DNA from: a bacterium
GTDB taxonomy: Bacteria; CAIWAD01
Direction of reading: 5' to 3'
NCBI GenBank assembly: GCA_030429345.1
Contig: JAUIFJ010000001.1
Coordinates: 124,001-188,000 of the forward strand
DNA length: 64,000 bases
Part shown: one piece after another, positions 1-64,000 of the stretch
How the letters are laid out: each line of letters starts with the position of its first letter
Numbering within the stretch: the stretch's first letter is position 1
Translations under genes and position numbers: made by a program
Notes under the pieces: generated by a model
What the model was told of the DNA's origin: nothing
The model's input: only the letters and a program-made list of their open reading frames with translations
Databases searched by the model: none

Positions 1-381
1 GCCTGGTTCGGCGTAACGCGCATTGCACGACGAGGCGGTTGCGCTCCGGACTCGCCGCGGGCCGTGCGCTCCTCCATGGGCACGCTGTTCCGCATGCGCA
101 GGCTGGCCGGCATCGAGGACCCGGACCTGGAAAGGTTGAGTGCGAAGCGGCGCCTGGTCCTGCTGGACGGCGAGGGCGACGAAAGCCTGGAGTCCTTCCG
201 TTTCCATGAAGGAGACATGCTGGCCCTGGGCAGCGAAAGCCACGGCAGCAGCCTGCCGGGAAACTGGGCCCTGGTGCGCCTGGCGATCCCGGGAGGGGCG
301 GGCGTCGAGAGCCTCAACGTGGGACACGCCTTCGCGATGGCCGCCTGGGAACGCGTGAGACAACTCGGTCCCTGGGCGTGA
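1..381 (+). CDS. SpoU-family RNA 2'-O-methyltransferase, C-terminal part (5' end outside window)
   Basis: The frame is open from the first base, so the gene begins upstream of the window. SpoU (SPOUT-class) enzymes transfer a methyl group from SAM to a ribose 2'-OH in rRNA or tRNA through a trefoil-knot fold. The visible part carries the family motifs in order: AVRSSMGTLFR (motif 1 with the conserved Arg-Ser-Met-Gly), LALGSESHGSS (motif 2, normally LGxExxG) and VESLNVGHAFAMAAWE (motif 3, SLNVxxAxxxxxxE), which build the SAM-binding knot. The substrate cannot be told from this portion. The stop codon overlaps the start of the next gene (GTGA), so the two are probably co-translated. Confidence 0.85.
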   Translation, partial: AWFGVTRIARRGGCAPDSPRAVRSSMGTLFRMRRLAGIEDPDLERLSAKRRLVLLDGEGDESLESFRFHEGDMLALGSESHGSSLPGNWALVRLAIPGGAGVESLNVGHAFAMAAWERVRQLGPWA

Positions 382-1115
382 GTCGCGAGCTGCTCCGCCT
401 TTCGCTCTGGATTCCGGTAGCCGCGATCCTCTTCGTCCCCGTGGGCGAGCATGGAGGCATTGCCGCGCGCCTGGCGGCCATCGGGGTGGCGCTCCTGATC
501 GGCCTGCCCGGCTGGCTGCTCAGTTCCGGTGCGGAACGCCGCGAACTCTATCCCCTGCAGGCACCGCCGCTGGCCTCCCTGCTTCCCCTGCTTTCACTTG
601 CCGTCGGATTGCAGGGAGTCTTCGGCTGGCTCGATCGGCTGTGGCCGCTGCCGCTGGAACGGGCCCTGCGCATGGCCGACTCCTTCCGTGTCGAGTCGGC
701 GCTCGAGCAGGCCCTGCTGGTCTGCGGCGTTCTTCTGGCAGCGCCCCTGATGGAAGAGCTCTTCTTCCGCGGCTTCCTGTATACGCAGCTGGAGCGGCTG
801 CGCGGGCCCCTCTTCGCGGTCTTCGGCAGCGCGCTCTTCTTCGCCCTGCTTCATCTGAACCCCTGGCACTTCCCGGCCCTGCTGCTATTGGGGCTGCTGC
901 TGGCCGTGCTTCGAATCGTCTCACGCAGTCTCTGGCCGGCGATCGTGGTACACGCGGCCAACAACGGCATTGCGCTGCTGGTCCTGCAGCGTCCGGAACA
1001 CCCGCTGCTGGACTGGATCCACGCAATGGGCGCGGGAGGCCCGGGGACTCCGCTGCTCCTCGGTCTTCCGGGAGCCATCTGGCTGCTGATCCGGCTGCGC
1101 GAGTTCCGCGGCTGA
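378..1115 (+). CDS. CPBP-family intramembrane metalloprotease (CAAX protease-like)
   Basis: This 245-residue, very hydrophobic protein has about seven to eight membrane segments. It shows the CPBP/Abi signature: EELFFRG at residues 126-132 (glutamate pair plus Arg), FALLH at 155-159, and a late HAANN at 192-196. These residues form the intramembrane metal site of Rce1-like proteases. Bacterial members process or protect membrane peptides, but the substrate here is unknown. The GTG start overlaps the stop codon of the SpoU gene. No dedicated promoter is visible, so the pair is read as an operon. Convergent with the SDR gene to the right. Confidence 0.85.
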   Translation: MSRELLRLSLWIPVAAILFVPVGEHGGIAARLAAIGVALLIGLPGWLLSSGAERRELYPLQAPPLASLLPLLSLAVGLQGVFGWLDRLWPLPLERALRMADSFRVESALEQALLVCGVLLAAPLMEELFFRGFLYTQLERLRGPLFAVFGSALFFALLHLNPWHFPALLLLGLLLAVLRIVSRSLWPAIVVHAANNGIALLVLQRPEHPLLDWIHAMGAGGPGTPLLLGLPGAIWLLIRLREFRG

Positions 1116-1141
1116 ATCGGAAATGGCCGGGCGATCAGGGC

Positions 1142-2056
1142 CTATCGTTTCGGGTAATACTCCTGCAGGCAGCTTGCCAGGGCCTCGTGGCGGAAGCGGC
1201 CGCCTTCGCGGAGCCAGCGGGCGGGCTCCACGAAGGAGCCGCCCAGCAGCAGGTCCGCCTCCAGACCCAGCAGGGGCGCCATCAGGCGCAGGGCGAAGGG
1301 GGGGGCGGGAGGAATCCAGGGCCGGCCGAAGTGGCGGCGCAGTTCGCGCATGAACTCGCGGTTGGCCAGGGGCTGAGGGGAGCTGGCGTTGTATACGCCT
1401 TCCGCCTCTCCCTCGAGAAGGCGGCAGGCCATGTCGCACAGGTCGTCCACGGAGATCCAGGACATGCCCTGCCGGCCGCTGCCCAGCGTGCCGCCCAGGA
1501 AAGCCCGTGTAATGGCGGAAAGCCTCGGCAGGGCGCCATCTTCCTTTCCGAGCACGACCGCAATCCGCAGCGTAATGCCGCGAATGCCTTCCGGACGGGC
1601 GCGGCGGAAGGTCTCTTCCCAGTCCTGGCACAGGCGGGCGTAGAAGTTTCCGCCCGGCTCGCTGTCTTCCGTGACACGGGTCGCTCCGGGGTCCCCGTAA
1701 TAGCCGATCGCGCTGGCCTGGAGCCAGCTGCGCGGAGGAGAGGAACAGTCGGCCAGCGCTTTTCCCAGCAGCGCCGTGGGCTGGAGGCGCGAGGAGCGCA
1801 GGAGCAGCCGGTTGGCTTCCGTGAGACGCACATCGATCCGGCTGCCGCAGAGGTTGACCAGGGCCGCGGCGCCCTCCAGGCAGGCTTCCCAGTCTCCGCG
1901 CTTGCGGCCGTCCCATTCCTGCCAGTCCCGTTCGCCCGTGGGGCGGGAGCGGCTGAGGATCAGCGGCTGCCAGCCATTTGCGGCAAGCGCGTCCGCCAGG
2001 GCCAGGCCCAGGAAGCCGGAGCCTCCGGCCAGGACGACTCGTCTATTCTGTGTCAC
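1142..2056 (-). CDS. TIGR01777/SDR39-type NAD(P)-binding epimerase (YfcH-like)
   Basis: Extended short-chain dehydrogenase of about 304 residues. The N-terminal Rossmann fingerprint is GGSGFLG (residues 11-17). ASAIGYYGD provides the catalytic YxxxK-region variant typical of the SDR39U1/YfcH family, and a C-terminal segment (PPFALRLMAPLLG...LLGGSFVEP) matches the family's DUF1731 tail. The family has been linked to cell division (SulA-like name), but its reaction is not established. I chose the GTG at 2056, which overlaps the end of the GNAT gene. A TTG at 2074 would add six residues. It is the last gene of a leftward group (VOC, CWC, GNAT, SDR39). Confidence 0.8.
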   Translation of the reverse strand: MTQNRRVVLAGGSGFLGLALADALAANGWQPLILSRSRPTGERDWQEWDGRKRGDWEACLEGAAALVNLCGSRIDVRLTEANRLLLRSSRLQPTALLGKALADCSSPPRSWLQASAIGYYGDPGATRVTEDSEPGGNFYARLCQDWEETFRRARPEGIRGITLRIAVVLGKEDGALPRLSAITRAFLGGTLGSGRQGMSWISVDDLCDMACRLLEGEAEGVYNASSPQPLANREFMRELRRHFGRPWIPPAPPFALRLMAPLLGLEADLLLGGSFVEPARWLREGGRFRHEALASCLQEYYPKR

Positions 2057-2570
2057 GGCGGCCCAGCTCGGCAATCATCCGCAGGTGCGGCAGGTTCATT
2101 ACTTCCTTGCTGGCCCCGTCCGGCCGGTAGCCGTTCCGCTTGTAGAAGTCCACGGCTCCCTGGTTGCCCTCCAGCACCCACAGGCTGCTGCGGCTGTAGC
2201 CGCGGCGGGTAAGCTCCTCGTGGCAGGCCCGGATCATGGTTTCGCCGTGCCCCTGCCCCTGCCAGTCCTTGAGCACATAGATCGCCCGCAGCTCGCCGGT
2301 GTCGCCGTCGATCCGGTCCACATCCCGGCAGGGGCCATAGTCGACAAAGCCGAAGAGTTTGCCGCGATCCCGCATCAGGAGCACATCCGACTGCACGTCG
2401 GAGAGCAGGCGTCTCCACATGCGGGCGCGGCTTTCGATGTCCAGTTCATCCAGCATCTGGTCGGGCAACAGGCCGCGGTAGGATTCGCGCCAGGCCTGGA
2501 TGTGCATTTGCGCCAGCTCGCGGGCGTCGAGAACACTCGCGTTGACCAGTTTGATGTCGCTTTCAGTCAT
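2043..2570 (-). CDS. GNAT-family N-acetyltransferase
   Basis: A 175-residue GNAT protein. The acetyl-CoA pyrophosphate loop is seen as QGQGHGE (QxxGxG/A) after the strand ELRAIYVLKD, followed by the helix and the closing motif LEGNQGAVDFYKRNGY, a standard GNAT motif B. It would transfer an acetyl group to an amine; the acceptor is unknown. The ATG at 2570 follows a GGAG-type ribosome site and overlaps the end of the Cys-rich gene by 8 nt. Its own stop lies within the start of the SDR39 gene, so coupled translation of the group is likely. Confidence 0.85.
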   Translation of the reverse strand: MTESDIKLVNASVLDARELAQMHIQAWRESYRGLLPDQMLDELDIESRARMWRRLLSDVQSDVLLMRDRGKLFGFVDYGPCRDVDRIDGDTGELRAIYVLKDWQGQGHGETMIRACHEELTRRGYSRSSLWVLEGNQGAVDFYKRNGYRPDGASKEVMNLPHLRMIAELGRRDTE

Positions 2571-2760
2571 GGATCTTCTCCGCATCTACGTGCTGCAATT
2601 CATCTAGGCAGGAAGGACAAAGGCACTCCTTCCAGATCCCGGCGATCGCCCGCTGCTGTTCGGGCGAAAGGGTGAAGCGGCTGCAGGCGCAGTTGGCGAC
2701 GTCTTCCGACCGGCAGACGAGCTTCCTGCCGCAGCGGGCGCAGATCTTTTCCACAGCCAT
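2563..2760 (-). CDS. Small cysteine-rich CWC-type protein
   Basis: A 65-residue protein with seven cysteines arranged CxxCG (CARCGRKL), CxC (NCACSRF) and CxCxxC (CLCPSCL). This matches the Cys_rich_CWC family (PF14375), a small presumably metal-binding domain of unknown function. I took the ATG at 2760 (MAVEKICARCG) rather than the longer open frame upstream, because homologues start just before the first CxxC. It sits between the VOC and GNAT genes in a tight leftward group, with an 8-nt overlap to the latter. Confidence 0.72.
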   Translation of the reverse strand: MAVEKICARCGRKLVCRSEDVANCACSRFTLSPEQQRAIAGIWKECLCPSCLDELQHVDAEKIHD

Positions 2761-2770
2761 CGGCCTGCCG

Positions 2771-3304
2771 CTATCCTTTCCCGGCGGTATCCCCGGAGGG
2801 AGCCTCGCCGGCCAGGTTGCCCCAGAGTTTGAGGGAGATTCCATTGGGGCTTTTCAGGCACAGGGTACGCATGCGCTGTTCTTCGCCCCATTCTGGATGC
2901 AGATCCGCCCTCTCGATCACTCCGCGCTCAACAAGGGTTGCCGCCGCTTCTTCGATGTTGCCGACCATCAGATCCAGCTGAAAAGAGGCCGGATCCACGG
3001 CCGTTCCCTCGCGGGTATCGGCCAGCCCCAGTTTGAACTCGGACTCGGGCGCGGCCAGGAAACAGCCGCCCTCCCAGGTTGCAAAGGACTGAAAACCAAG
3101 CACATCCACGAAGAAACCCAGCTCGGCGGCATAGTCTTCCAGGTGAATGATCGGGACCGCCTTCCAGCACTCGCCCCATGTGAAGGGCCAGTCCGCCTTG
3201 CCGGCGGGCCACAGTTTCTGGAAATCGCCCGGCTCCTTGCAGCGGGCCAGGGCCTCGATGCGCTCTTCGCCAAAGGCCCGGCAGCGTTCGTGCAGTGAAT
3301 TCAT
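2771..3304 (-). CDS. VOC (glyoxalase/bleomycin-resistance) superfamily protein
   Basis: A 177-residue protein whose second half folds as a VOC domain: VPIIHLEDYAAELGFFVDVLGF, then FQLDLMVGNIEEAAATLVERGV, and a closing SPNGISLKLWG strand. VOC proteins are metal-dependent lyases, isomerases, dioxygenases or resistance proteins, and the reaction cannot be assigned. The N-terminal 45 residues (LHERCRAFGEERIEAL...) look like a helical addition. The ATG at 3304 was chosen because the longer open frame reaches into the spacer shared with the divergent SpoIID gene. First gene of the leftward group. Confidence 0.75.
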   Translation of the reverse strand: MNSLHERCRAFGEERIEALARCKEPGDFQKLWPAGKADWPFTWGECWKAVPIIHLEDYAAELGFFVDVLGFQSFATWEGGCFLAAPESEFKLGLADTREGTAVDPASFQLDLMVGNIEEAAATLVERGVIERADLHPEWGEEQRMRTLCLKSPNGISLKLWGNLAGEAPSGDTAGKG

Positions 3305-3484
3305 GCATCCTCCGGCCGGGGCCGCTGATTCGATTCGCCCCGGCATTGTAGACAAACATAAAGAAGATCGCCGCCACGGGAAACGCGTACATGGGGGGTG
3401 GAGATGCATCCCCGTCGGGCGAACCCTATCTTGAGCGGCGGCCGAAATCGGCCCCTTGGCCTTCGTTCCTCTGCGGAGTATTTC

Positions 3485-5044
3485 TTGCGTGTGACAATCG
3501 GATTCATTCATGACCGGAACCGGTTGAAGCTGGACCTTCCACCGGGCAGCCGGCTGTTTCGCCAGGGAGAGCTGCTTCGCCCGCTATCCGGAAGGCTGGA
3601 GATCCGCTTGCTCGAAAGCCGTCCCGCCAGGGGGAGGAACCTGTTCAAGCTGCTGGAAAGTCCGCGGCAGGAGTGGCTGGAACGAATTGCGGACGATCTG
3701 ACCCGAAAGGGCCATGCCTGCCGGCTGCTTCCCTTCGCGCCCGGCTACGACGATGGCCGCGTATTCGTGCCCTCCACCTGGCTGCTGGCGTTGGAGAAGC
3801 GCAGCCTGGACGGCGCCGAGCTGGATCGGCATCAGGCCACAAGCCGGCATGGCGACCTGTGGCACCAGGGCAGCCTGCCTGATGTCTTCCAAGCGGAAAA
3901 GCCGGCCGAAGCCCGCGTTCGCCTGAACCTGGAGGACGGAGTCCTGGAAGAAGCCCTGCCCGGGCTCCAGATCGACCTGCCGCCCGGCGAATGCGCCGAA
4001 GTGGACGAGGTGGAAATCGGCATCGGCTTTCACTGGGAACACCGTCGGCCGCTGCGCTATCCGGATCGGCTGCGGATTTTTTTGAATCACGAAGGCCGGC
4101 TGGGCCTGGCCAACGAGCTGGAGCTCGACCACTACCTTTGCAGCGTCAACAGCTCGGAAATGACCGCGGATTGTCCGCCGGAACTGCTCAAGGCCCAGAC
4201 GATCGCCGCGCGCAGCACGCTGCTGGCCACGCGCGGCCGGCACCACTTCGGCGAGGCCTTCGACATTTGCGCCGATGACCATTGCCAGTGCTACCGCGGC
4301 GAGGAGACCATTGCCGAGGCCTCCAGGCTGGCGGTTTCCGAAGCGGCAGGCATGCTGCTGTGTCACGACCTTGACGGGAAAGCCGCCGTCTGTGACGCGC
4401 GCTACAGCAAGAGCTGCGGCGGGATCGTCGAGGCCTACGAGAACGTCTGGGAAGACACGCCGGTCGGCTACATGACCGCTCTCTGTGATACTCCGACAGG
4501 AGGCCGGCCCCCTTCGCGCGGAGAGGACGAGTGGCGCGCCTTCCTCGAAGAAGACGAGCGGGAGGCCTGGTGCAATACGGATCACGACTCCCTGCCCGCC
4601 GGCCTGGAACACTGCGAGGGCCTCTACCGCTGGCAGGTGCGCATGAGCCGGGAAGAGGCCGCGGGTCACATCCGCCGGGCCTGCGGGCTGGACTTCGAGA
4701 CCCTGCTGGACCTGGAGCCGGTCGAGCGCGGCGCGTCGGGGCGGCTGATCCGGCTGGATGTGCTCACCGACCGGGGGCGCTTCCGCATCGGCAAGGAGCT
4801 TGTGATACGCAAGGCGCTCTCCGAGAGCCATCTCTACAGCGCGCTGATCGCCTTCGACTGGGAAGGCGACACGCTGGTCATTCGGGGCAAGGGCTGGGGA
4901 CACGGCGTCGGGATGTGCCAGCTGGGGGCGACGCGCATGGCTGCCGCGGGACACAGCGCGGCTCGAATACTTGAACACTATTATCCGGGCACCTTCCTGA
5001 GCACGATGGAAGCGGCCTCGAATCAAACCGGGAAACGGGCATGA
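3485..5044 (+). CDS. SpoIID/LytB-domain protein (putative peptidoglycan-acting amidase-enhancer)
   Basis: A protein of about 519 residues. The SpoIID domain spans roughly residues 220-500. It shows the core AQTIAARSTLLA (usually AQAVAARTYAL), a CxDxxCQCYRG segment, CDARYSKSCGG, and the closing GWGHGVGMCQLGATRMA, all diagnostic of SpoIID/LytB proteins that denude or cleave peptidoglycan. No signal peptide is visible and the first 200 residues are unrecognised, so its location is uncertain. A TTG at 3485 has a GGAG six bases upstream and is preferred; GTG 3491 is the alternative. Its stop overlaps the cysteine-synthase start (ATGA). Confidence 0.8.
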   Translation: MRVTIGFIHDRNRLKLDLPPGSRLFRQGELLRPLSGRLEIRLLESRPARGRNLFKLLESPRQEWLERIADDLTRKGHACRLLPFAPGYDDGRVFVPSTWLLALEKRSLDGAELDRHQATSRHGDLWHQGSLPDVFQAEKPAEARVRLNLEDGVLEEALPGLQIDLPPGECAEVDEVEIGIGFHWEHRRPLRYPDRLRIFLNHEGRLGLANELELDHYLCSVNSSEMTADCPPELLKAQTIAARSTLLATRGRHHFGEAFDICADDHCQCYRGEETIAEASRLAVSEAAGMLLCHDLDGKAAVCDARYSKSCGGIVEAYENVWEDTPVGYMTALCDTPTGGRPPSRGEDEWRAFLEEDEREAWCNTDHDSLPAGLEHCEGLYRWQVRMSREEAAGHIRRACGLDFETLLDLEPVERGASGRLIRLDVLTDRGRFRIGKELVIRKALSESHLYSALIAFDWEGDTLVIRGKGWGHGVGMCQLGATRMAAAGHSAARILEHYYPGTFLSTMEAASNQTGKRA

Positions 5045-6021
5045 ACAAGATCTACGACAACATCCTGCAGACCATCGGCAACACGCCGCTTGTGCGACTC
5101 AACCGTGTCGCGGCGGACCTGCCGCCCACCGTATACGGAAAGGTCGAACGCTTCAATCCGGCGGGCAGCGTCAAGGAACGGGTCTCGAAGGCGATTGTCG
5201 AGGACATGGAGGAGCGCGGCGAGCTGAAGCCCGGCGGCCTGGTGGTCGAGGCCACCAGCGGCAACATGGGCGTAGGCGTGGCCATGGCCTGCGCGGCCAA
5301 GGGCTACGGCTGCATCATCGTGATGCCCGACAAGATGTCGATGGAGCGCGAGTGGATCATCCGCGCCTTCGGCGGCAAGGTCGTGCGGACCCGTTCGGAC
5401 ATTCCCTGGGACCACCCGGAAAGCTTCCTCAACACGGCGCGGCGTATTACGAAAGAGACGCCCGGAGCCGTCATGCTGAACCAGTTCTACAACCAGGTCA
5501 ATCCCGAGATCCACTACAAGACGACCGCCGAGGAGATCTGGGAGGCCACCGGCGGACGAGTGGACGCCTTCGTGGCCGGCATGGGAACCGGCGGCACGAT
5601 CACCGGAGTCGGCAAGTACCTCAAGGAGCGGAATCCGGACGTGGTGATGATCGGCGCCGATCCGGTGGGCAGCAGCCTGAAGCACCTCTTCGACACGGGC
5701 GAGATGCGCGAGGGCGAGTTCTACCACGTGGAGGGAATCGGCGAGGACTTCATGCCCGAGACCCTGAGCTTCGACAACGTGGACAAGATGTATTACATCG
5801 ACGACAACGAGAGCTTCAAGATGGCCCGCAGGCTGGCGCGCCTCGAAGGCATTCTGGCCGGGGGAAGCTCGGGAACGATCCTTTGCGCCGCCCTGGCGCA
5901 CGCCGCCACCATGCGCGAGGACCAGGTCCTGGTGACGATGATCTGCGACAACGGCGAGCGCTACCTGTCCAAGTTCTACAACGAGGAGTGGTGCAAGGAG
6001 CACGGCTTCGATGTGGAGTAG
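5041..6021 (+). CDS. PLP-dependent cysteine synthase / cystathionine beta-synthase-like enzyme
   Basis: A 326-residue fold-type II PLP enzyme. The Schiff-base lysine lies in NPAGSVKERV (Lys45), the substrate loop in TSGNMG (72-77, usually TSGNTG), the phosphate-binding loop in GTGGTITG and the pyridine-N motif in GGSSGT. The C-terminus CDNGERYLSKFYNEEW resembles CBS-type enzymes more than CysK, but there is no CBS regulatory domain. It makes cysteine from activated serine plus sulfide, or condenses serine with homocysteine; the sequence alone does not decide. Translationally coupled (ATGA) to the SpoIID gene. The Thr-to-Met change in the substrate loop is notable. Confidence 0.85.
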   Translation: MNKIYDNILQTIGNTPLVRLNRVAADLPPTVYGKVERFNPAGSVKERVSKAIVEDMEERGELKPGGLVVEATSGNMGVGVAMACAAKGYGCIIVMPDKMSMEREWIIRAFGGKVVRTRSDIPWDHPESFLNTARRITKETPGAVMLNQFYNQVNPEIHYKTTAEEIWEATGGRVDAFVAGMGTGGTITGVGKYLKERNPDVVMIGADPVGSSLKHLFDTGEMREGEFYHVEGIGEDFMPETLSFDNVDKMYYIDDNESFKMARRLARLEGILAGGSSGTILCAALAHAATMREDQVLVTMICDNGERYLSKFYNEEWCKEHGFDVE

Positions 6022-6060
6022 GGAGTGAGAGGATGGTGTCGGGGGTGGTTCAGAGGGTAA

Positions 6061-6118
6061 TTCTGCACGCTCCTACTCACAGTGCACAGCTTTGTTGCCA
6101 CAAAAGTCACTAACACAA
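6061..6118. repeat. 58-bp direct repeat, left copy flanking the RAYT gene
   Basis: This 58-bp stretch recurs at 6916-6973 with only four differences, all transitions. It contains the palindrome GTGCAC and a short TTTGT/ACAAA hairpin. The two copies bracket the REP-type transposase, which is the classic layout of REP/BIME elements and their RAYT. Confidence 0.85.
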
Positions 6119-6148
6119 TTTCCCGATTCGTACGGGCCCCTGGACACT

Positions 6149-6715
6149 TCAGAAATCCAGCCCTTTCTGTCTAGTCTCCTCCACAAACTTCCTGTATAGG
6201 CTGCGCCGGCGTGCCGAGACGGAAGAGAGATCCAGATAGACCGGGTGCTCTTCCGTCAGGTTGTCCGGTTCGCCATAGGCCAGAAACCGGTGGCTGGACC
6301 AGTTCCATTCATCTGGTTTGTGGCATAGTCTTGCACGGACCGGATTCAGGTCCATGTAGGCCAGGCAGGACAGGAAATGGGCCTCATCCAGTGGCGGACC
6401 GGAGAAGAATCGCCCACCCCAGACCTTGCCTTCACTGTGATGACTTCGATTGAAGAATCGCCCATAGCTCCCCTGAACCAGGCGCATCATCCTGGAAATC
6501 CCCTCGCTGTGATTCGTACTGCCTACAAGGTGAATATGATTGTCCATCAGGACCCAGCCGTGTATTCGGCATTCATACCTGACTGCTGCGCCTCTTAGAT
6601 AGGTCAGGTATTGTGAACGATGCTCATCCGTGAAAAAGATCGGTCTATGGGCATCGCCTCGATGCGTGATGTGATACAGCTTGTGCTCTTCAATGTTTCT
6701 CTTTCGATCAGCCAT
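6149..6715 (-). mobile_element. REP-associated tyrosine transposase (RAYT, Y1/HUH family)
   Basis: A 188-residue protein of the Y1_Tnp/IS200-like family. YHITHRGDAHRPIFF opens the domain, WVLMDNHIHLVG holds the HUH metal motif (His-x-His), and the downstream helix QGSYGRFFNR provides the catalytic tyrosine. LNPVRARLCHKPDEWNWSSH is the RAYT-specific C-terminal block. RAYTs nick single-stranded REP hairpins and spread them, and most are single-copy and domesticated. The ATG at 6715 follows a near-perfect AAAGGAGGT site; the longer open frame upstream is not needed. Direct repeats at 6061-6118 and 6916-6973 flank it, and CCTGGACACT occurs inverted on either side (6138-6147 and 6799-6808). Confidence 0.9.
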
Positions 6716-6915
6716 GGCGACCTCCTTTTCGTTGAAACTTGGAATCCGCAATGATTGAATCACGAAGAATCCGGTAGCCAACGGGGAACGGGTCACGGAG
6801 TGTCCAGGTCTGTAGACAGATGAATAGAATGCCTCGAAAAGCAACCGTTTCCAGGTGTGCGTGCGAAGCCAACGCTGTGCGTCGGGAAGTAGTTCGGGGA
6901 CGCGATGGGGCTGGT

Positions 6916-6973
6916 TTCTGCACGCTCCTACTCACAGTGCACGGCTTTATCGCCACAAAAGTCGCTAACACAA
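6916..6973. repeat. 58-bp direct repeat, right copy flanking the RAYT gene
   Basis: This copy matches 6061-6118 at 54 of 58 positions in the same orientation. The last 20 bases (GCCACAAAAGTC..TAACACAA) are conserved apart from one base. It is likely a REP-type substrate of the adjacent transposase. Confidence 0.85.
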
Positions 6974-7000
6974 AAAGCCCATTTGTCTTGCCCTCTAGAC

Positions 7001-7034
7001 AGGATTCGTGTCTTGACCCTTGTGTCCGAATCCT
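7001..7034. repeat. Hairpin: AGGATTCG / CGAATCCT inverted repeat
   Basis: AGGATTCG (7001-7008) pairs perfectly with CGAATCCT (7027-7034) around an 18-nt loop that itself contains TGTC twice. It lies just after the right RAYT repeat. It has no T-tract and is probably part of the REP-like cluster rather than a terminator. Confidence 0.5.
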
Positions 7035-7208
7035 CCGCTGACGCCTGACCGGTCCCGTGGACACTGTGGCGGCATGATTGCTCCGCCCCACGTGGTGGCT
7101 CGCGGCGTCCGACTTCACTCATATTTCCGGCGAGTGGCCGGACTCCATCCGAATTCATAGACTGCCTGAAGGCGCACCTTCATCACGCGAAAAGGAATCG
7201 GAGGCCCC

Positions 7209-8261
7209 ATGGCCTATTCATGCATCCTGATCCTGTCCCTCCTTCTGTCATCCTGTGCCTTCGCACAGCAAACCTTCCGTGTGCTCTTCGTCGGCAACAG
7301 CTACACCTACTACAACAGCCTCCCCGACCAGGTCTCCTCGCTGGTGGAGGCCGGTGGACATTTCCTCTTCGCCGGACAGAGCACTCCCGGCGGCTTCAGC
7401 CTGTCGCAGCACCTGGAGCACGCGAACACGCTGGACGCGATCGCGGATCCGGAGGGCTGGGATTACGTTCTGCTCCAGGAACAGAGCCAGATGCCGGTCA
7501 TTCCCTGGTATCGCGAGCATCACACGCGGCCAGCGGCGCAAGGCCTGGATTCGCTGATTGCGGCACAGGGCTCACAGACGGCATTCTATATGACCTGGGG
7601 CAGGCGCTACGGGGGGCAGCAGTGCATCGGCCAGCACTGCAGTGCGGACTTCGCCGATTTCTTCCACATGCAGGACAGCCTGAGCGCCTCCCATCTGGCG
7701 CTGGGAGCGGAGTTCGACGCGCCGGTCGCGCCGGTGGGAATGGCCTTTGCCCTGGCCCTTCAGGAGAATCCGGACCTGGTCTTGTGGACCGCGGACAACA
7801 GCCACCCCAGCGCGGAGGGCAGCTACCTGGCCGCCGCGACCATCGCGGCAACCCTCAGTGGAATGGAGGTTTCAGGCTGGAGCTGGAATGGCAGCCTGTC
7901 TCCTTCGTTGGCGGGCTTTTATCGGGGCATTGCGGATCAGGCTGTGGCCGCGCTGGGGGAAACGGATGTCTTACCTCTTCCGGAGACTTCTGCGTTGGTC
8001 GAAGTATACCCGAACCCCTTCAATCCACAGACGCGGATCCGCTGGACGCAGCGTCGCCCCGGCACGGCAGGGCTCGTGATCCACGATCTGCTTGGTCGCC
8101 TCTGCCACCAGGAATCGACTCCGCCCCTGCCGGCGGGTGAACACAGCCTGGTCTGGAACGGAACCAGTATCGAGGGCAGGCCGGTCTCGAGCGGCGTATA
8201 CATCTATCGCCTCGTCCTGCCGGGATCCGCGAGCAGCGGCCGTTTGAGCCTCCTGCGATGA
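7209..8261 (+). CDS. Secreted SGNH/GDSL-like hydrolase with C-terminal PNPFNP sorting domain
   Basis: A 350-residue protein with an N-terminal signal peptide (hydrophobic stretch ending SSCAFAQQ). The SGNH esterase fold shows FVGNSYTYYNSLP (block I with the nucleophile Ser), an LLQEQSQMP segment and DNSHPSAEGSYLAA (block V, Asp-x-x-His). These suggest ester or carbohydrate-acetyl hydrolysis outside the cell. The last 80 residues start with VYPNPFNPQTRIRW and end SSGVYIYRL..., the FlgD-like/type IX-type C-terminal domain common in FCB-related secreted proteins. Its stop overlaps the VOC gene start (ATGA). The second such protein is the opposite-strand gene at 8663-10738. Confidence 0.85.
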   Translation: MAYSCILILSLLLSSCAFAQQTFRVLFVGNSYTYYNSLPDQVSSLVEAGGHFLFAGQSTPGGFSLSQHLEHANTLDAIADPEGWDYVLLQEQSQMPVIPWYREHHTRPAAQGLDSLIAAQGSQTAFYMTWGRRYGGQQCIGQHCSADFADFFHMQDSLSASHLALGAEFDAPVAPVGMAFALALQENPDLVLWTADNSHPSAEGSYLAAATIAATLSGMEVSGWSWNGSLSPSLAGFYRGIADQAVAALGETDVLPLPETSALVEVYPNPFNPQTRIRWTQRRPGTAGLVIHDLLGRLCHQESTPPLPAGEHSLVWNGTSIEGRPVSSGVYIYRLVLPGSASSGRLSLLR

Positions 8262-8644
8262 AGTGCCTGCTCAGCGGACTGGATCACCTGCAGCTTGCCA
8301 TCCCGCCGGGCGGCGAGAACCGTGCTCGTCAATTCCTCGGGGAGCTCCTCGGCCTGGAGGAAATCGCAAAGCCTGCGGCCCTGGCCGCCAACGGCGGCTG
8401 CTGGTTCCGTGGACCGGGAATCGAGCTGCACATCGGGATCGACAAAGACTTCCGCCCCCAGCGAAAGGGTCACCCGGCTTTCCTGGTGCCGGATCTGGAG
8501 GCCTTGCGCGCGCGCCTGGAAGAGGCGGGATGCAGGGTCAAGCCGGACGACCGGCTGCCGGATCGCAGGCGCTTCTATTGCGACGACCCCTTCGGCAATC
8601 GGCTGGAGTTCCTGCAGCAGGAAGACGGCTTCAGCCGCCGCTGA
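8258..8644 (+). CDS. VOC superfamily (glyoxalase-like) protein
   Basis: A 128-residue single-domain VOC protein. LDHLQLAIPPGGENRARQF starts the first beta-alpha unit with the metal-ligand His, GIELHIGIDKDFRP carries the second His strand and DPFGNRLEFLQQ closes with the typical Glu. It resembles small dioxygenase-like or glyoxalase-like proteins of unknown substrate. The ATG overlaps the stop of the secreted hydrolase (ATGA), giving translational coupling despite the different cell location. Convergent with the next gene, 18 nt away. Confidence 0.85.
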   Translation: MKCLLSGLDHLQLAIPPGGENRARQFLGELLGLEEIAKPAALAANGGCWFRGPGIELHIGIDKDFRPQRKGHPAFLVPDLEALRARLEEAGCRVKPDDRLPDRRRFYCDDPFGNRLEFLQQEDGFSRR

Positions 8645-8662
8645 CCGCCCCAGTCGCGCGAG

Positions 8663-10738
8663 CTACTTCAGCAAAAGGGCCTTGCCGACGACCACGCTTG
8701 CGCCGACCTCGGCGCGGACCAGGTAACATCCGCCGGCCAGGCCGGCGGCATTGAAGGGAATGTACGACGCGCCTCCTTCGAGACGTCCGGCATGAAGCTG
8801 TCTTACACGCTGCCCGTAAAGGTTGTATACGTCCACCGTGGCTGGAGCGGCGCGCGGCAAGTGCAGTGTGATCCGGGTCATCGGATTGAATGGATTGGGC
8901 GAAACGGACAGGAAAAACGCCGCTGGAATAGCCTTCCTCGCGGGGACGCCGACTGCCGTGTCCCGAAGCCGGTGGATCGCCCCCTCCTTGCGGAAGAAGA
9001 GCTCTTCGCCCAGGACCTGCAGACTGGTCGTTTCCGAGTCTCCGTAACTGTCCGAGTACGAGAACCCGCCGTTCTCCACGGTCCAGGAGCGCAGAATCGG
9101 TTCGCCGTGCAGGTAGTCGTGATGTCGTGTGTAGACACGATTGCCCTCCATCAGGAAGGAGCTGAAGATGTCGCCATCCTGCCTTGCCTCGGCCAGCGGA
9201 ATCTCGTCCAGCCCTTCCGTGACGCTGTAGACCCGCAAGGTGTCCTGCCAGTAGTGCTCCCCCTGCACCCGCCGGCCCAGGCGATCTCCTGTCAGGGCCA
9301 CGGAGCCGTAGGCTTCCCGAGAAGGCCCCAGCTGGCTCGCCTGCCCCGGACGCAGGCGCAGCAGGCGATACTCCACCCCGCTCTGCAGGTATACCAGCCC
9401 GCCCCTGGCCAGAAGTTCCGTGATCGTCGGCAGGGGAAAGGTCTCCAGCAGCACGGGATCCTCCGGTGTGGACAAGTCATAGATCCGCACTTCCGATTGT
9501 CTCACACAGGCCAGGCGGTCCTCATGCAGATGCAGGCCGACAGGGCCTTCCATCGGCAGGGAATCCAGTACCGCCAGCCCTTCCGGCTGAAGTTCCAGAA
9601 TGTAGACGCTTTCTTCCCTGTAAGCGACGACCAGCGTGTTGTCCGTTGCCAGGGCCTGGCAGTCGGGAAGGGCCAGGAATGTCCCCTCCTGCTCGCCGAA
9701 CTGTGCGCGAGGCAGGGCGTGCAGGCCGAGTTCGCTTCGTGCGACCAGCGTTTCCTCGCTCAGCGCGAAGCTTTGCAGGGTCCCGCGCCCCGCGCGCTCG
9801 GCCAGCAATTCGACTTGCAATGACTCGTCGAAGCGGGCCAGGGCATCTCCCTGCGGGCCGGTGACGAGAATCAGTGAATCACGGATACAGAATCGTCGAC
9901 CGGGCAGGTTCCATTCCCCCACCGGGATCATCTCTTCCGCCGCGCTGCGCTCGTATACCTGGATCGCCAGTTCGCCTCCGCTCCAGCCACGGCAAAAGTA
10001 CAGGTCCTCCGCTTCCACCGGTGGCAGGGGGCTGCAGTCCAGAGCCTGGAATTCATAGGTTTCAGGGTCCTCATAGGAAACGCTCATCCATTCCCCGCCG
10101 CAGACGCGCAGATGCAGGGAGTCGGCAATGACCGCATAGAGCGGCGCGGCCTCCTGGCCCGTAAGAACCTCCTCCACGAGTTCAGGCCCGATGGTCGAAA
10201 GATCCACTTGGAAGACGAGTCCACTGGGTTCCCAGCCCCAGGTACCGAGATAAACGTGATAGAATTCATCCCCGCGAATGCTGCCTTGTATGCTGCCTGC
10301 TCCCGAGGCAACCAGCGCCGGGGCTTCTTCGGGCTGGGCCATGTCGTAGTAGCGGGAGCCCTGGTCGGCCAGCAGGATCAGCGTCGACTGCCAGGCCAGG
10401 AGCTGGTTGGCCCCTTCCGGAGCCGGCAGGGTCCAGAGGGTCTGCGCGGAATCCGCCGACAACTGCAAACAGTGTATCTCATGTGTTGTCGCGCAGAGCA
10501 GAAGCTCTTCCCAGGTGCCCAGGGCGCGAATCCGGTTCGGCAACTGGATCACATAGTCTTCTTCAAGAGCGCCACCTGACTGGCCCAGGACCTCCAGCCG
10601 CCGGCCATGGCCCACGATGGCCCGCCCCTCCAGCAACTGGCAATGGCGCTCTTCCGACAGACTCCAGGAGCCGCCCTCTTCCAGGGCCGCGTACAAAGGA
10701 CCGGCCAGGAGTATCAGCATCGTCAGAAGCGGGATCAT
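8663..10738 (-). CDS. Large secreted protein with C-terminal PNPFNP (FlgD-like/T9SS-type) domain
   Basis: A 691-residue protein starting MIPLLTMLILLAGPLYA, a signal peptide. The middle consists of repeated beta-rich units (QSEVRIYDLSTPEDPVLLE and similar), which look like a beta-propeller of LVIVD-like repeats. The C-terminal 80 residues begin SVSPNPFNPMTRITLHL and run through VDVYNLYGQRVRQL to a final ALLLK, the classic sorting/FlgD-like fold. The ATG at 10738 is preceded by GGAGG, and I used it instead of the much longer open frame that would run antisense to arsR. Function unknown; probably surface-exposed. Confidence 0.85.
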   Translation of the reverse strand: MIPLLTMLILLAGPLYAALEEGGSWSLSEERHCQLLEGRAIVGHGRRLEVLGQSGGALEEDYVIQLPNRIRALGTWEELLLCATTHEIHCLQLSADSAQTLWTLPAPEGANQLLAWQSTLILLADQGSRYYDMAQPEEAPALVASGAGSIQGSIRGDEFYHVYLGTWGWEPSGLVFQVDLSTIGPELVEEVLTGQEAAPLYAVIADSLHLRVCGGEWMSVSYEDPETYEFQALDCSPLPPVEAEDLYFCRGWSGGELAIQVYERSAAEEMIPVGEWNLPGRRFCIRDSLILVTGPQGDALARFDESLQVELLAERAGRGTLQSFALSEETLVARSELGLHALPRAQFGEQEGTFLALPDCQALATDNTLVVAYREESVYILELQPEGLAVLDSLPMEGPVGLHLHEDRLACVRQSEVRIYDLSTPEDPVLLETFPLPTITELLARGGLVYLQSGVEYRLLRLRPGQASQLGPSREAYGSVALTGDRLGRRVQGEHYWQDTLRVYSVTEGLDEIPLAEARQDGDIFSSFLMEGNRVYTRHHDYLHGEPILRSWTVENGGFSYSDSYGDSETTSLQVLGEELFFRKEGAIHRLRDTAVGVPARKAIPAAFFLSVSPNPFNPMTRITLHLPRAAPATVDVYNLYGQRVRQLHAGRLEGGASYIPFNAAGLAGGCYLVRAEVGASVVVGKALLLK

Positions 10739-10904
10739 TACAGCCTCCTTGATCCAGTGGATCCCCGTCAAGTTTCTGCAATTCTGCGGCCACTTGATGT
10801 AGCCTTGATCTCCGCGCCATCCCGCTTCGAGAAGGCAGAAGAGAGCCCTGCTTGTTCGGATCGTCAGACGGCCTGCAAAAAATCGACGATTCTCCAGGCA
10901 GGTC

Positions 10905-10932
10905 TTGCGATTTCCCTGGCGGATTCTATTAT
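10905..10932 (+). promoter_or_regulatory. arsR promoter (TTGCGA-N16-TATTAT), probably leaderless
   Basis: -35 TTGCGA at 10905-10910 and -10 TATTAT at 10927-10932, spacing 16. The predicted transcription start falls at about 10939-10940, the A of the arsR ATG, so the mRNA would have no leader. The same hexamer pair occurs at the hrcA promoter. Confidence 0.55.
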
Positions 10933-10947
10933 TCGACACATGTCGAA
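10932..10947. promoter_or_regulatory. Palindromic ArsR operator overlapping the start codon
   Basis: TTCGACA-CA-TGTCGAA is a perfect 7+7 inverted repeat. It covers the last base of the -10, the transcription start and the arsR ATG (10940-10942). Binding here would block RNA polymerase, as expected for autoregulation by an ArsR/SmtB repressor. Confidence 0.65.
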
Positions 10948-11305
10948 CAATCAAACATTGACTTCCGAGGAGCTCGCGGCCTGTTTTCGCGCCCTCTCCA
11001 ATCCGCATCGCCTGCGCATCTTCCAGGAACAGCTGAACTGCTGCCCACCAGGAACCCGTTGGCGAGCAGGGGAAGACGGCATCGCCGTCTGCGTCGGAGC
11101 GATCAGCGAAAGCATGGACCTGGCCCCCTCGACGGTCAGCCATCATTTGAAGGAATTGCGCCAGGCAGGCCTGGTGCAAATGGAACGCAAGGGCCGACAG
11201 GTGGAATGCTGGATCGAGCCCGGGGTTGTCGACGCCCTGGCCCGCTTCTTCCAGGATCGCCGCCTGGCCTGTTGCCTTCCCGAAACCCAAAAGGAAACGC
11301 CATGA
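10940..11305 (+). CDS. arsR: ArsR/SmtB-family metalloregulator
   Basis: A 121-residue winged-helix repressor: LAACFRALSNPHRLRIFQ (dimer helix and first DNA helix), then ISESMDLAPSTVSHHLKELRQAGLV (recognition helix), and the wing MERKGRQVECWIEP. Cysteines in LNCCPPG and AVCVGAIS are candidate arsenite ligands, and an RRLACCLP Cys pair near the C-terminus may add to them. These repressors release DNA on binding As(III), Sb(III) or similar ions. The ATG at 10940 lies inside the operator palindrome. The stop overlaps the arsM start (ATGA), so the two form an operon. Confidence 0.9.
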   Translation: MSNNQTLTSEELAACFRALSNPHRLRIFQEQLNCCPPGTRWRAGEDGIAVCVGAISESMDLAPSTVSHHLKELRQAGLVQMERKGRQVECWIEPGVVDALARFFQDRRLACCLPETQKETP

Positions 11306-12144
11306 AACTGGACATCCAGGCGGACAAGATCCGCCAGAGCGTACGAGACAGTTATTCCACCGTCGCCGTCAAGGGCGACTCCGACTGCGGCTGCGGCCCC
11401 AATACCTGCTGCGGCGACGGCGGACTGCAGCTGACCGCCGAAATGAGCAGCCTGATGGGCTACAGCGAGGAAGACCTGGCCAAGCTGCCGGAAGGCGCCA
11501 ACATGGGGCTGGGCTGCGGCAATCCGCAGGCCATCGCCGACCTGAAGCCCGGGGAAACCGTGCTCGACCTGGGAGCCGGCGGCGGGGTGGACTGCTTTCT
11601 TGCCGCTTTGAAAGTCGGCAGGGAAGGAGCGGTCATCGGCGTCGACATGACTCCGGAAATGGTCAGCAAGTCCCGTCGCAACAAGGAGCAGGGCGACTAT
11701 CCCATGGTGGATTTCCGCCTGGGAGAGATCGAGCACCTGCCCGTTGCCGATGCCACGGTGGATGTGATCCTGTCCAATTGCGTGATCAACCTGAGCCCCG
11801 ACAAGGCCCAGGTCTTCCGCGAGGCCCTGCGCGTGCTGAAGCCCGGCGGCCGCCTGGCGATCAGCGATGTGGTCGCCACCGCCGAGATTCCCGACGAGAT
11901 CCGCGAGAACTCGCAGATGTACAGCGCCTGTGTCAGCGGAGCCATGCATATGAACGAACTGGGCGAGTTGCTGGAAGCCTCCGGCTTCGAGCAGGTCCGC
12001 GTGATCCCGAAGCAGAGCAGCGAGAAACTGATCAAACAATGGGCACCCGGCATGGGCCTGGAAGACATCGTCACCTCGGCGACGATCCAGGCCGTCAAGC
12101 CGGGAGGACAAGGTTGCTGCGGTCCGGACTGCTGCCAGGACTAG
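11302..12144 (+). CDS. arsM: Arsenite S-adenosylmethionine methyltransferase
   Basis: A 280-residue class I methyltransferase. The SAM site is VLDLGAGGGVDC with VIGVDMTPEMV as the acidic loop. Conserved cysteines lie in LGCGNP, SNCVINLS and YSACVSGA, the last two corresponding to the As(III)-binding cysteines of ArsM. The N-terminal DCGCGPNTCCGDGG and C-terminal GCCGPDCCQD tails are extra Cys clusters often seen in ArsM. It converts arsenite to methylated arsenicals. Coupled to arsR by an ATGA overlap and followed by a strong terminator. No arsenite efflux pump or reductase gene lies nearby, so this is a minimal methylation-only operon. Confidence 0.93.
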   Translation: MKLDIQADKIRQSVRDSYSTVAVKGDSDCGCGPNTCCGDGGLQLTAEMSSLMGYSEEDLAKLPEGANMGLGCGNPQAIADLKPGETVLDLGAGGGVDCFLAALKVGREGAVIGVDMTPEMVSKSRRNKEQGDYPMVDFRLGEIEHLPVADATVDVILSNCVINLSPDKAQVFREALRVLKPGGRLAISDVVATAEIPDEIRENSQMYSACVSGAMHMNELGELLEASGFEQVRVIPKQSSEKLIKQWAPGMGLEDIVTSATIQAVKPGGQGCCGPDCCQD

Positions 12145-12169
12145 ATGCCTGAACAATGAAATGCGAAGG

Positions 12170-12198
12170 CCCCCTGGCGGAATCGTCAGGGGGTTTTT
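12170..12198 (+). terminator. Rho-independent terminator of arsRM
   Basis: CCCCCTG (12170-12176) pairs with CAGGGGG (12187-12193), followed by five T residues. It lies 25 nt after the arsM stop. Confidence 0.85.
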
Positions 12199-12220
12199 GC
12201 CTTCCAGGGGATCAACCAGA

Positions 12221-12258
12221 CACGAATCGCCGAAGGGAGTTCGGCTCCCCGTATCGTG
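12221..12258. other. Small stem-loop of unknown role
   Basis: GGGAG (12235-12239) pairs with CTCCC (12245-12249), and outer CACGA (12221-12225) pairs with TCGTG (12254-12258). There is no T-tract. It lies between arsM and the sensor kinase. Confidence 0.3.
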
Positions 12259-12402
12259 CCGTTCGCAACCGGGTCGGCGGTGACAAGGAAATGGCTGAAT
12301 TGAACAACTCTTTCGCCGATAATACTGTATAGTGAAGCAGGCTCCGGAAAAGGATGTCAGAGCTGTTGCGAGACTCGGCTTCAGGTTGTCGGGAGGCTTT
12401 TC

Positions 12403-13932
12403 GTGTCGAAGACCGGAAATACTCGGACCCGCGGTGTGAAAAGGCTCTACCGGCGGATCACTCTGCGCAGCCTGGTTGCCTTCCTGCCTGTCGCCGTTTC
12501 CGCCGTCCTGCTGTGGGCCTTTCTGCTTGGATCACAAAAGAACCGGCTCCTGGAAGACACCCTGGAGACCCTCGAGGTCTCGCTTGCCCTCGCCGAGCAG
12601 AAAACACGAACCCGCCTGGATCACGCTCGGCATGACCTGAACCACCTGGTTCATCTGCCGTTGCTTCGCAGCGGCTGGCATGAAGACGGCAGCCTCGATC
12701 CGCGACACCGCTCGGCGATCCTGGAATCCTTCCTGGGTCTCACGACCCTGGAAATCTATGACCAGATCCGCCTGCTCGACGCCTCCGGGACGGAGCTCAT
12801 CCGCGTCAACTATTCCTCTTCCGGAATGATCGCGGTGCCGGAACAGAACCTGCAGGACAAGAGCAACCGCTACTACTATCTCGAGACGATCCAGCTGGAA
12901 GACGGCGAAGTCTATGTATCACGATTCGACCTGAACATCGAGCAGGGCCGGATCGAGGAACCGCACAAGCCGATGATCCGCCTGGCCAGTCCCATTCGGG
13001 ACGAGGCGGGCCGGCTGCTGTGTGTCGTTATCCTGAACTACATGGGCAACCTGCTGCTGGAGGAACTGGCCGCGCTGTCCTCCGGCCTGTCCTGCGGGTC
13101 CCTGTCCCTGCTGGACGAGGAGGGCTATTGGCTGATGGCTCCCCGTCCCGGGCGCTGCTGGGGGTTCATGTACGACGAGGGCCGGGACTGGCGCTTCGAC
13201 GCGGAGGATCCTGCGGCCTGGGCGGCGATCGGCGCCGGCGGGAAGCCCCGCATACAAACAGGGAAGGGCTGGTACGGTGTCCGGGACGTCCCCCTTCGAA
13301 AGGCCGCCGACAACGGGGATCCGGACGGGTCGCCCCCTGCCCTGCTTCTTGTATCACGCCTGGGAGCCGATGAGCTGCGCGGCCTCTGGTTGCAGGCGCT
13401 TCTCGGGTCACTGCCGCCGCTTCTGCTGTTCCTGCTGTTCGTGTATACACTGTCCTGGTTCGCGGCGAAACGCGCCGTGGTCCAGCGGATCGAGGCGAAG
13501 GCGGCCAGGACACAGGCGCTACTCGGCAAGCAGCGCCTTGAGGACCTCGAGCAGGAGCTGCACAACCGGGAAGCCGAACTGCGCCTCTACCTGGACAATG
13601 TGCCGGTCGTCGTATACCGGCGCAGCCGCGAGGGAAAACACTGGACCTTCACGCACATCAGCGAAAACGCCAGGAAGATGCTGGGCTTTTCCCCGGATCG
13701 CATGGTCAGCGAGGACTTTTGGCACGATGGCGTATACAGGGAAGACATCAACCCCTGCGGCCTTCCCATGGAAGAGCGCCTCGCGAAGCACCCGACGCTC
13801 GAGTTCCGCCTGCGAAAGGATGATGGCGGAAGGATCTGGGTCCGGGATCATATTCGCCCCCTGCGGCGGGTGAGGGGGACGTGCTCGAATGCGTCGGCAC
13901 CTGGACAGACATCAGCGACGAGGTGTCGCTGA
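12403..13932 (+). CDS. Hybrid sensor histidine kinase, N-terminal sensor part (frameshifted from the rest)
   Basis: GTG start with GGGAGG seven bases upstream. The region is a membrane sensor: one TM segment (about residues 24-43), a periplasmic double-Cache-like domain with RYYYLETI and IRLASPIRDEAGRLLCVVILN, a second TM (about 330-350, LPPLLLFLLFVYTLSWF), a coiled coil, and a PAS domain beginning ELRLYLDNVPVVVYRRS. The PAS core breaks near residue 489: the frame runs on to a stop at 13932, while the missing PAS end (GDVLECVGTWTDIS) continues in the -1 frame from about 13872. A one-base loss in or near the GGCGGGTGAGGGGG stretch explains it. The kinase core is in the next entry. Confidence 0.8.
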   Translation: MSKTGNTRTRGVKRLYRRITLRSLVAFLPVAVSAVLLWAFLLGSQKNRLLEDTLETLEVSLALAEQKTRTRLDHARHDLNHLVHLPLLRSGWHEDGSLDPRHRSAILESFLGLTTLEIYDQIRLLDASGTELIRVNYSSSGMIAVPEQNLQDKSNRYYYLETIQLEDGEVYVSRFDLNIEQGRIEEPHKPMIRLASPIRDEAGRLLCVVILNYMGNLLLEELAALSSGLSCGSLSLLDEEGYWLMAPRPGRCWGFMYDEGRDWRFDAEDPAAWAAIGAGGKPRIQTGKGWYGVRDVPLRKAADNGDPDGSPPALLLVSRLGADELRGLWLQALLGSLPPLLLFLLFVYTLSWFAAKRAVVQRIEAKAARTQALLGKQRLEDLEQELHNREAELRLYLDNVPVVVYRRSREGKHWTFTHISENARKMLGFSPDRMVSEDFWHDGVYREDINPCGLPMEERLAKHPTLEFRLRKDDGGRIWVRDHIRPLRRVRGTCSNASAPGQTSATRCR

Positions 13933-15137
13933 ACAACGAGCGGGAAATGCTGAACTGGCAGATCCAGAAGGCCGACAAGTTCGAAAGCCTGAGCCGCATG
14001 GCGGGCGGCATTGCGCACGACTTCAACAATCTGCTGATGGCGATCCAGGGAAATGCGGAGGTGGCGCGGCACATCCAGTCCGGCCAGGCGCAAGGCCGTG
14101 AACAGATCGACCGCATCCTGGAATCGACGCAAAGGGCAACCCGCCTCACGGAGCAGATTCTCGCCTTTTCCGGGCATGCAGCCAGTCTGAACCGTCCCTT
14201 GCGGCTGGATCACCTGCTGGTTGCATGCGGCCAAACGCTGCGGGACCGGCTGCCTCCCGCGATCCAGCTGGACCTGGACCCTGGCAACGAGGCGCTGCGA
14301 GTGCGAGGGGACGAGAAGCAGTTGCAGCAGCTTCTGGCCAACCTGGTCGAGAACGCGCGGGAAGCGATCGGCGAAGATCCCGGCCTGATCCAGGTTCGTT
14401 TGGCGCAGGAGGATCTGGAAGGCGATCCCACGCTGGAAGACGCGCTTGAAACGGGTTTGGTCGGCGAAGACAACCTGCGAGGGCGCGCTGCCGTCCGCCT
14501 GAGCGTCCGCGACAATGGCTGCGGCATGGAACAACAGGTCCTGGATCGCATCTTCGAACCCTTCTACACAACGAACTTCACGGGCCGGGGTCTTGGACTG
14601 GCGGCCGTCTACGGCATCATCCAGGGACACGGAGGCGCGCTGCGGGTACGCAGCCGTCCCGGCGCGGGCAGCCTGTTCGAGGTCTATCTGCCGCTGGAGT
14701 CGGAGGAGCAGAAGCCCGTCGACATTCCGGAGCCGAAGCCCCACGGAAGGGACGCGAAGCACCCGACGATCCTGCTTGTGGATGATGAAGCCCCGGTACG
14801 CGAAGTAACCCGTCAAATGCTGGAAATGCTTCAGTACAATACTCTTATTGCGCCTTCCGGCCAGCGCGCTCTGGACCTCTTTCGCGCGAACAGAGAGATC
14901 CAGTGTGTCCTGCTGGACATGATGATGCCCGGAATGGACGGCAAGGAGGTCTTCGAACGAATGAGGAGCATACGGCAGGATTGTCGAGTCGTGATCTGCA
15001 GCGGGTACAGCCGGGAGGACCTCGAGAGCAGCTTCCGTGAAAGCGCTCCGGCAGGCTACCTGCAGAAACCCTATTCTCTTGAACAATTGTCCAGTACTCT
15101 GGCAGAAATCCTGCTGGCGGCCGATGGCGACACCTGA
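13881..15137 (+). CDS. Hybrid sensor histidine kinase, kinase and receiver part (second half of split gene)
   Basis: Continues the split kinase. After the PAS end come HisKA (MAGGIAHDFNNLLMAI, phosphoacceptor His codon 14016-14018), the ATPase domain (N box NLVENAREAIGE, G1 DNGCGM, G2 TGRGLGLAAV) and a receiver domain (LLVDDEAPVREV acidic pocket, VLLDMMMPGMDG phospho-Asp, LQKPY Lys). The GTG at 13881 is only the first possible start after the frameshift. No ribosome site is seen there, so the fragment is probably not an independent gene. If the shift is a sequencing error, 12403-15137 is one hybrid kinase of about 910 residues. Confidence 0.8.
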   Translation: MLECVGTWTDISDEVSLNNEREMLNWQIQKADKFESLSRMAGGIAHDFNNLLMAIQGNAEVARHIQSGQAQGREQIDRILESTQRATRLTEQILAFSGHAASLNRPLRLDHLLVACGQTLRDRLPPAIQLDLDPGNEALRVRGDEKQLQQLLANLVENAREAIGEDPGLIQVRLAQEDLEGDPTLEDALETGLVGEDNLRGRAAVRLSVRDNGCGMEQQVLDRIFEPFYTTNFTGRGLGLAAVYGIIQGHGGALRVRSRPGAGSLFEVYLPLESEEQKPVDIPEPKPHGRDAKHPTILLVDDEAPVREVTRQMLEMLQYNTLIAPSGQRALDLFRANREIQCVLLDMMMPGMDGKEVFERMRSIRQDCRVVICSGYSREDLESSFRESAPAGYLQKPYSLEQLSSTLAEILLAADGDT

Positions 15138-15201
15138 CGAGTACTTCCCCCAAGCGAAGGTTCCATTGTCCGGCTGACAAGGCCTGGCGCACTCAAATCC
15201 C

Positions 15202-18066
<2,865 letters not shown>

Positions 18067-18337
18067 AGAACCCACTGTTTCCGGCCTGAAGCGGCCACCC
18101 TCACTCTCCAGCAGCCGTCCTGCCCGGCAAGGGGCAGACGACCGGGTGCCGGCGCGGAAGTGCGCACCAACCGGGTAGGGCTTGGCAAGGGTCAAGAACA
18201 CGCTTCCCGGCGAATCCCATTCTGGAGCCGATGGACCCGCGATCAATCGCCTTTCACTATCGGATCCATCATTTCGTTTGATTTTCTTAATTAATCCGCC
18301 AACGCTATCCTTGACTCAAAACCGAAAGGATTCAAGC

Positions 18338-18778
18338 ATGAGCACTTCGACCCCCCATGGCCTCGACCGTCTGCTGGCCGACAGCTATGCCATCTACCTG
18401 AAGACCCAGAACTACCACTGGAATGTGACCGGTCCCTGGTTCAAGAGCCTGCACGACCTCTTCGAGGAGCAGTACACGGAACTGGCCGCCGCGATCGACG
18501 AGATCGCCGAGCGTGTGCGCACCATTGGCGCCTACGCCCCGGGCGGCTTCAAGGCCTTCGCCGGCCTGACCTCCATCGAGGACGCCTCGCCCGGCACCGC
18601 CGCCAAGGACATGGTCCGCAACCTGCTCGCCGACAACCGGACCCTCATCGCCAATGCCAAAGCCCTGGTGGATCCCTTCGAGAAGATGGGCGACGATGTC
18701 ACCGTCGACCTGCTGCTCGACCGGATCAGCGTCCATGAAAAGACCGGCTGGATGCTGGAAAGCCTGCTGGAGGACTAG
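18338..18778 (+). CDS. dps: Dps-family ferritin-like DNA-protection protein
   Basis: A 146-residue four-helix protein. NYHWNVTGPWFKSLHDLFEEQY contains the Dps ferroxidase ligands (His, Asp/Glu at the dimer interface), and AAAIDEIAERVRTIG carries the second set. LLLDRISVHEKTGWMLESLLE is the closing helix. Dps forms 12-mers that oxidise and store iron with peroxide and may coat DNA. The N-terminus is short (STSTPHGLDRLL), without an obvious basic DNA-binding tail. Monocistronic: an AAAGGA ribosome site lies just upstream and a strong hairpin follows at 18851-18880. Confidence 0.92.
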   Translation: MSTSTPHGLDRLLADSYAIYLKTQNYHWNVTGPWFKSLHDLFEEQYTELAAAIDEIAERVRTIGAYAPGGFKAFAGLTSIEDASPGTAAKDMVRNLLADNRTLIANAKALVDPFEKMGDDVTVDLLLDRISVHEKTGWMLESLLED

Positions 18779-18786
18779 GGTTCTCG

Positions 18787-18941
18787 CGCAGAGACGCAGA
18801 GACACGGTGGTGCCTGGCATCAATCCACCACCGGAACCGAAGGAGACAAACGGGTCCGCCACAATCGCGTGGCGGACCCGTTTCGCTTTGCCTTGTAATA
18901 CAGGATCATCCGATTCGCGGAACCATCTCCGCGTCTCTGCG
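18787..18941. repeat. Inverted CGCAGAGACGC word pair around the dps terminator
   Basis: CGCAGAGACGC at 18787-18797 recurs inverted (GCGTCTCTGCG) at 18931-18941, on both sides of the dps terminator. I recall similar 'cgcagagacgcagag' words being dispersed in many unrelated bacterial genomes. No coding sequence lies between them. Confidence 0.5.
18851..18880. terminator. Strong hairpin after dps
   Basis: A 12-bp perfect stem, CGGGTCCGCCAC (18851-18862) with GTGGCGGACCCG (18869-18880), loop AATCGC, then TTTCGCTTTG. The short T-tract makes it a plausible terminator for dps. Confidence 0.7.
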
Positions 18942-18956
18942 TGATGGTCTTGGCGG

Positions 18957-19748
18957 CTACTTCCCCTCGTAGCCCAGGGCCTCCGGCAGCAGCTTGCGGA
19001 TATTGCGGATGCGTGTCGCGTCCGAAGGGTGCGTGCTGAGGAATTCCGGCGGCGCAGCGCCGCCTTTCATGGCGCTCATGCGCTCCCAGAAGGGGATGGC
19101 CTCGTTGGGGTCATAGCCGGCCATCGTCATGAAGATCAGGCCCAGGCGGTCGGCCTCGCTTTCGTGATCCCGGCTGTACTTCAGCATGCCCAGGGTGCCG
19201 CCGACTCCATAGGCGGTCATGAACAGGCCCTGCGTCTGTTCGGGCTCCTCCTCGATCGCCTTCTGCAGGGCCATGCCGCCGAACTGCATTACCATCTGCT
19301 GGCTCATGCGCTCGTTGCCGTGCTGGGCAATGGCGTGGGCGATCTCGTGTCCCATGACCACGGCCAACCCGGCCTCGCTCTGTGTGACAGGCAGCAGGCC
19401 GGTGTAGACGACGACTCTCCCGCCGGGCATGCACCAGGCATTGAGCTGCTCGTCCTCCACCAGGTTGAAGGTCCAGTCATAGCCGCGCAGTTCGCCGGAC
19501 AGGCCCATGGAGGCGAAGTAGCGCTCGACGGCCGCCTGTATACGCTCGCCGACGCGGCGCACCATGGCCGTCTGCTGCCTGTTCGCGCTCAGGGTCGCTT
19601 CGGAAAGCACCTCGTTGTACTGCTGCAGGCTCATCTGGTTCAGGCTTTCCACCGGAATCAGGTTGAGCTGGTTGCGTCCCGTAATCGGGACCGTGCTGCA
19701 GGAAAGGAGAAGGGCCAGCAGTGAAAAAAGGACGAGTCGCTGAATCAT
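18957..19748 (-). CDS. M48-family metalloprotease lipoprotein
   Basis: A 263-residue protein with a lipoprotein signal (LALLLSC, lipid Cys17), so it is anchored in the outer or inner membrane facing the periplasm. The zinc site is HEIAH (residues 134-138) with the third ligand in ESEADRLG (Glu196). The family includes YcaL/LoiP/BepA-type proteases that degrade misassembled outer-membrane proteins. The C-terminal FLSTHPSDATRIRNIRKLLPEA is the typical M48 end. Single gene; the last gene of a long leftward run from hrcA, though a gap separates it from the HDOD gene. Confidence 0.92.
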   Translation of the reverse strand: MIQRLVLFSLLALLLSCSTVPITGRNQLNLIPVESLNQMSLQQYNEVLSEATLSANRQQTAMVRRVGERIQAAVERYFASMGLSGELRGYDWTFNLVEDEQLNAWCMPGGRVVVYTGLLPVTQSEAGLAVVMGHEIAHAIAQHGNERMSQQMVMQFGGMALQKAIEEEPEQTQGLFMTAYGVGGTLGMLKYSRDHESEADRLGLIFMTMAGYDPNEAIPFWERMSAMKGGAAPPEFLSTHPSDATRIRNIRKLLPEALGYEGK

Positions 19749-19842
19749 TGGAGAGCTCCCGGATTGAACCCGCTCAATATCAGAAGCGGAACGGGGACAA
19801 CAAACCGGATGGAAGATTCTGTCGAGTCAAAAGGAGCGCCGA

Positions 19843-21372
19843 CTAGAAACAGATGCGGTTGCGCCCCTCTTCCTTGGCGCGATAAAGGCAGGCGTCGGCC
19901 TTGGCGATCAGCTCCTTGGGGCTGGAGATCTCGCTGTCCTCGGCCAGGCTGGCTATGCCCATGCTGACCGTGATGTGCATCGGTTCCTTGGGGCGGTAGC
20001 TGTATTCGTAGCTCTCGATGGCGCGCCGGATCTTCTCCGCGGCAATGCGGGCCGCGTAGAGCGTGGTTTCCGGAAGGATGATCACCATTTCCTCGCCGCC
20101 GTAGCGCGCCGCCATGTCGGAGGTGCGGGTCAGCTGGCGCAGCAATTCGCCCGTCTCGGAAAGGATCGTATCGCCCTGCTGGTGGCCGTAGTTGTCGTTG
20201 ACCGATTTGAAGTGGTCGATGTCCAGGATAATGAGGGAGATCGTGCGCCTGTATCGGCGGCTGCGCTCGAATTCCCGTTCGATGAAATCGTCGAAATAGC
20301 GCCGGTTGTAGAGTCCGGTCAGCGTGTCGTGGTTGGCCATCCGCTGCAGGATCTCGTTGGCCTCGCGCAGCTTGAGCGCCAGCTCCTCCGCCTTCTGCTT
20401 CGCCGCCTTCAGTTCGCGGTTCATCCGCTCGTAGGTGGCGTTCAGGTCTTCCAGCTCCTGGTTGGCCTCGTCGAGCAGCTCCGTGTAGCTCGGCAGGCTC
20501 ATGTTGGAGAAGCCGTACTGCGCCGCCACCTCCAGCACTTCCTCCTTGATGCCTCTGAAGAACTCGTCCACCTCGTCGGGACTCATGCGGAACTGCTGCC
20601 GTGATTCATTGCGGAAGTCGCGCAGCGCCACGCCGACGCCCGGCGAGAAGAAGATCCTTCCGGCCAGGCGCGCCATGTGCACCAGGCGGGAGATCCGCTG
20701 GATCGCCGGATCCTCGCTCTCGATGCCCCGCAGATCGTGGTGATGCACGATCGGCCGCACCAGGAACTCGGGCAGCTCCCAGCGCCGCAGGATGGCTTCT
20801 CCCATTTCCTCGTGGCTGAATTCCAGGCGGCTGGTCTCGGAGACGACAATGTCCTCGCCGTGTCTCACATCGTCCGCCAGGATCCCCTCGTAGTCCGCTC
20901 CATGTATACGGAGCTGCACCAGCATGCCGACGTCCATCATCAGGCAGGCCATGAAGACTTCTTCCGGCGTCTCGTGCTTGATCATGCGGGCCATCTTGCG
21001 GCCGGCGACGGCGGCGAAGAGCGACCTCTCCCACAGGCGGTGCAGGTCCTCGATGGTTCCCGTGTTGTCGACCATCATCTCGATGACATTGGTCGAGAGC
21101 ACGATCGACTTGATGGTGTCGAGTCCCAGCAGGACGACGGCCTGGCTGACCGTTGTCACACGGCTCGTGAAGCCGTAGTAGGCGGAGTTGACAGCCTTCA
21201 GGATGCGGCTGGAAAGGGCGGTGTCGTTCTGGATCAGGTCCGCGATCTGGCGCGCGGTGGAGTCGTCCTCGTCGAGCAGGCCGAGTACGCGGGATACAAC
21301 GGGAGAGAGGGCGGGAATGTCCTCAATGCGATCCAGCAGCAGCTGTGGATCCGTTGCCTTGATCTCGTTCAT
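19843..21372 (-). CDS. HDOD-GGDEF signalling protein (diguanylate cyclase)
   Basis: A 509-residue protein. HDOD domain at about 10-220 (IPALSPVVSRVLGLL...LSSRILKAVNSAYYG...QAVVLLGLDTIKSIVL), a coiled coil at about 300-350, then GGDEF. The active-site signature is GGEEM (425-429), one of the active variants, and the product-inhibition I-site RTSD lies five residues before it. It should make cyclic di-GMP from GTP in response to a signal through HDOD. I used the ATG at 21372 (MNEIKATDP); the frame is open ten codons further. The start lies 50 nt inside rsmD, so it may be coupled to that gene. Confidence 0.9.
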   Translation of the reverse strand: MNEIKATDPQLLLDRIEDIPALSPVVSRVLGLLDEDDSTARQIADLIQNDTALSSRILKAVNSAYYGFTSRVTTVSQAVVLLGLDTIKSIVLSTNVIEMMVDNTGTIEDLHRLWERSLFAAVAGRKMARMIKHETPEEVFMACLMMDVGMLVQLRIHGADYEGILADDVRHGEDIVVSETSRLEFSHEEMGEAILRRWELPEFLVRPIVHHHDLRGIESEDPAIQRISRLVHMARLAGRIFFSPGVGVALRDFRNESRQQFRMSPDEVDEFFRGIKEEVLEVAAQYGFSNMSLPSYTELLDEANQELEDLNATYERMNRELKAAKQKAEELALKLREANEILQRMANHDTLTGLYNRRYFDDFIEREFERSRRYRRTISLIILDIDHFKSVNDNYGHQQGDTILSETGELLRQLTRTSDMAARYGGEEMVIILPETTLYAARIAAEKIRRAIESYEYSYRPKEPMHITVSMGIASLAEDSEISSPKELIAKADACLYRAKEEGRNRICF

Positions 21373-21910
21373 CGCGGTAAATCCGGATGGTGCTGCGCCC
21401 AAAAGCCTTTTCCCTGTACAAGGTCAGGCCTTCCGGCGCGAGAGGACGGCCCGTCGGATGCTCCAACACGAGCAGGCCGCCGGGCGTCAGGGGGCGGGCC
21501 TGGTCAAGAATCGGCAGGAGTTCATCCAGTACCCCGCTGTCATATGGAGGATCGACAAAAACCAGATCCACCTTTACGCCACCCTTGGCATCGCGCAGAA
21601 ATCGGAGCGCGTCGCGGCGCTGCACAAGGGCCTTGTCCTCGCCGATGCCAAGGTGTTGCAGGTTCATGCCCAGGGCTTTGAGTGCGCGCGGGGAAATGTC
21701 GAGGAAGGTGGCATGGCGAGCGCCCAGGCTGAGGGCGTGAATGCCCAACGAGCCGCTGCCGGCAAAAAGGTCCAGCACGCTGCGCCCCTCGAAGTCCGAA
21801 CGCAGCACATTGCAGATCCAGTCGCGCATGCGGCCGGTCGTGGGACGCACTTCCAAGCCTGCCGGCACCTTGAGCACCCGGCCCTTGTATGCTCCGAAGA
21901 GTACTCGCAG
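21323..21910 (-). CDS. rsmD: 16S rRNA (guanine-966-N2)-methyltransferase
   Basis: Class I SAM methyltransferase. The SAM motif is VLDLFAGSGSLGIHALS and the catalytic N2-guanine motif is VFVDPPYDSG (NPPY type). A GTG at 21877 gives MLKVPAGLEVRPTTGRMRD, but the codons just upstream read RVLFGAYKGR, which completes the conserved RsmD N-terminus (RIIxGxxKGRxL). The family-consistent start is therefore a CTG at 21910, 10 nt after the PilM-like gene's stop; no ATG/GTG/TTG precedes it. The last 25 residues go beyond the usual family end. Overlaps the HDOD gene by 50 nt. Confidence 0.85.
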   Translation of the reverse strand: MRVLFGAYKGRVLKVPAGLEVRPTTGRMRDWICNVLRSDFEGRSVLDLFAGSGSLGIHALSLGARHATFLDISPRALKALGMNLQHLGIGEDKALVQRRDALRFLRDAKGGVKVDLVFVDPPYDSGVLDELLPILDQARPLTPGGLLVLEHPTGRPLAPEGLTLYREKAFGRSTIRIYRDERDQGNGSTAAAGSH

Positions 21911-21920
21911 AAGGCAGGCC

Positions 21921-23069
21921 CTAGAATCCGGAGCTGATGCTCCACCCCGACTCCGTCCGGATCAGGAGCAGGCGGCCGGGAGCGCTGTAGGTGTCGGCAA
22001 GCCCCGACAGGTCGCCGACCATGGTCCGCTTGCTGTCCAGTGTTTCAAGGGGCGCGTCTTCAAGGCCTTCCAGCCGGAACCAGCGGTAGCTGCCGCTGCT
22101 GCGCAAGGCGCGCAACGGTATCGGCGCAAGGAGCTCGGCCATATCCGCGCTGCCATCTACCAGCAAGCCTTTTCCATCCAGCAGCAGGTAGCCAGGGAGG
22201 CGGGACTCGGCGGCAGAAAGCGCCTGCAGAAGCTGTACCCTCGACAGGGGCGCACTCGCTTCCCCGGCGGGATCGCCCGTCGCGGGTGTTTCCGCGGCCT
22301 CTTGCGGCGGCGATGACTGCTCCACGCGGTCGAGGGCCGGCGAATCCACCGGAGGAATCGTCTCATCCGCTGTGCGGCGATCGACTGCCGGTTCCTCGAC
22401 GGGATCCAGTTGCTGGTAGCTCCCGGCCAGGTCCTCGGGGCTTGTCTGCATTTTCTGCCCCACCCAGCCGGAAACCAGCCATGCTCCAAGCACCAGGGCG
22501 GCAATCACAGGCAGAACCCAGGGAAGGCTGGAGGGGTTCTTCCATTTTTCGGATTCCAGGGCCTCTTCCAGCTGACGGGCGCGCAGGGGATCATAGCGCC
22601 AAAGACGTCCGCGCTGGTCCAGCACCTCGAAAAAGGCGGGACGAAAACCCAGGCCCAGGACGACCCGGCTGAGAAACTCTTCGACCGGGCGGCGAATCGC
22701 CGTCAGTCGGACACGCTCCGGGCTTTCCTCGTAATCGAAACGGTAATTGAGCCCGTCTTCCGGAGAATTGGTGTCCAGCTCCCACTGCAGGTGGCTCAGG
22801 GGGTTTTCGATCTGGGACAGGCCGGCAAGGGGAAGCTCAAGCAGCATGCTGCCCCATTCGATGGGCAAGCGCACGATGACGTCGGCCGGCCGGACCTCCT
22901 CGGGCAGCCGTTCTGCCAGGGCCTGGGTGAAGGTCTCGGCGACTTCCGGCTTGAAGAGCAGCTCCTGGCGCAGCAGGTAGGGCAGATCGACGGAGAGCTC
23001 CCGGTCGTCCTCCAGAACCCTCAGAGTCTGGGCGTCAAATTGAAAGACCAGGGTAGGGTACTTGGCCAT
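21921..23069 (-). CDS. PilM/GspL-like protein with one membrane segment
   Basis: A 382-residue protein. Residues 1-180 resemble the later half of PilM/GspL actin-like domains (DVIVRLPIEWGSMLLELPLAGL, then HLQWELDTNSPEDGLNYRFDYEES). A membrane segment follows (about 195-215, LPWVLPVIAALVLGAWLVSGWVG), then a periplasmic region rich in Pro, Glu and Ala, and a folded end. This order (PilM-like cytoplasmic part, TM, periplasmic part) fits a fused PilM-PilN or GspL inner-membrane platform protein. The nucleotide-binding half seems to be missing, so it may be a degenerate or divergent version. Located between rsmD and a pseudopilin-like gene. Confidence 0.5.
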   Translation of the reverse strand: MAKYPTLVFQFDAQTLRVLEDDRELSVDLPYLLRQELLFKPEVAETFTQALAERLPEEVRPADVIVRLPIEWGSMLLELPLAGLSQIENPLSHLQWELDTNSPEDGLNYRFDYEESPERVRLTAIRRPVEEFLSRVVLGLGFRPAFFEVLDQRGRLWRYDPLRARQLEEALESEKWKNPSSLPWVLPVIAALVLGAWLVSGWVGQKMQTSPEDLAGSYQQLDPVEEPAVDRRTADETIPPVDSPALDRVEQSSPPQEAAETPATGDPAGEASAPLSRVQLLQALSAAESRLPGYLLLDGKGLLVDGSADMAELLAPIPLRALRSSGSYRWFRLEGLEDAPLETLDSKRTMVGDLSGLADTYSAPGRLLLIRTESGWSISSGF

Positions 23070-23172
23070 CGGGTCTCCGTTCCGAAAGGGGTGCAGCCGC
23101 GCACCCGCATTCCCGCCTTATCGGATCAGGCGGCTGGGATCCTTGCGATCGGCCAGTGAATGCGGCCGGAAT

Positions 23173-24456
23173 CTATTCCCAGGAAGTCGTTCCGTTATAG
23201 ATGTAGCCATGGTTTTCCGGGGGATCCACCTCGAAAATACGCATGAACCCTTCCATGTAGACCTCGTCCCCTTCGATCGGGCTGTAGAGCGCGGTGCCGA
23301 CCGTGTCGATGCGAACAGAGTCGAGCTCGCTGCCGACGCGCAGGGCGCTGACGAGTTGCGATACCGCGGGAAGGGCCATCAGGCTTTCATGCTGTCGGGC
23401 GCGGCTGCCCAGCGTGGCTTCGGGGAAAAGGGTATCCTCCACGAAGCGGTCCGCGGTGTAGAAGGAGGCGGAATCGGCGCGCGCCGTATGGCTGCGCTCG
23501 GAGGAGTGGGCCAGCTTCTGGCCGGGTTCCATCTTCGCCAGCCAGGTGCTGACCTCTTCGACGACAATCTTGTTTTTCTCCGCCTCGGGCACCTGGAACT
23601 GGGCGTTGCCGGCCGCCTTGGCCGAATCGGTCAGGGCCTGGAAGCGCTCGGCAATCCCGTTTGCCACCTGGGTGCGGGCGGCCTCGAAGAAGGCCTGCTG
23701 GCGGGCCACTGTGGAGACGCTCTCGCCTTCCTCGCCCTCCAGCTCGAAAAGGTACTCGCCGGAGTAGCTGTACTTGGCTACGTGCTGCATTTCAAAGGGC
23801 TTGCCCGTGCTGGGGCAAGTGAAGATCGTCTCGAAGGGCAGGGCGAAACTGTGGCGGGTCACTTCCACGTAGGCGGAATCCCCGGGAGTGAAATAGCGCT
23901 CGAAGCGACTCGGGGAGGAGGCCCACAGGCTGAAATCCATTTCACCGTACTCGCGCGGCCAGGCCTTGATTTCCGAATCGGACCAGAGATGCAGGGTATC
24001 CGTGCCCAGGGCATCGTACTGGGGTTTCATTTTCGCCCAGATGCGTGTGTGGTAACGTTCCATGCCTTCCGGGGAAAGACCGCGGCCGCCACCCTGAATG
24101 GTGAAGGCTTCGACGCGCATGGTGTCTTCGGCGGAAATCAGGATCGAATCGCGGGCGGCATCCGGGTTCATCTGCTTCTGGTCGGCAATGAAGTGGAGCG
24201 GCGGGACATGCAGTCGGCAAGTGTCCAGGCTGGCCTTCAGGTCCTCGAAGGTGTCGGGGAACTTGCGGTTGAAGAACAGGTACTGCAGCGTAGCCGTGTT
24301 CAGGTTGGTCAGGCGCTTGCGGGCAAGAATCTGATCCGCTTCCTGCTGCTCCCACTGGCGGGAGGGGATCTCCACCGCGAAGTACAGCACGACGATCAGG
24401 ACCGCGATCAGAATCTTGAGCAGGATGCTGCCGCCGCCCGTTTGCTTACCGGCCAT
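23173..24456 (-). CDS. Membrane-anchored periplasmic protein, pseudopilin-like
   Basis: I do not recognise a firm family. The 427-residue protein has one N-terminal TM (ILLKILIAVLIVVLYFAVEI) followed by a helix (LNTATLQYLFFNRKFPDTFEDLKASL) that resembles the N-terminal region of GspG-type pseudopilins. It also has TCPSTGKPFEM and a C-terminal NHGYIYNGTTSWE, both similar to pseudopilin ends. A prepilin peptidase motif (G followed by FTLxE) is not present, so it would stay as a signal-anchored protein. It overlaps the upstream HhH gene by 11 nt and precedes the PilM-like gene, which suggests one complex. Confidence 0.5.
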   Translation of the reverse strand: MAGKQTGGGSILLKILIAVLIVVLYFAVEIPSRQWEQQEADQILARKRLTNLNTATLQYLFFNRKFPDTFEDLKASLDTCRLHVPPLHFIADQKQMNPDAARDSILISAEDTMRVEAFTIQGGGRGLSPEGMERYHTRIWAKMKPQYDALGTDTLHLWSDSEIKAWPREYGEMDFSLWASSPSRFERYFTPGDSAYVEVTRHSFALPFETIFTCPSTGKPFEMQHVAKYSYSGEYLFELEGEEGESVSTVARQQAFFEAARTQVANGIAERFQALTDSAKAAGNAQFQVPEAEKNKIVVEEVSTWLAKMEPGQKLAHSSERSHTARADSASFYTADRFVEDTLFPEATLGSRARQHESLMALPAVSQLVSALRVGSELDSVRIDTVGTALYSPIEGDEVYMEGFMRIFEVDPPENHGYIYNGTTSWE

Positions 24457-24901
24457 GGTGGTTCTCCCGACCTGTGGATGTTCTGCCGGAATCCGCTTCC
24501 GCGGGGCTGTCCAGCAGGAGTTGATCGCTCATGCGCGCCAGGGTTTTCGGACCGATGCCCCGGACCATGAGGAGTTGACTTGTCGACGTGAACCCGCCCA
24601 GGCTGTCACGCAAGGCGATGATTGCCCGCGAGCGGGAAGGGCCAATGCCCGGCAATCGCTCCAGATCCCTTGCTTGCGCCTCGTTGAGCACAAGCGGGCC
24701 GGACACCTCCTCCACGACCGCGGCCGTTGCCTGCCGCATTTCCACAGCCTTGTGGAAGAAAACCGCGTCCAGACTGTCCAGATCCAGGTGATCCAGCGCC
24801 GCCCAGCGGGACTCGATGAAAAGCAGCACATAGCCTGCTAACACAAGTCCCGAAAATCCAACAACTAGGCGTCGCTCTTGAGGCGTCAGCTTGAAGCTCA
24901 A
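24446..24901 (-). CDS. ComEA-like helix-hairpin-helix protein with N-terminal membrane anchor
   Basis: A 151-residue protein: TM at about 12-30 (LVVGFSGLVLAGYVLLFI), then a periplasmic (HhH)2 unit LNEAQARDLERLPGIGPSRSRAIIALRDSLGGFTSTSQLLMVRGIGPKTLARM. The two GIGP hairpins bind DNA backbone non-specifically, as in ComEA, the periplasmic DNA receptor of natural transformation. The only available start is a TTG at 24901, since a TAG sits two codons upstream, and no clear ribosome site is seen. Its 3' end overlaps the next gene by 11 nt. With the two pilus-like genes it may form a DNA-uptake or secretion module. Confidence 0.7.
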   Translation of the reverse strand: MSFKLTPQERRLVVGFSGLVLAGYVLLFIESRWAALDHLDLDSLDAVFFHKAVEMRQATAAVVEEVSGPLVLNEAQARDLERLPGIGPSRSRAIIALRDSLGGFTSTSQLLMVRGIGPKTLARMSDQLLLDSPAEADSGRTSTGRENHHGR

Positions 24902-24964
24902 AAACTATCAAACCCCGAGCTATGGCAAAAGTCCGCCAAGCCCGCGTCCTGCAGGAGAAAGAAC

Positions 24965-24990
24965 GCCGCGCGACCTGTGGACCGCGCGGC
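24965..24990 (-). terminator. Hairpin after dnaJ
   Basis: GCCGCGCG (24965-24972) pairs with CGCGCGGC (24983-24990). On the minus strand it is followed by TTCTTT, so it may end the hrcA-grpE-dnaJ transcript before the HhH gene. Confidence 0.55.
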
Positions 24991-25021
24991 GATTTCGTGC
25001 TACAGCATTCTGCGGGTCGGC

Positions 25022-26173
25022 TCAGTTGAAAAGGTGGTTCTTCAGCTTCTGGAAAAAACCCTTTTCGCCCGACTCGGGCAGTGTATCATCCTGCTTGCCC
25101 AGTTTCTCGAACAGTTTGCGGGTTTCGCCACAAACGTGCGTCGGCGTATACACCATCACCCGGATCAGCTGGTCGCCGGCGCGACCGCTGCGGTTGTTGC
25201 GGATTCCCTTGCCCTTCAGGCGCAGCAGGCTTCCCGACTGGGTGCCGGCGGGCACCGTGACGCGGGCCTCGCCGCCCAGGACGGGAACCGTCAGTTCGGC
25301 ACCGAGAACCGCCTGGGGCATGGAGACCTTCAGGAAATAGAGCACGTCGTCCTCGTGGCGCTCGAAGTACTCGTGCTCCTGCTCCTCGAAGACCAGGATC
25401 AGGTCTCCCTGGGGGCCGCCGCGCGGGCCGTGATTTCCCTGGCCGCGCAGGCGCATGAAGTTGCCGGCGTGCACACCCGAAGGAATGTGGACCTTGATCG
25501 AGGTCTCGCCGCGCTCGACGCCCTGGCCGCCGCATGTAGTACAAGGGTCGGAGATGACCGTGCCTTCCCCGTTGCAGTTGCGGCAGGTGGCAATGTTCTC
25601 GACCATGCCGAAAAAGCTGCGGCTGACCTGTCTCACACGGCCGGCGCCGTTGCAGACGCTGCAGGCCGTCGGCCGGCTGCCGGCCTTGCCGCCGCTGCCT
25701 CCGCAGCTGCCGCAGGGCACCTGGATCTTGACCTTGAGCTTCTTGTCCGCGCCATTCGCGATTTCTTCCAGGCTGAGCTTGAGGGTGATCTGGATGTCCC
25801 GCCCGGCGGGTTTCCCGCCCCGGCGGCCACGGCCGCCGGCGGCGCCGCCGAAGAGGTCTCCCAAATCCCCGAAGCCCGACATGAAGGTCCGCAGGGCATC
25901 GTTGATGTCGAAATCGAAGTCGCCCATGCCTCCCGCGCCGCCGAAATTGCCGTCGACGCCGGCGTGTCCCATCTGGTCATAGCGGGCGCGCTTCTGGTCG
26001 TCGGAGAGCACGGAATAGGCCTCGGAAACCTCCTTGAAGGTCTCTTCGGCGCCCTCTTCCTTGTTCTTGTCCGGGTGATACTTCAGCGCGAGCTTGCGGT
26101 AGGCCTTCTTGATCTCGCTCTTGTCCGCCTCGCGTGATACGCCCAGGACTTCGTAGTAGTCGCGTTTCGACAT
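25022..26173 (-). CDS. dnaJ: Chaperone protein DnaJ (Hsp40)
   Basis: A 383-residue class A J-protein. The J domain has YHPDKNK (HPD motif). A Gly/Phe-rich linker ([12 protein letters not shown]) follows, with four zinc repeats [24 protein letters not shown] and CTTCGGQG, then the beta-rich C-terminal substrate domain ([17 protein letters not shown]). It delivers unfolded proteins to DnaK and stimulates its ATPase. It is third in a leftward hrcA-grpE-dnaJ set; the start is 10 nt from the grpE stop. dnaK, which usually lies between grpE and dnaJ, is absent here. Confidence 0.97.
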
Positions 26174-26183
26174 GCCGCCTTCC

Positions 26184-26807
26184 TTAGGAGTCCTGTTCGG
26201 GCTTGTTGACGATCACCTGGGCGTGGCGGATCACGCGGTCGCCCATCTTGTAGCCCTTCTGGTGTTCAACCAATACGATGTCCTCGTCCTGCCCGGGGTC
26301 GCTCATGGTGGTCAGAGCGTCATGCAGCTCCTCGTTGAAGGGGGTTCCCTTGCTCTCGAAAGGCTGTACGCCGAATTCGGCCAGGCCCTTGTCGAACTTG
26401 CCGACCACAAGCTGCAGGCCCTGCAGCAGCGTGTCTACATTCTGGGCGTCGACGGGCTGCTCGAGGATCCGCTCTAGGTCGTCTTTCGCCGGCAACAGAG
26501 CCAGCGCGACGCGCTCCTGCGCGACACCGTTCCAGATCGCCTTTTCCTGCTGTGTGCGCTTGCGGAAGTTGTCGAACTCGGCGCGGGCTCTCAGCAGGCT
26601 GTCGTTCAATTCCTCGACCTGGCGCCGGAGGGCGTCCGTCTCCGATTCCTGCGCCTCCTCTTCGCCGTTTTGCTTTTCCGCGGCCTGTGCCTCTTCGGCG
26701 GCCGCCTCTTCCTGCTGGTCGAGGGTTTCGACGGGTGTTTCCTCTTCCGCCGTCTTCTTCTTGTCGGGGGCCGGTTCGGCACTCCTGGACATGCTCTCAC
26801 TCTCCAT
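26184..26807 (-). CDS. grpE: Nucleotide exchange factor GrpE
   Basis: A 207-residue GrpE. An acidic, low-complexity N-terminus ([24 protein letters not shown]) is followed by the long dimerising helix ([30 protein letters not shown]) and the beta-wing domain ending HAQVIVNKP. It opens DnaK to exchange ADP for ATP. Start at ATG 26807, with ATG 26792 as the alternative (MSRSAEPA). It lies between hrcA and dnaJ in one apparent operon. Confidence 0.95.
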
Positions 26808-26822
26808 GATTCTTTGACCGGA

Positions 26823-27872
26823 TCAGGATCCGGAAAATCCCTTGCTCAGGAGCCGGGCCGTATACTGGACCAGGCTGCTGAGCCTGCTGTAGTTCATGCG
26901 CCGCGGCCCAATGACGCCCAGCATGCCCGGCAGGTTGCCCACGTGGAAGCGGGCGGTGACCAGGCTGTAGTTGCTGGCGCGATCAAGCTCGTTTTCCGAT
27001 CCGATGCTGATCGAGCGCTCTTTCTCCAAATGCGGTCCCACCAGGTGCATGATCATCTCGTGGTCTTCGATGATCTCGATCACGCTGCGGAAGCCGTCCT
27101 CCCTGAACTCGGGAATGTCGGGCAGGTTTCCAGTGCCCTGGACGTAGATCGAGTCTCGGGGCACGGTTGTGAACAGGCGGTTGGTGGACTGAATGAACAG
27201 CCGCGCCACCGCTCGCCCCTTGTCCGGCATGTCCGCCAGACGGTCCTGGATCGTCTCCTTGATTTCCCGAAAGGTCAGCCCCACCAGGCGCTGCTGGATG
27301 AAACGGGAAATGAAAGGCAGGTCCTCGGGGTCGACTTCGCTTTCGATTTCCAGGGTCACGGTCCGCGCCAATCCGGAGGCGACGGTTACCACCACCAGCA
27401 GCCGATGGTTTCCCAGCGGCACCAGGTCCAGCCGCTCCAGGCGGCCTTCCTCGAAGCTCGGTGAAAGCACCAGGCCCAGGTTGCTGCTGATCACCGACAG
27501 CATTTGCGCCGTGCGGTCCATGATGGCCTGGATGTCGGGCATCAGCTCCTGCATGTTGCTCTGCAGAAGGTTCTGCTCATGGTCGCTCAGGTTTTCCTGG
27601 TCCATGAGATAGTTGACGTAGAGGCGGTAGCCGAGATCCGTCGGAATGCGGCCGGCGCTGGTATGCGGATGGGCCAGGTAGCCCTTTTCTTCCAGGTCGG
27701 CCATCACATTGCGGATGGTGGCGGCGCTGTAGCCCAGGTCAGGCAGCTTGGACAGGGTCCGGCTGCCCACGGGACGCGCGGTCATGATAAACGTATGGAT
27801 CACGTGGCGCAGGATCTGCGCCTCTCGTTGATCCAGTCCAGCGGGCGGGGTTCCGGACGCCGGGTTCATCAT
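26823..27872 (-). CDS. hrcA: Heat-inducible transcription repressor HrcA
   Basis: A 349-residue HrcA. N-terminal winged helix ([24 protein letters not shown]...[39 protein letters not shown]), then the GAF-like dimer domain. HrcA normally represses groE/dnaK operons through CIRCE (TTAGCACTC-N9-GAGTGCTAA). I saw no CIRCE upstream of this operon, so its target may lie elsewhere. Start at ATG 27872 has AAGGAG nine bases before it; a second ATG follows at once. Divergent from rpmH, with a promoter at 27948-27976. Confidence 0.95.
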
Positions 27873-27947
27873 CTCGGGTTCTCCTTCTTCAACGGCGCCC
27901 GGGGCGGCCACGGGAAGGGCCCTTGCGCCCGGCGCGCAGAGAAGCAA

Positions 27948-27976
27948 ATAATAGAGTATGGTTCCAAGGCTCGCAA
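27948..27976 (-). promoter_or_regulatory. hrcA promoter
   Basis: Minus strand -35 TTGCGA (27976-27971) and -10 TATTAT (27953-27948), spacing 17. These are the same hexamers as the arsR promoter. Confidence 0.6.
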
Positions 27977-27994
27977 GGTGTGCACGCGCAGATC

Positions 27995-28023
27995 TTGCAA
28001 AGTGTTCCTTGACTTGCTATTAT
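27995..28023 (+). promoter_or_regulatory. rpmH promoter
   Basis: -35 TTGCAA (27995-28000), -10 TATTAT (28018-28023), spacing 17, with the start expected near 28030, about 35 nt before the rpmH ATG. It is arranged back to back with the hrcA promoter. Confidence 0.6.
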
Positions 28024-28064
28024 CATCGGCTTTCCAAGAAACAAACGCGCAGGCAGGAGTCAAC

Positions 28065-28214
28065 ATGAAGCGCACCTTTCAGCCCAGCAACCGGAAGCGC
28101 CGCAACAAGCACGGATTCCGCGCCCGCATGGCCACCCCCGGTGGTCGCAATGTGATTGCCGCTCGCCGCCGCAAAGGCCGCAAGCGTCTGACGGTCAGCG
28201 ATCCGAAGATCTAG
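28065..28214 (+). CDS. rpmH: Large ribosomal subunit protein bL34
   Basis: The 49-residue sequence starts [22 protein letters not shown] and continues with a typical [18 protein letters not shown] end, the near-invariant bL34. It binds 23S rRNA. An AGGAG site precedes the ATG by about 7 nt. It opens the rightward rpmH-rnpA-yidD-yidC-mnmE-mnmG-rsmG series, which here points toward dnaA instead of away from it. Confidence 0.97.
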
Positions 28215-28298
28215 CGCGCCCATCGCGACCGTTCCGGCCGCACTCTGGTTGAATCCGCCGAGCCCTTGCTCGGCGTTTTTTCTCTGAAGGGTGAAAGG

Positions 28299-28706
28299 GT
28301 GAACCCGGAGTCCATGCAGAACACGACAGAGCCTTCCACGGGCCGCCGCCTGGGCCTGCCGCGCTCGCGCATGCTGAAAAGCTCGGCGCGCATTACGGAG
28401 CTCTTTCAGCAGGGAATCCGCCGCCATGGCCGCTACTTGACCGTTTATGCCATGCCCGCCACGCCGGCCAAGGTTGCCTTCGTCATTCCCCGGAAATACG
28501 GCAAGGCCCACGAGCGCAACCAGCAGAAGCGCCGCCTGCGGGAAATCTATCGACAGCACCCGGACTGGATTCCCGAGGATCAGGACCTGGTGATTCTCAT
28601 CCGCGCCCGCCAGGGGTTGGCGGACTATCAGCAGTTCCTGGACGATCTCCGCACGGTTCTGCGCAGGATCAGGCGAGCCATCGCCGCAAAGGAGTCGTCC
28701 CGGTGA
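28299..28706 (+). CDS. rnpA: Ribonuclease P protein component
   Basis: A protein of about 135 residues. LPRSRMLKSSARITELFQQGIRRHGRYLTVYAM is the family opening, AFVIPRKYGKAHERNQQKRRLREIYR is a version of the RNR motif (normally KxxGxAVxRNxxKRxxR), and a helical end follows. It binds RNase P RNA for 5' processing of tRNA. Start uncertain: GTG 28299 is used, ATG 28314 is the alternative. The stop overlaps the yidD GTG (GTGA). Confidence 0.92.
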   Translation: MNPESMQNTTEPSTGRRLGLPRSRMLKSSARITELFQQGIRRHGRYLTVYAMPATPAKVAFVIPRKYGKAHERNQQKRRLREIYRQHPDWIPEDQDLVILIRARQGLADYQQFLDDLRTVLRRIRRAIAAKESSR

Positions 28707-28909
28707 AGGCCCTGGTTCGCTTGCTGATCCGAGGCTACCAGCGGGGGATTTCCCCGCTCTTTCCTGCGCGCTGCAAATATTATCCCAGCTGCTCGGAGTA
28801 TGCCCTGGAGTGTTTCCGCAAATACTCCTTCTTCAAGGCCCTGGCCAAGAGCTGCTGGCGCATCCTGCGCTGCAATCCCTGGTCCCACGGGGGAGTGGAT
28901 CATCCGTAG
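28703..28909 (+). CDS. yidD: Membrane protein insertion efficiency factor YidD
   Basis: A 68-residue protein with the hallmark RGYQRGISPLFPARCKYYPSCSEYALECFRKYSFFKALAKSCWRILRCNPWSHGGVDHP, cysteines included (segment quoted in parts by family: YQxxISP, C+YxPSCSxY, RxLxCxPxxxGGxDP). It helps YidC insertion. A GTG start with AAAGGAG six to ten bases upstream overlaps the rnpA stop. Unusually, 375 bp separate it from yidC. Confidence 0.95.
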   Translation: MKALVRLLIRGYQRGISPLFPARCKYYPSCSEYALECFRKYSFFKALAKSCWRILRCNPWSHGGVDHP

Positions 28910-28920
28910 GTATTTTTGGG

Positions 28921-28944
28921 GGCTGAGGGCTTGCGCCCTCAGCC
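28921..28944. repeat. 10-bp perfect hairpin after yidD
   Basis: GGCTGAGGGC (28921-28930) pairs with GCCCTCAGCC (28935-28944), loop TTGC. No T-tract follows on the plus strand. On the minus strand it is followed by CCCCAAAAAT, so it is not a standard terminator in either direction. Confidence 0.6.
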
Positions 28945-28950
28945 AGGGGA

Positions 28951-29054
28951 ATGTGTGCGCTTCGCGCCCAGGCGGAGGACCTCTTCCGGGACCGGCCCGA
29001 TATGGCCAATTGCGGTTCTGCCGCTTCCCAGAAAAGGGCGCGAAGCGCACACAT
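28951..29054. repeat. 19-bp perfect inverted repeat in the yidD-yidC spacer
   Basis: ATGTGTGCGCTTCGCGCCC (28951-28969) is the exact reverse complement of 29036-29054, with 66 nt between. Transcribed, it would fold into one long stem. Such a long perfect stem is unexpected by chance. Confidence 0.75.
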
Positions 29055-29284
29055 CCTCCATTGCAGCGGGCGAAAGTCTGCAGCCAACTCCCCCCGATGC
29101 CTCCGTTTCTCTTTCCGGGGTGCTTGTGCGACTTTGACAGGTTTGTTGCCAATTGCCTGGTTCGGCCCTGCGGCCGTCCGGGCTTTCGCTCTGTCCGCAC
29201 AGACCGCGGACTGGCCGCAGGCTTCAGCACGCGGGCGCAGCAGGCGCCCTGAACCGCGGCAAGGAACAGGAAGAGGATTCCTTC

Positions 29285-31141
29285 ATGGATCGACGGACCG
29301 TACTGGCTTTTGTCCTGATCAGCCTGGTCATCCTTTATATGAGCACCGACCACTACAAACGCCTGGCGGGCATTCCGCTGGAAGGCGAACTGGAAGCGGT
29401 GCCTCAACAGATCGATGAGAACCGGGAGGCCCCCGACCCCAGCCCCGAGGGCCGGCTGGAGACCCTGGCCGAGACGCGGGGGGACCCCGAGGAAACCCGA
29501 AGCGTCACACAGGAGGAGCTTTCCGCGGAAGTGCCCGTCTCCACGCTGCCCTTCGCCGCGAGCAGAGGTGTATCACGGGAAATCCGCGTGGAAACCGACC
29601 AGTACATCGCCTGGTTCACCACGAAGGGCGCCAGCCTGAGCCGGCTGGAGATGAAGGGCTTCAAGTCCTACTACGACGAGCACATCGTGCTTTTCGAGAA
29701 CGGCGGCGGAAACCTTAGCCCGAGCTTCAACCTGGACGGCCTGCTGGTCGACGGCTCGGAGCTGACCTACGAGAGCAAGGCGGGCGACACGATTCGCCTG
29801 ACCGGCGAGGAAAGTCGCGAGCTGCAGTTCGTATACGAAGACGCCGGCGGCCGCTTCATCGAGAAGACCTACACGCTGCAGGGCGGCAGCTACGGCATGG
29901 AGCTGGATCTTGCCGTCGGCGGCCTGAAGGAGCGCCTGCGCAATGCCGGCTACACCATCGGCTGGGACACGCCCCTGCAGGTGACGGAACTGGACACGCT
30001 GCAGGACGCGACCTACGCGGAAGTCGTGCTCAGCCTGGGCTCGGAAGTGCAGAACTTCTCCTCGGGCATGAAAGAGGACACGGCAAACGAAACGCGGAAC
30101 GGAAGCCTGAACTGGATCACGGTCCGCAACAAGTATTTCGGCGTCTCCGTCGTCCCCCGCGGCCGCCCGGGCAACCAGGTGGCGCTGGCGGGCACCACGG
30201 AAATGGCCGGGTCCGGGAAGCCGATCAAGTCCTTCGGCTGGGAAATGGAACTGCCGCTGGCCAGCTCGGACGGGATTCGCGACCGGTATACACTCTACCT
30301 GGGCCCGCTGCATTCCGACTACATGCACTCCGTCGAGCCGGAACTGGAAAAGGCGATCATGACCCGCACCAGCCTGGGCATGATGGGTTTCATGTGGCCC
30401 GTGATACGCCCCTTCGCCGACCTGATCCGCGTGGTCTTCAACTTCCTGCACGGCTTCATCGCCAACTACGGCATCGTGATCATCGTCTTCAGCGTGCTGG
30501 TGAAGATTGTCGTCTTCCCCTTGACTCACAAGAGCTACAAGAGCATGAAGGAGATGCAGCGCATCAAGCCGCTCATGGACGAGGTGCGCGCCAAGTACAA
30601 GGACAATCCCAAGAAGATGCAGGAAGAGACCATGGCGCTCTACCGGGAGCACAAGGTCAATCCCCTGGGGTCCTGCCTGCCGATGCTGCTGCAGATGCCG
30701 CTGTTCTTCGCGCTGTTCTTCGTGTTCCGCAGCGCCTTCGACCTGCGCGGTGCCTCCTTCGTCTGGTGGATCAATGACCTGAGCGTGCCCGACGCGATCT
30801 TCCACCTGCCCTTCACGATTCCGCTCTACGGCAACACGGTCGGCCTGCTGCCGATCCTGATGGCCATCAGCAGCTACCTGATGACGCGCATGACCTCGAG
30901 CGGCGAACCGGCGCAGCAGATGATGATGAAGACCATGCCCTTCGTGATGCTGGTCCTCTTCAACAACTTCCCCTCCGGCCTGACGCTGTACTACACGCTC
31001 TTCAACCTGCTCTCGGCCCTGCAGCAGCACTATTCCAAGGGCATGCTGGACTCGACGCCGATCCAGCCCAAGCCGGTGCCCGCCAAGGCCTCGAGCGGCA
31101 AGGGCGGCGGAAAGCGTCGCAAGCCGCGCCGCGCCAGCTAG
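29285..31141 (+). CDS. yidC: Membrane protein insertase YidC
   Basis: A 618-residue Gram-negative-type YidC. TM1 at residues 5-22 (VLAFVLISLVILYMST), a linker, a large periplasmic P1 domain (about 90-340, SREIRVETDQYIAWFTTKGASL...), then the conserved five-helix insertase core from about 370, including NYGIVIIVFSVLVKIVVFPLTHKSYKS and PLGSCLPMLLQMPLFFALFFVFR. The C-terminus is basic (SSGKGGGKRRKPRRAS), typical of ribosome-contacting YidC. It inserts and folds inner-membrane proteins. The ATG at 29285 is used; the longer frame crosses the structured spacer. Confidence 0.96.
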   Translation: MDRRTVLAFVLISLVILYMSTDHYKRLAGIPLEGELEAVPQQIDENREAPDPSPEGRLETLAETRGDPEETRSVTQEELSAEVPVSTLPFAASRGVSREIRVETDQYIAWFTTKGASLSRLEMKGFKSYYDEHIVLFENGGGNLSPSFNLDGLLVDGSELTYESKAGDTIRLTGEESRELQFVYEDAGGRFIEKTYTLQGGSYGMELDLAVGGLKERLRNAGYTIGWDTPLQVTELDTLQDATYAEVVLSLGSEVQNFSSGMKEDTANETRNGSLNWITVRNKYFGVSVVPRGRPGNQVALAGTTEMAGSGKPIKSFGWEMELPLASSDGIRDRYTLYLGPLHSDYMHSVEPELEKAIMTRTSLGMMGFMWPVIRPFADLIRVVFNFLHGFIANYGIVIIVFSVLVKIVVFPLTHKSYKSMKEMQRIKPLMDEVRAKYKDNPKKMQEETMALYREHKVNPLGSCLPMLLQMPLFFALFFVFRSAFDLRGASFVWWINDLSVPDAIFHLPFTIPLYGNTVGLLPILMAISSYLMTRMTSSGEPAQQMMMKTMPFVMLVLFNNFPSGLTLYYTLFNLLSALQQHYSKGMLDSTPIQPKPVPAKASSGKGGGKRRKPRRAS

Positions 31142-31281
31142 ATCTGTCCCGCGCCCCTTTCCCGAAAGAGGCGTTGAATCGACAAGGACGTGCCGGTCGC
31201 GCCGAACCGGGCAGAAGTGGAAGCCTCTTCCGCGGCCTGAGCCCATGGGCGCGCGGGGGCACAGCGAATCGTGAACAAGCC

Positions 31282-31303
31282 GACCCGGCCCTCCGGGTCT
31301 TTT
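31282..31303 (+). terminator. Terminator between yidC and mnmE
   Basis: GACCCGG (31282-31288) pairs with CCGGGTC (31293-31299), loop CCCT, followed by TTTT. It lies 20 nt before the mnmE start and may be only partly efficient. Confidence 0.65.
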
Positions 31304-31322
31304 CGTGTTGGATCGCAGACCT

Positions 31323-32666
31323 ATGGAACTGAATGCCACAGACACCATTGTCGCCCTAAGCACGGCGCCCGGAAAGGCGGCGGTGGCCATGGTCCGCCTG
31401 AGCGGTCCGGATGCCCACGCCATAGTGGCCGACCATGTCCGTTTCGCCGGGAAGGCTAAGGCCTTCCGCCATGCGAGAGCGCGGCTGGGCGTGCTGCTGG
31501 AGGACGGGGAAAAGGTCCTGGACCAGGTGCTGGTGCTTCCCTTCTTCGCGCCGCGAAGTTATACCGGCGAAGCGCTCTGCGAAGTGCATCTGCACGGCAG
31601 TCCCTGGCTGGTCGAAAGGGCGATCTCTCTTTTCTGCAGGCGGGCCCGCGCCGCGGATCCCGGCGAATTCACGCGACGCGCCCTGCAGAACGGCAAGCTG
31701 GATCTAGCCCAGGCCGAAGGCGTCGAATCGCTGATTTCGGCCCGTTCGGCCATCGCCCATGACCTGGCGCAGCGCGCCTTGCGGGGCGAGATCTCTTCCC
31801 GCGTCGAGCAGATGCGCGGCCGTATACTGCGCCTGCTCTCGCTCATTGAGGCCGAACTGGATTTCTCGCAGGAGGAGATCGAGCCGCATCCCGCGGAAGA
31901 CCTCCTGGCGGAAGTGGGCAGCATGCAGGAGACCCTGGAGCGCTGGATCTCGAGCTACCGGCTGGGGCGCCTGGTCGATGGGGCCGATGTGGTCCTGGCG
32001 GGACCTCCCAATGCAGGCAAGTCGACCCTGATGAACGCACTGCTGGGCGAGGAGCGGGTCATCGTGAGTGCCGAACCCGGCACGACCCGCGATTCCATCA
32101 GCCAAAGCCTGAGCATCGGTCCGCTGGAAGTGCGCCTGTGGGACACGGCCGGCCTGCGCGACGGGGGCGGCGACATCGAGCACATGGGCATGCGTCACAC
32201 GCGCGAACTCCTGGAACGCGCGGACCTGGTCCTGGCCCTGCAGCCGTGGAACGAACCCGGCCTCGAGGAGCCGGGGGCCACGAACGCGGTTCCCGTCTAC
32301 ACCAAGATGGACCAGGAAGGGGCCCGCACGCCCTCGGGCAGCTCTGGAAGCGGCCCCAGGCCAGTAGCCTTGTCGGCGCTGAGCGGCCGGGGAATCCCGG
32401 AACTGCTGAAGCGCATCGAAGAGGAGCTTGTGATACACGATGTCGGCGACGACATGGTTGTATCACAAGCGCGCCACCGTCAGCTGCTCGAAGCCGCGCT
32501 GGAGGGGCTGCAGCGCGCGGCGGAAGCCCTGCAGGCGGATCTTGATCGCAGCCTGGTGGCCAGCGACCTGAGGCCCGCCGCCGAGGCCCTGGGGCAGATT
32601 GTCGGCGGCTTCGACCTGGAGGAAGTGCTGGATGGCATCTTCTCAAGATTCTGTATAGGCAAGTGA
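31323..32666 (+). CDS. mnmE: tRNA modification GTPase MnmE (TrmE)
   Basis: A 447-residue protein. The N-terminal THF-binding domain starts TDTIVALSTAPGKAAVAMVRLSG, followed by a helical domain. The GTPase domain has GPPNAGKS (about 227-234, G1; PPN replaces the common xxN), EPGTTRD (G2), DTAG (G3) and TKMD (G4), and the C-terminal FCIGK supplies the catalytic Cys. With MnmG it installs cmnm5U at tRNA wobble position 34. G4 is shifted to YTKMD rather than NKxD. The stop overlaps the mnmG start (TGATG). Confidence 0.96.
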   Translation: MELNATDTIVALSTAPGKAAVAMVRLSGPDAHAIVADHVRFAGKAKAFRHARARLGVLLEDGEKVLDQVLVLPFFAPRSYTGEALCEVHLHGSPWLVERAISLFCRRARAADPGEFTRRALQNGKLDLAQAEGVESLISARSAIAHDLAQRALRGEISSRVEQMRGRILRLLSLIEAELDFSQEEIEPHPAEDLLAEVGSMQETLERWISSYRLGRLVDGADVVLAGPPNAGKSTLMNALLGEERVIVSAEPGTTRDSISQSLSIGPLEVRLWDTAGLRDGGGDIEHMGMRHTRELLERADLVLALQPWNEPGLEEPGATNAVPVYTKMDQEGARTPSGSSGSGPRPVALSALSGRGIPELLKRIEEELVIHDVGDDMVVSQARHRQLLEAALEGLQRAAEALQADLDRSLVASDLRPAAEALGQIVGGFDLEEVLDGIFSRFCIGK

Positions 32667-34558
32667 TGGACCGTTCCACGTGGAACATCCCCGGCCCGGC
32701 CTACGACCTGGCCGTTGTTGGGGCCGGGCACGCGGGCATTGAAGCGGCGCTGGCGGGAGCGCGCATGGGCATGCGAACAGTTCTGCTGACCATGTCCCTG
32801 CAGACCATTGGACAAATGTCCTGCAATCCGGCGATCGGAGGGCTTGGAAAGGGCCATCTTGTTCGCGAGCTGGACGCCCTGGGCGGAGAAATGGCGCGCT
32901 GCATCGACAGGACCGGAATTCAGTTCCGCCTGTTGAACCGCAGCAAGGGGGCTGCCGTCTGGTCGCCACGGGCACAAGCGGACAAGCAGCTCTACGCCCA
33001 GGAAATGACAATCCGCCTGATGGATCAAGAGGGACTCGACCTGCGTCAGGGAATGGTCGTCGACATTGAGGTTCGGGGCGGCCAAATCGCGGCGGTGGTT
33101 CTGGGGAACGGGACTCGCATTCCCTGCCGGACTCTGGTGCTGTGCAACGGCACCTTCCTCAACGGCATGATCCACGTGGGGCGGCAGCAGGAGCAAAGTG
33201 GCCGCGCCGGCGAGCCACCAGCGGTCGGGTTGAGCCAGGCCCTGGCCCGCGAGGGGGTCGAGGTGCGGCGGTTCAAGACGGGCACGCCACCTCGAGTGGA
33301 CCGCGCAAGCATTGATTTTTCGGCACTTGAAGAGCAGCCCGGCGATGAGGTTCCGCAACCTTTCCGCTACTACGAGAATCTGGTCTCCCTGCCTCAGCAA
33401 AGCTGTTGGCTGGCCTGGACAGACGAGTCCTGCCACGACCTGTTACGCGGAAGCCTGGATCTTTCCCCCATGTATAGCGGGCAGATCGAAAGCGAAGGCC
33501 CGCGCTATTGCCCCAGCATCGAAGACAAGGTCGTGCGCTTCGCGGACAAGGGGAAGCACCAGATCTTCCTGGAACCGGAAAGCCTGACCTCGCGCGAGAT
33601 GTATGTCAACGGCTTCTCGACGAGCATGCCCGAGGAGGTCCAATGGGCGGCTTTGCGTACGGTGCCCGGTTTCGAGGAGGTTCGCCTGACCCGGCCGGGC
33701 TATGCCATCGAGTACGACTACTTTCCCTCCTGGCAGATCAACCATCGCCTGCAAAGCACCCGCTTTCCAAATCTCTTCCTGGCGGGCCAGATCAACGGCA
33801 CCTCCGGCTATGAGGAGGCAGCAAGTCAGGGTTTCCTGGCGGCGGCCAATGCCCGCGCATATCTGAACAGGGAGCCGGAGGGCTTTCAGATCCGACGCGA
33901 CCAGGGCTATCTGGGCGTGATGATCGATGACCTGGTCAGCAAGGACTGCCTCGAGCCCTATCGCATGTTCACCTCTCGCGCAGAATTCCGCCTGCTGCTA
34001 AGACAGGACAACGCCGATGAACGGCTGATGACCCTTGGGAAGGGGCTGGGGACGCTGGAGCAGTGGCGCTATGAAGAAATGCTCAAGCGCAAAAAGCAGA
34101 AGGAAGAGTTGCGAAGCCTGTTGCTCAGCACACGCTGCAGACCCGCGGAGCTGGGCTTCGCGTCCAAGAGCACGGAAAAGCAGGAGCTGGCAAAGCTGCT
34201 CAAGCGCCCGGAGGCGACTCTTCGGGAGATGCTCTGCAGCTGGAAAGGCTCGGATTTCGTCGATTCCTACAGTCCCGAAACCCTGCTGCAGATCGAATTT
34301 GACCTGAAATACGAAGGTTATGTCCAGCGCCAAGAGGAGGCTCTGCGGCAGTTTGCCAGAAACGAGGACTCGCCGATCCCGGAAGGAATCGACTTCCTGG
34401 GCATCGAGACCCTTTCTACGGAAAGCCGGCAGCGGCTGGATCAGATTCGGCCTGCCAACTTCGGCCAGGCTTCACGCATCAGCGGGGTGCGCCCTGCGGA
34501 CCTGACGGCCCTGTGGATTCATGTGCAGAAGGCAAATCGAAGCAATGACACTGCCTGA
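32666..34558 (+). CDS. mnmG: tRNA uridine-34 modification enzyme MnmG (GidA)
   Basis: A 630-residue flavoprotein. The FAD-binding motif is VVGAGHAGIEAALAGARMG, followed by SCNPAIGGLGKGHLVRELDALGGEM (GidA signature 1) and INGTSGYEEAASQGFLAAANA (signature 2), with a helical MnmE-binding end (ISGVRPADLTALWIHVQK). ATG 32666 overlaps the mnmE stop; GTG 32663 is possible. The first codons (residues 2-8, DRSTWNI) contain a parS-like palindrome at 32672-32687, so this 5' end is under two kinds of selection. Confidence 0.97.
   Translation: MDRSTWNIPGPAYDLAVVGAGHAGIEAALAGARMGMRTVLLTMSLQTIGQMSCNPAIGGLGKGHLVRELDALGGEMARCIDRTGIQFRLLNRSKGAAVWSPRAQADKQLYAQEMTIRLMDQEGLDLRQGMVVDIEVRGGQIAAVVLGNGTRIPCRTLVLCNGTFLNGMIHVGRQQEQSGRAGEPPAVGLSQALAREGVEVRRFKTGTPPRVDRASIDFSALEEQPGDEVPQPFRYYENLVSLPQQSCWLAWTDESCHDLLRGSLDLSPMYSGQIESEGPRYCPSIEDKVVRFADKGKHQIFLEPESLTSREMYVNGFSTSMPEEVQWAALRTVPGFEEVRLTRPGYAIEYDYFPSWQINHRLQSTRFPNLFLAGQINGTSGYEEAASQGFLAAANARAYLNREPEGFQIRRDQGYLGVMIDDLVSKDCLEPYRMFTSRAEFRLLLRQDNADERLMTLGKGLGTLEQWRYEEMLKRKKQKEELRSLLLSTRCRPAELGFASKSTEKQELAKLLKRPEATLREMLCSWKGSDFVDSYSPETLLQIEFDLKYEGYVQRQEEALRQFARNEDSPIPEGIDFLGIETLSTESRQRLDQIRPANFGQASRISGVRPADLTALWIHVQKANRSNDTA
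32672..32687. promoter_or_regulatory. parS-like centromere site in the mnmG start
   Basis: The 16-mer CGTTCCACGTGGAACA contains the perfect 14-bp palindrome GTTCCACGTGGAAC. It matches the known bacterial parS consensus (TGTTNCACGTGAAACA and the TGTTCCACGTGGAAC variant). ParB would bind here and spread. It lies about 20 kb from dnaA. Confidence 0.8.
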
Positions 34559-34580
34559 GCAAAGACGGTGGGCAATCTGA

Positions 34581-34600
34581 TTCACGCCACATTGCGTGAA
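34581..34600. other. Hairpin in the mnmG-rsmG gap
   Basis: TTCACGC (34581-34587) pairs with GCGTGAA (34594-34600), loop CACATT, without a T-tract. It may be a weak RNA structure between mnmG and rsmG. Confidence 0.35.
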
Positions 34601-34645
34601 GTGGCAAGAAGTAGATGAACGCACCGCATAAAAGGAGTCCTGCTG

Positions 34646-35206
34646 ATGTTCCACGTGGAACAGCCTCTTCTGGACTACGAAGAGATGCTGCTAAGGGTCA
34701 ACCCTCGCCTCAATCTGATTTCCAGGCAGGATGTCGGAGCTTTTCGAGAGCGGCACCTGCAGCCATGCGTAGATTTCGCCCGCCTGGAGCCTGTCCTGAT
34801 GGCGAAATCGATTGTGGATATGGGCTCCGGTGGCGGACTGCCCGGAATCCCGGTCGCTATTCTCAACACGAAGGCCCGGATCTGCCTGGCAGAGTCGATT
34901 CAGAAGAAAGCGGAGTTCCTGCGGCGCGTCGTGAACAAACTCAAGCTGCAGCATGTCTCCGTGCATGCGGACCGTATCGAGAACCTAAGGTCGGATGCGT
35001 CCGTGGATCTGGTCTGCGCCCGCTTTCTGGCCGACGCTGAGCAATGCGCCCGACTGGCCTTCCCTCTGCAGACAGGTGGAGGACAGCTCCTGTTGATCAA
35101 AGGACACGAGGAAAAGCCTTCGAAGACATTGACGGGATACAGCCTGCTCAAAGTGCACACCCTATCGGGACAAAAGGTCGTCTGGCACTATGCAAAAGAC
35201 TCTTAA
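34646..35206 (+). CDS. rsmG: 16S rRNA (guanine-527-N7)-methyltransferase RsmG (GidB)
   Basis: A 186-residue methyltransferase. NPRLNLISRQDVGAFRERHLQPCV is the GidB opening, VDMGSGGGLPGIPVAI the SAM loop and LAESIQKKAEFLRRVV the following helix. It methylates G527 of 16S rRNA, whose loss gives low-level streptomycin resistance. An AAAAGGAG site precedes the ATG. Codons 1-6 (MFHVEQ) are made of the parS-like palindrome 34647-34662. The mfd ATG follows directly after its TAA. parA and parB, often next to rsmG, are not here. Confidence 0.95.
   Translation: MFHVEQPLLDYEEMLLRVNPRLNLISRQDVGAFRERHLQPCVDFARLEPVLMAKSIVDMGSGGGLPGIPVAILNTKARICLAESIQKKAEFLRRVVNKLKLQHVSVHADRIENLRSDASVDLVCARFLADAEQCARLAFPLQTGGGQLLLIKGHEEKPSKTLTGYSLLKVHTLSGQKVVWHYAKDS
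34647..34662. promoter_or_regulatory. parS-like centromere site in the rsmG start
   Basis: TGTTCCACGTGGAACA is a perfect 16-bp palindrome and an excellent parS match. It overlaps the rsmG initiation codon (34646-34648) and lies 1,975 bp from the first site, in the other reading phase. Confidence 0.85.
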
Positions 35207-38200
35207 ATGAATAATTATCAACATTTTGCACAACTTCTCGAGCACTGCCGGCAGGAGCCCGCAGCCCAAGAGCTCTTCGCGGGCCTGAACAAGGGTCAAC
35301 GGCATTTCCAGGTTGGTGGCATGGCGGGAAGCCAGCGCCAGTTGCTGCAGGCCATTCTGGCAGAGAATCGGCAGACCCTGCTACTGATCGAGAATCTCAA
35401 CGACGCCGAACTGATCCGGGACGATCTGCAAAGATTGCTGGGAAAGGACCAGGTCTTTCTGCTTCCTCCCCGGGAGTTGATGCCCTACGACCGCAAGTCC
35501 CTGCCCCTGGACAAGCGCAGCGAATTGATGGAGATCCTGCGCAAGCTGCGCCTGGGCGAGCCGATCCTGCTGATTGCCAACCTGCGCTCCCTGGCCGAGC
35601 GCTTTCCGGCAGCGAAATCCATTGATCGCGGCATCTACCACCTGGAAGTGGGCATGTGCATGGACCGCGACGAGTTCGTCGAGGAACTGGCCACGGCCGG
35701 ATTCCGTCGCGAACAGGCCGTGGAGGACATCGCCCAGTTCAGCGTGCGCGGCGGCATTCTCGATGTATACCCCTGGGGCATCGAGTTCCCGATTCGCATC
35801 GAGTTCTTTGGCGACGAGATCGAGTCCATCCGCAGCTTCGACCCGGACACGCAAACCAGTACAAGGCAACTGCCGGCCGTCTCGATCATCACCTCCAGCG
35901 GCAGCGATGACCACGACCTGCCGCTCTTTCGTCTGCTGCGCGAAGATGCGCTTGTGATCCATCCTCCCGTCGAGCACATGAAGGGCCTGCTCGAGTTCCA
36001 GGCCGACGAGGCGAAGCGCAACTGGGGCAACCTGGGCGAAGAGCGCGAGCGGGAGAGCCCGCCCTCGGAGAAATATCTCTCGCCCGAAGAGATTCTCGAC
36101 GGCCTGGAGGACTTCATCCAGGTAGAGGAGTACTCCGGCAGAGTGCCCGAGGCCTCCTCGCCGGAGGGCCGGACCCCGGATGGCCGGACCCCGGAAGGCC
36201 GGACCCCCGCCCGCATCCATTTCAATGCGCGCAGCCAGGACAGCTTCCTGCGGAACATCCAACTGCTGTCGGACCAGCTGCTCGAGCTGCGCGACGAGGG
36301 CTATACCCTGCTGCTCCTGTGTGACAACGGCGGGCAGCGCGACCGCCTCGAGGAGATCCTCGAGGAGCACGGGGTGCGTCCGGAGGTGGTGCGCGTCGTG
36401 GTCGGATCGCTCCAGGAAGGCTTCATCAGCCGTGACACGAAACTCTCCGTCTACACCGACCACGAGATCTTCAACCGTCCCCGAGCCCGACGCAGCCCGC
36501 GACGCTTCAAGCGGGCCACCCTGCTGCGCAAGATCGACAACCTGGAGCCGGGCGATCACGTCGTACACATCCGCTTCGGCATCGGCCTCTTCGAGGGGCT
36601 GACACGGATCACGGTCAACGGCGTCGAGCGCGAAGTGCTCAAGATCCGCTACCACGGAGACAACTTCGTCTTCGTCAACCTGGAGAACTTCAAGGACGTC
36701 GAGAAGTACGCCGCCCAGGAGGGCTTCGAGCCCGCGCTGAGCAAGCTGGGCAGCGGAGAGTGGGAACGCGCCAAGAAGCGGACGCGCAAGAGCATCCAGA
36801 AGATCGCCCAGGAACTGGTCGAGCTCTATGCCCGCAGGCGCATGGCTCCCGGACACCGCTTCACCGCGGACACGGTCTGGCAGCGGGAGATGGAGGCCGC
36901 CTTCGAGTTCGAGGAAACCAGGGACCAGCTCAAGGCGATCACCGACGTGAAGGGCGACATGGAGCAGGGCTTTCCCATGGATCGCCTGATCTGCGGCGAC
37001 GTGGGCTTCGGCAAGACGGAGGTCGCCGTCCGCGCGGTCTTCAAGGCCGTGTGTGACGGCAAGCAGGCCGCCGTGCTCGTGCCGACGACGATCCTGGCCC
37101 AGCAGCACTACCAGACCTTTTCCAACCGCTTCGCCGAATACCCGGCCCAGGTGGACGTGCTCTCGCGCTTCCGCACGCGAAAGGAGATCCAGCAGACCCT
37201 GGGCGAAGTGCAGGCCGGCACCACCGACGTGATCATCGGCACGCACCGCCTGCTCTCGAAGGACGTGCAGTTCAAGGATCTGGGACTGCTCGTCGTCGAC
37301 GAGGAGCAGCGCTTCGGCGTGAAGCACAAGGAGCGCATCAAGGAGCTCAAGACCAACCTGGATGTGATCACCCTGACGGCGACCCCGATTCCGCGCACCC
37401 TGGACATGGCCATGCTGGGCATCAAGGACCTGAGTCTGGTCAACCAGCCTCCGGCCAATCGCCTGCCCATCGAAACGGAAATTGTCGCCTTCAACAAGAA
37501 GACCATTTCCACCGCGATCCTCCGCGAACTGGACCGCGACGGCCAGGTCTATTTCGTCCACAACCGGGTGCAGACCATTGACACCATGCGCGGCATGCTG
37601 GAAGACCTGCTGCCGGATGTGCGCTTCGCCGTTGCCCACGGCCAGATGCCCGACGGCCAGCTGGAAAAGGTGATGCTGGCCTTCATGCACCGCGAATTCG
37701 ACGTGCTGATCAGCACGATGATCATCGAGTCCGGCCTGGACATTCCTAACGTCAACACGATGATCGTCAACCGCGCCGACTGTTTCGGCCTGGCGCAGCT
37801 CTACCAGTTGCGGGGGCGCATCGGCCGCAGCGATCGCCAGGCCTACGCCTACCTGCTGACGCCGCCGGCCTTCGACATGACCCAGGTGGCGAAGAAGCGC
37901 CTGCACACCATTGGCGAGTTCACCGACCTGGGCAGCGGCTTCAAGATTGCCATGCGGGACCTGGAAATCCGCGGCGCGGGCAACATCCTGGGCAAGGAAC
38001 AGTCCGGATTCATTTCCACCGTGGGCTACGATCTCTACAACAAGCTGCTCGAAGAGGCGATCCTGGAAATCCGCCATCGTGACGAGGGCGCGGCACCGCC
38101 AAGCTTCGAAACCAAGGTCGACCTGCCCGTCAATGCCTTGCTGCCCGAGTCATACATTGAAGACAGCGGCGAGCGCATGAATCTCTACCGGCGCTTGCTG

Positions 38201-38608
38201 CAGGCGAGGGAGGGCGCGGAGCTGCAGGAGCTGCGGGTCGAAATGGCCGACCGTTTCGGCACCCTGCCGACGGACGCGCTGATGCTCTTCCAGATGATCG
38301 AGCTGCAGAAACTTGGCCAGCGGGCCGGAGTTGAACAGGTCAAATTGAGCAATCGCCGCCTGGTGCTGCGCCCCTGGCGCGAAGCCGGTCGCGAAGCGGA
38401 AAGCGAGGCTCGGCTGCTGAAGAGCCTGAAGGGGCTGGACAAACAGTGGGACATTGCCCTGGAGGCGGACCCCCACCTACAACTGGCCCTGGTCCAGAAG
38501 AACATGCCGATGACCTCGCGCCTCGACCAGGCCAAGCGCCTGCTGCGGGCGCTGGTCGAGGCCATGGAAACCGGCAAAGAACACACAACAAAGGAAGCCG
38601 CAGAATGA
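35207..38608 (+). CDS. mfd: Transcription-repair coupling factor Mfd
   Basis: A 1133-residue SF2 translocase. UvrB-like module at the N-terminus (residues 1-340; LPPRELMPYDRKSLPLDKRSELM, RGGILDVYPWG), RNA-polymerase-interaction domain (HIRFGIGLFEGL...), then the motor with GDVGFGKTEVAVRA (Walker A, near residue 600), DEEQRFGVKHKE (Walker B) and QLRGRIGRS (motif VI), and the TRCF C-terminal domain. It removes stalled RNA polymerase and recruits UvrA. It begins right after the rsmG TAA. A 15-bp tandem repeat inserts RTPDG-type units in the linker at residues 321-334. The stop overlaps the next gene (ATGA). Confidence 0.96.
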   Translation: MNNYQHFAQLLEHCRQEPAAQELFAGLNKGQRHFQVGGMAGSQRQLLQAILAENRQTLLLIENLNDAELIRDDLQRLLGKDQVFLLPPRELMPYDRKSLPLDKRSELMEILRKLRLGEPILLIANLRSLAERFPAAKSIDRGIYHLEVGMCMDRDEFVEELATAGFRREQAVEDIAQFSVRGGILDVYPWGIEFPIRIEFFGDEIESIRSFDPDTQTSTRQLPAVSIITSSGSDDHDLPLFRLLREDALVIHPPVEHMKGLLEFQADEAKRNWGNLGEERERESPPSEKYLSPEEILDGLEDFIQVEEYSGRVPEASSPEGRTPDGRTPEGRTPARIHFNARSQDSFLRNIQLLSDQLLELRDEGYTLLLLCDNGGQRDRLEEILEEHGVRPEVVRVVVGSLQEGFISRDTKLSVYTDHEIFNRPRARRSPRRFKRATLLRKIDNLEPGDHVVHIRFGIGLFEGLTRITVNGVEREVLKIRYHGDNFVFVNLENFKDVEKYAAQEGFEPALSKLGSGEWERAKKRTRKSIQKIAQELVELYARRRMAPGHRFTADTVWQREMEAAFEFEETRDQLKAITDVKGDMEQGFPMDRLICGDVGFGKTEVAVRAVFKAVCDGKQAAVLVPTTILAQQHYQTFSNRFAEYPAQVDVLSRFRTRKEIQQTLGEVQAGTTDVIIGTHRLLSKDVQFKDLGLLVVDEEQRFGVKHKERIKELKTNLDVITLTATPIPRTLDMAMLGIKDLSLVNQPPANRLPIETEIVAFNKKTISTAILRELDRDGQVYFVHNRVQTIDTMRGMLEDLLPDVRFAVAHGQMPDGQLEKVMLAFMHREFDVLISTMIIESGLDIPNVNTMIVNRADCFGLAQLYQLRGRIGRSDRQAYAYLLTPPAFDMTQVAKKRLHTIGEFTDLGSGFKIAMRDLEIRGAGNILGKEQSGFISTVGYDLYNKLLEEAILEIRHRDEGAAPPSFETKVDLPVNALLPESYIEDSGERMNLYRRLLQAREGAELQELRVEMADRFGTLPTDALMLFQMIELQKLGQRAGVEQVKLSNRRLVLRPWREAGREAESEARLLKSLKGLDKQWDIALEADPHLQLALVQKNMPMTSRLDQAKRLLRALVEAMETGKEHTTKEAAE
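36167..36208. repeat. 15-bp in-frame tandem repeat inside mfd
   Basis: Units GGCCGGACCCCGGAT, GGCCGGACCCCGGAA and a shortened third GGCCGGACCCCC encode GRTPD/GRTPE/GRTP. The upstream SSPEG looks like an older decayed unit. It sits in a linker between the UvrB-like module and the next domain. Confidence 0.85.
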
Positions 38609-40314
38609 AGAGCCTTTTCCCGGGACTGAGCGCCCTGGCATGTATCACACTGTTTGCCGCCTGCGGCCGGATGGACCCCCAGGTGGCGGCGGTGATCGGC
38701 GACCGCACGGTGGACATGGAGGAGTTCCGCGAGGCCGCGGCCGCCTACTATCGCGGCGAGCGCCAGGCCGCGGCGCAGACCGGGGCTGCTCTGGACGAGC
38801 GCCTGCAGGACCTGGTCCTGGATCATCTTGTGATACAACAAGCGTGGAAAGAGGGCTGGAACGACCGCCCCCAGTTCGTCAAGATGCGCCAGGACTACGA
38901 GAACGAATACATCGAGCGGGAGATCTACGAGCTGAAAGTCGCCGGCCGCGTGGTCAACGACTCCCTGCTGGCCGACACCTGGAACCGCCAGGGCACGGAG
39001 ATCAAGTCCGCGCACATTCTCTTCCGCTGGGGCGAAAGCGTCCAGGACAGCAGCAGGGCGCGGAGCGAGGCCCGCCGCGTATACAATGAAATTCGGGATG
39101 GCCTGGATTTCGGGGACGCCGCGGCCAGGTATACCGAAGAACGCGGAGGACAGCAGCGGGCGGGAGAACTCGACTGGTTCACCTGGGGGGGCATGACACC
39201 CGCTTTCCAGCGGGCCGCCTGGGACCTGCCCGTCGGCGAGGTCTCCAGTCCGGTGGAAACCGAATTCGGCGTCCACCTGATCGAGGTCCAGGACCGGCGC
39301 GCGGTCCAGGTCCGCCCCGGCTTCGAGGAAAGCAAAGAGGAGCTGCGGCGCTCGACCATGAATGCCCTGCGCGACCAGCTGGTGGCCTTCGGCCTGGCCT
39401 ACCTGGACAGCCTGCATCGGGAATACTCCCTGGAAGTCCGCGAAGAGGCCGTGGCGGAACTCTACCGGCTCATCGAGCGCACGCGCAAGCCGGAAATGAG
39501 CTTCGCCGTCCTGATCGACAGCCTCCGTTCGGACTGGAGCGGCAAGACCCTGGTCCACTGGATCGGCGGCGACGTGGGGCTGGAGGAGCTGAGGGAGTAC
39601 GTGGAAACGAGATACATTCCGGTCAATGACCAGTTGAGCGTCGAGCGCCTGGTGCGCGGCATGAAGGACATGATGCTTCCCCGTGTGCTGGCGCGCAAGG
39701 GGCGGGAACTGAACCTGCAGGACGACCCGGAGATCCAGGCCCAGGTCCAGGATCGGCTCGAGCGCAGCATTCTTTCGGCCTACAAGGACGAGGCCTTCAA
39801 GGAGCCGATTCGTATTACAGACGAGGACATCGAGCACCACTACGAGGCCCACCAGGACGAATACTATTTCGAAGAGCACGTCCGCGTCCAGGAGATTCTT
39901 GTAGACGACGAGGACCTGGCCACCATGCTGCTCAACCGTGTGCGCAACGGGGAGGATTTCGGCGAGCTCGCAGGCGACTACACGACCCGCCCCGGCAAGA
40001 AGCGGGACAAGGGCGTCCTGGAAAGCTTCCCCCGCGGGCGCTATGGAGCCATGGGGGACGCGGCCTTCACCATGGAACCCGGAGAACTGGGCGGCCCCTA
40101 CGAAATGGGGCGGCGCTTCAGTGTGATCCAGATGCTCGAAAAGGTGCCGCCCCGGCCCAAGCCCCTCGACCAGGCGTCCACATCCATTCGCTACAGGCTC
40201 GAGCGGGAAGAGGGCGAGCGCCTGGTGCGCGAGTGGCGGCAGAAGGCGGAAAAGAGCTTCCCGGTCCAGGTGAACCCGGACGCGGTCCGCCTGGCCTTTC
40301 CGGAAAAGGACTGA
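38605..40314 (+). CDS. Periplasmic peptidyl-prolyl isomerase lipoprotein with two parvulin domains
   Basis: A 569-residue protein with a lipoprotein signal (LACITLFAACG). The first parvulin domain is IKSAHILFRWGES...LDFGDAAARYTEERG...GELDWFTWGGMTPAF...VSSPVETEFGVHLIEV. A second parvulin-like domain comes near the end (VRVQEILVDDEDLA...GEDFGELAGDYTTRPGKKRDKGVLESFPRG...FSVIQMLEKVPP). The SurA/PrsA/PpiC-type family chaperones outer-membrane or exported proteins. Translationally coupled to mfd by ATGA, an unusual partner for a folding factor. The middle helical part (about 250-430) is a chaperone-like region. Confidence 0.88.
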   Translation: MKSLFPGLSALACITLFAACGRMDPQVAAVIGDRTVDMEEFREAAAAYYRGERQAAAQTGAALDERLQDLVLDHLVIQQAWKEGWNDRPQFVKMRQDYENEYIEREIYELKVAGRVVNDSLLADTWNRQGTEIKSAHILFRWGESVQDSSRARSEARRVYNEIRDGLDFGDAAARYTEERGGQQRAGELDWFTWGGMTPAFQRAAWDLPVGEVSSPVETEFGVHLIEVQDRRAVQVRPGFEESKEELRRSTMNALRDQLVAFGLAYLDSLHREYSLEVREEAVAELYRLIERTRKPEMSFAVLIDSLRSDWSGKTLVHWIGGDVGLEELREYVETRYIPVNDQLSVERLVRGMKDMMLPRVLARKGRELNLQDDPEIQAQVQDRLERSILSAYKDEAFKEPIRITDEDIEHHYEAHQDEYYFEEHVRVQEILVDDEDLATMLLNRVRNGEDFGELAGDYTTRPGKKRDKGVLESFPRGRYGAMGDAAFTMEPGELGGPYEMGRRFSVIQMLEKVPPRPKPLDQASTSIRYRLEREEGERLVREWRQKAEKSFPVQVNPDAVRLAFPEKD

Positions 40315-40353
40315 AGGCGGCGCACGAGCGGCCAACGACAAGCTGGAGAATTC

Positions 40354-40737
40354 ATGAAGCAGGACCCGGAAGCGAACAAGGCCAACGCCATCGCATTCTA
40401 CCGGACGGCATACCTGGGCGACCCGGAGAAGGCTGTACTACAGTATGTCGGATCGGAGTACATCCAGCACAATCCTCTCGTCGGCAATGGCAAGCAGCCC
40501 TTCATCGACTACTTCCTTCGCATGGCCAGGGAATATCCGGACAAACGGATCCACTTCGTCCGTGCCGTGGCACAGAATGACCTGGTTGCCCTGCACACCC
40601 ACCAGGAATGGCCCGGCGGCGACGAGTACGTCACGATGGACTTCTTCCGTTTCGACGAGAACGGGAAAATCGTCGAACACTGGGACGCGCTGCAGCAGAT
40701 TCCGGACGACTCCCTCAATGGGAACACGATGTACTGA
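40354..40737 (+). CDS. SnoaL-like (NTF2-fold) protein
   Basis: A 127-residue single-domain NTF2-like protein: ANAIAFYRTAYLGDPEKAVLQYVGSEYIQHNPLVGNGKQPFIDYF, a central LVALHTHQEWPGGDEYVTMDFFRFDENGKIVEHWDALQQIP. It is the nuclear-transport-factor-2 fold seen in polyketide cyclase-like SnoaL proteins. Substrate unknown. The TGA overlaps the ATG of the DinB gene by one base (TGATG), so the two are translated together. Confidence 0.85.
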   Translation: MKQDPEANKANAIAFYRTAYLGDPEKAVLQYVGSEYIQHNPLVGNGKQPFIDYFLRMAREYPDKRIHFVRAVAQNDLVALHTHQEWPGGDEYVTMDFFRFDENGKIVEHWDALQQIPDDSLNGNTMY

Positions 40738-41291
40738 TGAAGCCGGGATCCGAAGTAAGCCGGCCCTCGCGCCTCGCTTCCGCCCTGCGAGACCTGGTCC
40801 AGGAAGCCGGCGCGAAGCTGGAGTCTTTGGCGAAGGCGGATGTCCGTGCAGCCCCGGCTCCTGGCAAGTGGTCGCCGGCGCAGGTGATCGGCCACCTTCT
40901 CGACAGCGCGATCATCAACCACCAGCGCTTCCTGCGCGCCGCCCTGTATGGCCGAATGTGTTTCGAAGGCTACGACCAGGACCGCTGGGTCCAGCTGCAG
41001 CAAGTCGAAGGCATGCCGTGGGCGGATCTGCTTGAAGCGTGGCGGGGAATCAACCTGGTGCTGGCCCGGGCTGTCTCGGGCCTGCCCGACGAAGTGCTTC
41101 AGCGCGGAGTCGCCGAACACAACCTGCACGAGATCGCCTGGGAAGTCCCGCCCCCCGGAAAGCCGGCCACTCTGGCCTTCTTCATCCGGGATTACATGAA
41201 TCACATGCGGCACCACCTGCGCCAGATCGATCCGGCCCTGGCCGCTCCTCCCTTTCCGCAACTCGGGGGCAGCGCCTTCAAATCCCGCTAG
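40737..41291 (+). CDS. DinB-like/YfiT-type putative metal-dependent enzyme
   Basis: A 184-residue four-helix protein of the DinB/YfiT superfamily: WSPAQVIGHLLDSAIINHQRFLRA (first His of the metal triad), VEGMPWADLLEAWRGINLVLARAVSGL, and FIRDYMNHMRHHLRQI with the HxxxH-type pair. Superfamily members include bacillithiol transferases and mycothiol-dependent isomerases. Real substrate unknown. Its end overlaps the convergent dehydrogenase gene by four bases. Confidence 0.82.
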   Translation: MKPGSEVSRPSRLASALRDLVQEAGAKLESLAKADVRAAPAPGKWSPAQVIGHLLDSAIINHQRFLRAALYGRMCFEGYDQDRWVQLQQVEGMPWADLLEAWRGINLVLARAVSGLPDEVLQRGVAEHNLHEIAWEVPPPGKPATLAFFIRDYMNHMRHHLRQIDPALAAPPFPQLGGSAFKSR

Positions 41292-42316
41292 AAGGCGACG
41301 ACGACCTTGCCGATCACGCGGCGCTCTTCGACTTCCCGGTGCGCCTCCGCGATGTCTTCGGGTGCGAAGACCTTGTGCACCACCGGCTGCAGCACTCCGC
41401 TGTTCATGCCTTCCAGCACTCCTTTGAAATCCGGTATGGTTCCCATGGTGCTGCCGATGATGCGCTGGTGCTTGATGAAAAGATGTCGCACATCGAAACT
41501 CAGCTTCGGCCCGCTGCTGCCGCCGCAGGTCACCAGGCTGCCGTCCTTCGCCAGGGCGCCAAGGCTCTGGCGGAAGGTCGCTTCTCCCACGTGATCCACG
41601 GCAATGCGGACACCCTTGCCTTCCGTGGCCTCGCGCACGCTCTTCTTCAAGTCGTCCTTGCGGTAGTTGAGCACGACCTTCACGCCCATTTCCCGCAAGG
41701 CGGCGCACTTCTGCTCGCTGCCGGCGGTGGCGATCACGCGTAGACCGTGCATCTGCGCGATCTGCACCGCGGCAATGCCGGTGCCGGAGGCTGCCGCCTG
41801 GACCAGGACCCAGTCGTCCAGCTTGTGACTCACCTTGTCGATGAGCATGTGCCAGCTCGTGAGCCAGCTCAGCGGAAAAGCCGCCGCCTCGTGCCAGCCC
41901 ATGTCACGGGGTTTCGGAAAGAGGCAGGCTTCGGGAACGATGGCGTACTCGGCCATGCCGCCGGGCCGGTTCTCGCCGAAGATGTGATACTCGGGACAAA
42001 GGTTCTCCCGCCCTGCCAGGCATTCCTCGCACTGGCCGCAGAAGGTCGCCGGGTAGACGACGCGCGCGTCTCCTGGAGCATGCCGTGTGACACCTGCGCC
42101 GACCGCGTCGACGATGCCCGCCAGGTCGCTGCCCGGCGTGAAGGGCAGGGGCACCTTGAGCCCCGGGTGCCCCTTGCGCACCCAGATGTCCAGGTGGTTC
42201 AGCGCGGCGGCCTTGACCTTCAGCCGCACTTCGTGGGGGGCGGGCTCGGGAATCGGCAGGTCGACGATCTTCAGGACCTCGGGCCCTCCGTGGGCGGTGA
42301 CCTGGATGGTTTTCAT
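41288..42316 (-). CDS. Zinc-type alcohol dehydrogenase / quinone oxidoreductase family protein
   Basis: A 342-residue MDR-family NAD(P)-dependent oxidoreductase. The structural zinc cysteines lie in CGQCEECLAGRENLC, the substrate part in AALNHLDIWVRKGHPG, and the nucleotide loop in AAASGTGIAAVQIAQMHG (variant of GxGxxG). It could be an alcohol dehydrogenase or enoyl/quinone reductase. The ATG at 42316 (MKTIQVTAHGG) has a GGAG site. A perfect 10-bp inverted repeat lies 32 nt upstream. It is convergent with the DinB-like gene. Confidence 0.88.
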   Translation of the reverse strand: MKTIQVTAHGGPEVLKIVDLPIPEPAPHEVRLKVKAAALNHLDIWVRKGHPGLKVPLPFTPGSDLAGIVDAVGAGVTRHAPGDARVVYPATFCGQCEECLAGRENLCPEYHIFGENRPGGMAEYAIVPEACLFPKPRDMGWHEAAAFPLSWLTSWHMLIDKVSHKLDDWVLVQAAASGTGIAAVQIAQMHGLRVIATAGSEQKCAALREMGVKVVLNYRKDDLKKSVREATEGKGVRIAVDHVGEATFRQSLGALAKDGSLVTCGGSSGPKLSFDVRHLFIKHQRIIGSTMGTIPDFKGVLEGMNSGVLQPVVHKVFAPEDIAEAHREVEERRVIGKVVVAF

Positions 42317-42347
42317 GGCGGAGCTCCTTTCGCGGGTTCCGTGAGTC

Positions 42348-42382
42348 CTTGCAAATCTAAAGTTGAACTTGCGATTTGCAAG
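42348..42382. promoter_or_regulatory. Inverted-repeat operator upstream of the dehydrogenase gene
   Basis: CTTGCAAATC (42348-42357) and GATTTGCAAG (42373-42382) are perfect reverse complements, 15 nt apart. The minus strand also reads TTGCAA-N16-TAGATT, a possible promoter within it. It is probably the binding site of an unknown dimeric regulator. Confidence 0.5.
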
Positions 42383-42492
42383 AAATCGGGTGGCGAACCT
42401 GGCCGGCCGTACTCCTGCTTGTGGATGATTTCGTGGAAACGTTCCCCGGTTCAAGGCTGCAAACCAACCCGTCCTCCCCGCTAGACAAAAAG

Positions 42493-42527
42493 AAAAAGCC
42501 CGCGGCAATTGCTTTCCGCGGGCTTTT
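42493..42527. terminator. Bidirectional terminator after gyrA
   Basis: GCCCGCGG (42498-42505) pairs with CCGCGGGC (42516-42523), flanked by AAAAA on one side and TTTT on the other, so it can work in both directions. For the gyrA strand it is followed by TTTTTCTTTTTG. Confidence 0.85.
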
Positions 42528-42548
42528 CGGTTGCATGCCGGATGAAAC

Positions 42549-45017
<2,469 letters not shown>

Positions 45018-45132
45018 CGTGCTGTCATCCTCTCTGCGCGGGCTAGCCTCTTATGCACAAGCCCGAGTCTGATACCCTGATCGAAATCAGGCAGTCCTTC
45101 TGGACTGGAAAAGAATTAAGTGTCTGTTTCTT

Positions 45133-45141
45133 TGTGGATTA
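45133..45141 (-). promoter_or_regulatory. DnaA box (one mismatch) in the gyrB-gyrA spacer
   Basis: TGTGGATTA is one base away from the reverse complement of TTATCCACA. It lies inside the AT-richer 214-bp spacer upstream of gyrA. Confidence 0.5.
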
Positions 45142-45213
45142 ATTCTGTCACCAGATGTTGGCAACGAGCTCTTCGTCCTTGTCCGGACCCTCTTGCCCAC
45201 CACTGGCAACAAG

Positions 45214-45222
45214 TTATCCACA
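45214..45222 (+). promoter_or_regulatory. Perfect DnaA box in the gyrB-gyrA spacer
   Basis: TTATCCACA, the exact R-box consensus, just after the gyrB stop. With the box at 45133 it may let DnaA regulate gyrA, or act as a DnaA-binding reserve. Confidence 0.7.
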
Positions 45223-45231
45223 GCCCGGACC

Positions 45232-47634
<2,403 letters not shown>

Positions 47635-47642
47635 TCCCCGTC

Positions 47643-47996
47643 CTATCTGAAGCGGATGTCGCGGATCGCCTGTCGGCCTGCGGCCTCGTTGACCCGCTCG
47701 ATCAATTGCTGTTTCATGCTCATCAGTTCACTGCGCCAGACCGGGTGCTTCACCTGGATCAGGAGAACTCCCGCCTCGACACTCAATGGCTGGGTGTGTT
47801 CGGCAATGCTGGATCCGACGATCTCCTTCCAGCGCGTGAGCAGCATGCTGTTGTTGAGTTGTTCCCGTGTCCGCTTGTCGAAGAGCCTGCCGACGACCCG
47901 GTCGACATCCTCGAAATCCCGCCGGCCCTTCACAGTCGGTCGGCGATGCCGGGAGGGGCGTCGTCCCCAGGATCCTTCCTGCCGGTCATCAGCCAT
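47643..47996 (-). CDS. dciA: DUF721 / DciA-family replicative helicase loader-like protein
   Basis: A 117-residue DUF721 protein: VGRLFDKRTREQLNNSMLLTRWKEIVGSSIAEHTQPLSVEAGVLLIQVKHPVWRSELMSMKQQLIERVNEAAG, the DciA core (KH-like fold). The basic N-terminus (GRRPSRHRRPTVKGRR) may contact DNA. DciA is the ancestral loader of DnaB helicase in bacteria without DnaC/DnaI. The start overlaps the recF stop by 8 nt, and it lies between recF and gyrB, a common position for this gene. Confidence 0.85.
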   Translation of the reverse strand: MADDRQEGSWGRRPSRHRRPTVKGRRDFEDVDRVVGRLFDKRTREQLNNSMLLTRWKEIVGSSIAEHTQPLSVEAGVLLIQVKHPVWRSELMSMKQQLIERVNEAAGRQAIRDIRFR

Positions 47997-49083
47997 GGCG
48001 GATCACGCCCCCTTCCATGTGCAGAACCTGGGTATTGTCCCGCCCGAGGACCTCCAGGTGTCTTTCGCTGGTTGTCGTCACCAGCAGCTGGCTTTCACGA
48101 TCGACCGACTCCCCGATCAGCCGGATCCGCTCGTCGTCGAGCACTCCGAAGAGGTCATCCAGCAGCAGCAGCGGCACTTCTCCCGTCCGGGCCTGCAGCA
48201 TGCGGCTTTCCACAAGGATCAAGGCCAGCAGGAAGAGCTTGTGCTGCCCCTGGCTGCCGAAATCCCTCAGGGGCAACCCGTCCAGGCTGAACTCCAGCTG
48301 GTCCCGGTGGGGGCCGATGGAGGTTCCGCCGCGCAATGCATCACGCTGCCTTCGTTCCCGCAGCGTCTCGCGCACCTGCTCTTCGGGAGGCAAGGCGCCG
48401 GTTCCCAGCGTGCAGCGGTACTTCATGTCCACGGGAAGATCCTGGGACAGGGCCTTCGAATAGACCTCCTTGAACTCGGCCAGCCAGTCGTCGATGAATG
48501 CGCGGCGACGCTCCAGCAGGTCCAGTCCGCTGCGGGCCAGCTCGGCCTCCCAGACATCGCACTGCGGATCCTTCGCCTCGCCTCGGGCCAACAGGGCATT
48601 TCGCTGGCGCAGCGCACGCTGGTAGCGGAACAGGGCTTCCAGGTACAGCGGACTCTGCGCCGAGATCAGCCGGTCCAGGTAGCGGCGGCGCTGATCGGGA
48701 CCGCCATGTGTCACAACCGCCTGCTCGGGACTCAACACGACAACGGGCAGTTGCCCGAAATAGCTTCCCAGTCCGCGGACCTTTTCCCGATCCAGCTCGA
48801 AACTCAAGCCGCCACGGCCACCGCTGACGGAAGCCAGGCGCCTGCCCCGCAGATCGCTGTCGAATTCCGCCTCCACCTGGAAGGCGCGTTCTCCGGTCCG
48901 CACGAACTGTTCGTTGCGGGCGCGCCGGAAGGAGCGCGTCACACAAAGCAGGTGTACGGCCTCCAGCAGGTTCGTTTTCCCCTGCCCGTTGGATCCAAGG
49001 ATCACCGTGCGAGGTTGGTCGAACTCCAGCCGTGCCGGAGCCAGGTTTCGGAAGGCGGTCAGCGCAAGCCGGCGAATCCGCAT
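47989..49083 (-). CDS. recF: DNA replication and repair protein RecF
   Basis: A 364-residue SMC-like ATPase. Walker A GSNGQGKTNLLEAV (residues 30-43), the arm region NEQFVRTGERAFQVEAEF, signature SQGQHKLFLLALIL and Walker B LLLLDDLFGVLDDER. RecF with RecO and RecR loads RecA at gaps. The ATG at 49083 follows dnaN by 7 nt. Gene order dnaN-recF is conserved. Confidence 0.96.
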   Translation of the reverse strand: MRIRRLALTAFRNLAPARLEFDQPRTVILGSNGQGKTNLLEAVHLLCVTRSFRRARNEQFVRTGERAFQVEAEFDSDLRGRRLASVSGGRGGLSFELDREKVRGLGSYFGQLPVVVLSPEQAVVTHGGPDQRRRYLDRLISAQSPLYLEALFRYQRALRQRNALLARGEAKDPQCDVWEAELARSGLDLLERRRAFIDDWLAEFKEVYSKALSQDLPVDMKYRCTLGTGALPPEEQVRETLRERRQRDALRGGTSIGPHRDQLEFSLDGLPLRDFGSQGQHKLFLLALILVESRMLQARTGEVPLLLLDDLFGVLDDERIRLIGESVDRESQLLVTTTSERHLEVLGRDNTQVLHMEGGVIRHG

Positions 49084-49090
49084 GGCTGCT

Positions 49091-50203
49091 TCAACGCATC
49101 AGGCGAACGGGCATCAGCAGCATCAGGGTTTCCTCCTGCTCGGCGTTGACTTCCGGCAGGATCAGCGCGGCGCGATCGGGAGTGCCGAATTTCATCACGA
49201 CATCCTCGGTGCCCACGTGTTTCATCAGCTGCTCGAGATAGCTCGAGTTGAAGGCGATCTCGATGGAATCCCCGTTGTAATCCACATCCATCTCGCTGCG
49301 GCCGCGGCTGCCGACTTCACTGTCTTCCGCGCTGACCGTCAGCTTGTTCTCTTCCAGGGCCAGGTTGATCTGGCGGGTGATCGTGTTCGCGCAATGCGAG
49401 ACCTGCTTGATCATGCGCTGGATGCCGGCCCGGTTGCCCTGCAGGATGTTCGAATTATCCTGGGGAATCACTCCCTCGACGGCAGGGTACTTGCCTTCGA
49501 TGAGCCGCGAGTAGAGCACATCGTCCCCCATGCGGAAGACAATGTGATTGCGGGCCATTCCGAAAACGATCGTGTCGCCGCTCACGCTCTTGGCCAACAG
49601 GTTCAGGGCCTTGACCGGGACGATCACGCTGCCCAGCGCCTGGTGGCCGCCCGTCTGTTCGTCGCGAATGCGAACCAGGCGGTGTCCATCGGTGGCGACC
49701 AGTGTCAGACAGCTCTCGCCGAACTCGAAATACACGCCGGTCAGGACAGGCCGCAATTCATCGCTGGAAACGGCGAAAGCCAGACGGTCGATGTGGCTTT
49801 TCAGCCGATCACCGTTCATTTCCAGTTCCGTATCCACATTGATCTTGGGCAGTTCCGGGAACTGCTCGGCGGGATCGGAGGGAATGTTGAAGTTCGAACT
49901 GCCGGAACGCAGCTCCACCTGGTTTCCCTTGGAGGTCTGCAGCATCACCGCGCCTTCATCCAGCTCCTTGACAATGTCCAGCAGGCGCTTGGCGGGAATG
50001 GCCAGCTCTCCGTCCGCCTCACCGGTGACCTTCAGGGAGACCGCCAGGGAGATCTCCAGATCCGTGGTGGTCAGCGAAAGGGTGTCCCCCTGCAGGCTGA
50101 AAAGGATGCTATTGAGAATGGGATGAGTGGTCTTGGAAGGGACGACCGCGAAGAGCTTCTGCAGAATGCCAAGGAAGTCCTTCTGGGGTACGGTGAATTT
50201 CAT
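49091..50203 (-). CDS. dnaN: DNA polymerase III beta sliding clamp
   Basis: A 370-residue clamp of three similar domains. MKFTVPQKDFLGILQKLFAVVPSKTTHPILNSILFSLQGD is the family opening; ATDGHRLVRI and IPQDN mark the middle domain and the polymerase pocket; the C-terminus MPVRLMR is the conserved MPMRL. It encircles DNA and holds polymerases. Follows dnaA after a 365-bp spacer with DnaA boxes. Confidence 0.97.
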   Translation of the reverse strand: MKFTVPQKDFLGILQKLFAVVPSKTTHPILNSILFSLQGDTLSLTTTDLEISLAVSLKVTGEADGELAIPAKRLLDIVKELDEGAVMLQTSKGNQVELRSGSSNFNIPSDPAEQFPELPKINVDTELEMNGDRLKSHIDRLAFAVSSDELRPVLTGVYFEFGESCLTLVATDGHRLVRIRDEQTGGHQALGSVIVPVKALNLLAKSVSGDTIVFGMARNHIVFRMGDDVLYSRLIEGKYPAVEGVIPQDNSNILQGNRAGIQRMIKQVSHCANTITRQINLALEENKLTVSAEDSEVGSRGRSEMDVDYNGDSIEIAFNSSYLEQLMKHVGTEDVVMKFGTPDRAALILPEVNAEQEETLMLLMPVRLMR

Positions 50204-50568
50204 GTCGCGTCCTTACTAGGGTGAGTAGAGTTAAAGAGATACTTCGTCGTAGTCGTAGTAGCGTGGATTTGTCGATAAGCTCTGCGACCTGTGGCGAAAC
50301 CCTTTAAGAAACAGTCGTCTGCAAAAGCATTTCGCATGCGGGCGCCTGTGGATGACTGACCGGAAAAATTAATGAAGCTTGTGCGCTTTTTCAATCTGGA
50401 AGCCGCTTTGTGGACAGGGGAAGGCTTCTGCCCTTTTTCTGCACCGTAGATCCACACATATGCACGAGGGCCTGTGGATAAAAAAACGGACAGAGTTCTA
50501 CGCCCCGTCCGTTGCCTGGTCAAAAATTTCTGCTCTTTTCGGGGGAGGTGTCCTTCCCCCTGCATGTA
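50204..50568. promoter_or_regulatory. dnaA-dnaN intergenic region, candidate oriC
   Basis: 365 bases without a gene. It contains the perfect DnaA box TGTGGATAA (50473-50481) and weaker boxes TGTGGACAG (50409-50417) and TGTGGATGA (50347-50355), with A-rich stretches including AAAAAA right after the perfect box. This fits a replication origin with unwinding near the boxes; promoter elements for dnaN are expected here but not clear. GATC sites are not enriched. Confidence 0.65.
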
Positions 50569-51951
50569 CTACTGCCTCAGATCGATGTCATGCAGGATTT
50601 CTTCCACGTCCATGCGGAAGCCGTTGTCCCGGTTCATGTTGTCTTCGACGGTCTTGACGGCGTGAATCACGGTGCTGTGATCCCTGCGGCCGAAATGCAA
50701 TGCGATCACACGCAAGGAATGGCGTGTCAACTTGTGGCAGATGTACATGGCCACCTGGCGAGCGCTGGCGATCTCCTTCTTGCGGCTGCGGTCCTTCAAG
50801 TCGGAAAGGGGGATGCCGTAGTGTGCGGCAGTGGTTTCGGCAATATCCTCCAGGGACACAGAGAACCGCTTTCGCGGCGCGATTCCGCGCACGATCTGTT
50901 TCACAAGATCCATCTGGATCGGCTGATTCAACAGACTGCTCTGGGCAATCAGCTGGATCAGGGCTCCTTCCAGGTCCCGCACATTGGTCGTCACCTGTCC
51001 GGCAATGTAGTCGATCACTTCGCTGGTCAGTTCGATGCGCTGTTCTTCGGCGCGCTTGGCCAGAATGGCAACGCGCGTTTCATAGTCCGGAAGAGTCAGT
51101 TCCGTAACCAACCCCGATGAGAAGCGGCTGGTGAGGCGGTTGTCCAGATCATCCAGGTCTTTCGGAGGGCGGTCCGAGCTCAGAATGATCTTCTTGCCGG
51201 TCTGGTAGAGCGTATTGAAGGTGTGGAAGAACTCGGTCTGTGTCCGTTCCTTGCCCATGATGAACTGGATGTCATCCAGGATCAGCATATCCACGTTGCG
51301 GAAGGCGTGGGCGAAGTCCGTCGTGTTCTTTTTCTTGATGCTTTCGATGAACTGGTTGATGAACTGTTCGCTGGTAATGTATACCACACGGTTCAGGGTG
51401 CCCTGTTCAATGCAGAAATTTCCGATGGCCTGGATCAGGTGTGTTTTGCCGAAGCCGCTTCCCCCGTAGACGAAGTAGGGATTGAAGGGGGTCGTCAAGG
51501 GAGATTCGGCAATGGATCGGGCGGCGGCCAGGGCAAAGCGGTTGGAATCCCCTTCCACATAGTTCTCGAAATGGTACTTGGGATTCAGGTTGCTGCGCAG
51601 GTGAGCATCCACGAGAGCTGGAGTGCCTGCATGTTGCAGGGCGAGCTCCTGGGGCTTCTCGTCCTCCGAAGGAGGATCGCGCACAATGTCCAACCGGGCC
51701 TCGACCCCTGCTGCTTCACGCATGCATTCATCCACGAGGCCCTTGTGCTTGGTCAACCAGTACTCGGCAAAAAAGGCCGTCGGCGCCTTGACGCGAAGAG
51801 TATGATCCATGAAGGACAGGGGAATCAGCTTCCCGGTCCAGATTTCTTTCAGTCTGCCGGTCGTATCCCTCTTGATCAGGGCTTCGACAAAGGTATTCCA
51901 GACTCTTTCCGCGGTGGAGAGATTGTCCAGGGGTTCGGGTGACGGGTTCAC
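50569..51951 (-). CDS. dnaA: Chromosomal replication initiator DnaA
   Basis: About 460 residues. AAA+ domain with Walker A GGSGFGKTHLIQAIG (usually GGVGLGKTH), Walker B LILDDIQFIMGK, sensor 1 LSSDRPP and arginine finger in LTSRFSSGLV. The C-terminal DNA-binding helix carries HFGRRDHSTVIHAV, the DnaA signature. DnaA opens the origin. No ATG lies near the expected start; a GTG at 51951 fits family length, with DnaA boxes immediately upstream in the leader. A promoter is at 52010-52038. The leftward dnaA-dnaN-recF order is the normal core. Confidence 0.95.
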   Translation of the reverse strand: MNPSPEPLDNLSTAERVWNTFVEALIKRDTTGRLKEIWTGKLIPLSFMDHTLRVKAPTAFFAEYWLTKHKGLVDECMREAAGVEARLDIVRDPPSEDEKPQELALQHAGTPALVDAHLRSNLNPKYHFENYVEGDSNRFALAAARSIAESPLTTPFNPYFVYGGSGFGKTHLIQAIGNFCIEQGTLNRVVYITSEQFINQFIESIKKKNTTDFAHAFRNVDMLILDDIQFIMGKERTQTEFFHTFNTLYQTGKKIILSSDRPPKDLDDLDNRLTSRFSSGLVTELTLPDYETRVAILAKRAEEQRIELTSEVIDYIAGQVTTNVRDLEGALIQLIAQSSLLNQPIQMDLVKQIVRGIAPRKRFSVSLEDIAETTAAHYGIPLSDLKDRSRKKEIASARQVAMYICHKLTRHSLRVIALHFGRRDHSTVIHAVKTVEDNMNRDNGFRMDVEEILHDIDLRQ

Positions 51952-51956
51952 AAAAG

Positions 51957-51976
51957 TTGTCCACAGGTTATACACG
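51957..51976 (+). promoter_or_regulatory. DnaA boxes in the dnaA leader
   Basis: TTGTCCACA (51957-51965) and TTATACACG (51968-51976) stand two bases apart, just upstream of the dnaA GTG and within its predicted leader. This is typical for autorepression of dnaA. Confidence 0.65.
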
Positions 51977-52009
51977 AGCCAAGTGGGGTGCTCTTTCGAG
52001 CGGGAATCC

Positions 52010-52038
52010 AATATACCGCAGGTCCAGACCGCAGGCAA
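52010..52038 (-). promoter_or_regulatory. dnaA promoter
   Basis: Minus strand -35 TTGCCT (52038-52033), -10 TATATT (52015-52010), spacing 17. It would give a leader of about 50 nt that contains the two DnaA boxes. Confidence 0.6.
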
Positions 52039-52231
52039 GGAAAGAAGAAAGCGCAGAGAAGATTTCTGGAATCTTTTAAGAATTGTTTTCTAAGACACAA
52101 ATTTACAAGATCTTAAATCAGTAACCATCTTGCGGCAAACAAAGACTGATTTTTACCTTGATTTTTTCGGTCCCTCTTCTTTCCTGCGCTAAAGGATCCA
52201 GGGAGGGGCACTCCAACAGTGGACCCAGATA

Positions 52232-52248
52232 CTTATACACAGTATAAG
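52232..52248. promoter_or_regulatory. Palindrome containing a DnaA box
   Basis: CTTATACACAGTATAAG is a 7+3+7 perfect palindrome. Its left part contains TTATACACA (52233-52241), which fits the DnaA consensus TTWTNCACA. Confidence 0.55.
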
Positions 52249-52456
52249 GCCACAATTCATCTATTCTTTAATTGTTCTGAATTATGACATATCCAATCGA
52301 ACCATCGATCAATTGGCCAGGATCTTGAGACTTCAATCCGTGCATGTTGGAGATCTGTTCGCATCTAATATGGTACCGGGTGGTGAGGGATGGACGAGTA
52401 GTTGCAGAGGAAACAGGAGATTCCGTCGATCTTTTCATGTTGTTTCCACCAATTCC

Positions 52457-52484
52457 TTGATTTACATTGACTTCTGCCGATAAG
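52457..52484 (+). promoter_or_regulatory. Possible promoter of the HU-like gene
   Basis: -35 TTGATT (52457-52462) and -10 GATAAG (52479-52484), spacing 16. A second TTGACT at 52467-52472 overlaps the spacer. Confidence 0.4.
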
Positions 52485-52548
52485 ACGAATCGAGTCCCTT
52501 TCACGGGGAAGTCGGAACAGGTCATGGATCTGGTAAAAGGGGTCGGCA

Positions 52549-52875
52549 ATGAAGACCTTCATCAAGAAAGACATCGTTGAGCTGACCATGGAGCGCACGG
52601 GCTTGAAACAGCCCGAGACCGCGCGTACCGTGGATGCCCTCTTCACTGTATTACGGGAAATCATGGCCGGAGCCGATCCCGAATGCCGCATCGAAGTCAG
52701 GGATTTCGGAGTTTTCGAAGTCAAGCGCACAAAGGCCAAGCCAAAGGCGCGCAATCCCAAAACCAATGAAATCGTCTACGTTCCCCCGCGCCGCAAAACA
52801 CATTTCCGGCCTGGGAAGCTGCTGAAGGAAGCCCTGCGGATTCCGCTGGATGAACTGGACAGCGACGAAAAGTAG
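52549..52875 (+). CDS. HU/IHF-family DNA-binding protein
   Basis: A 108-residue protein: FIKKDIVELTMERTGLKQPETARTVDALFTVLREIM (helical dimer part), RIEVRDFGVFEVKRTKAKPKARNPKTNEIVYVPPRRKTHFRPGKLLKEAL. The arm carries the ARNPKTNE..VPPRR signature with the proline that intercalates DNA. It bends DNA; next to dnaA it may help origin architecture. The C-terminal extension (DELDSDEK) is acidic. Divergent from dnaA and followed by a strong terminator. Confidence 0.93.
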   Translation: MKTFIKKDIVELTMERTGLKQPETARTVDALFTVLREIMAGADPECRIEVRDFGVFEVKRTKAKPKARNPKTNEIVYVPPRRKTHFRPGKLLKEALRIPLDELDSDEK

Positions 52876-52896
52876 ACGAACCGCATTGAACGATTG

Positions 52897-52921
52897 AAAA
52901 GGCACCATGGGTGCCTTTTTT
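52897..52921 (+). terminator. Terminator of the HU-like gene
   Basis: AAAAGGCACC (52897-52906) pairs with GGTGCCTTTT (52910-52919), loop ATG, with seven T residues in total. Confidence 0.9.
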
Positions 52922-52965
52922 TGTAGGCGGCAGCGCTGACCCCCCGCGACCCCCAGGAGGATCGA

Positions 52966-54192
52966 ATGGAAAACCGACGACAGACACAGTGGATTCTGGC
53001 GGCCATCGTTCTTGGCATTGTCGGCGGCATGATTCCATTCCAGCCCCTCCATGACTTCTTCGTCTGGGGAGGCACCTTGTTCATTCGTCTTCTGAAGATG
53101 GTCATCATTCCCTTGATCTTCAGTTCGATTCTTTGCGGCATTCTCAACGCGGGCGGATCCTCGCTTGGCCGCCTGGGCGCCAAGACCCTGGCCTGGTATC
53201 TGGGAACCAGCCTGCTCGCCGTTCTGAGCGCGCTCCTGCTCTTCAACCTGGTGCGGCCCGGCGCAGGGGCCAATGCCGGGGGGAACAGCCTGCCCGATTT
53301 CAGCCCGGCAACGGATGCCACCATCGGTGACATTCTGCTGCGCATGGTGCCGACCAATGTGATCCAGGCTATGGGCAGCGGGGATACGCTGGCCGTCATT
53401 TTCTTTGCCGTTGTCTTTGCCATTGCGGCGACGCGCCTGCAGGATTCTCCGCGAGAACTCATCGAACGCGGATCCAATGCACTATTGGATGCCATGATGC
53501 AGGTGACACATTGGGTGATTGCCCTGGCGCCGATCGGGATTCTTTGCCTGGTCGGGAAGGCCGTGTCTCAACTGGGCCTGGAGCTGTTCCGCGACCTGGT
53601 CCCCTATTTCTTCACCGTGCTGGGCGCCTTGCTGCTTCACTCCTTGCTGGTATTGCCTTTGCTGCTGCGCCTGGTGGGGGGCATCAGTCCCCGCCGATAC
53701 GGCGCGGCCATGAGTCCGGCCCTGATCATGGCTTTTTCGACCAGCTCTTCCAGCGCGACCCTGCCCGTCAGCATCTCCTGCGCCGAGGAAAGGGCCGGAG
53801 TCAGCAACCGGGTCGGGTCTTTCGTCCTGCCGCTTGGCGCGACCATCAATATGGATGGGACGGCGCTCTACGAATGCGGGGTCGCCCTGTTCATTGCCCA
53901 GTACTACGGCCTGGAGCTTGGACTGGCCCAGCAGATGCTGCTCGTGCTGACTTGTCTGATGACCAGTGTCGCCGCCGCAGGCATTCCCATGGCCAGCATT
54001 GCCCTGATCCCAATCATTCTTGCCGCGGTGGGCCTGCCCGAAGAAGGGATTGCTCTCGTCATCGTGCTGGATCGGGTGCTGGACATGTGCCGCACAACGG
54101 TCAATGTCTGGTCTGACAGTTGCGGTGCCGCCGTCATTGCCCGCAGCGAAGGGGAGACCCTCTTCCTGCCGGAGCTGCAGAAGAGCGTCTGA
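52966..54192 (+). CDS. Dicarboxylate/amino acid:cation symporter (DAACS family)
   Basis: A 408-residue transporter with about eight helices and two re-entrant loops. FSTSSSSATLPVS is the serine-rich HP1, NMDGTALYE the TM7 cation site (NMDGT), AAGIPMASI the HP2 region and DRVLDMCRTTVNVWSD the TM8 substrate site with Asp, Arg and Asn. It imports glutamate, aspartate or C4-dicarboxylates with sodium or protons. An AGGAG site precedes the ATG. Confidence 0.95.
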   Translation: MENRRQTQWILAAIVLGIVGGMIPFQPLHDFFVWGGTLFIRLLKMVIIPLIFSSILCGILNAGGSSLGRLGAKTLAWYLGTSLLAVLSALLLFNLVRPGAGANAGGNSLPDFSPATDATIGDILLRMVPTNVIQAMGSGDTLAVIFFAVVFAIAATRLQDSPRELIERGSNALLDAMMQVTHWVIALAPIGILCLVGKAVSQLGLELFRDLVPYFFTVLGALLLHSLLVLPLLLRLVGGISPRRYGAAMSPALIMAFSTSSSSATLPVSISCAEERAGVSNRVGSFVLPLGATINMDGTALYECGVALFIAQYYGLELGLAQQMLLVLTCLMTSVAAAGIPMASIALIPIILAAVGLPEEGIALVIVLDRVLDMCRTTVNVWSDSCGAAVIARSEGETLFLPELQKSV

Positions 54193-54290
54193 AATGCCGG
54201 ACCAGTAACACGGTTCTTTCCGGCGGGCGCTTGAGTTGCCCCCGCAATGCGTCGATTGAGTTCCTGTATATCCAACAGGAAGGACAGATC

Positions 54291-55436
54291 ATGATTCGAC
54301 GCACACTTCTCGCATGCCTCCTGCTTTGCCTGGGCGTCCTGCCGCTGCAGGCTGAACCTGGAATCAGCAGCACGGAAATCATTCTTGGACAGTCCGCCGC
54401 CCAGAGCGGGCCGGCAGAAGCCCTCGGCCAGGGCATGAAGCTGGGAATGGAAGTCTATTTCAATGAAGTGAACGGCAAGGGCGGAATCCACGGGCGGCAG
54501 ATCCGCCTCATTACCCGGGACGACGGCTATGAGCCGGATCGCGCGGAAGCCAACACGCGCTCCCTGATCGAGGAGCACAATGTCTTCGCGCTGATCGGCG
54601 AGGTGGGCACTCCCACCTCGAAGATGGCGGTCCCCGTCGCCGGCGAACAGCGGGTTCCCTTTTTGGCCCCCTTCACGGGAGCCGAGTTCCTGCGCAATGC
54701 CGACAAGGACTTCGTAATCAACGTGCGAGGCAGCTACTACCAGGAGATGGAGCGGCTGGCCGAGTACCTGGTAGACAAGAAAGGCCTCACCCGGATCGCC
54801 TGCTTCTACCAGGCGGACGGCTACGGGCGGGCCGGCCTGGCCGGCATCGAGAAGGCCCTGCAGGCAAGGAAACTCGAGCTTTGTGCGACAGGCACCTATC
54901 CGCGGAACACGGTGGACGTGGCGAACGGCCTGGAGGCGATCGCCGCCGGCAAGCCCCATGCCGTCATCATGGTGGGAGCGTACAAGCCCTGTGCGACATT
55001 CATCAAGATGGCCAGGCAGAATTCCAGCCTGGCCAACTCCACCTTCTGCAACATCAGCTTCGTCGGCACTCTCGCCCTGCAGGAAGAGCTGGGCGAACAG
55101 CAGGAAGGATGTATTACATCACAGGTCGTGCCCTTTCCGTGGGACAGCCGGCTGCCGCTGGTTCGAGAATTCCACCGCGACATGAACAAGGTCGGCCAGA
55201 AAGACCAGATCGGCTTCACGACCCTGGAAGGCTACATGGCGGCGCGCTTCTTCTGCATGGCCCTGGAGCGTATACAGGGCCCGCCGACCCGGGAAAGCCT
55301 GCTCGCGACGATCTATTCCGGGGAACCCTTCAACCTGGGCGGGGTCAGCCTGGAATACGGGCCGGGCGACAACCAGGGCATGGATCGCGTTTTCCTGACG
55401 GAGTTCAGCCAGGGGCGCATCCGCCCGATCCACTAG
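54291..55436 (+). CDS. Branched-chain amino acid-type ABC substrate-binding protein
   Basis: A 381-residue periplasmic protein. The signal peptide is MIRRTLLACLLLCLGVLPLQA. The peripla_BP_6 fold shows IILGQSAAQSGPAEALGQGMKLGMEVYFNEVNGKGGIHG and DDGYEPDRAEANTRSLIEE at its start, the typical LivJ-like features. Ligand unknown. No permease or ATPase genes are nearby; the neighbour is a DAACS symporter. AGGA ribosome site before ATG 54291. A strong terminator follows. Confidence 0.88.
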   Translation: MIRRTLLACLLLCLGVLPLQAEPGISSTEIILGQSAAQSGPAEALGQGMKLGMEVYFNEVNGKGGIHGRQIRLITRDDGYEPDRAEANTRSLIEEHNVFALIGEVGTPTSKMAVPVAGEQRVPFLAPFTGAEFLRNADKDFVINVRGSYYQEMERLAEYLVDKKGLTRIACFYQADGYGRAGLAGIEKALQARKLELCATGTYPRNTVDVANGLEAIAAGKPHAVIMVGAYKPCATFIKMARQNSSLANSTFCNISFVGTLALQEELGEQQEGCITSQVVPFPWDSRLPLVREFHRDMNKVGQKDQIGFTTLEGYMAARFFCMALERIQGPPTRESLLATIYSGEPFNLGGVSLEYGPGDNQGMDRVFLTEFSQGRIRPIH

Positions 55437-55458
55437 CCGAATGCATGGAACAAACGAA

Positions 55459-55483
55459 GAGGGCCGCGCAAGCGGCCCTCTTT
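55459..55483. terminator. Terminator between the binding protein and the convergent OMP gene
   Basis: GAGGGCCGC (55459-55467) pairs with GCGGCCCTC (55472-55480), loop GCAA, then TTTC. It ends the plus-strand gene and abuts the stop of the convergent gene. Confidence 0.75.
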
Positions 55484-56692
55484 CTACATTCTGTAATACA
55501 GACTCAGCGTCAGGCGCCGCCGCCTGTGCTCTTCCTCGATGCGGGGCGGATTCGCGCTCTCCGAGCGGTCCAGGTAGGAGAAGCGGCCGCTTTCCGCGCT
55601 GAAGGAGAGATCCAGCGAGACCACCTCGTCGAAGAGCCAGCCCGCTCCCACCGAGTAGCCCAGGAAGGGGTCCTCTTCGCGGAAAGCGCCGTAGCTCAGG
55701 CCGTCGTCGTCGAGCACGCTCCCCGTCTGCGCCAGGTTGCGCAGGAAGAGGCCGCCGCGAAGACGCAGCGGCAGACCGATCACGGTCATTTCTCCGCCAA
55801 GGGAGTAGCGGGTCTGTGATCCATAGCCGCGGGCCAGTTCCCGGTTGTAGAACTGGTCCTGCCCGAAAGGCAGGTCGTCGTAGCCGGCCGTTGACCAGTC
55901 CCTGTGTTCCATGGAGGCAGACAGCAGCCAGGCCCTCTCCTGCCAGCTGACTCCGGCCGCGAAGGCCAGGGGCAGGGTGAAGGAATAGTCGCTGCCGTCG
56001 TAGCTCTGGTCGAGCTTCACCGGAGTCGACAGCGTAAAGCCCAGTCTCAGCTGCCTGAAGGGCTGGACCATTCCGCCCAGCTTCACTCCGACCCCCTTGA
56101 AGCGCAACTTGTCGTAGCCTTCTTCCCGGCCCTCGGAACCGGTGGAGGTCCAGTAGTAGTCGTCCTTGCCGGACCAGAACTGGAGGCTCGCACCGCCGTG
56201 GAAGATGCGGCTAAGCTGCGCGGCGCCGCCCAGCGAGAAGATTCCAGCGGAGCCGCTTTCGCTGACCTCGAAGGTCGATTCCCCGTCTCGTATACGATAG
56301 GGCAGGTTGAAGTCCTGCACGCGCGCCCAGCCAAGAGCCCAGACCAGGCTGCCCCGGTAGGTCGGGACGGGAAGGGCAATGCTGATGTGATCCAGCGGAT
56401 TGCGTCTCACATCCAGTTCCGATGGCCGGCCGTCGGAGGCCAGCACGCTGCGGTTGCTGAAGGCCATGTGATGCATGCCGCCGGCGAACTCGACCCGCTT
56501 GAGCCGGGACAGCGCCGCGGGGTTCCACCAGAGGGCGGTCCCGTCATCGGCGACGGCTTCGTAGGCACCCGCCAGGCCGGCGGCGCGAGCGCCCGGAAAG
56601 GAGGGTGTCAGCGAAAACAGATCCGCCTCCGCGGCGGAAAAAGCGGTGGAAGCCAGGACGCCCAGGAGCGCCAGGCCGGACAAGGTTCTCAT
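55484..56692 (-). CDS. OMPP1/FadL/PorV-like outer-membrane beta-barrel protein
   Basis: A 402-residue protein with a signal peptide (LSGLALLGVLASTAFSA). Then TPSFPGARAAGLAGAYEAVADDGTALWWNPAALSRL, the N-terminal FadL/OMPP1-type signature (long-chain hydrophobic transporters and PorV-like proteins). Alternating beta strands follow and the C-terminus ends in the aromatic LTLSLYYRM, the outer-membrane insertion signal. Start ATG 56692; the longer frame runs into the lipoprotein gene. Overlaps the upstream cytochrome-like gene by 4 nt (ATGA). Confidence 0.85.
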   Translation of the reverse strand: MRTLSGLALLGVLASTAFSAAEADLFSLTPSFPGARAAGLAGAYEAVADDGTALWWNPAALSRLKRVEFAGGMHHMAFSNRSVLASDGRPSELDVRRNPLDHISIALPVPTYRGSLVWALGWARVQDFNLPYRIRDGESTFEVSESGSAGIFSLGGAAQLSRIFHGGASLQFWSGKDDYYWTSTGSEGREEGYDKLRFKGVGVKLGGMVQPFRQLRLGFTLSTPVKLDQSYDGSDYSFTLPLAFAAGVSWQERAWLLSASMEHRDWSTAGYDDLPFGQDQFYNRELARGYGSQTRYSLGGEMTVIGLPLRLRGGLFLRNLAQTGSVLDDDGLSYGAFREEDPFLGYSVGAGWLFDEVVSLDLSFSAESGRFSYLDRSESANPPRIEEEHRRRRLTLSLYYRM

Positions 56693-57171
56693 CGGCGTTT
56701 CCGTTTCATCACCCGGGGCTTCTTCTTTTTCTCTTCCTGCTTCTTCTTGTCGTCGGAGGAGTCGGTCGTCAGGCCGCCCGTCTCGCCCCCGGAAGAGCCG
56801 CCCTGGGAGGAACGCAGGCGCTGGAAGACCTGGTAGCCGCCGCTGGTGGTCTGGCCGGCCAGGCTGTCCGGAAGAAGGGCGCGGCTGCTGTCGGGAATCA
56901 CGTATTTGAGGGTCGCCGGTTCGGCCCACCACCAGGGATAGTCCTGGAAATAGGCGTAGCCGCCGCGCTGAATATCCGCGTGAAAGACGACCGGCGCGCG
57001 AAAATTGCCGCTTTCGTGTCCCGTGTCGTGGCAGGCGGCGCAGTTGAAGGCCTGATCCACCTGTTGCCGGGTCGGGCCGTCCTGCACTACGGGATGCTGC
57101 AAAACCGTATAGCACCCGACCAGCAGGAGCAGGCCGGGAGCGAGAAGCGCGGCTCTGTGCAGGACCTTCAT
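56689..57171 (-). CDS. Lipoprotein with a CxxCH heme motif (mono-heme cytochrome c-like)
   Basis: A 160-residue protein. Lipobox LLLLVGC (Cys about 20). CAACHDTGHESGNF carries one CxxCH heme-binding site, with Met or His as the second ligand unclear. After a folded region it ends in a strongly basic tail (DDKKKQEEKKKKPRVMKRKRR), odd for a periplasmic lipoprotein. Electron-transfer role is only inferred. ATG 57171 chosen at the lipoprotein signal. Translationally coupled with the OMP gene (ATGA), so both may act at the outer membrane. Confidence 0.7.
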   Translation of the reverse strand: MKVLHRAALLAPGLLLLVGCYTVLQHPVVQDGPTRQQVDQAFNCAACHDTGHESGNFRAPVVFHADIQRGGYAYFQDYPWWWAEPATLKYVIPDSSRALLPDSLAGQTTSGGYQVFQRLRSSQGGSSGGETGGLTTDSSDDKKKQEEKKKKPRVMKRKRR

Positions 57172-57240
57172 GGCTACTCCTTTCACAGGAAGTACCGATG
57201 CGCCGCCCCGCCGGTTCCTTGGCGCGCGGCGGAGAAAAAA

Positions 57241-57263
57241 CGCCCGCCACATCCGGGCGGGCG
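57241..57263 (-). terminator. Terminator of the 57.3-58.1 kb gene
   Basis: CGCCCGCC (57241-57248) pairs with GGCGGGCG (57256-57263); the minus strand then reads TTTTTT. It lies 30 nt after the stop of the leftward gene. Confidence 0.85.
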
Positions 57264-57292
57264 TTCTGCGGTACGACTTGGGCTTGCCGGGA

Positions 57293-58114
57293 TCAGAAGC
57301 TTTCCATGTAGGTGATCTTGATCTCGCGGCTGATGCTCGTATCCGTAATGCCGTCGCCTTTGCGGTTCTTGAAGATGTCCTTGAAGTCCACCTCCAGGGA
57401 AAGGCGCTCGGCGAAGGTCCAGCGGGCCCCCAGGTTCATGAAGCCCTTGCTGCGACTCAAGCCGGTTCGCACATCGTCGCGGGCGAAATCGTATTCGGCG
57501 ACGACGGACAGTTCGTCGTTGATTTCCTTGTCCAGCCCAAGCCAGAAATTGAGGCCCTGATCGTCATCGTTCTCGATGGGGTTGACGTTCAGGCCGAAAT
57601 GGACGCCCATGCGGCCGAAGCCCTGCAGGATGTAGTTCTTGCCGGCAGTGGCGTAGAAGCCTTTGGCCTTGATCTGGTAGCGGCTGCGGCTTTCGGCCGG
57701 AACGGCTTTGGCCAGCAGGTCTTCATCCTGCGGGTTGTCGGTGATCCACTGGCCGTGTCCCTGGCCGTCGTAGCCCAGGCTGATGGCGGGCCAGACATTG
57801 GTTTCGTCGACCAGGCGATACTTGAGCTTCAGTTCGGGACGCTCGTTCCAGTCGGGGCTGGTGTCGGAGATGATCTTGCTGCCGCCAAAGGAGGCACCCA
57901 TGTTCAGGCGGTCCAGCAGGCCGACATCGAAACCGATGAGCACTCCGCCATTCTGGTAGAGGTTCATCTCGAAGCCGAAGGTGCCTTTGCTGAGAATGCC
58001 GGCGGTGGGGTTGTCGATCAGGCGGTTGATCGGCAGGGTCTTCATGGCTTGTGCCTGGGCCAGCGAGGCGCATGCCAGCAGGCCGCCCGCAACGAGGGCG
58101 CTTAGACGATTCAT
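57293..58114 (-). CDS. Outer-membrane beta-barrel protein, YjbH-like
   Basis: A 273-residue exported protein with signal peptide (LVAGGLLACASLAQAQ). NRLIDNPTAGILSKGTFGFEMNLYQNGGVLIGFDVGLLDRLNMGASFGG resembles the start of YjbH-type or DUF940-like barrel proteins. Repeated amphipathic strands continue and it ends KITYMESF with a terminal Phe, as in outer-membrane proteins. Function unknown; transport or exopolysaccharide roles are guesses. It starts a separate transcript with its own terminator; the GlmL-group scaffold gene lies just upstream. Confidence 0.7.
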   Translation of the reverse strand: MNRLSALVAGGLLACASLAQAQAMKTLPINRLIDNPTAGILSKGTFGFEMNLYQNGGVLIGFDVGLLDRLNMGASFGGSKIISDTSPDWNERPELKLKYRLVDETNVWPAISLGYDGQGHGQWITDNPQDEDLLAKAVPAESRSRYQIKAKGFYATAGKNYILQGFGRMGVHFGLNVNPIENDDDQGLNFWLGLDKEINDELSVVAEYDFARDDVRTGLSRSKGFMNLGARWTFAERLSLEVDFKDIFKNRKGDGITDTSISREIKITYMESF

Positions 58115-58169
58115 CCGGTCCTCTCCCGTATTGCTTGTCAGACGGGCATCTGTTCGGAGAGGCCCGTCG

Positions 58170-59288
58170 TCACTTTTCGATCAGTTCGATGTTTGCCCTG
58201 GGCAGTGTGACCCGGTTGCCTTCGGAAAGTTCCACTTCCAGCACCCGGACCATGGCGCCGCTCTCGACGCGGCGCGGTTCGGGAGGAAGTTCTGTCACAC
58301 GCCCGGTCTGGCCGAAACTCGGCTCGCGAATGATCCTCACCTCGCTGCCGACGGTCAGCTCGCCCGTGGCGCGCTTCTCCTCCACCACGTCCTCCTCGGG
58401 GCGCGGTACGACAATCTCGGGACGGATCACGCCGGCGCGGATCTGTGTAGCGCCGTTGATCGAGGCCAGCCGGCCCTGCAGCGAGCCCAGCAGCTCCCAG
58501 GTGCGGCGGGTCATCGGGATCCGGCCGAAGCCTTCCGTGAGGATCAGCGAAATGCCGATGTCCTCGCTTCCCGTGATGGCCACGCCCAGGTCATAGCCTA
58601 GGATCGACTTGAGCTCCCCCTTGTCGAAGGCCCCGGCGACAACCGCGGCGACGCCCGCGTCCCGGGCGGCGAAAAGCGCTTCCCGTGATACGGAGCAGCC
58701 CCCGACGATCACGCAGCCCTTCATGTCGGGCGTGATTGCCGAGGCTTCCAGGGGCTGGTCGGGGCCGGAGCAGACGACCCGGAGCGTGCCGAAGGCCTCG
58801 CCGCCGATTCCGAAGATTCCCTGGATATAGGCGCCCTTCGAGCGGACCGTCACCCCTTCGTTCTCGTGCAGGGCGACGATCTCGCCGTCTATGAAGGCAT
58901 TGACCTCCACGGGCACCGGATCCTTCTGCAGGTTGACCTGGCCGGTTCGCAGGGAAACGGATTCGACGAAGCCCTCGATGGGGCTGTGACACTCCGATGT
59001 GAAGATGCCGAAGAAGGAGGAGGTCTGGGCGATCACCTCGCCCTGTGTCACACGGTCGGACTCGGCCTTGGACATGGCTCCCGAGAGCTCGGAGGGCTCT
59101 ACGCCCAGGGCGTGCGCGACCTGGACCGGGTAGGTGGCTCCGGGCAGTTCGGTGCGTGCCACGATCTGGTCGTGGCACACCCGGTCCCCGATCTTGACCA
59201 CGATGTCGCCCTTCAGCGGGAGCTTGCGCTCCTTGACGATCATCGTGTTCTCGGCAACTCGCAGCCCGGGCGTGAAGGATGTAGCCAC
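58170..59288 (-). CDS. Conserved scaffold-like protein with C-terminal KOW-type segment (GlmL neighbour)
   Basis: A 372-residue protein, not recognised as a characterised family. The N-terminal 130 residues are beta-rich with Gly/Val patterns of a barrel-sandwich or biotinyl-like fold (LKGDIVVKIGDRVCHDQIVARTELPG... QGEVIAQTSSFFGIFTSECHSPIEGFVESVS). The centre has a Rossmann-like GCVIVGGCSVSREALFAARDAGVAAVVAGAFDKGELKSILG. The C-terminal third contains VGSEVRIIREPSFGQTGRVTELP, a KOW-like RNA-binding motif. GTG start with GGAGGAG upstream. I recall similar proteins next to GlmL/MutL in several uncultured phyla; partner and role unknown. Confidence 0.6.
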   Translation of the reverse strand: MATSFTPGLRVAENTMIVKERKLPLKGDIVVKIGDRVCHDQIVARTELPGATYPVQVAHALGVEPSELSGAMSKAESDRVTQGEVIAQTSSFFGIFTSECHSPIEGFVESVSLRTGQVNLQKDPVPVEVNAFIDGEIVALHENEGVTVRSKGAYIQGIFGIGGEAFGTLRVVCSGPDQPLEASAITPDMKGCVIVGGCSVSREALFAARDAGVAAVVAGAFDKGELKSILGYDLGVAITGSEDIGISLILTEGFGRIPMTRRTWELLGSLQGRLASINGATQIRAGVIRPEIVVPRPEEDVVEEKRATGELTVGSEVRIIREPSFGQTGRVTELPPEPRRVESGAMVRVLEVELSEGNRVTLPRANIELIEK

Positions 59289-59367
59289 GGCGACTCCTCC
59301 GGTTGTGACGCGCCTCGCCGGGAACAGGGCGTACCCGGCGCGTGTGCCGCGGGAATCGCGGCCCAGG

Positions 59368-59402
59368 AAAAAACCCGGCGGCGGAAGGGCTCCGCCGCCG
59401 GG
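59368..59402 (-). terminator. Terminator of the RRM gene
   Basis: CCCGGCGGCGGA (59374-59385) pairs with TCCGCCGCCGGG (59391-59402), followed on the minus strand by TTTTTT (59373-59368). It lies 14 nt after the RRM stop, separating it from the KOW gene. Confidence 0.9.
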
Positions 59403-59415
59403 AGACGGAGCGGGA

Positions 59416-59688
59416 CTAGTCCCGGCGGAAACCGCCCGGACGCGGCTCGCGGGGGCGAGCCTCGTTGACGCGGACGTTGCGGCCGGCGAGTTCGGTCTCG
59501 TTCAGACCCTCGATGGCGGCATTGCCTTCGGCGTCGTTCGGCATCTCGACAAAGCCGAAGCCCTTGGAACGACCCGTCTCGCGGTCCATGATGATGGTCG
59601 CCCGGGACACCTCGCCATAGGCGCCGAATGCGTCACGGAGCTCGTCTTCGCTGATGCGGTAGGGCAGGTTGCCCACATAGATGTTCAT
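59416..59688 (-). CDS. RRM-domain RNA-binding protein
   Basis: A 90-residue single RRM: MNIYVGNLPYRISEDELRDAF (RNP2 IYVGNLP), RSKGFGFVEM (RNP1 KGFGFVEM), AIEGLNETELAGRNVRVNEARP. The short Gly/Arg tail (PREPRPGGFRRD) is usual for bacterial RRM proteins of the cyanobacterial Rbp type. Likely binds structured mRNA, possibly cold-stress related. I used ATG 59688; the frame stays open for hundreds of codons antisense to the GlmL gene, which is not believable. Own terminator. Confidence 0.92.
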   Translation of the reverse strand: MNIYVGNLPYRISEDELRDAFGAYGEVSRATIIMDRETGRSKGFGFVEMPNDAEGNAAIEGLNETELAGRNVRVNEARPREPRPGGFRRD

Positions 59689-59765
59689 TCTTCCACTTTC
59701 CAACTGTGATCGCGAAAACGCCCGCGATCCCGGCGTATGCATGGCCGCGCACCGCGCGCGACCCT

Positions 59766-61667
59766 CTAGATCAGGTTCTGTTGCCGGGCCTGTTCGACCA
59801 GGTCCCAGCGCTGCAGGTTCTCCAGCCTGCCCGGCGTGTCCGGCGCCAGCTCGAAGGGGCGCCCGCGCGTGTCCAGCACCAGGCCGACCACGCCGCCATG
59901 AATGGTTTGTGTCACCGACTTGCCGGGGCCGGCGCCCAGGTCGAAGCCCCGTGCCGGCTGCAGGTGCAGTTCGCAGCTTTCCCCCAGTCCAAGGGGGAAG
60001 AGGCGCAGTTCGCCGGTCTGCAGGTTCTCGTCCAGATGCTGTCCGCCGGGAAGGGTGCCGCTGACCTTCAGGCAGGGGCGCGTCCGGCGGCCCGGCTTTC
60101 CGCGGGGCGCGATGCAGGTGCCCAGGTAGATCATGCAGTCCTTGTCGAAGACCTGGGTCGCCGCTTCCTCGTGCAGGCTGGAAAGCACGCCCAGGTGCGG
60201 CATCATGAAGATGCTGTCGACCGCCAGGCGCGTGATCCCTTCCGGCAGGAAGGAGTCGATCAGCATTTGCGCGGTCTGCACGCGTTCGGGAGCGTGAGAC
60301 AACACGCCGCCGGAACCGACCAGCAGGTCGAGTTCCATCATCTTGACCAGGGTCCGGCTGTCGTCCTGCTCGAAAGCATCGGAGATCGTGCGCTCCTGCT
60401 GCACGCCCTTCAGCTCGACGGCGAAGTTCTTGTGCTGCACGAAGGACAGGCGCAGGGCCTCGCGGGCGATGGCCTGCTCGATCATCAGCTCCTCCAGGGT
60501 CTGGGGGATCGTCGTCGGGCGGATCATCTTGTTGCCGATGCGGTTGCGCAGGTCGTTCTCCTCGATGTCCCCGCCGACCCAGCGTCTCACATTGTCGATG
60601 CCGGCTTCCGCCAGCACGTTGGAGACGCTGTAGCTCATGCCCAGGTTGGCCGAGACCGTGCGGTTGAAGATGCCGCCGAAGACGCTGAAGACGTCCGTCG
60701 TCGCGCCGCCGATGTCCACGCCGACCACGTTGATCTGGTTGAGCCGGGCGATGGTCTCGATGATCCGGCCCACGGCGCCAGGGGTGGGCATGATCGGCAC
60801 GTTGCGCACGGTGCCGTTCTCGCCCGTGCGACACATGGTCATCAGGCGGTCGTAGCCCGGAGCCTGCTGCATCACGTGCTCCATGAAGAGGTCGTGGATG
60901 CGGTCGCGGGCGGGGTTGAGGTTCTCGTTTTCCAGCTGGGGACGCAGGTTCTCGACGACGGTCAGGGCGCTGACATCGCCCAGGATCTCCTCGATCTCCT
61001 TGCCCAGGTCGGCATTGCCGGCGTAGATGATCGGCAGATTGAAGCCGGACCCCAAACGCGGCCGCGGCTTGGCGGCGGCGATCATCTCGGCCATTTCGAG
61101 CGGCAGGTGATCGTTGCCCTGGTCCGTGCCTCCGGCCTGCAGGATCATGTCCGGGCGCAGCTTGCGGATCTGGTCGATCTTCTGATGCGGCAGGCGGCCG
61201 TCATTGGCGGCCAGCACGTCGAGCACGATGGCTCCCGCGCCGAGCGCCGCGCGCTGGGCCGATTCGCCGCTCATGCTTTCCACCAGGCCGGCGACCATCA
61301 TCTGCAGGCCGCCGCCGGCGGAGCTGGTCGAGATGTAGGCATCGACGCCCTCGTCGCCCTGCTGGGGGACGATGATCTCCCAGGCGCTCGAGCCGTCTTC
61401 CTTCTCGACCTTGCGCAGGAATTTCCGGTTCGGAGTGGCCTTGCGGATGCTGCCATCGCTGAGAGGCAGGTCCTGGTGGCTCAGCTCCTCGACCTCCATC
61501 GCGCCATTGATGACGCCCATGGTGACGTCCTCGAAGGGCGCTTCCACGGTGGTCGGAGCTTCGCCTCGAATGGTCTGGCGATAGGAATCGCCGACCTTTT
61601 CGATCAGGATGCACTTGGTGGTTGTGCTGCCGCAGTCTGTGGCGAGAATGGATCGAATCTCGTTCAT
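59766..61667 (-). CDS. glmL: GlmL/MutL-family ASKHA protein (glutamate mutase accessory-like)
   Basis: A 633-residue ASKHA ATPase. LATDCGSTTTKCILIE is the phosphate-1 loop; AYISTSSAGGGLQMMVAGLVESMSG, LRPDMILQAGGTDQGNDH and VVGVDIGGATTDVFSVFGG (phosphate 2) match GlmL/MutL. The C-terminal HGGVVGLVLDTRGRPFELAP is also family-specific. In Clostridium-like organisms GlmL serves the B12-dependent glutamate mutase GlmES, as a possible reactivase. No mutase subunit is visible in the window. This version is longer (633 versus about 460), so it may be a broader-function homologue. Starts MNEIRS at ATG 61667. Confidence 0.75.
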   Translation of the reverse strand: MNEIRSILATDCGSTTTKCILIEKVGDSYRQTIRGEAPTTVEAPFEDVTMGVINGAMEVEELSHQDLPLSDGSIRKATPNRKFLRKVEKEDGSSAWEIIVPQQGDEGVDAYISTSSAGGGLQMMVAGLVESMSGESAQRAALGAGAIVLDVLAANDGRLPHQKIDQIRKLRPDMILQAGGTDQGNDHLPLEMAEMIAAAKPRPRLGSGFNLPIIYAGNADLGKEIEEILGDVSALTVVENLRPQLENENLNPARDRIHDLFMEHVMQQAPGYDRLMTMCRTGENGTVRNVPIMPTPGAVGRIIETIARLNQINVVGVDIGGATTDVFSVFGGIFNRTVSANLGMSYSVSNVLAEAGIDNVRRWVGGDIEENDLRNRIGNKMIRPTTIPQTLEELMIEQAIAREALRLSFVQHKNFAVELKGVQQERTISDAFEQDDSRTLVKMMELDLLVGSGGVLSHAPERVQTAQMLIDSFLPEGITRLAVDSIFMMPHLGVLSSLHEEAATQVFDKDCMIYLGTCIAPRGKPGRRTRPCLKVSGTLPGGQHLDENLQTGELRLFPLGLGESCELHLQPARGFDLGAGPGKSVTQTIHGGVVGLVLDTRGRPFELAPDTPGRLENLQRWDLVEQARQQNLI

Positions 61668-61920
61668 CCGGGTCTGTTAATGCTGGGCTTCGCGGGCGGT
61701 TCGGACGGATCGGAAGAAGTCTGCCGTCAGTCTGGGCAAGGGGTTGAAGTCCCCATTCCCCGGGGCCGAATCCGCAGGCAGACCGTGCCGCCAGGGGATC
61801 CTGCTCAACTGTCCGATTCGGAATGATCCCGGGCGCTTGCGTCCCGGAACGATCCCATCGCGGGTTTCCAGATGCCTCCGAACTTGGATGTCGCCCCTGC
61901 CGGATGTTTCCGGCCGGGCC

Positions 61921-62244
61921 TCAGACGAGATCTTCATCGATCCCGTCCAACCCTCGGTATTCGAGATAATCGATCAAGTCAACAATATATGGGAGGGCCT
62001 CGCGCTTCTCCAAGAGCGATTGCACCTCATCCCAGCTTTCGGAAGAGAATATCAGGTTTACGATCGGCGAAAAGAAGGCCATTCCCTGGCTCGCGACAAA
62101 GTTCATCGGGCGCATGCTCTCCAGGAAGAAGATGGCCGCCGCGGTCAGACGACGCTGAACGACTCCGCGGGCGAAGCTCAAACAGAGCTGCCGTTCCCGC
62201 TCGTCAAAGCTCGTCGGAGCCGTCGGGGGGCGGTGTTCCAACAT
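61921..62244 (-). CDS. Small conserved hypothetical protein
   Basis: A 107-residue protein with no firm family: FDERERQLCLSFARGVVQRRLTAAAIFFLESMRPMNFVASQGMAFFSPIVNLIF, then an acidic end (YLEYRGLDGIDEDLV). The pattern (short helix, FFLES-P-NFVxSQ) matches small uncharacterised proteins near membrane or transport genes. It overlaps the membrane-protein gene upstream by 41 nt, which favours a real coupled gene. Function unknown. Confidence 0.55.
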   Translation of the reverse strand: MLEHRPPTAPTSFDERERQLCLSFARGVVQRRLTAAAIFFLESMRPMNFVASQGMAFFSPIVNLIFSSESWDEVQSLLEKREALPYIVDLIDYLEYRGLDGIDEDLV

Positions 62245-62647
62245 GGGCGTCCAGAAAGTGGTGGATCTTTGCCAGGTCTTCGCGGCTTTCCGCGGGTGGG
62301 AGCTTCAGGCTGCCGCCCCCCTTGAGGTGCAGCTTCAGTTCCCGCTGCCCCTGGTACCAGCGTTCCACGGATTCCCAGCCTTCGCGCCGCGTCCCGGTCA
62401 GGGGGGCGGAAAGGCTGAAGCCCGCCTCGTCGAGCAGGCAGCTGGAAGGAAAGAAGAAGTCGCGCAGGCTGAAGACCAGGGCCACGATCAGCGCGGCGCT
62501 GACCGCGCTTCCTCCCAGCCAGTAGACCACCAGGCTGGCCAGGATCAGCAGCAGCAGCAAGACCAGCGCGGCGCGAGAGGGATTGGCGGCCAGGGGATGG
62601 TGGGTCCACTGCAGGAAGGTCGGGCTGTGGTCTTGGTCCGTCTTCAT
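62204..62647 (-). CDS. Two-TM membrane protein of unknown function
   Basis: A 147-residue protein. Two hydrophobic segments (about 25-45, ALVLLLLLILASLVVYWLGG, and 48-65, VSAALIVALVFSL), then a soluble domain with FPSSCLLDEAGFSLSAPLTGTRREGWESVERWYQGQRELKLHLKGGGSLKLPP, which looks like a PH-type or YcxB-like beta domain. ATG 62647. No function can be assigned. First gene of the leftward pair before the GlmL gene; divergent from XPB. Confidence 0.65.
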   Translation of the reverse strand: MKTDQDHSPTFLQWTHHPLAANPSRAALVLLLLLILASLVVYWLGGSAVSAALIVALVFSLRDFFFPSSCLLDEAGFSLSAPLTGTRREGWESVERWYQGQRELKLHLKGGGSLKLPPAESREDLAKIHHFLDAHVGTPPPDGSDEL

Positions 62648-62844
62648 GCGGCCAAGCTAGTGAAGAGCGATTGCAGCGCTTCGCGCCTCGCGGCCCTGCT
62701 ACAATGCCTTGTAAATGCCACCTTTGCTCCTCCGCCAGTTTTTCGGCCCGGACCGCCCCTCGGCGGCACGGGCGACACGCGGCCCGGCGGGGTCGAAGTG
62801 GATGAAGCGCGCACGGCCGCAGCGCCCGCAGCTGGAGTGTTTCC

Positions 62845-64000
62845 TTGTATAATCCCAACAATCCGCTGATCGTCCAGTCCGACCGGACGATCTTCCTGGA
62901 AACCGCCAATCCGCAGTTCGAGGACGCCCGCGACGAGCTGGCGCGCTTCGCCGAGCTCGAGAAGAGTCCGGAACACCTCCACACCTACCGCCTCTCCCCC
63001 CTGAGCCTGTGGAACGCCGCCTCCAGCGGCATGGCCAGTGGGGACATCATCAACATCCTGAACCGCTTCTCGAAGTACATGGTGCCGACCAACGTGGTGG
63101 CCGACATCCGCGATTATGTGTCACGCTACGGCCGCGTCAAGCTCGACCGCCTGGACGAGCACGCGCTGGTGCTCATGTGTGACAACCCGACGCTGATGAT
63201 CGAGCTCTCGCGCCACAAGACCGTCGCCCCCCTGCTTTCGCAGCAGATCGACGAGACGCGCTTCCGCGTCCAGCCCGGCAATCGCGGACACCTGAAGCAG
63301 GCGCTGATCAAGATCGGCTTCCCCGTCGAGGACCTGGCCGGGTATACGGACGGCGACCGGCTGGAGATCCCGCTGAGACAGCGAACGCTGGGCGGCATGA
63401 ACTTCGGCCTGCGCAGCTACCAGCAGGATGCCGTCGATGTATACTGGGCCGGGGGCGAGAGCCGCGGCGGCAGCGGCGTGCTGGTGCTGCCCTGCGGGGC
63501 CGGCAAGACCGTGATCGGCATCGGGGCCATGGCGAAGGTCGGCATGCACACGCTCGTCTTGACGACCAATGTGACCGCCCTGCGGCAGTGGCGCAGCGAG
63601 ATCCTGGACAAGACGGAACTCACGGAGAACGACATTGCCGAGTACAGCGGCGAGTCCAAGGAGATCGCGCCGGTTACCATCGCCACCTACCAGATCATCA
63701 CCTACCGCAAGAACAAGAAGAGCCCATTCCTGCACTTCGACATCTTCAACAAGCACAACTGGGGCCTGATCATCTACGACGAGGTGCATCTGCTGCCGGC
63801 GCCGATCTTCCGCGCGGTCGCCGAGATCCAGAGCCGGCGCCGCCTGGGGCTGACGGCGACCCTAGTGCGCGAGGACAACAAGGAAGACGATGTCTTCAGC
63901 CTGATCGGTCCCAAGAAGATCGACGTGCCCTGGAAGGAGCTCGAGCGCCAGGGCTGGATCGCCACCGCCAACTGCGTGGAGTACAGGCTTTCCATGGACG
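62845..64000 (+). CDS. XPB/Rad25-family DNA repair helicase (3' end outside window)
   Basis: The frame starts at TTG 62845 with GGAG seven bases before it and runs past the window end. NPLIVQSDRTIFLETANPQFEDARDELARFAELEKSPEHLHTYRLSPLSLWNAA is the bacterial XPB N-terminal domain. Then LRSYQQDAVDVYW, Walker A LPCGAGKTVIG, ATYQIITYR, DEVH box IIYDEVHLLPA and GLTATLVRED with the RED motif. XPB opens DNA during repair. At least 385 residues are visible. No ATG/GTG occurs nearby in frame, so the TTG start is well supported by homology. Confidence 0.9.
   Translation, partial: MYNPNNPLIVQSDRTIFLETANPQFEDARDELARFAELEKSPEHLHTYRLSPLSLWNAASSGMASGDIINILNRFSKYMVPTNVVADIRDYVSRYGRVKLDRLDEHALVLMCDNPTLMIELSRHKTVAPLLSQQIDETRFRVQPGNRGHLKQALIKIGFPVEDLAGYTDGDRLEIPLRQRTLGGMNFGLRSYQQDAVDVYWAGGESRGGSGVLVLPCGAGKTVIGIGAMAKVGMHTLVLTTNVTALRQWRSEILDKTELTENDIAEYSGESKEIAPVTIATYQIITYRKNKKSPFLHFDIFNKHNWGLIIYDEVHLLPAPIFRAVAEIQSRRRLGLTATLVREDNKEDDVFSLIGPKKIDVPWKELERQGWIATANCVEYRLSMD

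Follow-up and report, generated by a model that had tools for sequence, protein, structure and literature searches.

A conserved block of ComEA-like, pilin-like and PilM/GspL-like genes between dnaJ and rsmD that may encode a filament-less inner-membrane complex

We describe a small block of genes, situated between dnaJ and rsmD, that encodes a ComEA-like HhH membrane protein, a probable pilin-fold protein (PPL) and either a GspL-like protein (PML) or, in its place, separate relatives of PilM and PilN. The block is old and is conserved in at least three phyla. We propose that its products form a filament-less inner-membrane complex that descends from T4P/T2SS platform parts and probably handles DNA, a reading that we hold, taken as a whole, at about an even chance. 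The structural part of this proposal we consider quite likely; the step to DNA handling is tentative, and we put it somewhat short of even. PilM and PilN are regarded as aids to filament assembly, and their persistence without a detected filament core suggests that they have a function of their own.

In the window (the whole stretch of 64,000 nucleotides that was analysed) the genes lie on the minus strand and are transcribed in the order hrcA, grpE, dnaJ, HhH, PPL, PML, rsmD and HDOD-GGDEF. The features are:

24446..24901, minus strand: gene 1, ComEA-like HhH protein, 151 aa, with an N-terminal TM helix and a TTG start
23173..24456, minus strand: gene 2, PPL, probable pilin-fold protein, 427 aa, with a TM/alpha-1 helix at residues 11-63 and a large insertion
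21921..23069, minus strand: gene 3, PML, GspL-like protein, 382 aa, with a predicted truncated PilM actin-like domain (about residues 2-166), a TM helix (about 185-207) and a C-terminal part
25022..26173, minus strand: dnaJ, conserved upstream neighbour, J-domain sequence by eye, with hrcA and grpE before it
21323..21910, minus strand: rsmD, conserved downstream neighbour (TIGR00095, 131.6 bits, cut-off 117.5)
19843..21402, minus strand: HDOD-GGDEF gene, outside the module, after rsmD (HDOD 4.1e-53, GGDEF 2.9e-49)

An earlier note on this DNA had pointed to three leftward genes that overlap or lie close together, and the arrangement is confirmed at these coordinates, with an 11-nt overlap between HhH and PPL and a 103-nt gap between PPL and PML. 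The end of the dnaJ ORF is 120 nt from the HhH gene, and rsmD follows directly after PML. Family-library searches covered the HhH, PPL, PML, rsmD and HDOD proteins; hrcA, grpE, dnaJ, coaD, pta, aat, ftsE and ftsX were named by eye from their sequences and are presumed to be these genes. The start codon of rsmD is probably a CTG at 21908-21910 on the minus strand, since the residues RVLFGAYKGR, which look like a conserved N-terminus, are encoded before the first in-frame ATG, GTG or TTG. The HDOD-GGDEF gene also follows rsmD in four genomes of the window's phylum (G001-G004), and in the distant family f104 (L150 and L151).

A gene-neighbourhood survey, which the earlier note had proposed, included the five genomes of the window's phylum and 82 genomes of a second phylum, from which 41 loci were read: L018, 20 from 13 families, and 20 more, of which 13 come from genomes with no pilin-like match, six from genomes with no detected pilus motor and one from another genome. 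Three of the 41 are cut by contig ends (L096, L101 and L102), leaving 38 complete loci, and the loci of four of the 17 genomes that gave no pilin-like match (G069, G073, G093 and G109), in which there was no hrcA match, were left out. The HhH, PilM and PilN genes lie between dnaJ and rsmD in all 38 complete loci, each with a dnaJ relative at the same place. PPL is present in 28 of the 38, which is not a frequency because the ten loci without it were picked for its absence, and in those ten the PilM gene comes directly after HhH; a PPL match is found in 65 of the 82 genomes. In the window's phylum, five loci (four complete, one partial) have the single PML gene where the second phylum has PilM and PilN.

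When the search was widened to 386 genomes, 53 had matches at E <= 1e-6; many of these are weak and may be ordinary pilins. Part of the order dnaJ-HhH-PPL-PilM-PilN-rsmD-coaD is kept in 17 of the 18 loci outside both phyla. The remaining one, L158, has no block neighbour; it was taken to be a match by chance and left out. Six of the 17 have no HhH gene in the block (L141-L145 and L157, with L145 cut near that side), L146 has no adjoining rsmD, and L155 no recognised PilM or PilN, while in L150, L151 and apparently L147 the PilM-like gene is long and includes a TM helix, like that of the window. The cluster is more than a chance association, as the same gene order recurs outside the window's phylum. 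We found no description of the block in openly licensed literature (titles and abstract openings among the matches listed), and the available part of PMC6668835 contains none.

Gene 1 had been described as a membrane HhH protein with a TTG start, and this is borne out by an HHH_3 match in Pfam (60.9 bits against a cut-off of 27, E 1.3e-16), by the TM helix, and by its three best solved relatives, all of which are of ComEA type (8dss, 2duy and 8dfk); its start region aligns with those of four relatives. The architecture is likewise that of ComEA, with an N-terminal TM anchor and a C-terminal HhH domain. Unlike ComEA, however, gene 1 scores below the curated cut-off for comE TIGR01259 (54.1 bits against 152.35) and is linked to PilM and pilin-like genes, and both its DNA binding and its topology are putative. 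Among 43 HhH proteins, the strict GxG hairpin motif is present in two or more copies in 23, in one copy in 18, and is missing from two. The summed net charge of the TM flanks in these 43 proteins is +42 before the helix and +13 after it, although K and R counted alone are commoner after it (117, against 96 before), and the TM caller put the helix of one protein (L056) in the wrong place. The flank charges thus favour a periplasmic HhH domain only weakly.

PPL belongs to no Pfam family, and Pfam, NCBIfam and PHROGs offer no convincing family for PPL or PML beyond a weak match of PPL to GspG (17.8 bits, cut-off 88.85). It carries a single N-terminal TM helix, and the predicted structure of the 427-residue window protein, which had been suggested as a check, has one helix at residues 11-63 (mean pLDDT 64.7, pTM 0.54). 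Foldseek returned no match for this model at E <= 0.001, but pilins or pseudopilins fill the best seven rows from VIA-align (Z 7.5-4.0), ahead of the best row of any other kind at Z 3.6. The top row is GspG (3gn9; rmsd 3.6, 92 aligned), with Z 7.5 falling below the 8 asked for by VIA-align; these are middling Z values for a modest model. In a comparison of the PPL profile with the PDB, pilins also rank first (PilA, 3.1e-4), with the match lying over the N-terminal helix. The fold of PPL is therefore probably that of a pilin, as far as the model can be trusted. Near the C-terminus is a motif, NHGxIxNGxxSW, in which H, G and W are invariant in an alignment of 32 proteins.

The prepilin-like site of the window PPL is degenerate, with S at +1 and K at +5. 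The earlier description of a single-TM, pseudopilin-like protein without a prepilin site therefore suits the window protein, but the G at -1 is kept. Of the 32 aligned proteins, with the window PPL counted, 17 have Glu at position +5, 14 have Lys and one has Arg, and Glu at this position does not correlate with a prepilin peptidase, which is found with eight of the 17 Glu proteins and nine of the 15 with Lys or Arg. We also note that PPL is 563-615 aa long in six loci (L066, L069, L070, L141, L142 and L144) and 120-504 aa in the others, the long forms having large insertions or extensions.

PML has no Pfam match at E 1, and it is the predicted structure (mean pLDDT 76.1) that relates it to PilM and GspL. 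Foldseek matches the model to PilM at 1.4e-6, VIA-align gives Z 12.4 to PilM and 10.6 to GspL, and hhalign matches PML to the second-phylum PilM profile at 3.5e-7 over 61 columns; all three identify a PilM-type actin-like domain. Since the PilM and GspL matches are confined to residues 2-166 or so of the model, PML appears to be without the second half of the actin-like fold, and the claim that gene 3 encodes a PilM/GspL-like TM protein missing part of that fold holds up. A GspL-like composition, with a PilM pseudo-actin domain, a TM helix and a further domain, is supported by the model.

The separate PilM relatives lie above the PilM_2 (PF11104) cut-off and below that of TIGR01175 in four of four tested. 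The phosphate-1 Asp is kept in one of 38 and lost in the other 37, from which we infer a static, nucleotide-independent scaffold. The INL motif of PilN binds PilM, and an INL/MNL-type motif is present within the first 25 residues of all 38 PilN relatives, a count that does not include the fused gene of the window. T2SSM_b (GspM) scores over the cut-off in one of three PilN relatives tested. A comparison of the PilN profile with the PDB gave weak, mixed matches, with VirB10 and DotF first and GspL, PilO and PilN lower, and was not used.

The genome that carries the window has pilus genes of its own. Contig C8 holds a T4P locus with two ATPase matches, a platform protein, a peptidase and a PilM-like gene whose GLDIG motif is intact, C60 a second, T2SS-like locus, and C5 ComEC. 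The block, on contig C75, contains no prepilin peptidase (the genome's one PF01478 match is on C8), no extension ATPase (its three PF00437 matches are on C8 and C60) and no platform protein (PF00482 is on C8 and C60 among the matches listed). Because of the separate T4P locus, the block is not a reduced remnant of this genome's pilus, and because that locus has its own PilM-like gene, PML is an additional, diverged relative. The cluster had been taken for a reduced DNA-uptake or secretion platform; what stands is a unit of T4P/T2SS parts with a ComEA-like protein, whereas a local remnant does not agree with the conserved block and the separate T4P locus. Nothing in the analysis bears on secretion; DNA uptake is possible.

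Core pilus genes were searched for in 80 of the 87 genomes of the two phyla. PF00437 (T2SSE, the extension ATPase) is present in at least 69 of these, with up to 21 candidates per genome scored, PF00482 (T2SSF, the platform protein) in 61 among the matches listed, and PF01478 (peptidase A24, the prepilin peptidase) in 48. Ten genomes (G003, which is of the window's family, G083, G094, G102, G103, G114, G120, G121, G122 and G124) have no match to T2SSE, T2SSF or peptidase A24, again with no more than 21 PF00437 candidates scored per genome, and all ten carry PPL. Four of the ten are at least 90% complete with at most 5% contamination, and G114 reaches 100% completeness at 6% contamination; completeness is lower in the remaining genomes, so motor absence is not proven for each of the ten. 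In 17 further block-bearing genomes, T2SSE is found in 16 and peptidase A24 in 13, and G163 has neither. ComEC is present in 72 of the 80 genomes and in all 17 of the further ones (89 of 97 together), and in eight of the ten motor-less genomes (not found in G003 and G120). It does not discriminate, being widespread among controls too (10 of 14 genomes) and without a match in two of the motor-less ten.

The block genes in one motor-less genus, g92, look to be under purifying selection as judged from sequence comparison. For the pair L104 and L109, dN/dS is 0.10 for HhH, 0.11 for PPL, 0.14 for PilM and 0.23 for PilN, compared with 0.07 for dnaJ and 0.20 for rsmD, at dS of 0.7 to 1.2. At similar dS the values are higher in the pair from the window's phylum (L014 and L015; HhH 0.31, PPL 0.38, PML 0.39, dnaJ 0.16). 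Three pairs without PPL gave 0.14 to 0.37 for HhH, 0.11 to 0.27 for PilN, and 0.09, 0.12 and one undefined value for PilM. The matches of the phylum searches contain no internal stops; in the wider search a few C-terminal pieces count one, and the stop counted for the window is beyond the gene end. That the block is kept even without a detectable pilus motor indicates that it probably has a job that does not involve making a pilus.

In the complex that we propose, PilM would dock on the N-terminal INL motif of PilN, the two being one chain in the window, and the uncleaved pilin-fold protein would contact the periplasmic part of PilN or GspL, much as EpsG does EpsL. The HhH domain would be periplasmic and bind double-stranded DNA, and the complex would hold that DNA at the inner membrane and most plausibly hand it on to ComEC, without a pilus or an ATPase of its own. 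For the contact between the products of genes 2 and 3 we take as precedent a cross-linking study of EpsG to EpsL, listed among the references in the available part of PMC10191384. The suggestion of DNA handling draws on the HhH protein, on ComEC, and on Riemerella anatipestifer, in which, according to the abstract of PMC8459023, an HhH protein and ComEC are among eight genes essential for transformation, none of them named there as a pilus gene; the likeness is by description alone. A more specific version, in which a nucleotide-independent PilM, PilN, an uncleaved pilin-fold protein and a ComEA-type receptor make up a pilus-less DNA-uptake complex that delivers to ComEC, seems to us possible but doubtful. 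The block is a testable candidate for DNA handling or uptake in some diderm bacteria that have no pili.

A pilin, a prepilin peptidase, an extension ATPase and a platform protein belong to every type IV filament system, as given in the available part of PMC10191384, and since three of these four are absent from the block we do not file it as such a system. It shares with the type IVa pilus PilM-PilN(-PilO) assembly a PilM-type actin-like protein, a PilN with an INL motif and a probable pilin-fold partner, but differs in that ATPase, platform protein and prepilin peptidase are all missing, in the degenerate nucleotide motif of its PilM, in its ComEA-like gene, and in its position between dnaJ and rsmD. 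In the same way gene 3 has the architecture of GspL, and gene 2 is nearest to GspG among solved folds, as in the GspL-GspM-GspG part of the T2SS, but there is no GspE, GspF or GspO, and the window's gene 2 has neither Glu5 nor a hydrophobic +1 residue. Loci of this sort would probably escape system finders that ask for a quorum of filament genes.

Three alternatives were considered. The block could provide an alternative set of PilM, PilN and pseudopilin that joins the ordinary T4P/T2SS ATPase and platform of the cell, with the HhH protein serving transformation. We think this unlikely, although the window genome does have both a T2SS-like locus and a T4P locus that includes a separate PilM, and T2SSE is found in at least 69 of 80 and 16 of 17 genomes; the ten genomes that carry PPL without any of the three core families, the low dN/dS in one motor-less genus, and the Glu at +5 that is untied to peptidase presence (8/17 versus 9/15) all argue against it. 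As most genomes do have a T4P/T2SS ATPase, the module could nonetheless work with it where present.

Still less probable, in our judgement, is an envelope or chromosome-anchoring scaffold in which the HhH domain, if cytoplasmic, could attach DNA to the membrane. The flank charges leave the HhH orientation open, and the kinship of the PilM and FtsA folds is evident in the match of FtsA 3wqt to the PML model (Foldseek 4.9e-4, Z 8.7), but the best PilM and GspL chains outscore the best FtsA, though a few of the PilM/GspL chains come below it. Likewise, the ftsE/ftsX-like genes seen upstream in many loci precede hrcA and not the block, and none is labelled in the Delongbacteria loci read. If the block were the decaying remains of a pilus operon that had persisted among housekeeping genes, this would account for the degenerate prepilin site and PilM nucleotide motif, for the absence of PPL from ten of 38 complete loci, and for the higher dN/dS (0.31-0.39) of the Delongbacteria pair L014 and L015. 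However, with no internal stops in the phylum-search matches, low dN/dS in the other pairs and retention of the block in at least three phyla, we regard decay as very improbable.

The earlier note had also raised, as speculation, a connection between the cluster and the hexamer GTATAC, which occurs 31 times in the window where dinucleotide shuffles predict 0.83. It exceeds expectation in four further stretches of the same genome too, with 4, 13, 4 and 8 occurrences (expected 0.35, 0.69, 0.51 and 4.1), the last being the weakest excess. The word is not over-used in cluster-bearing genomes of the same phylum: three genomes of the window's family that have the cluster in whole or in part show a single copy in 37.3 kb, and G004, a genome of the window's class that carries the whole cluster, shows 2 where 1.99 are expected. 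An uptake word tied to the cluster was rejected on these grounds, and GTATAC may be a HIP1-like or methylation-linked word.
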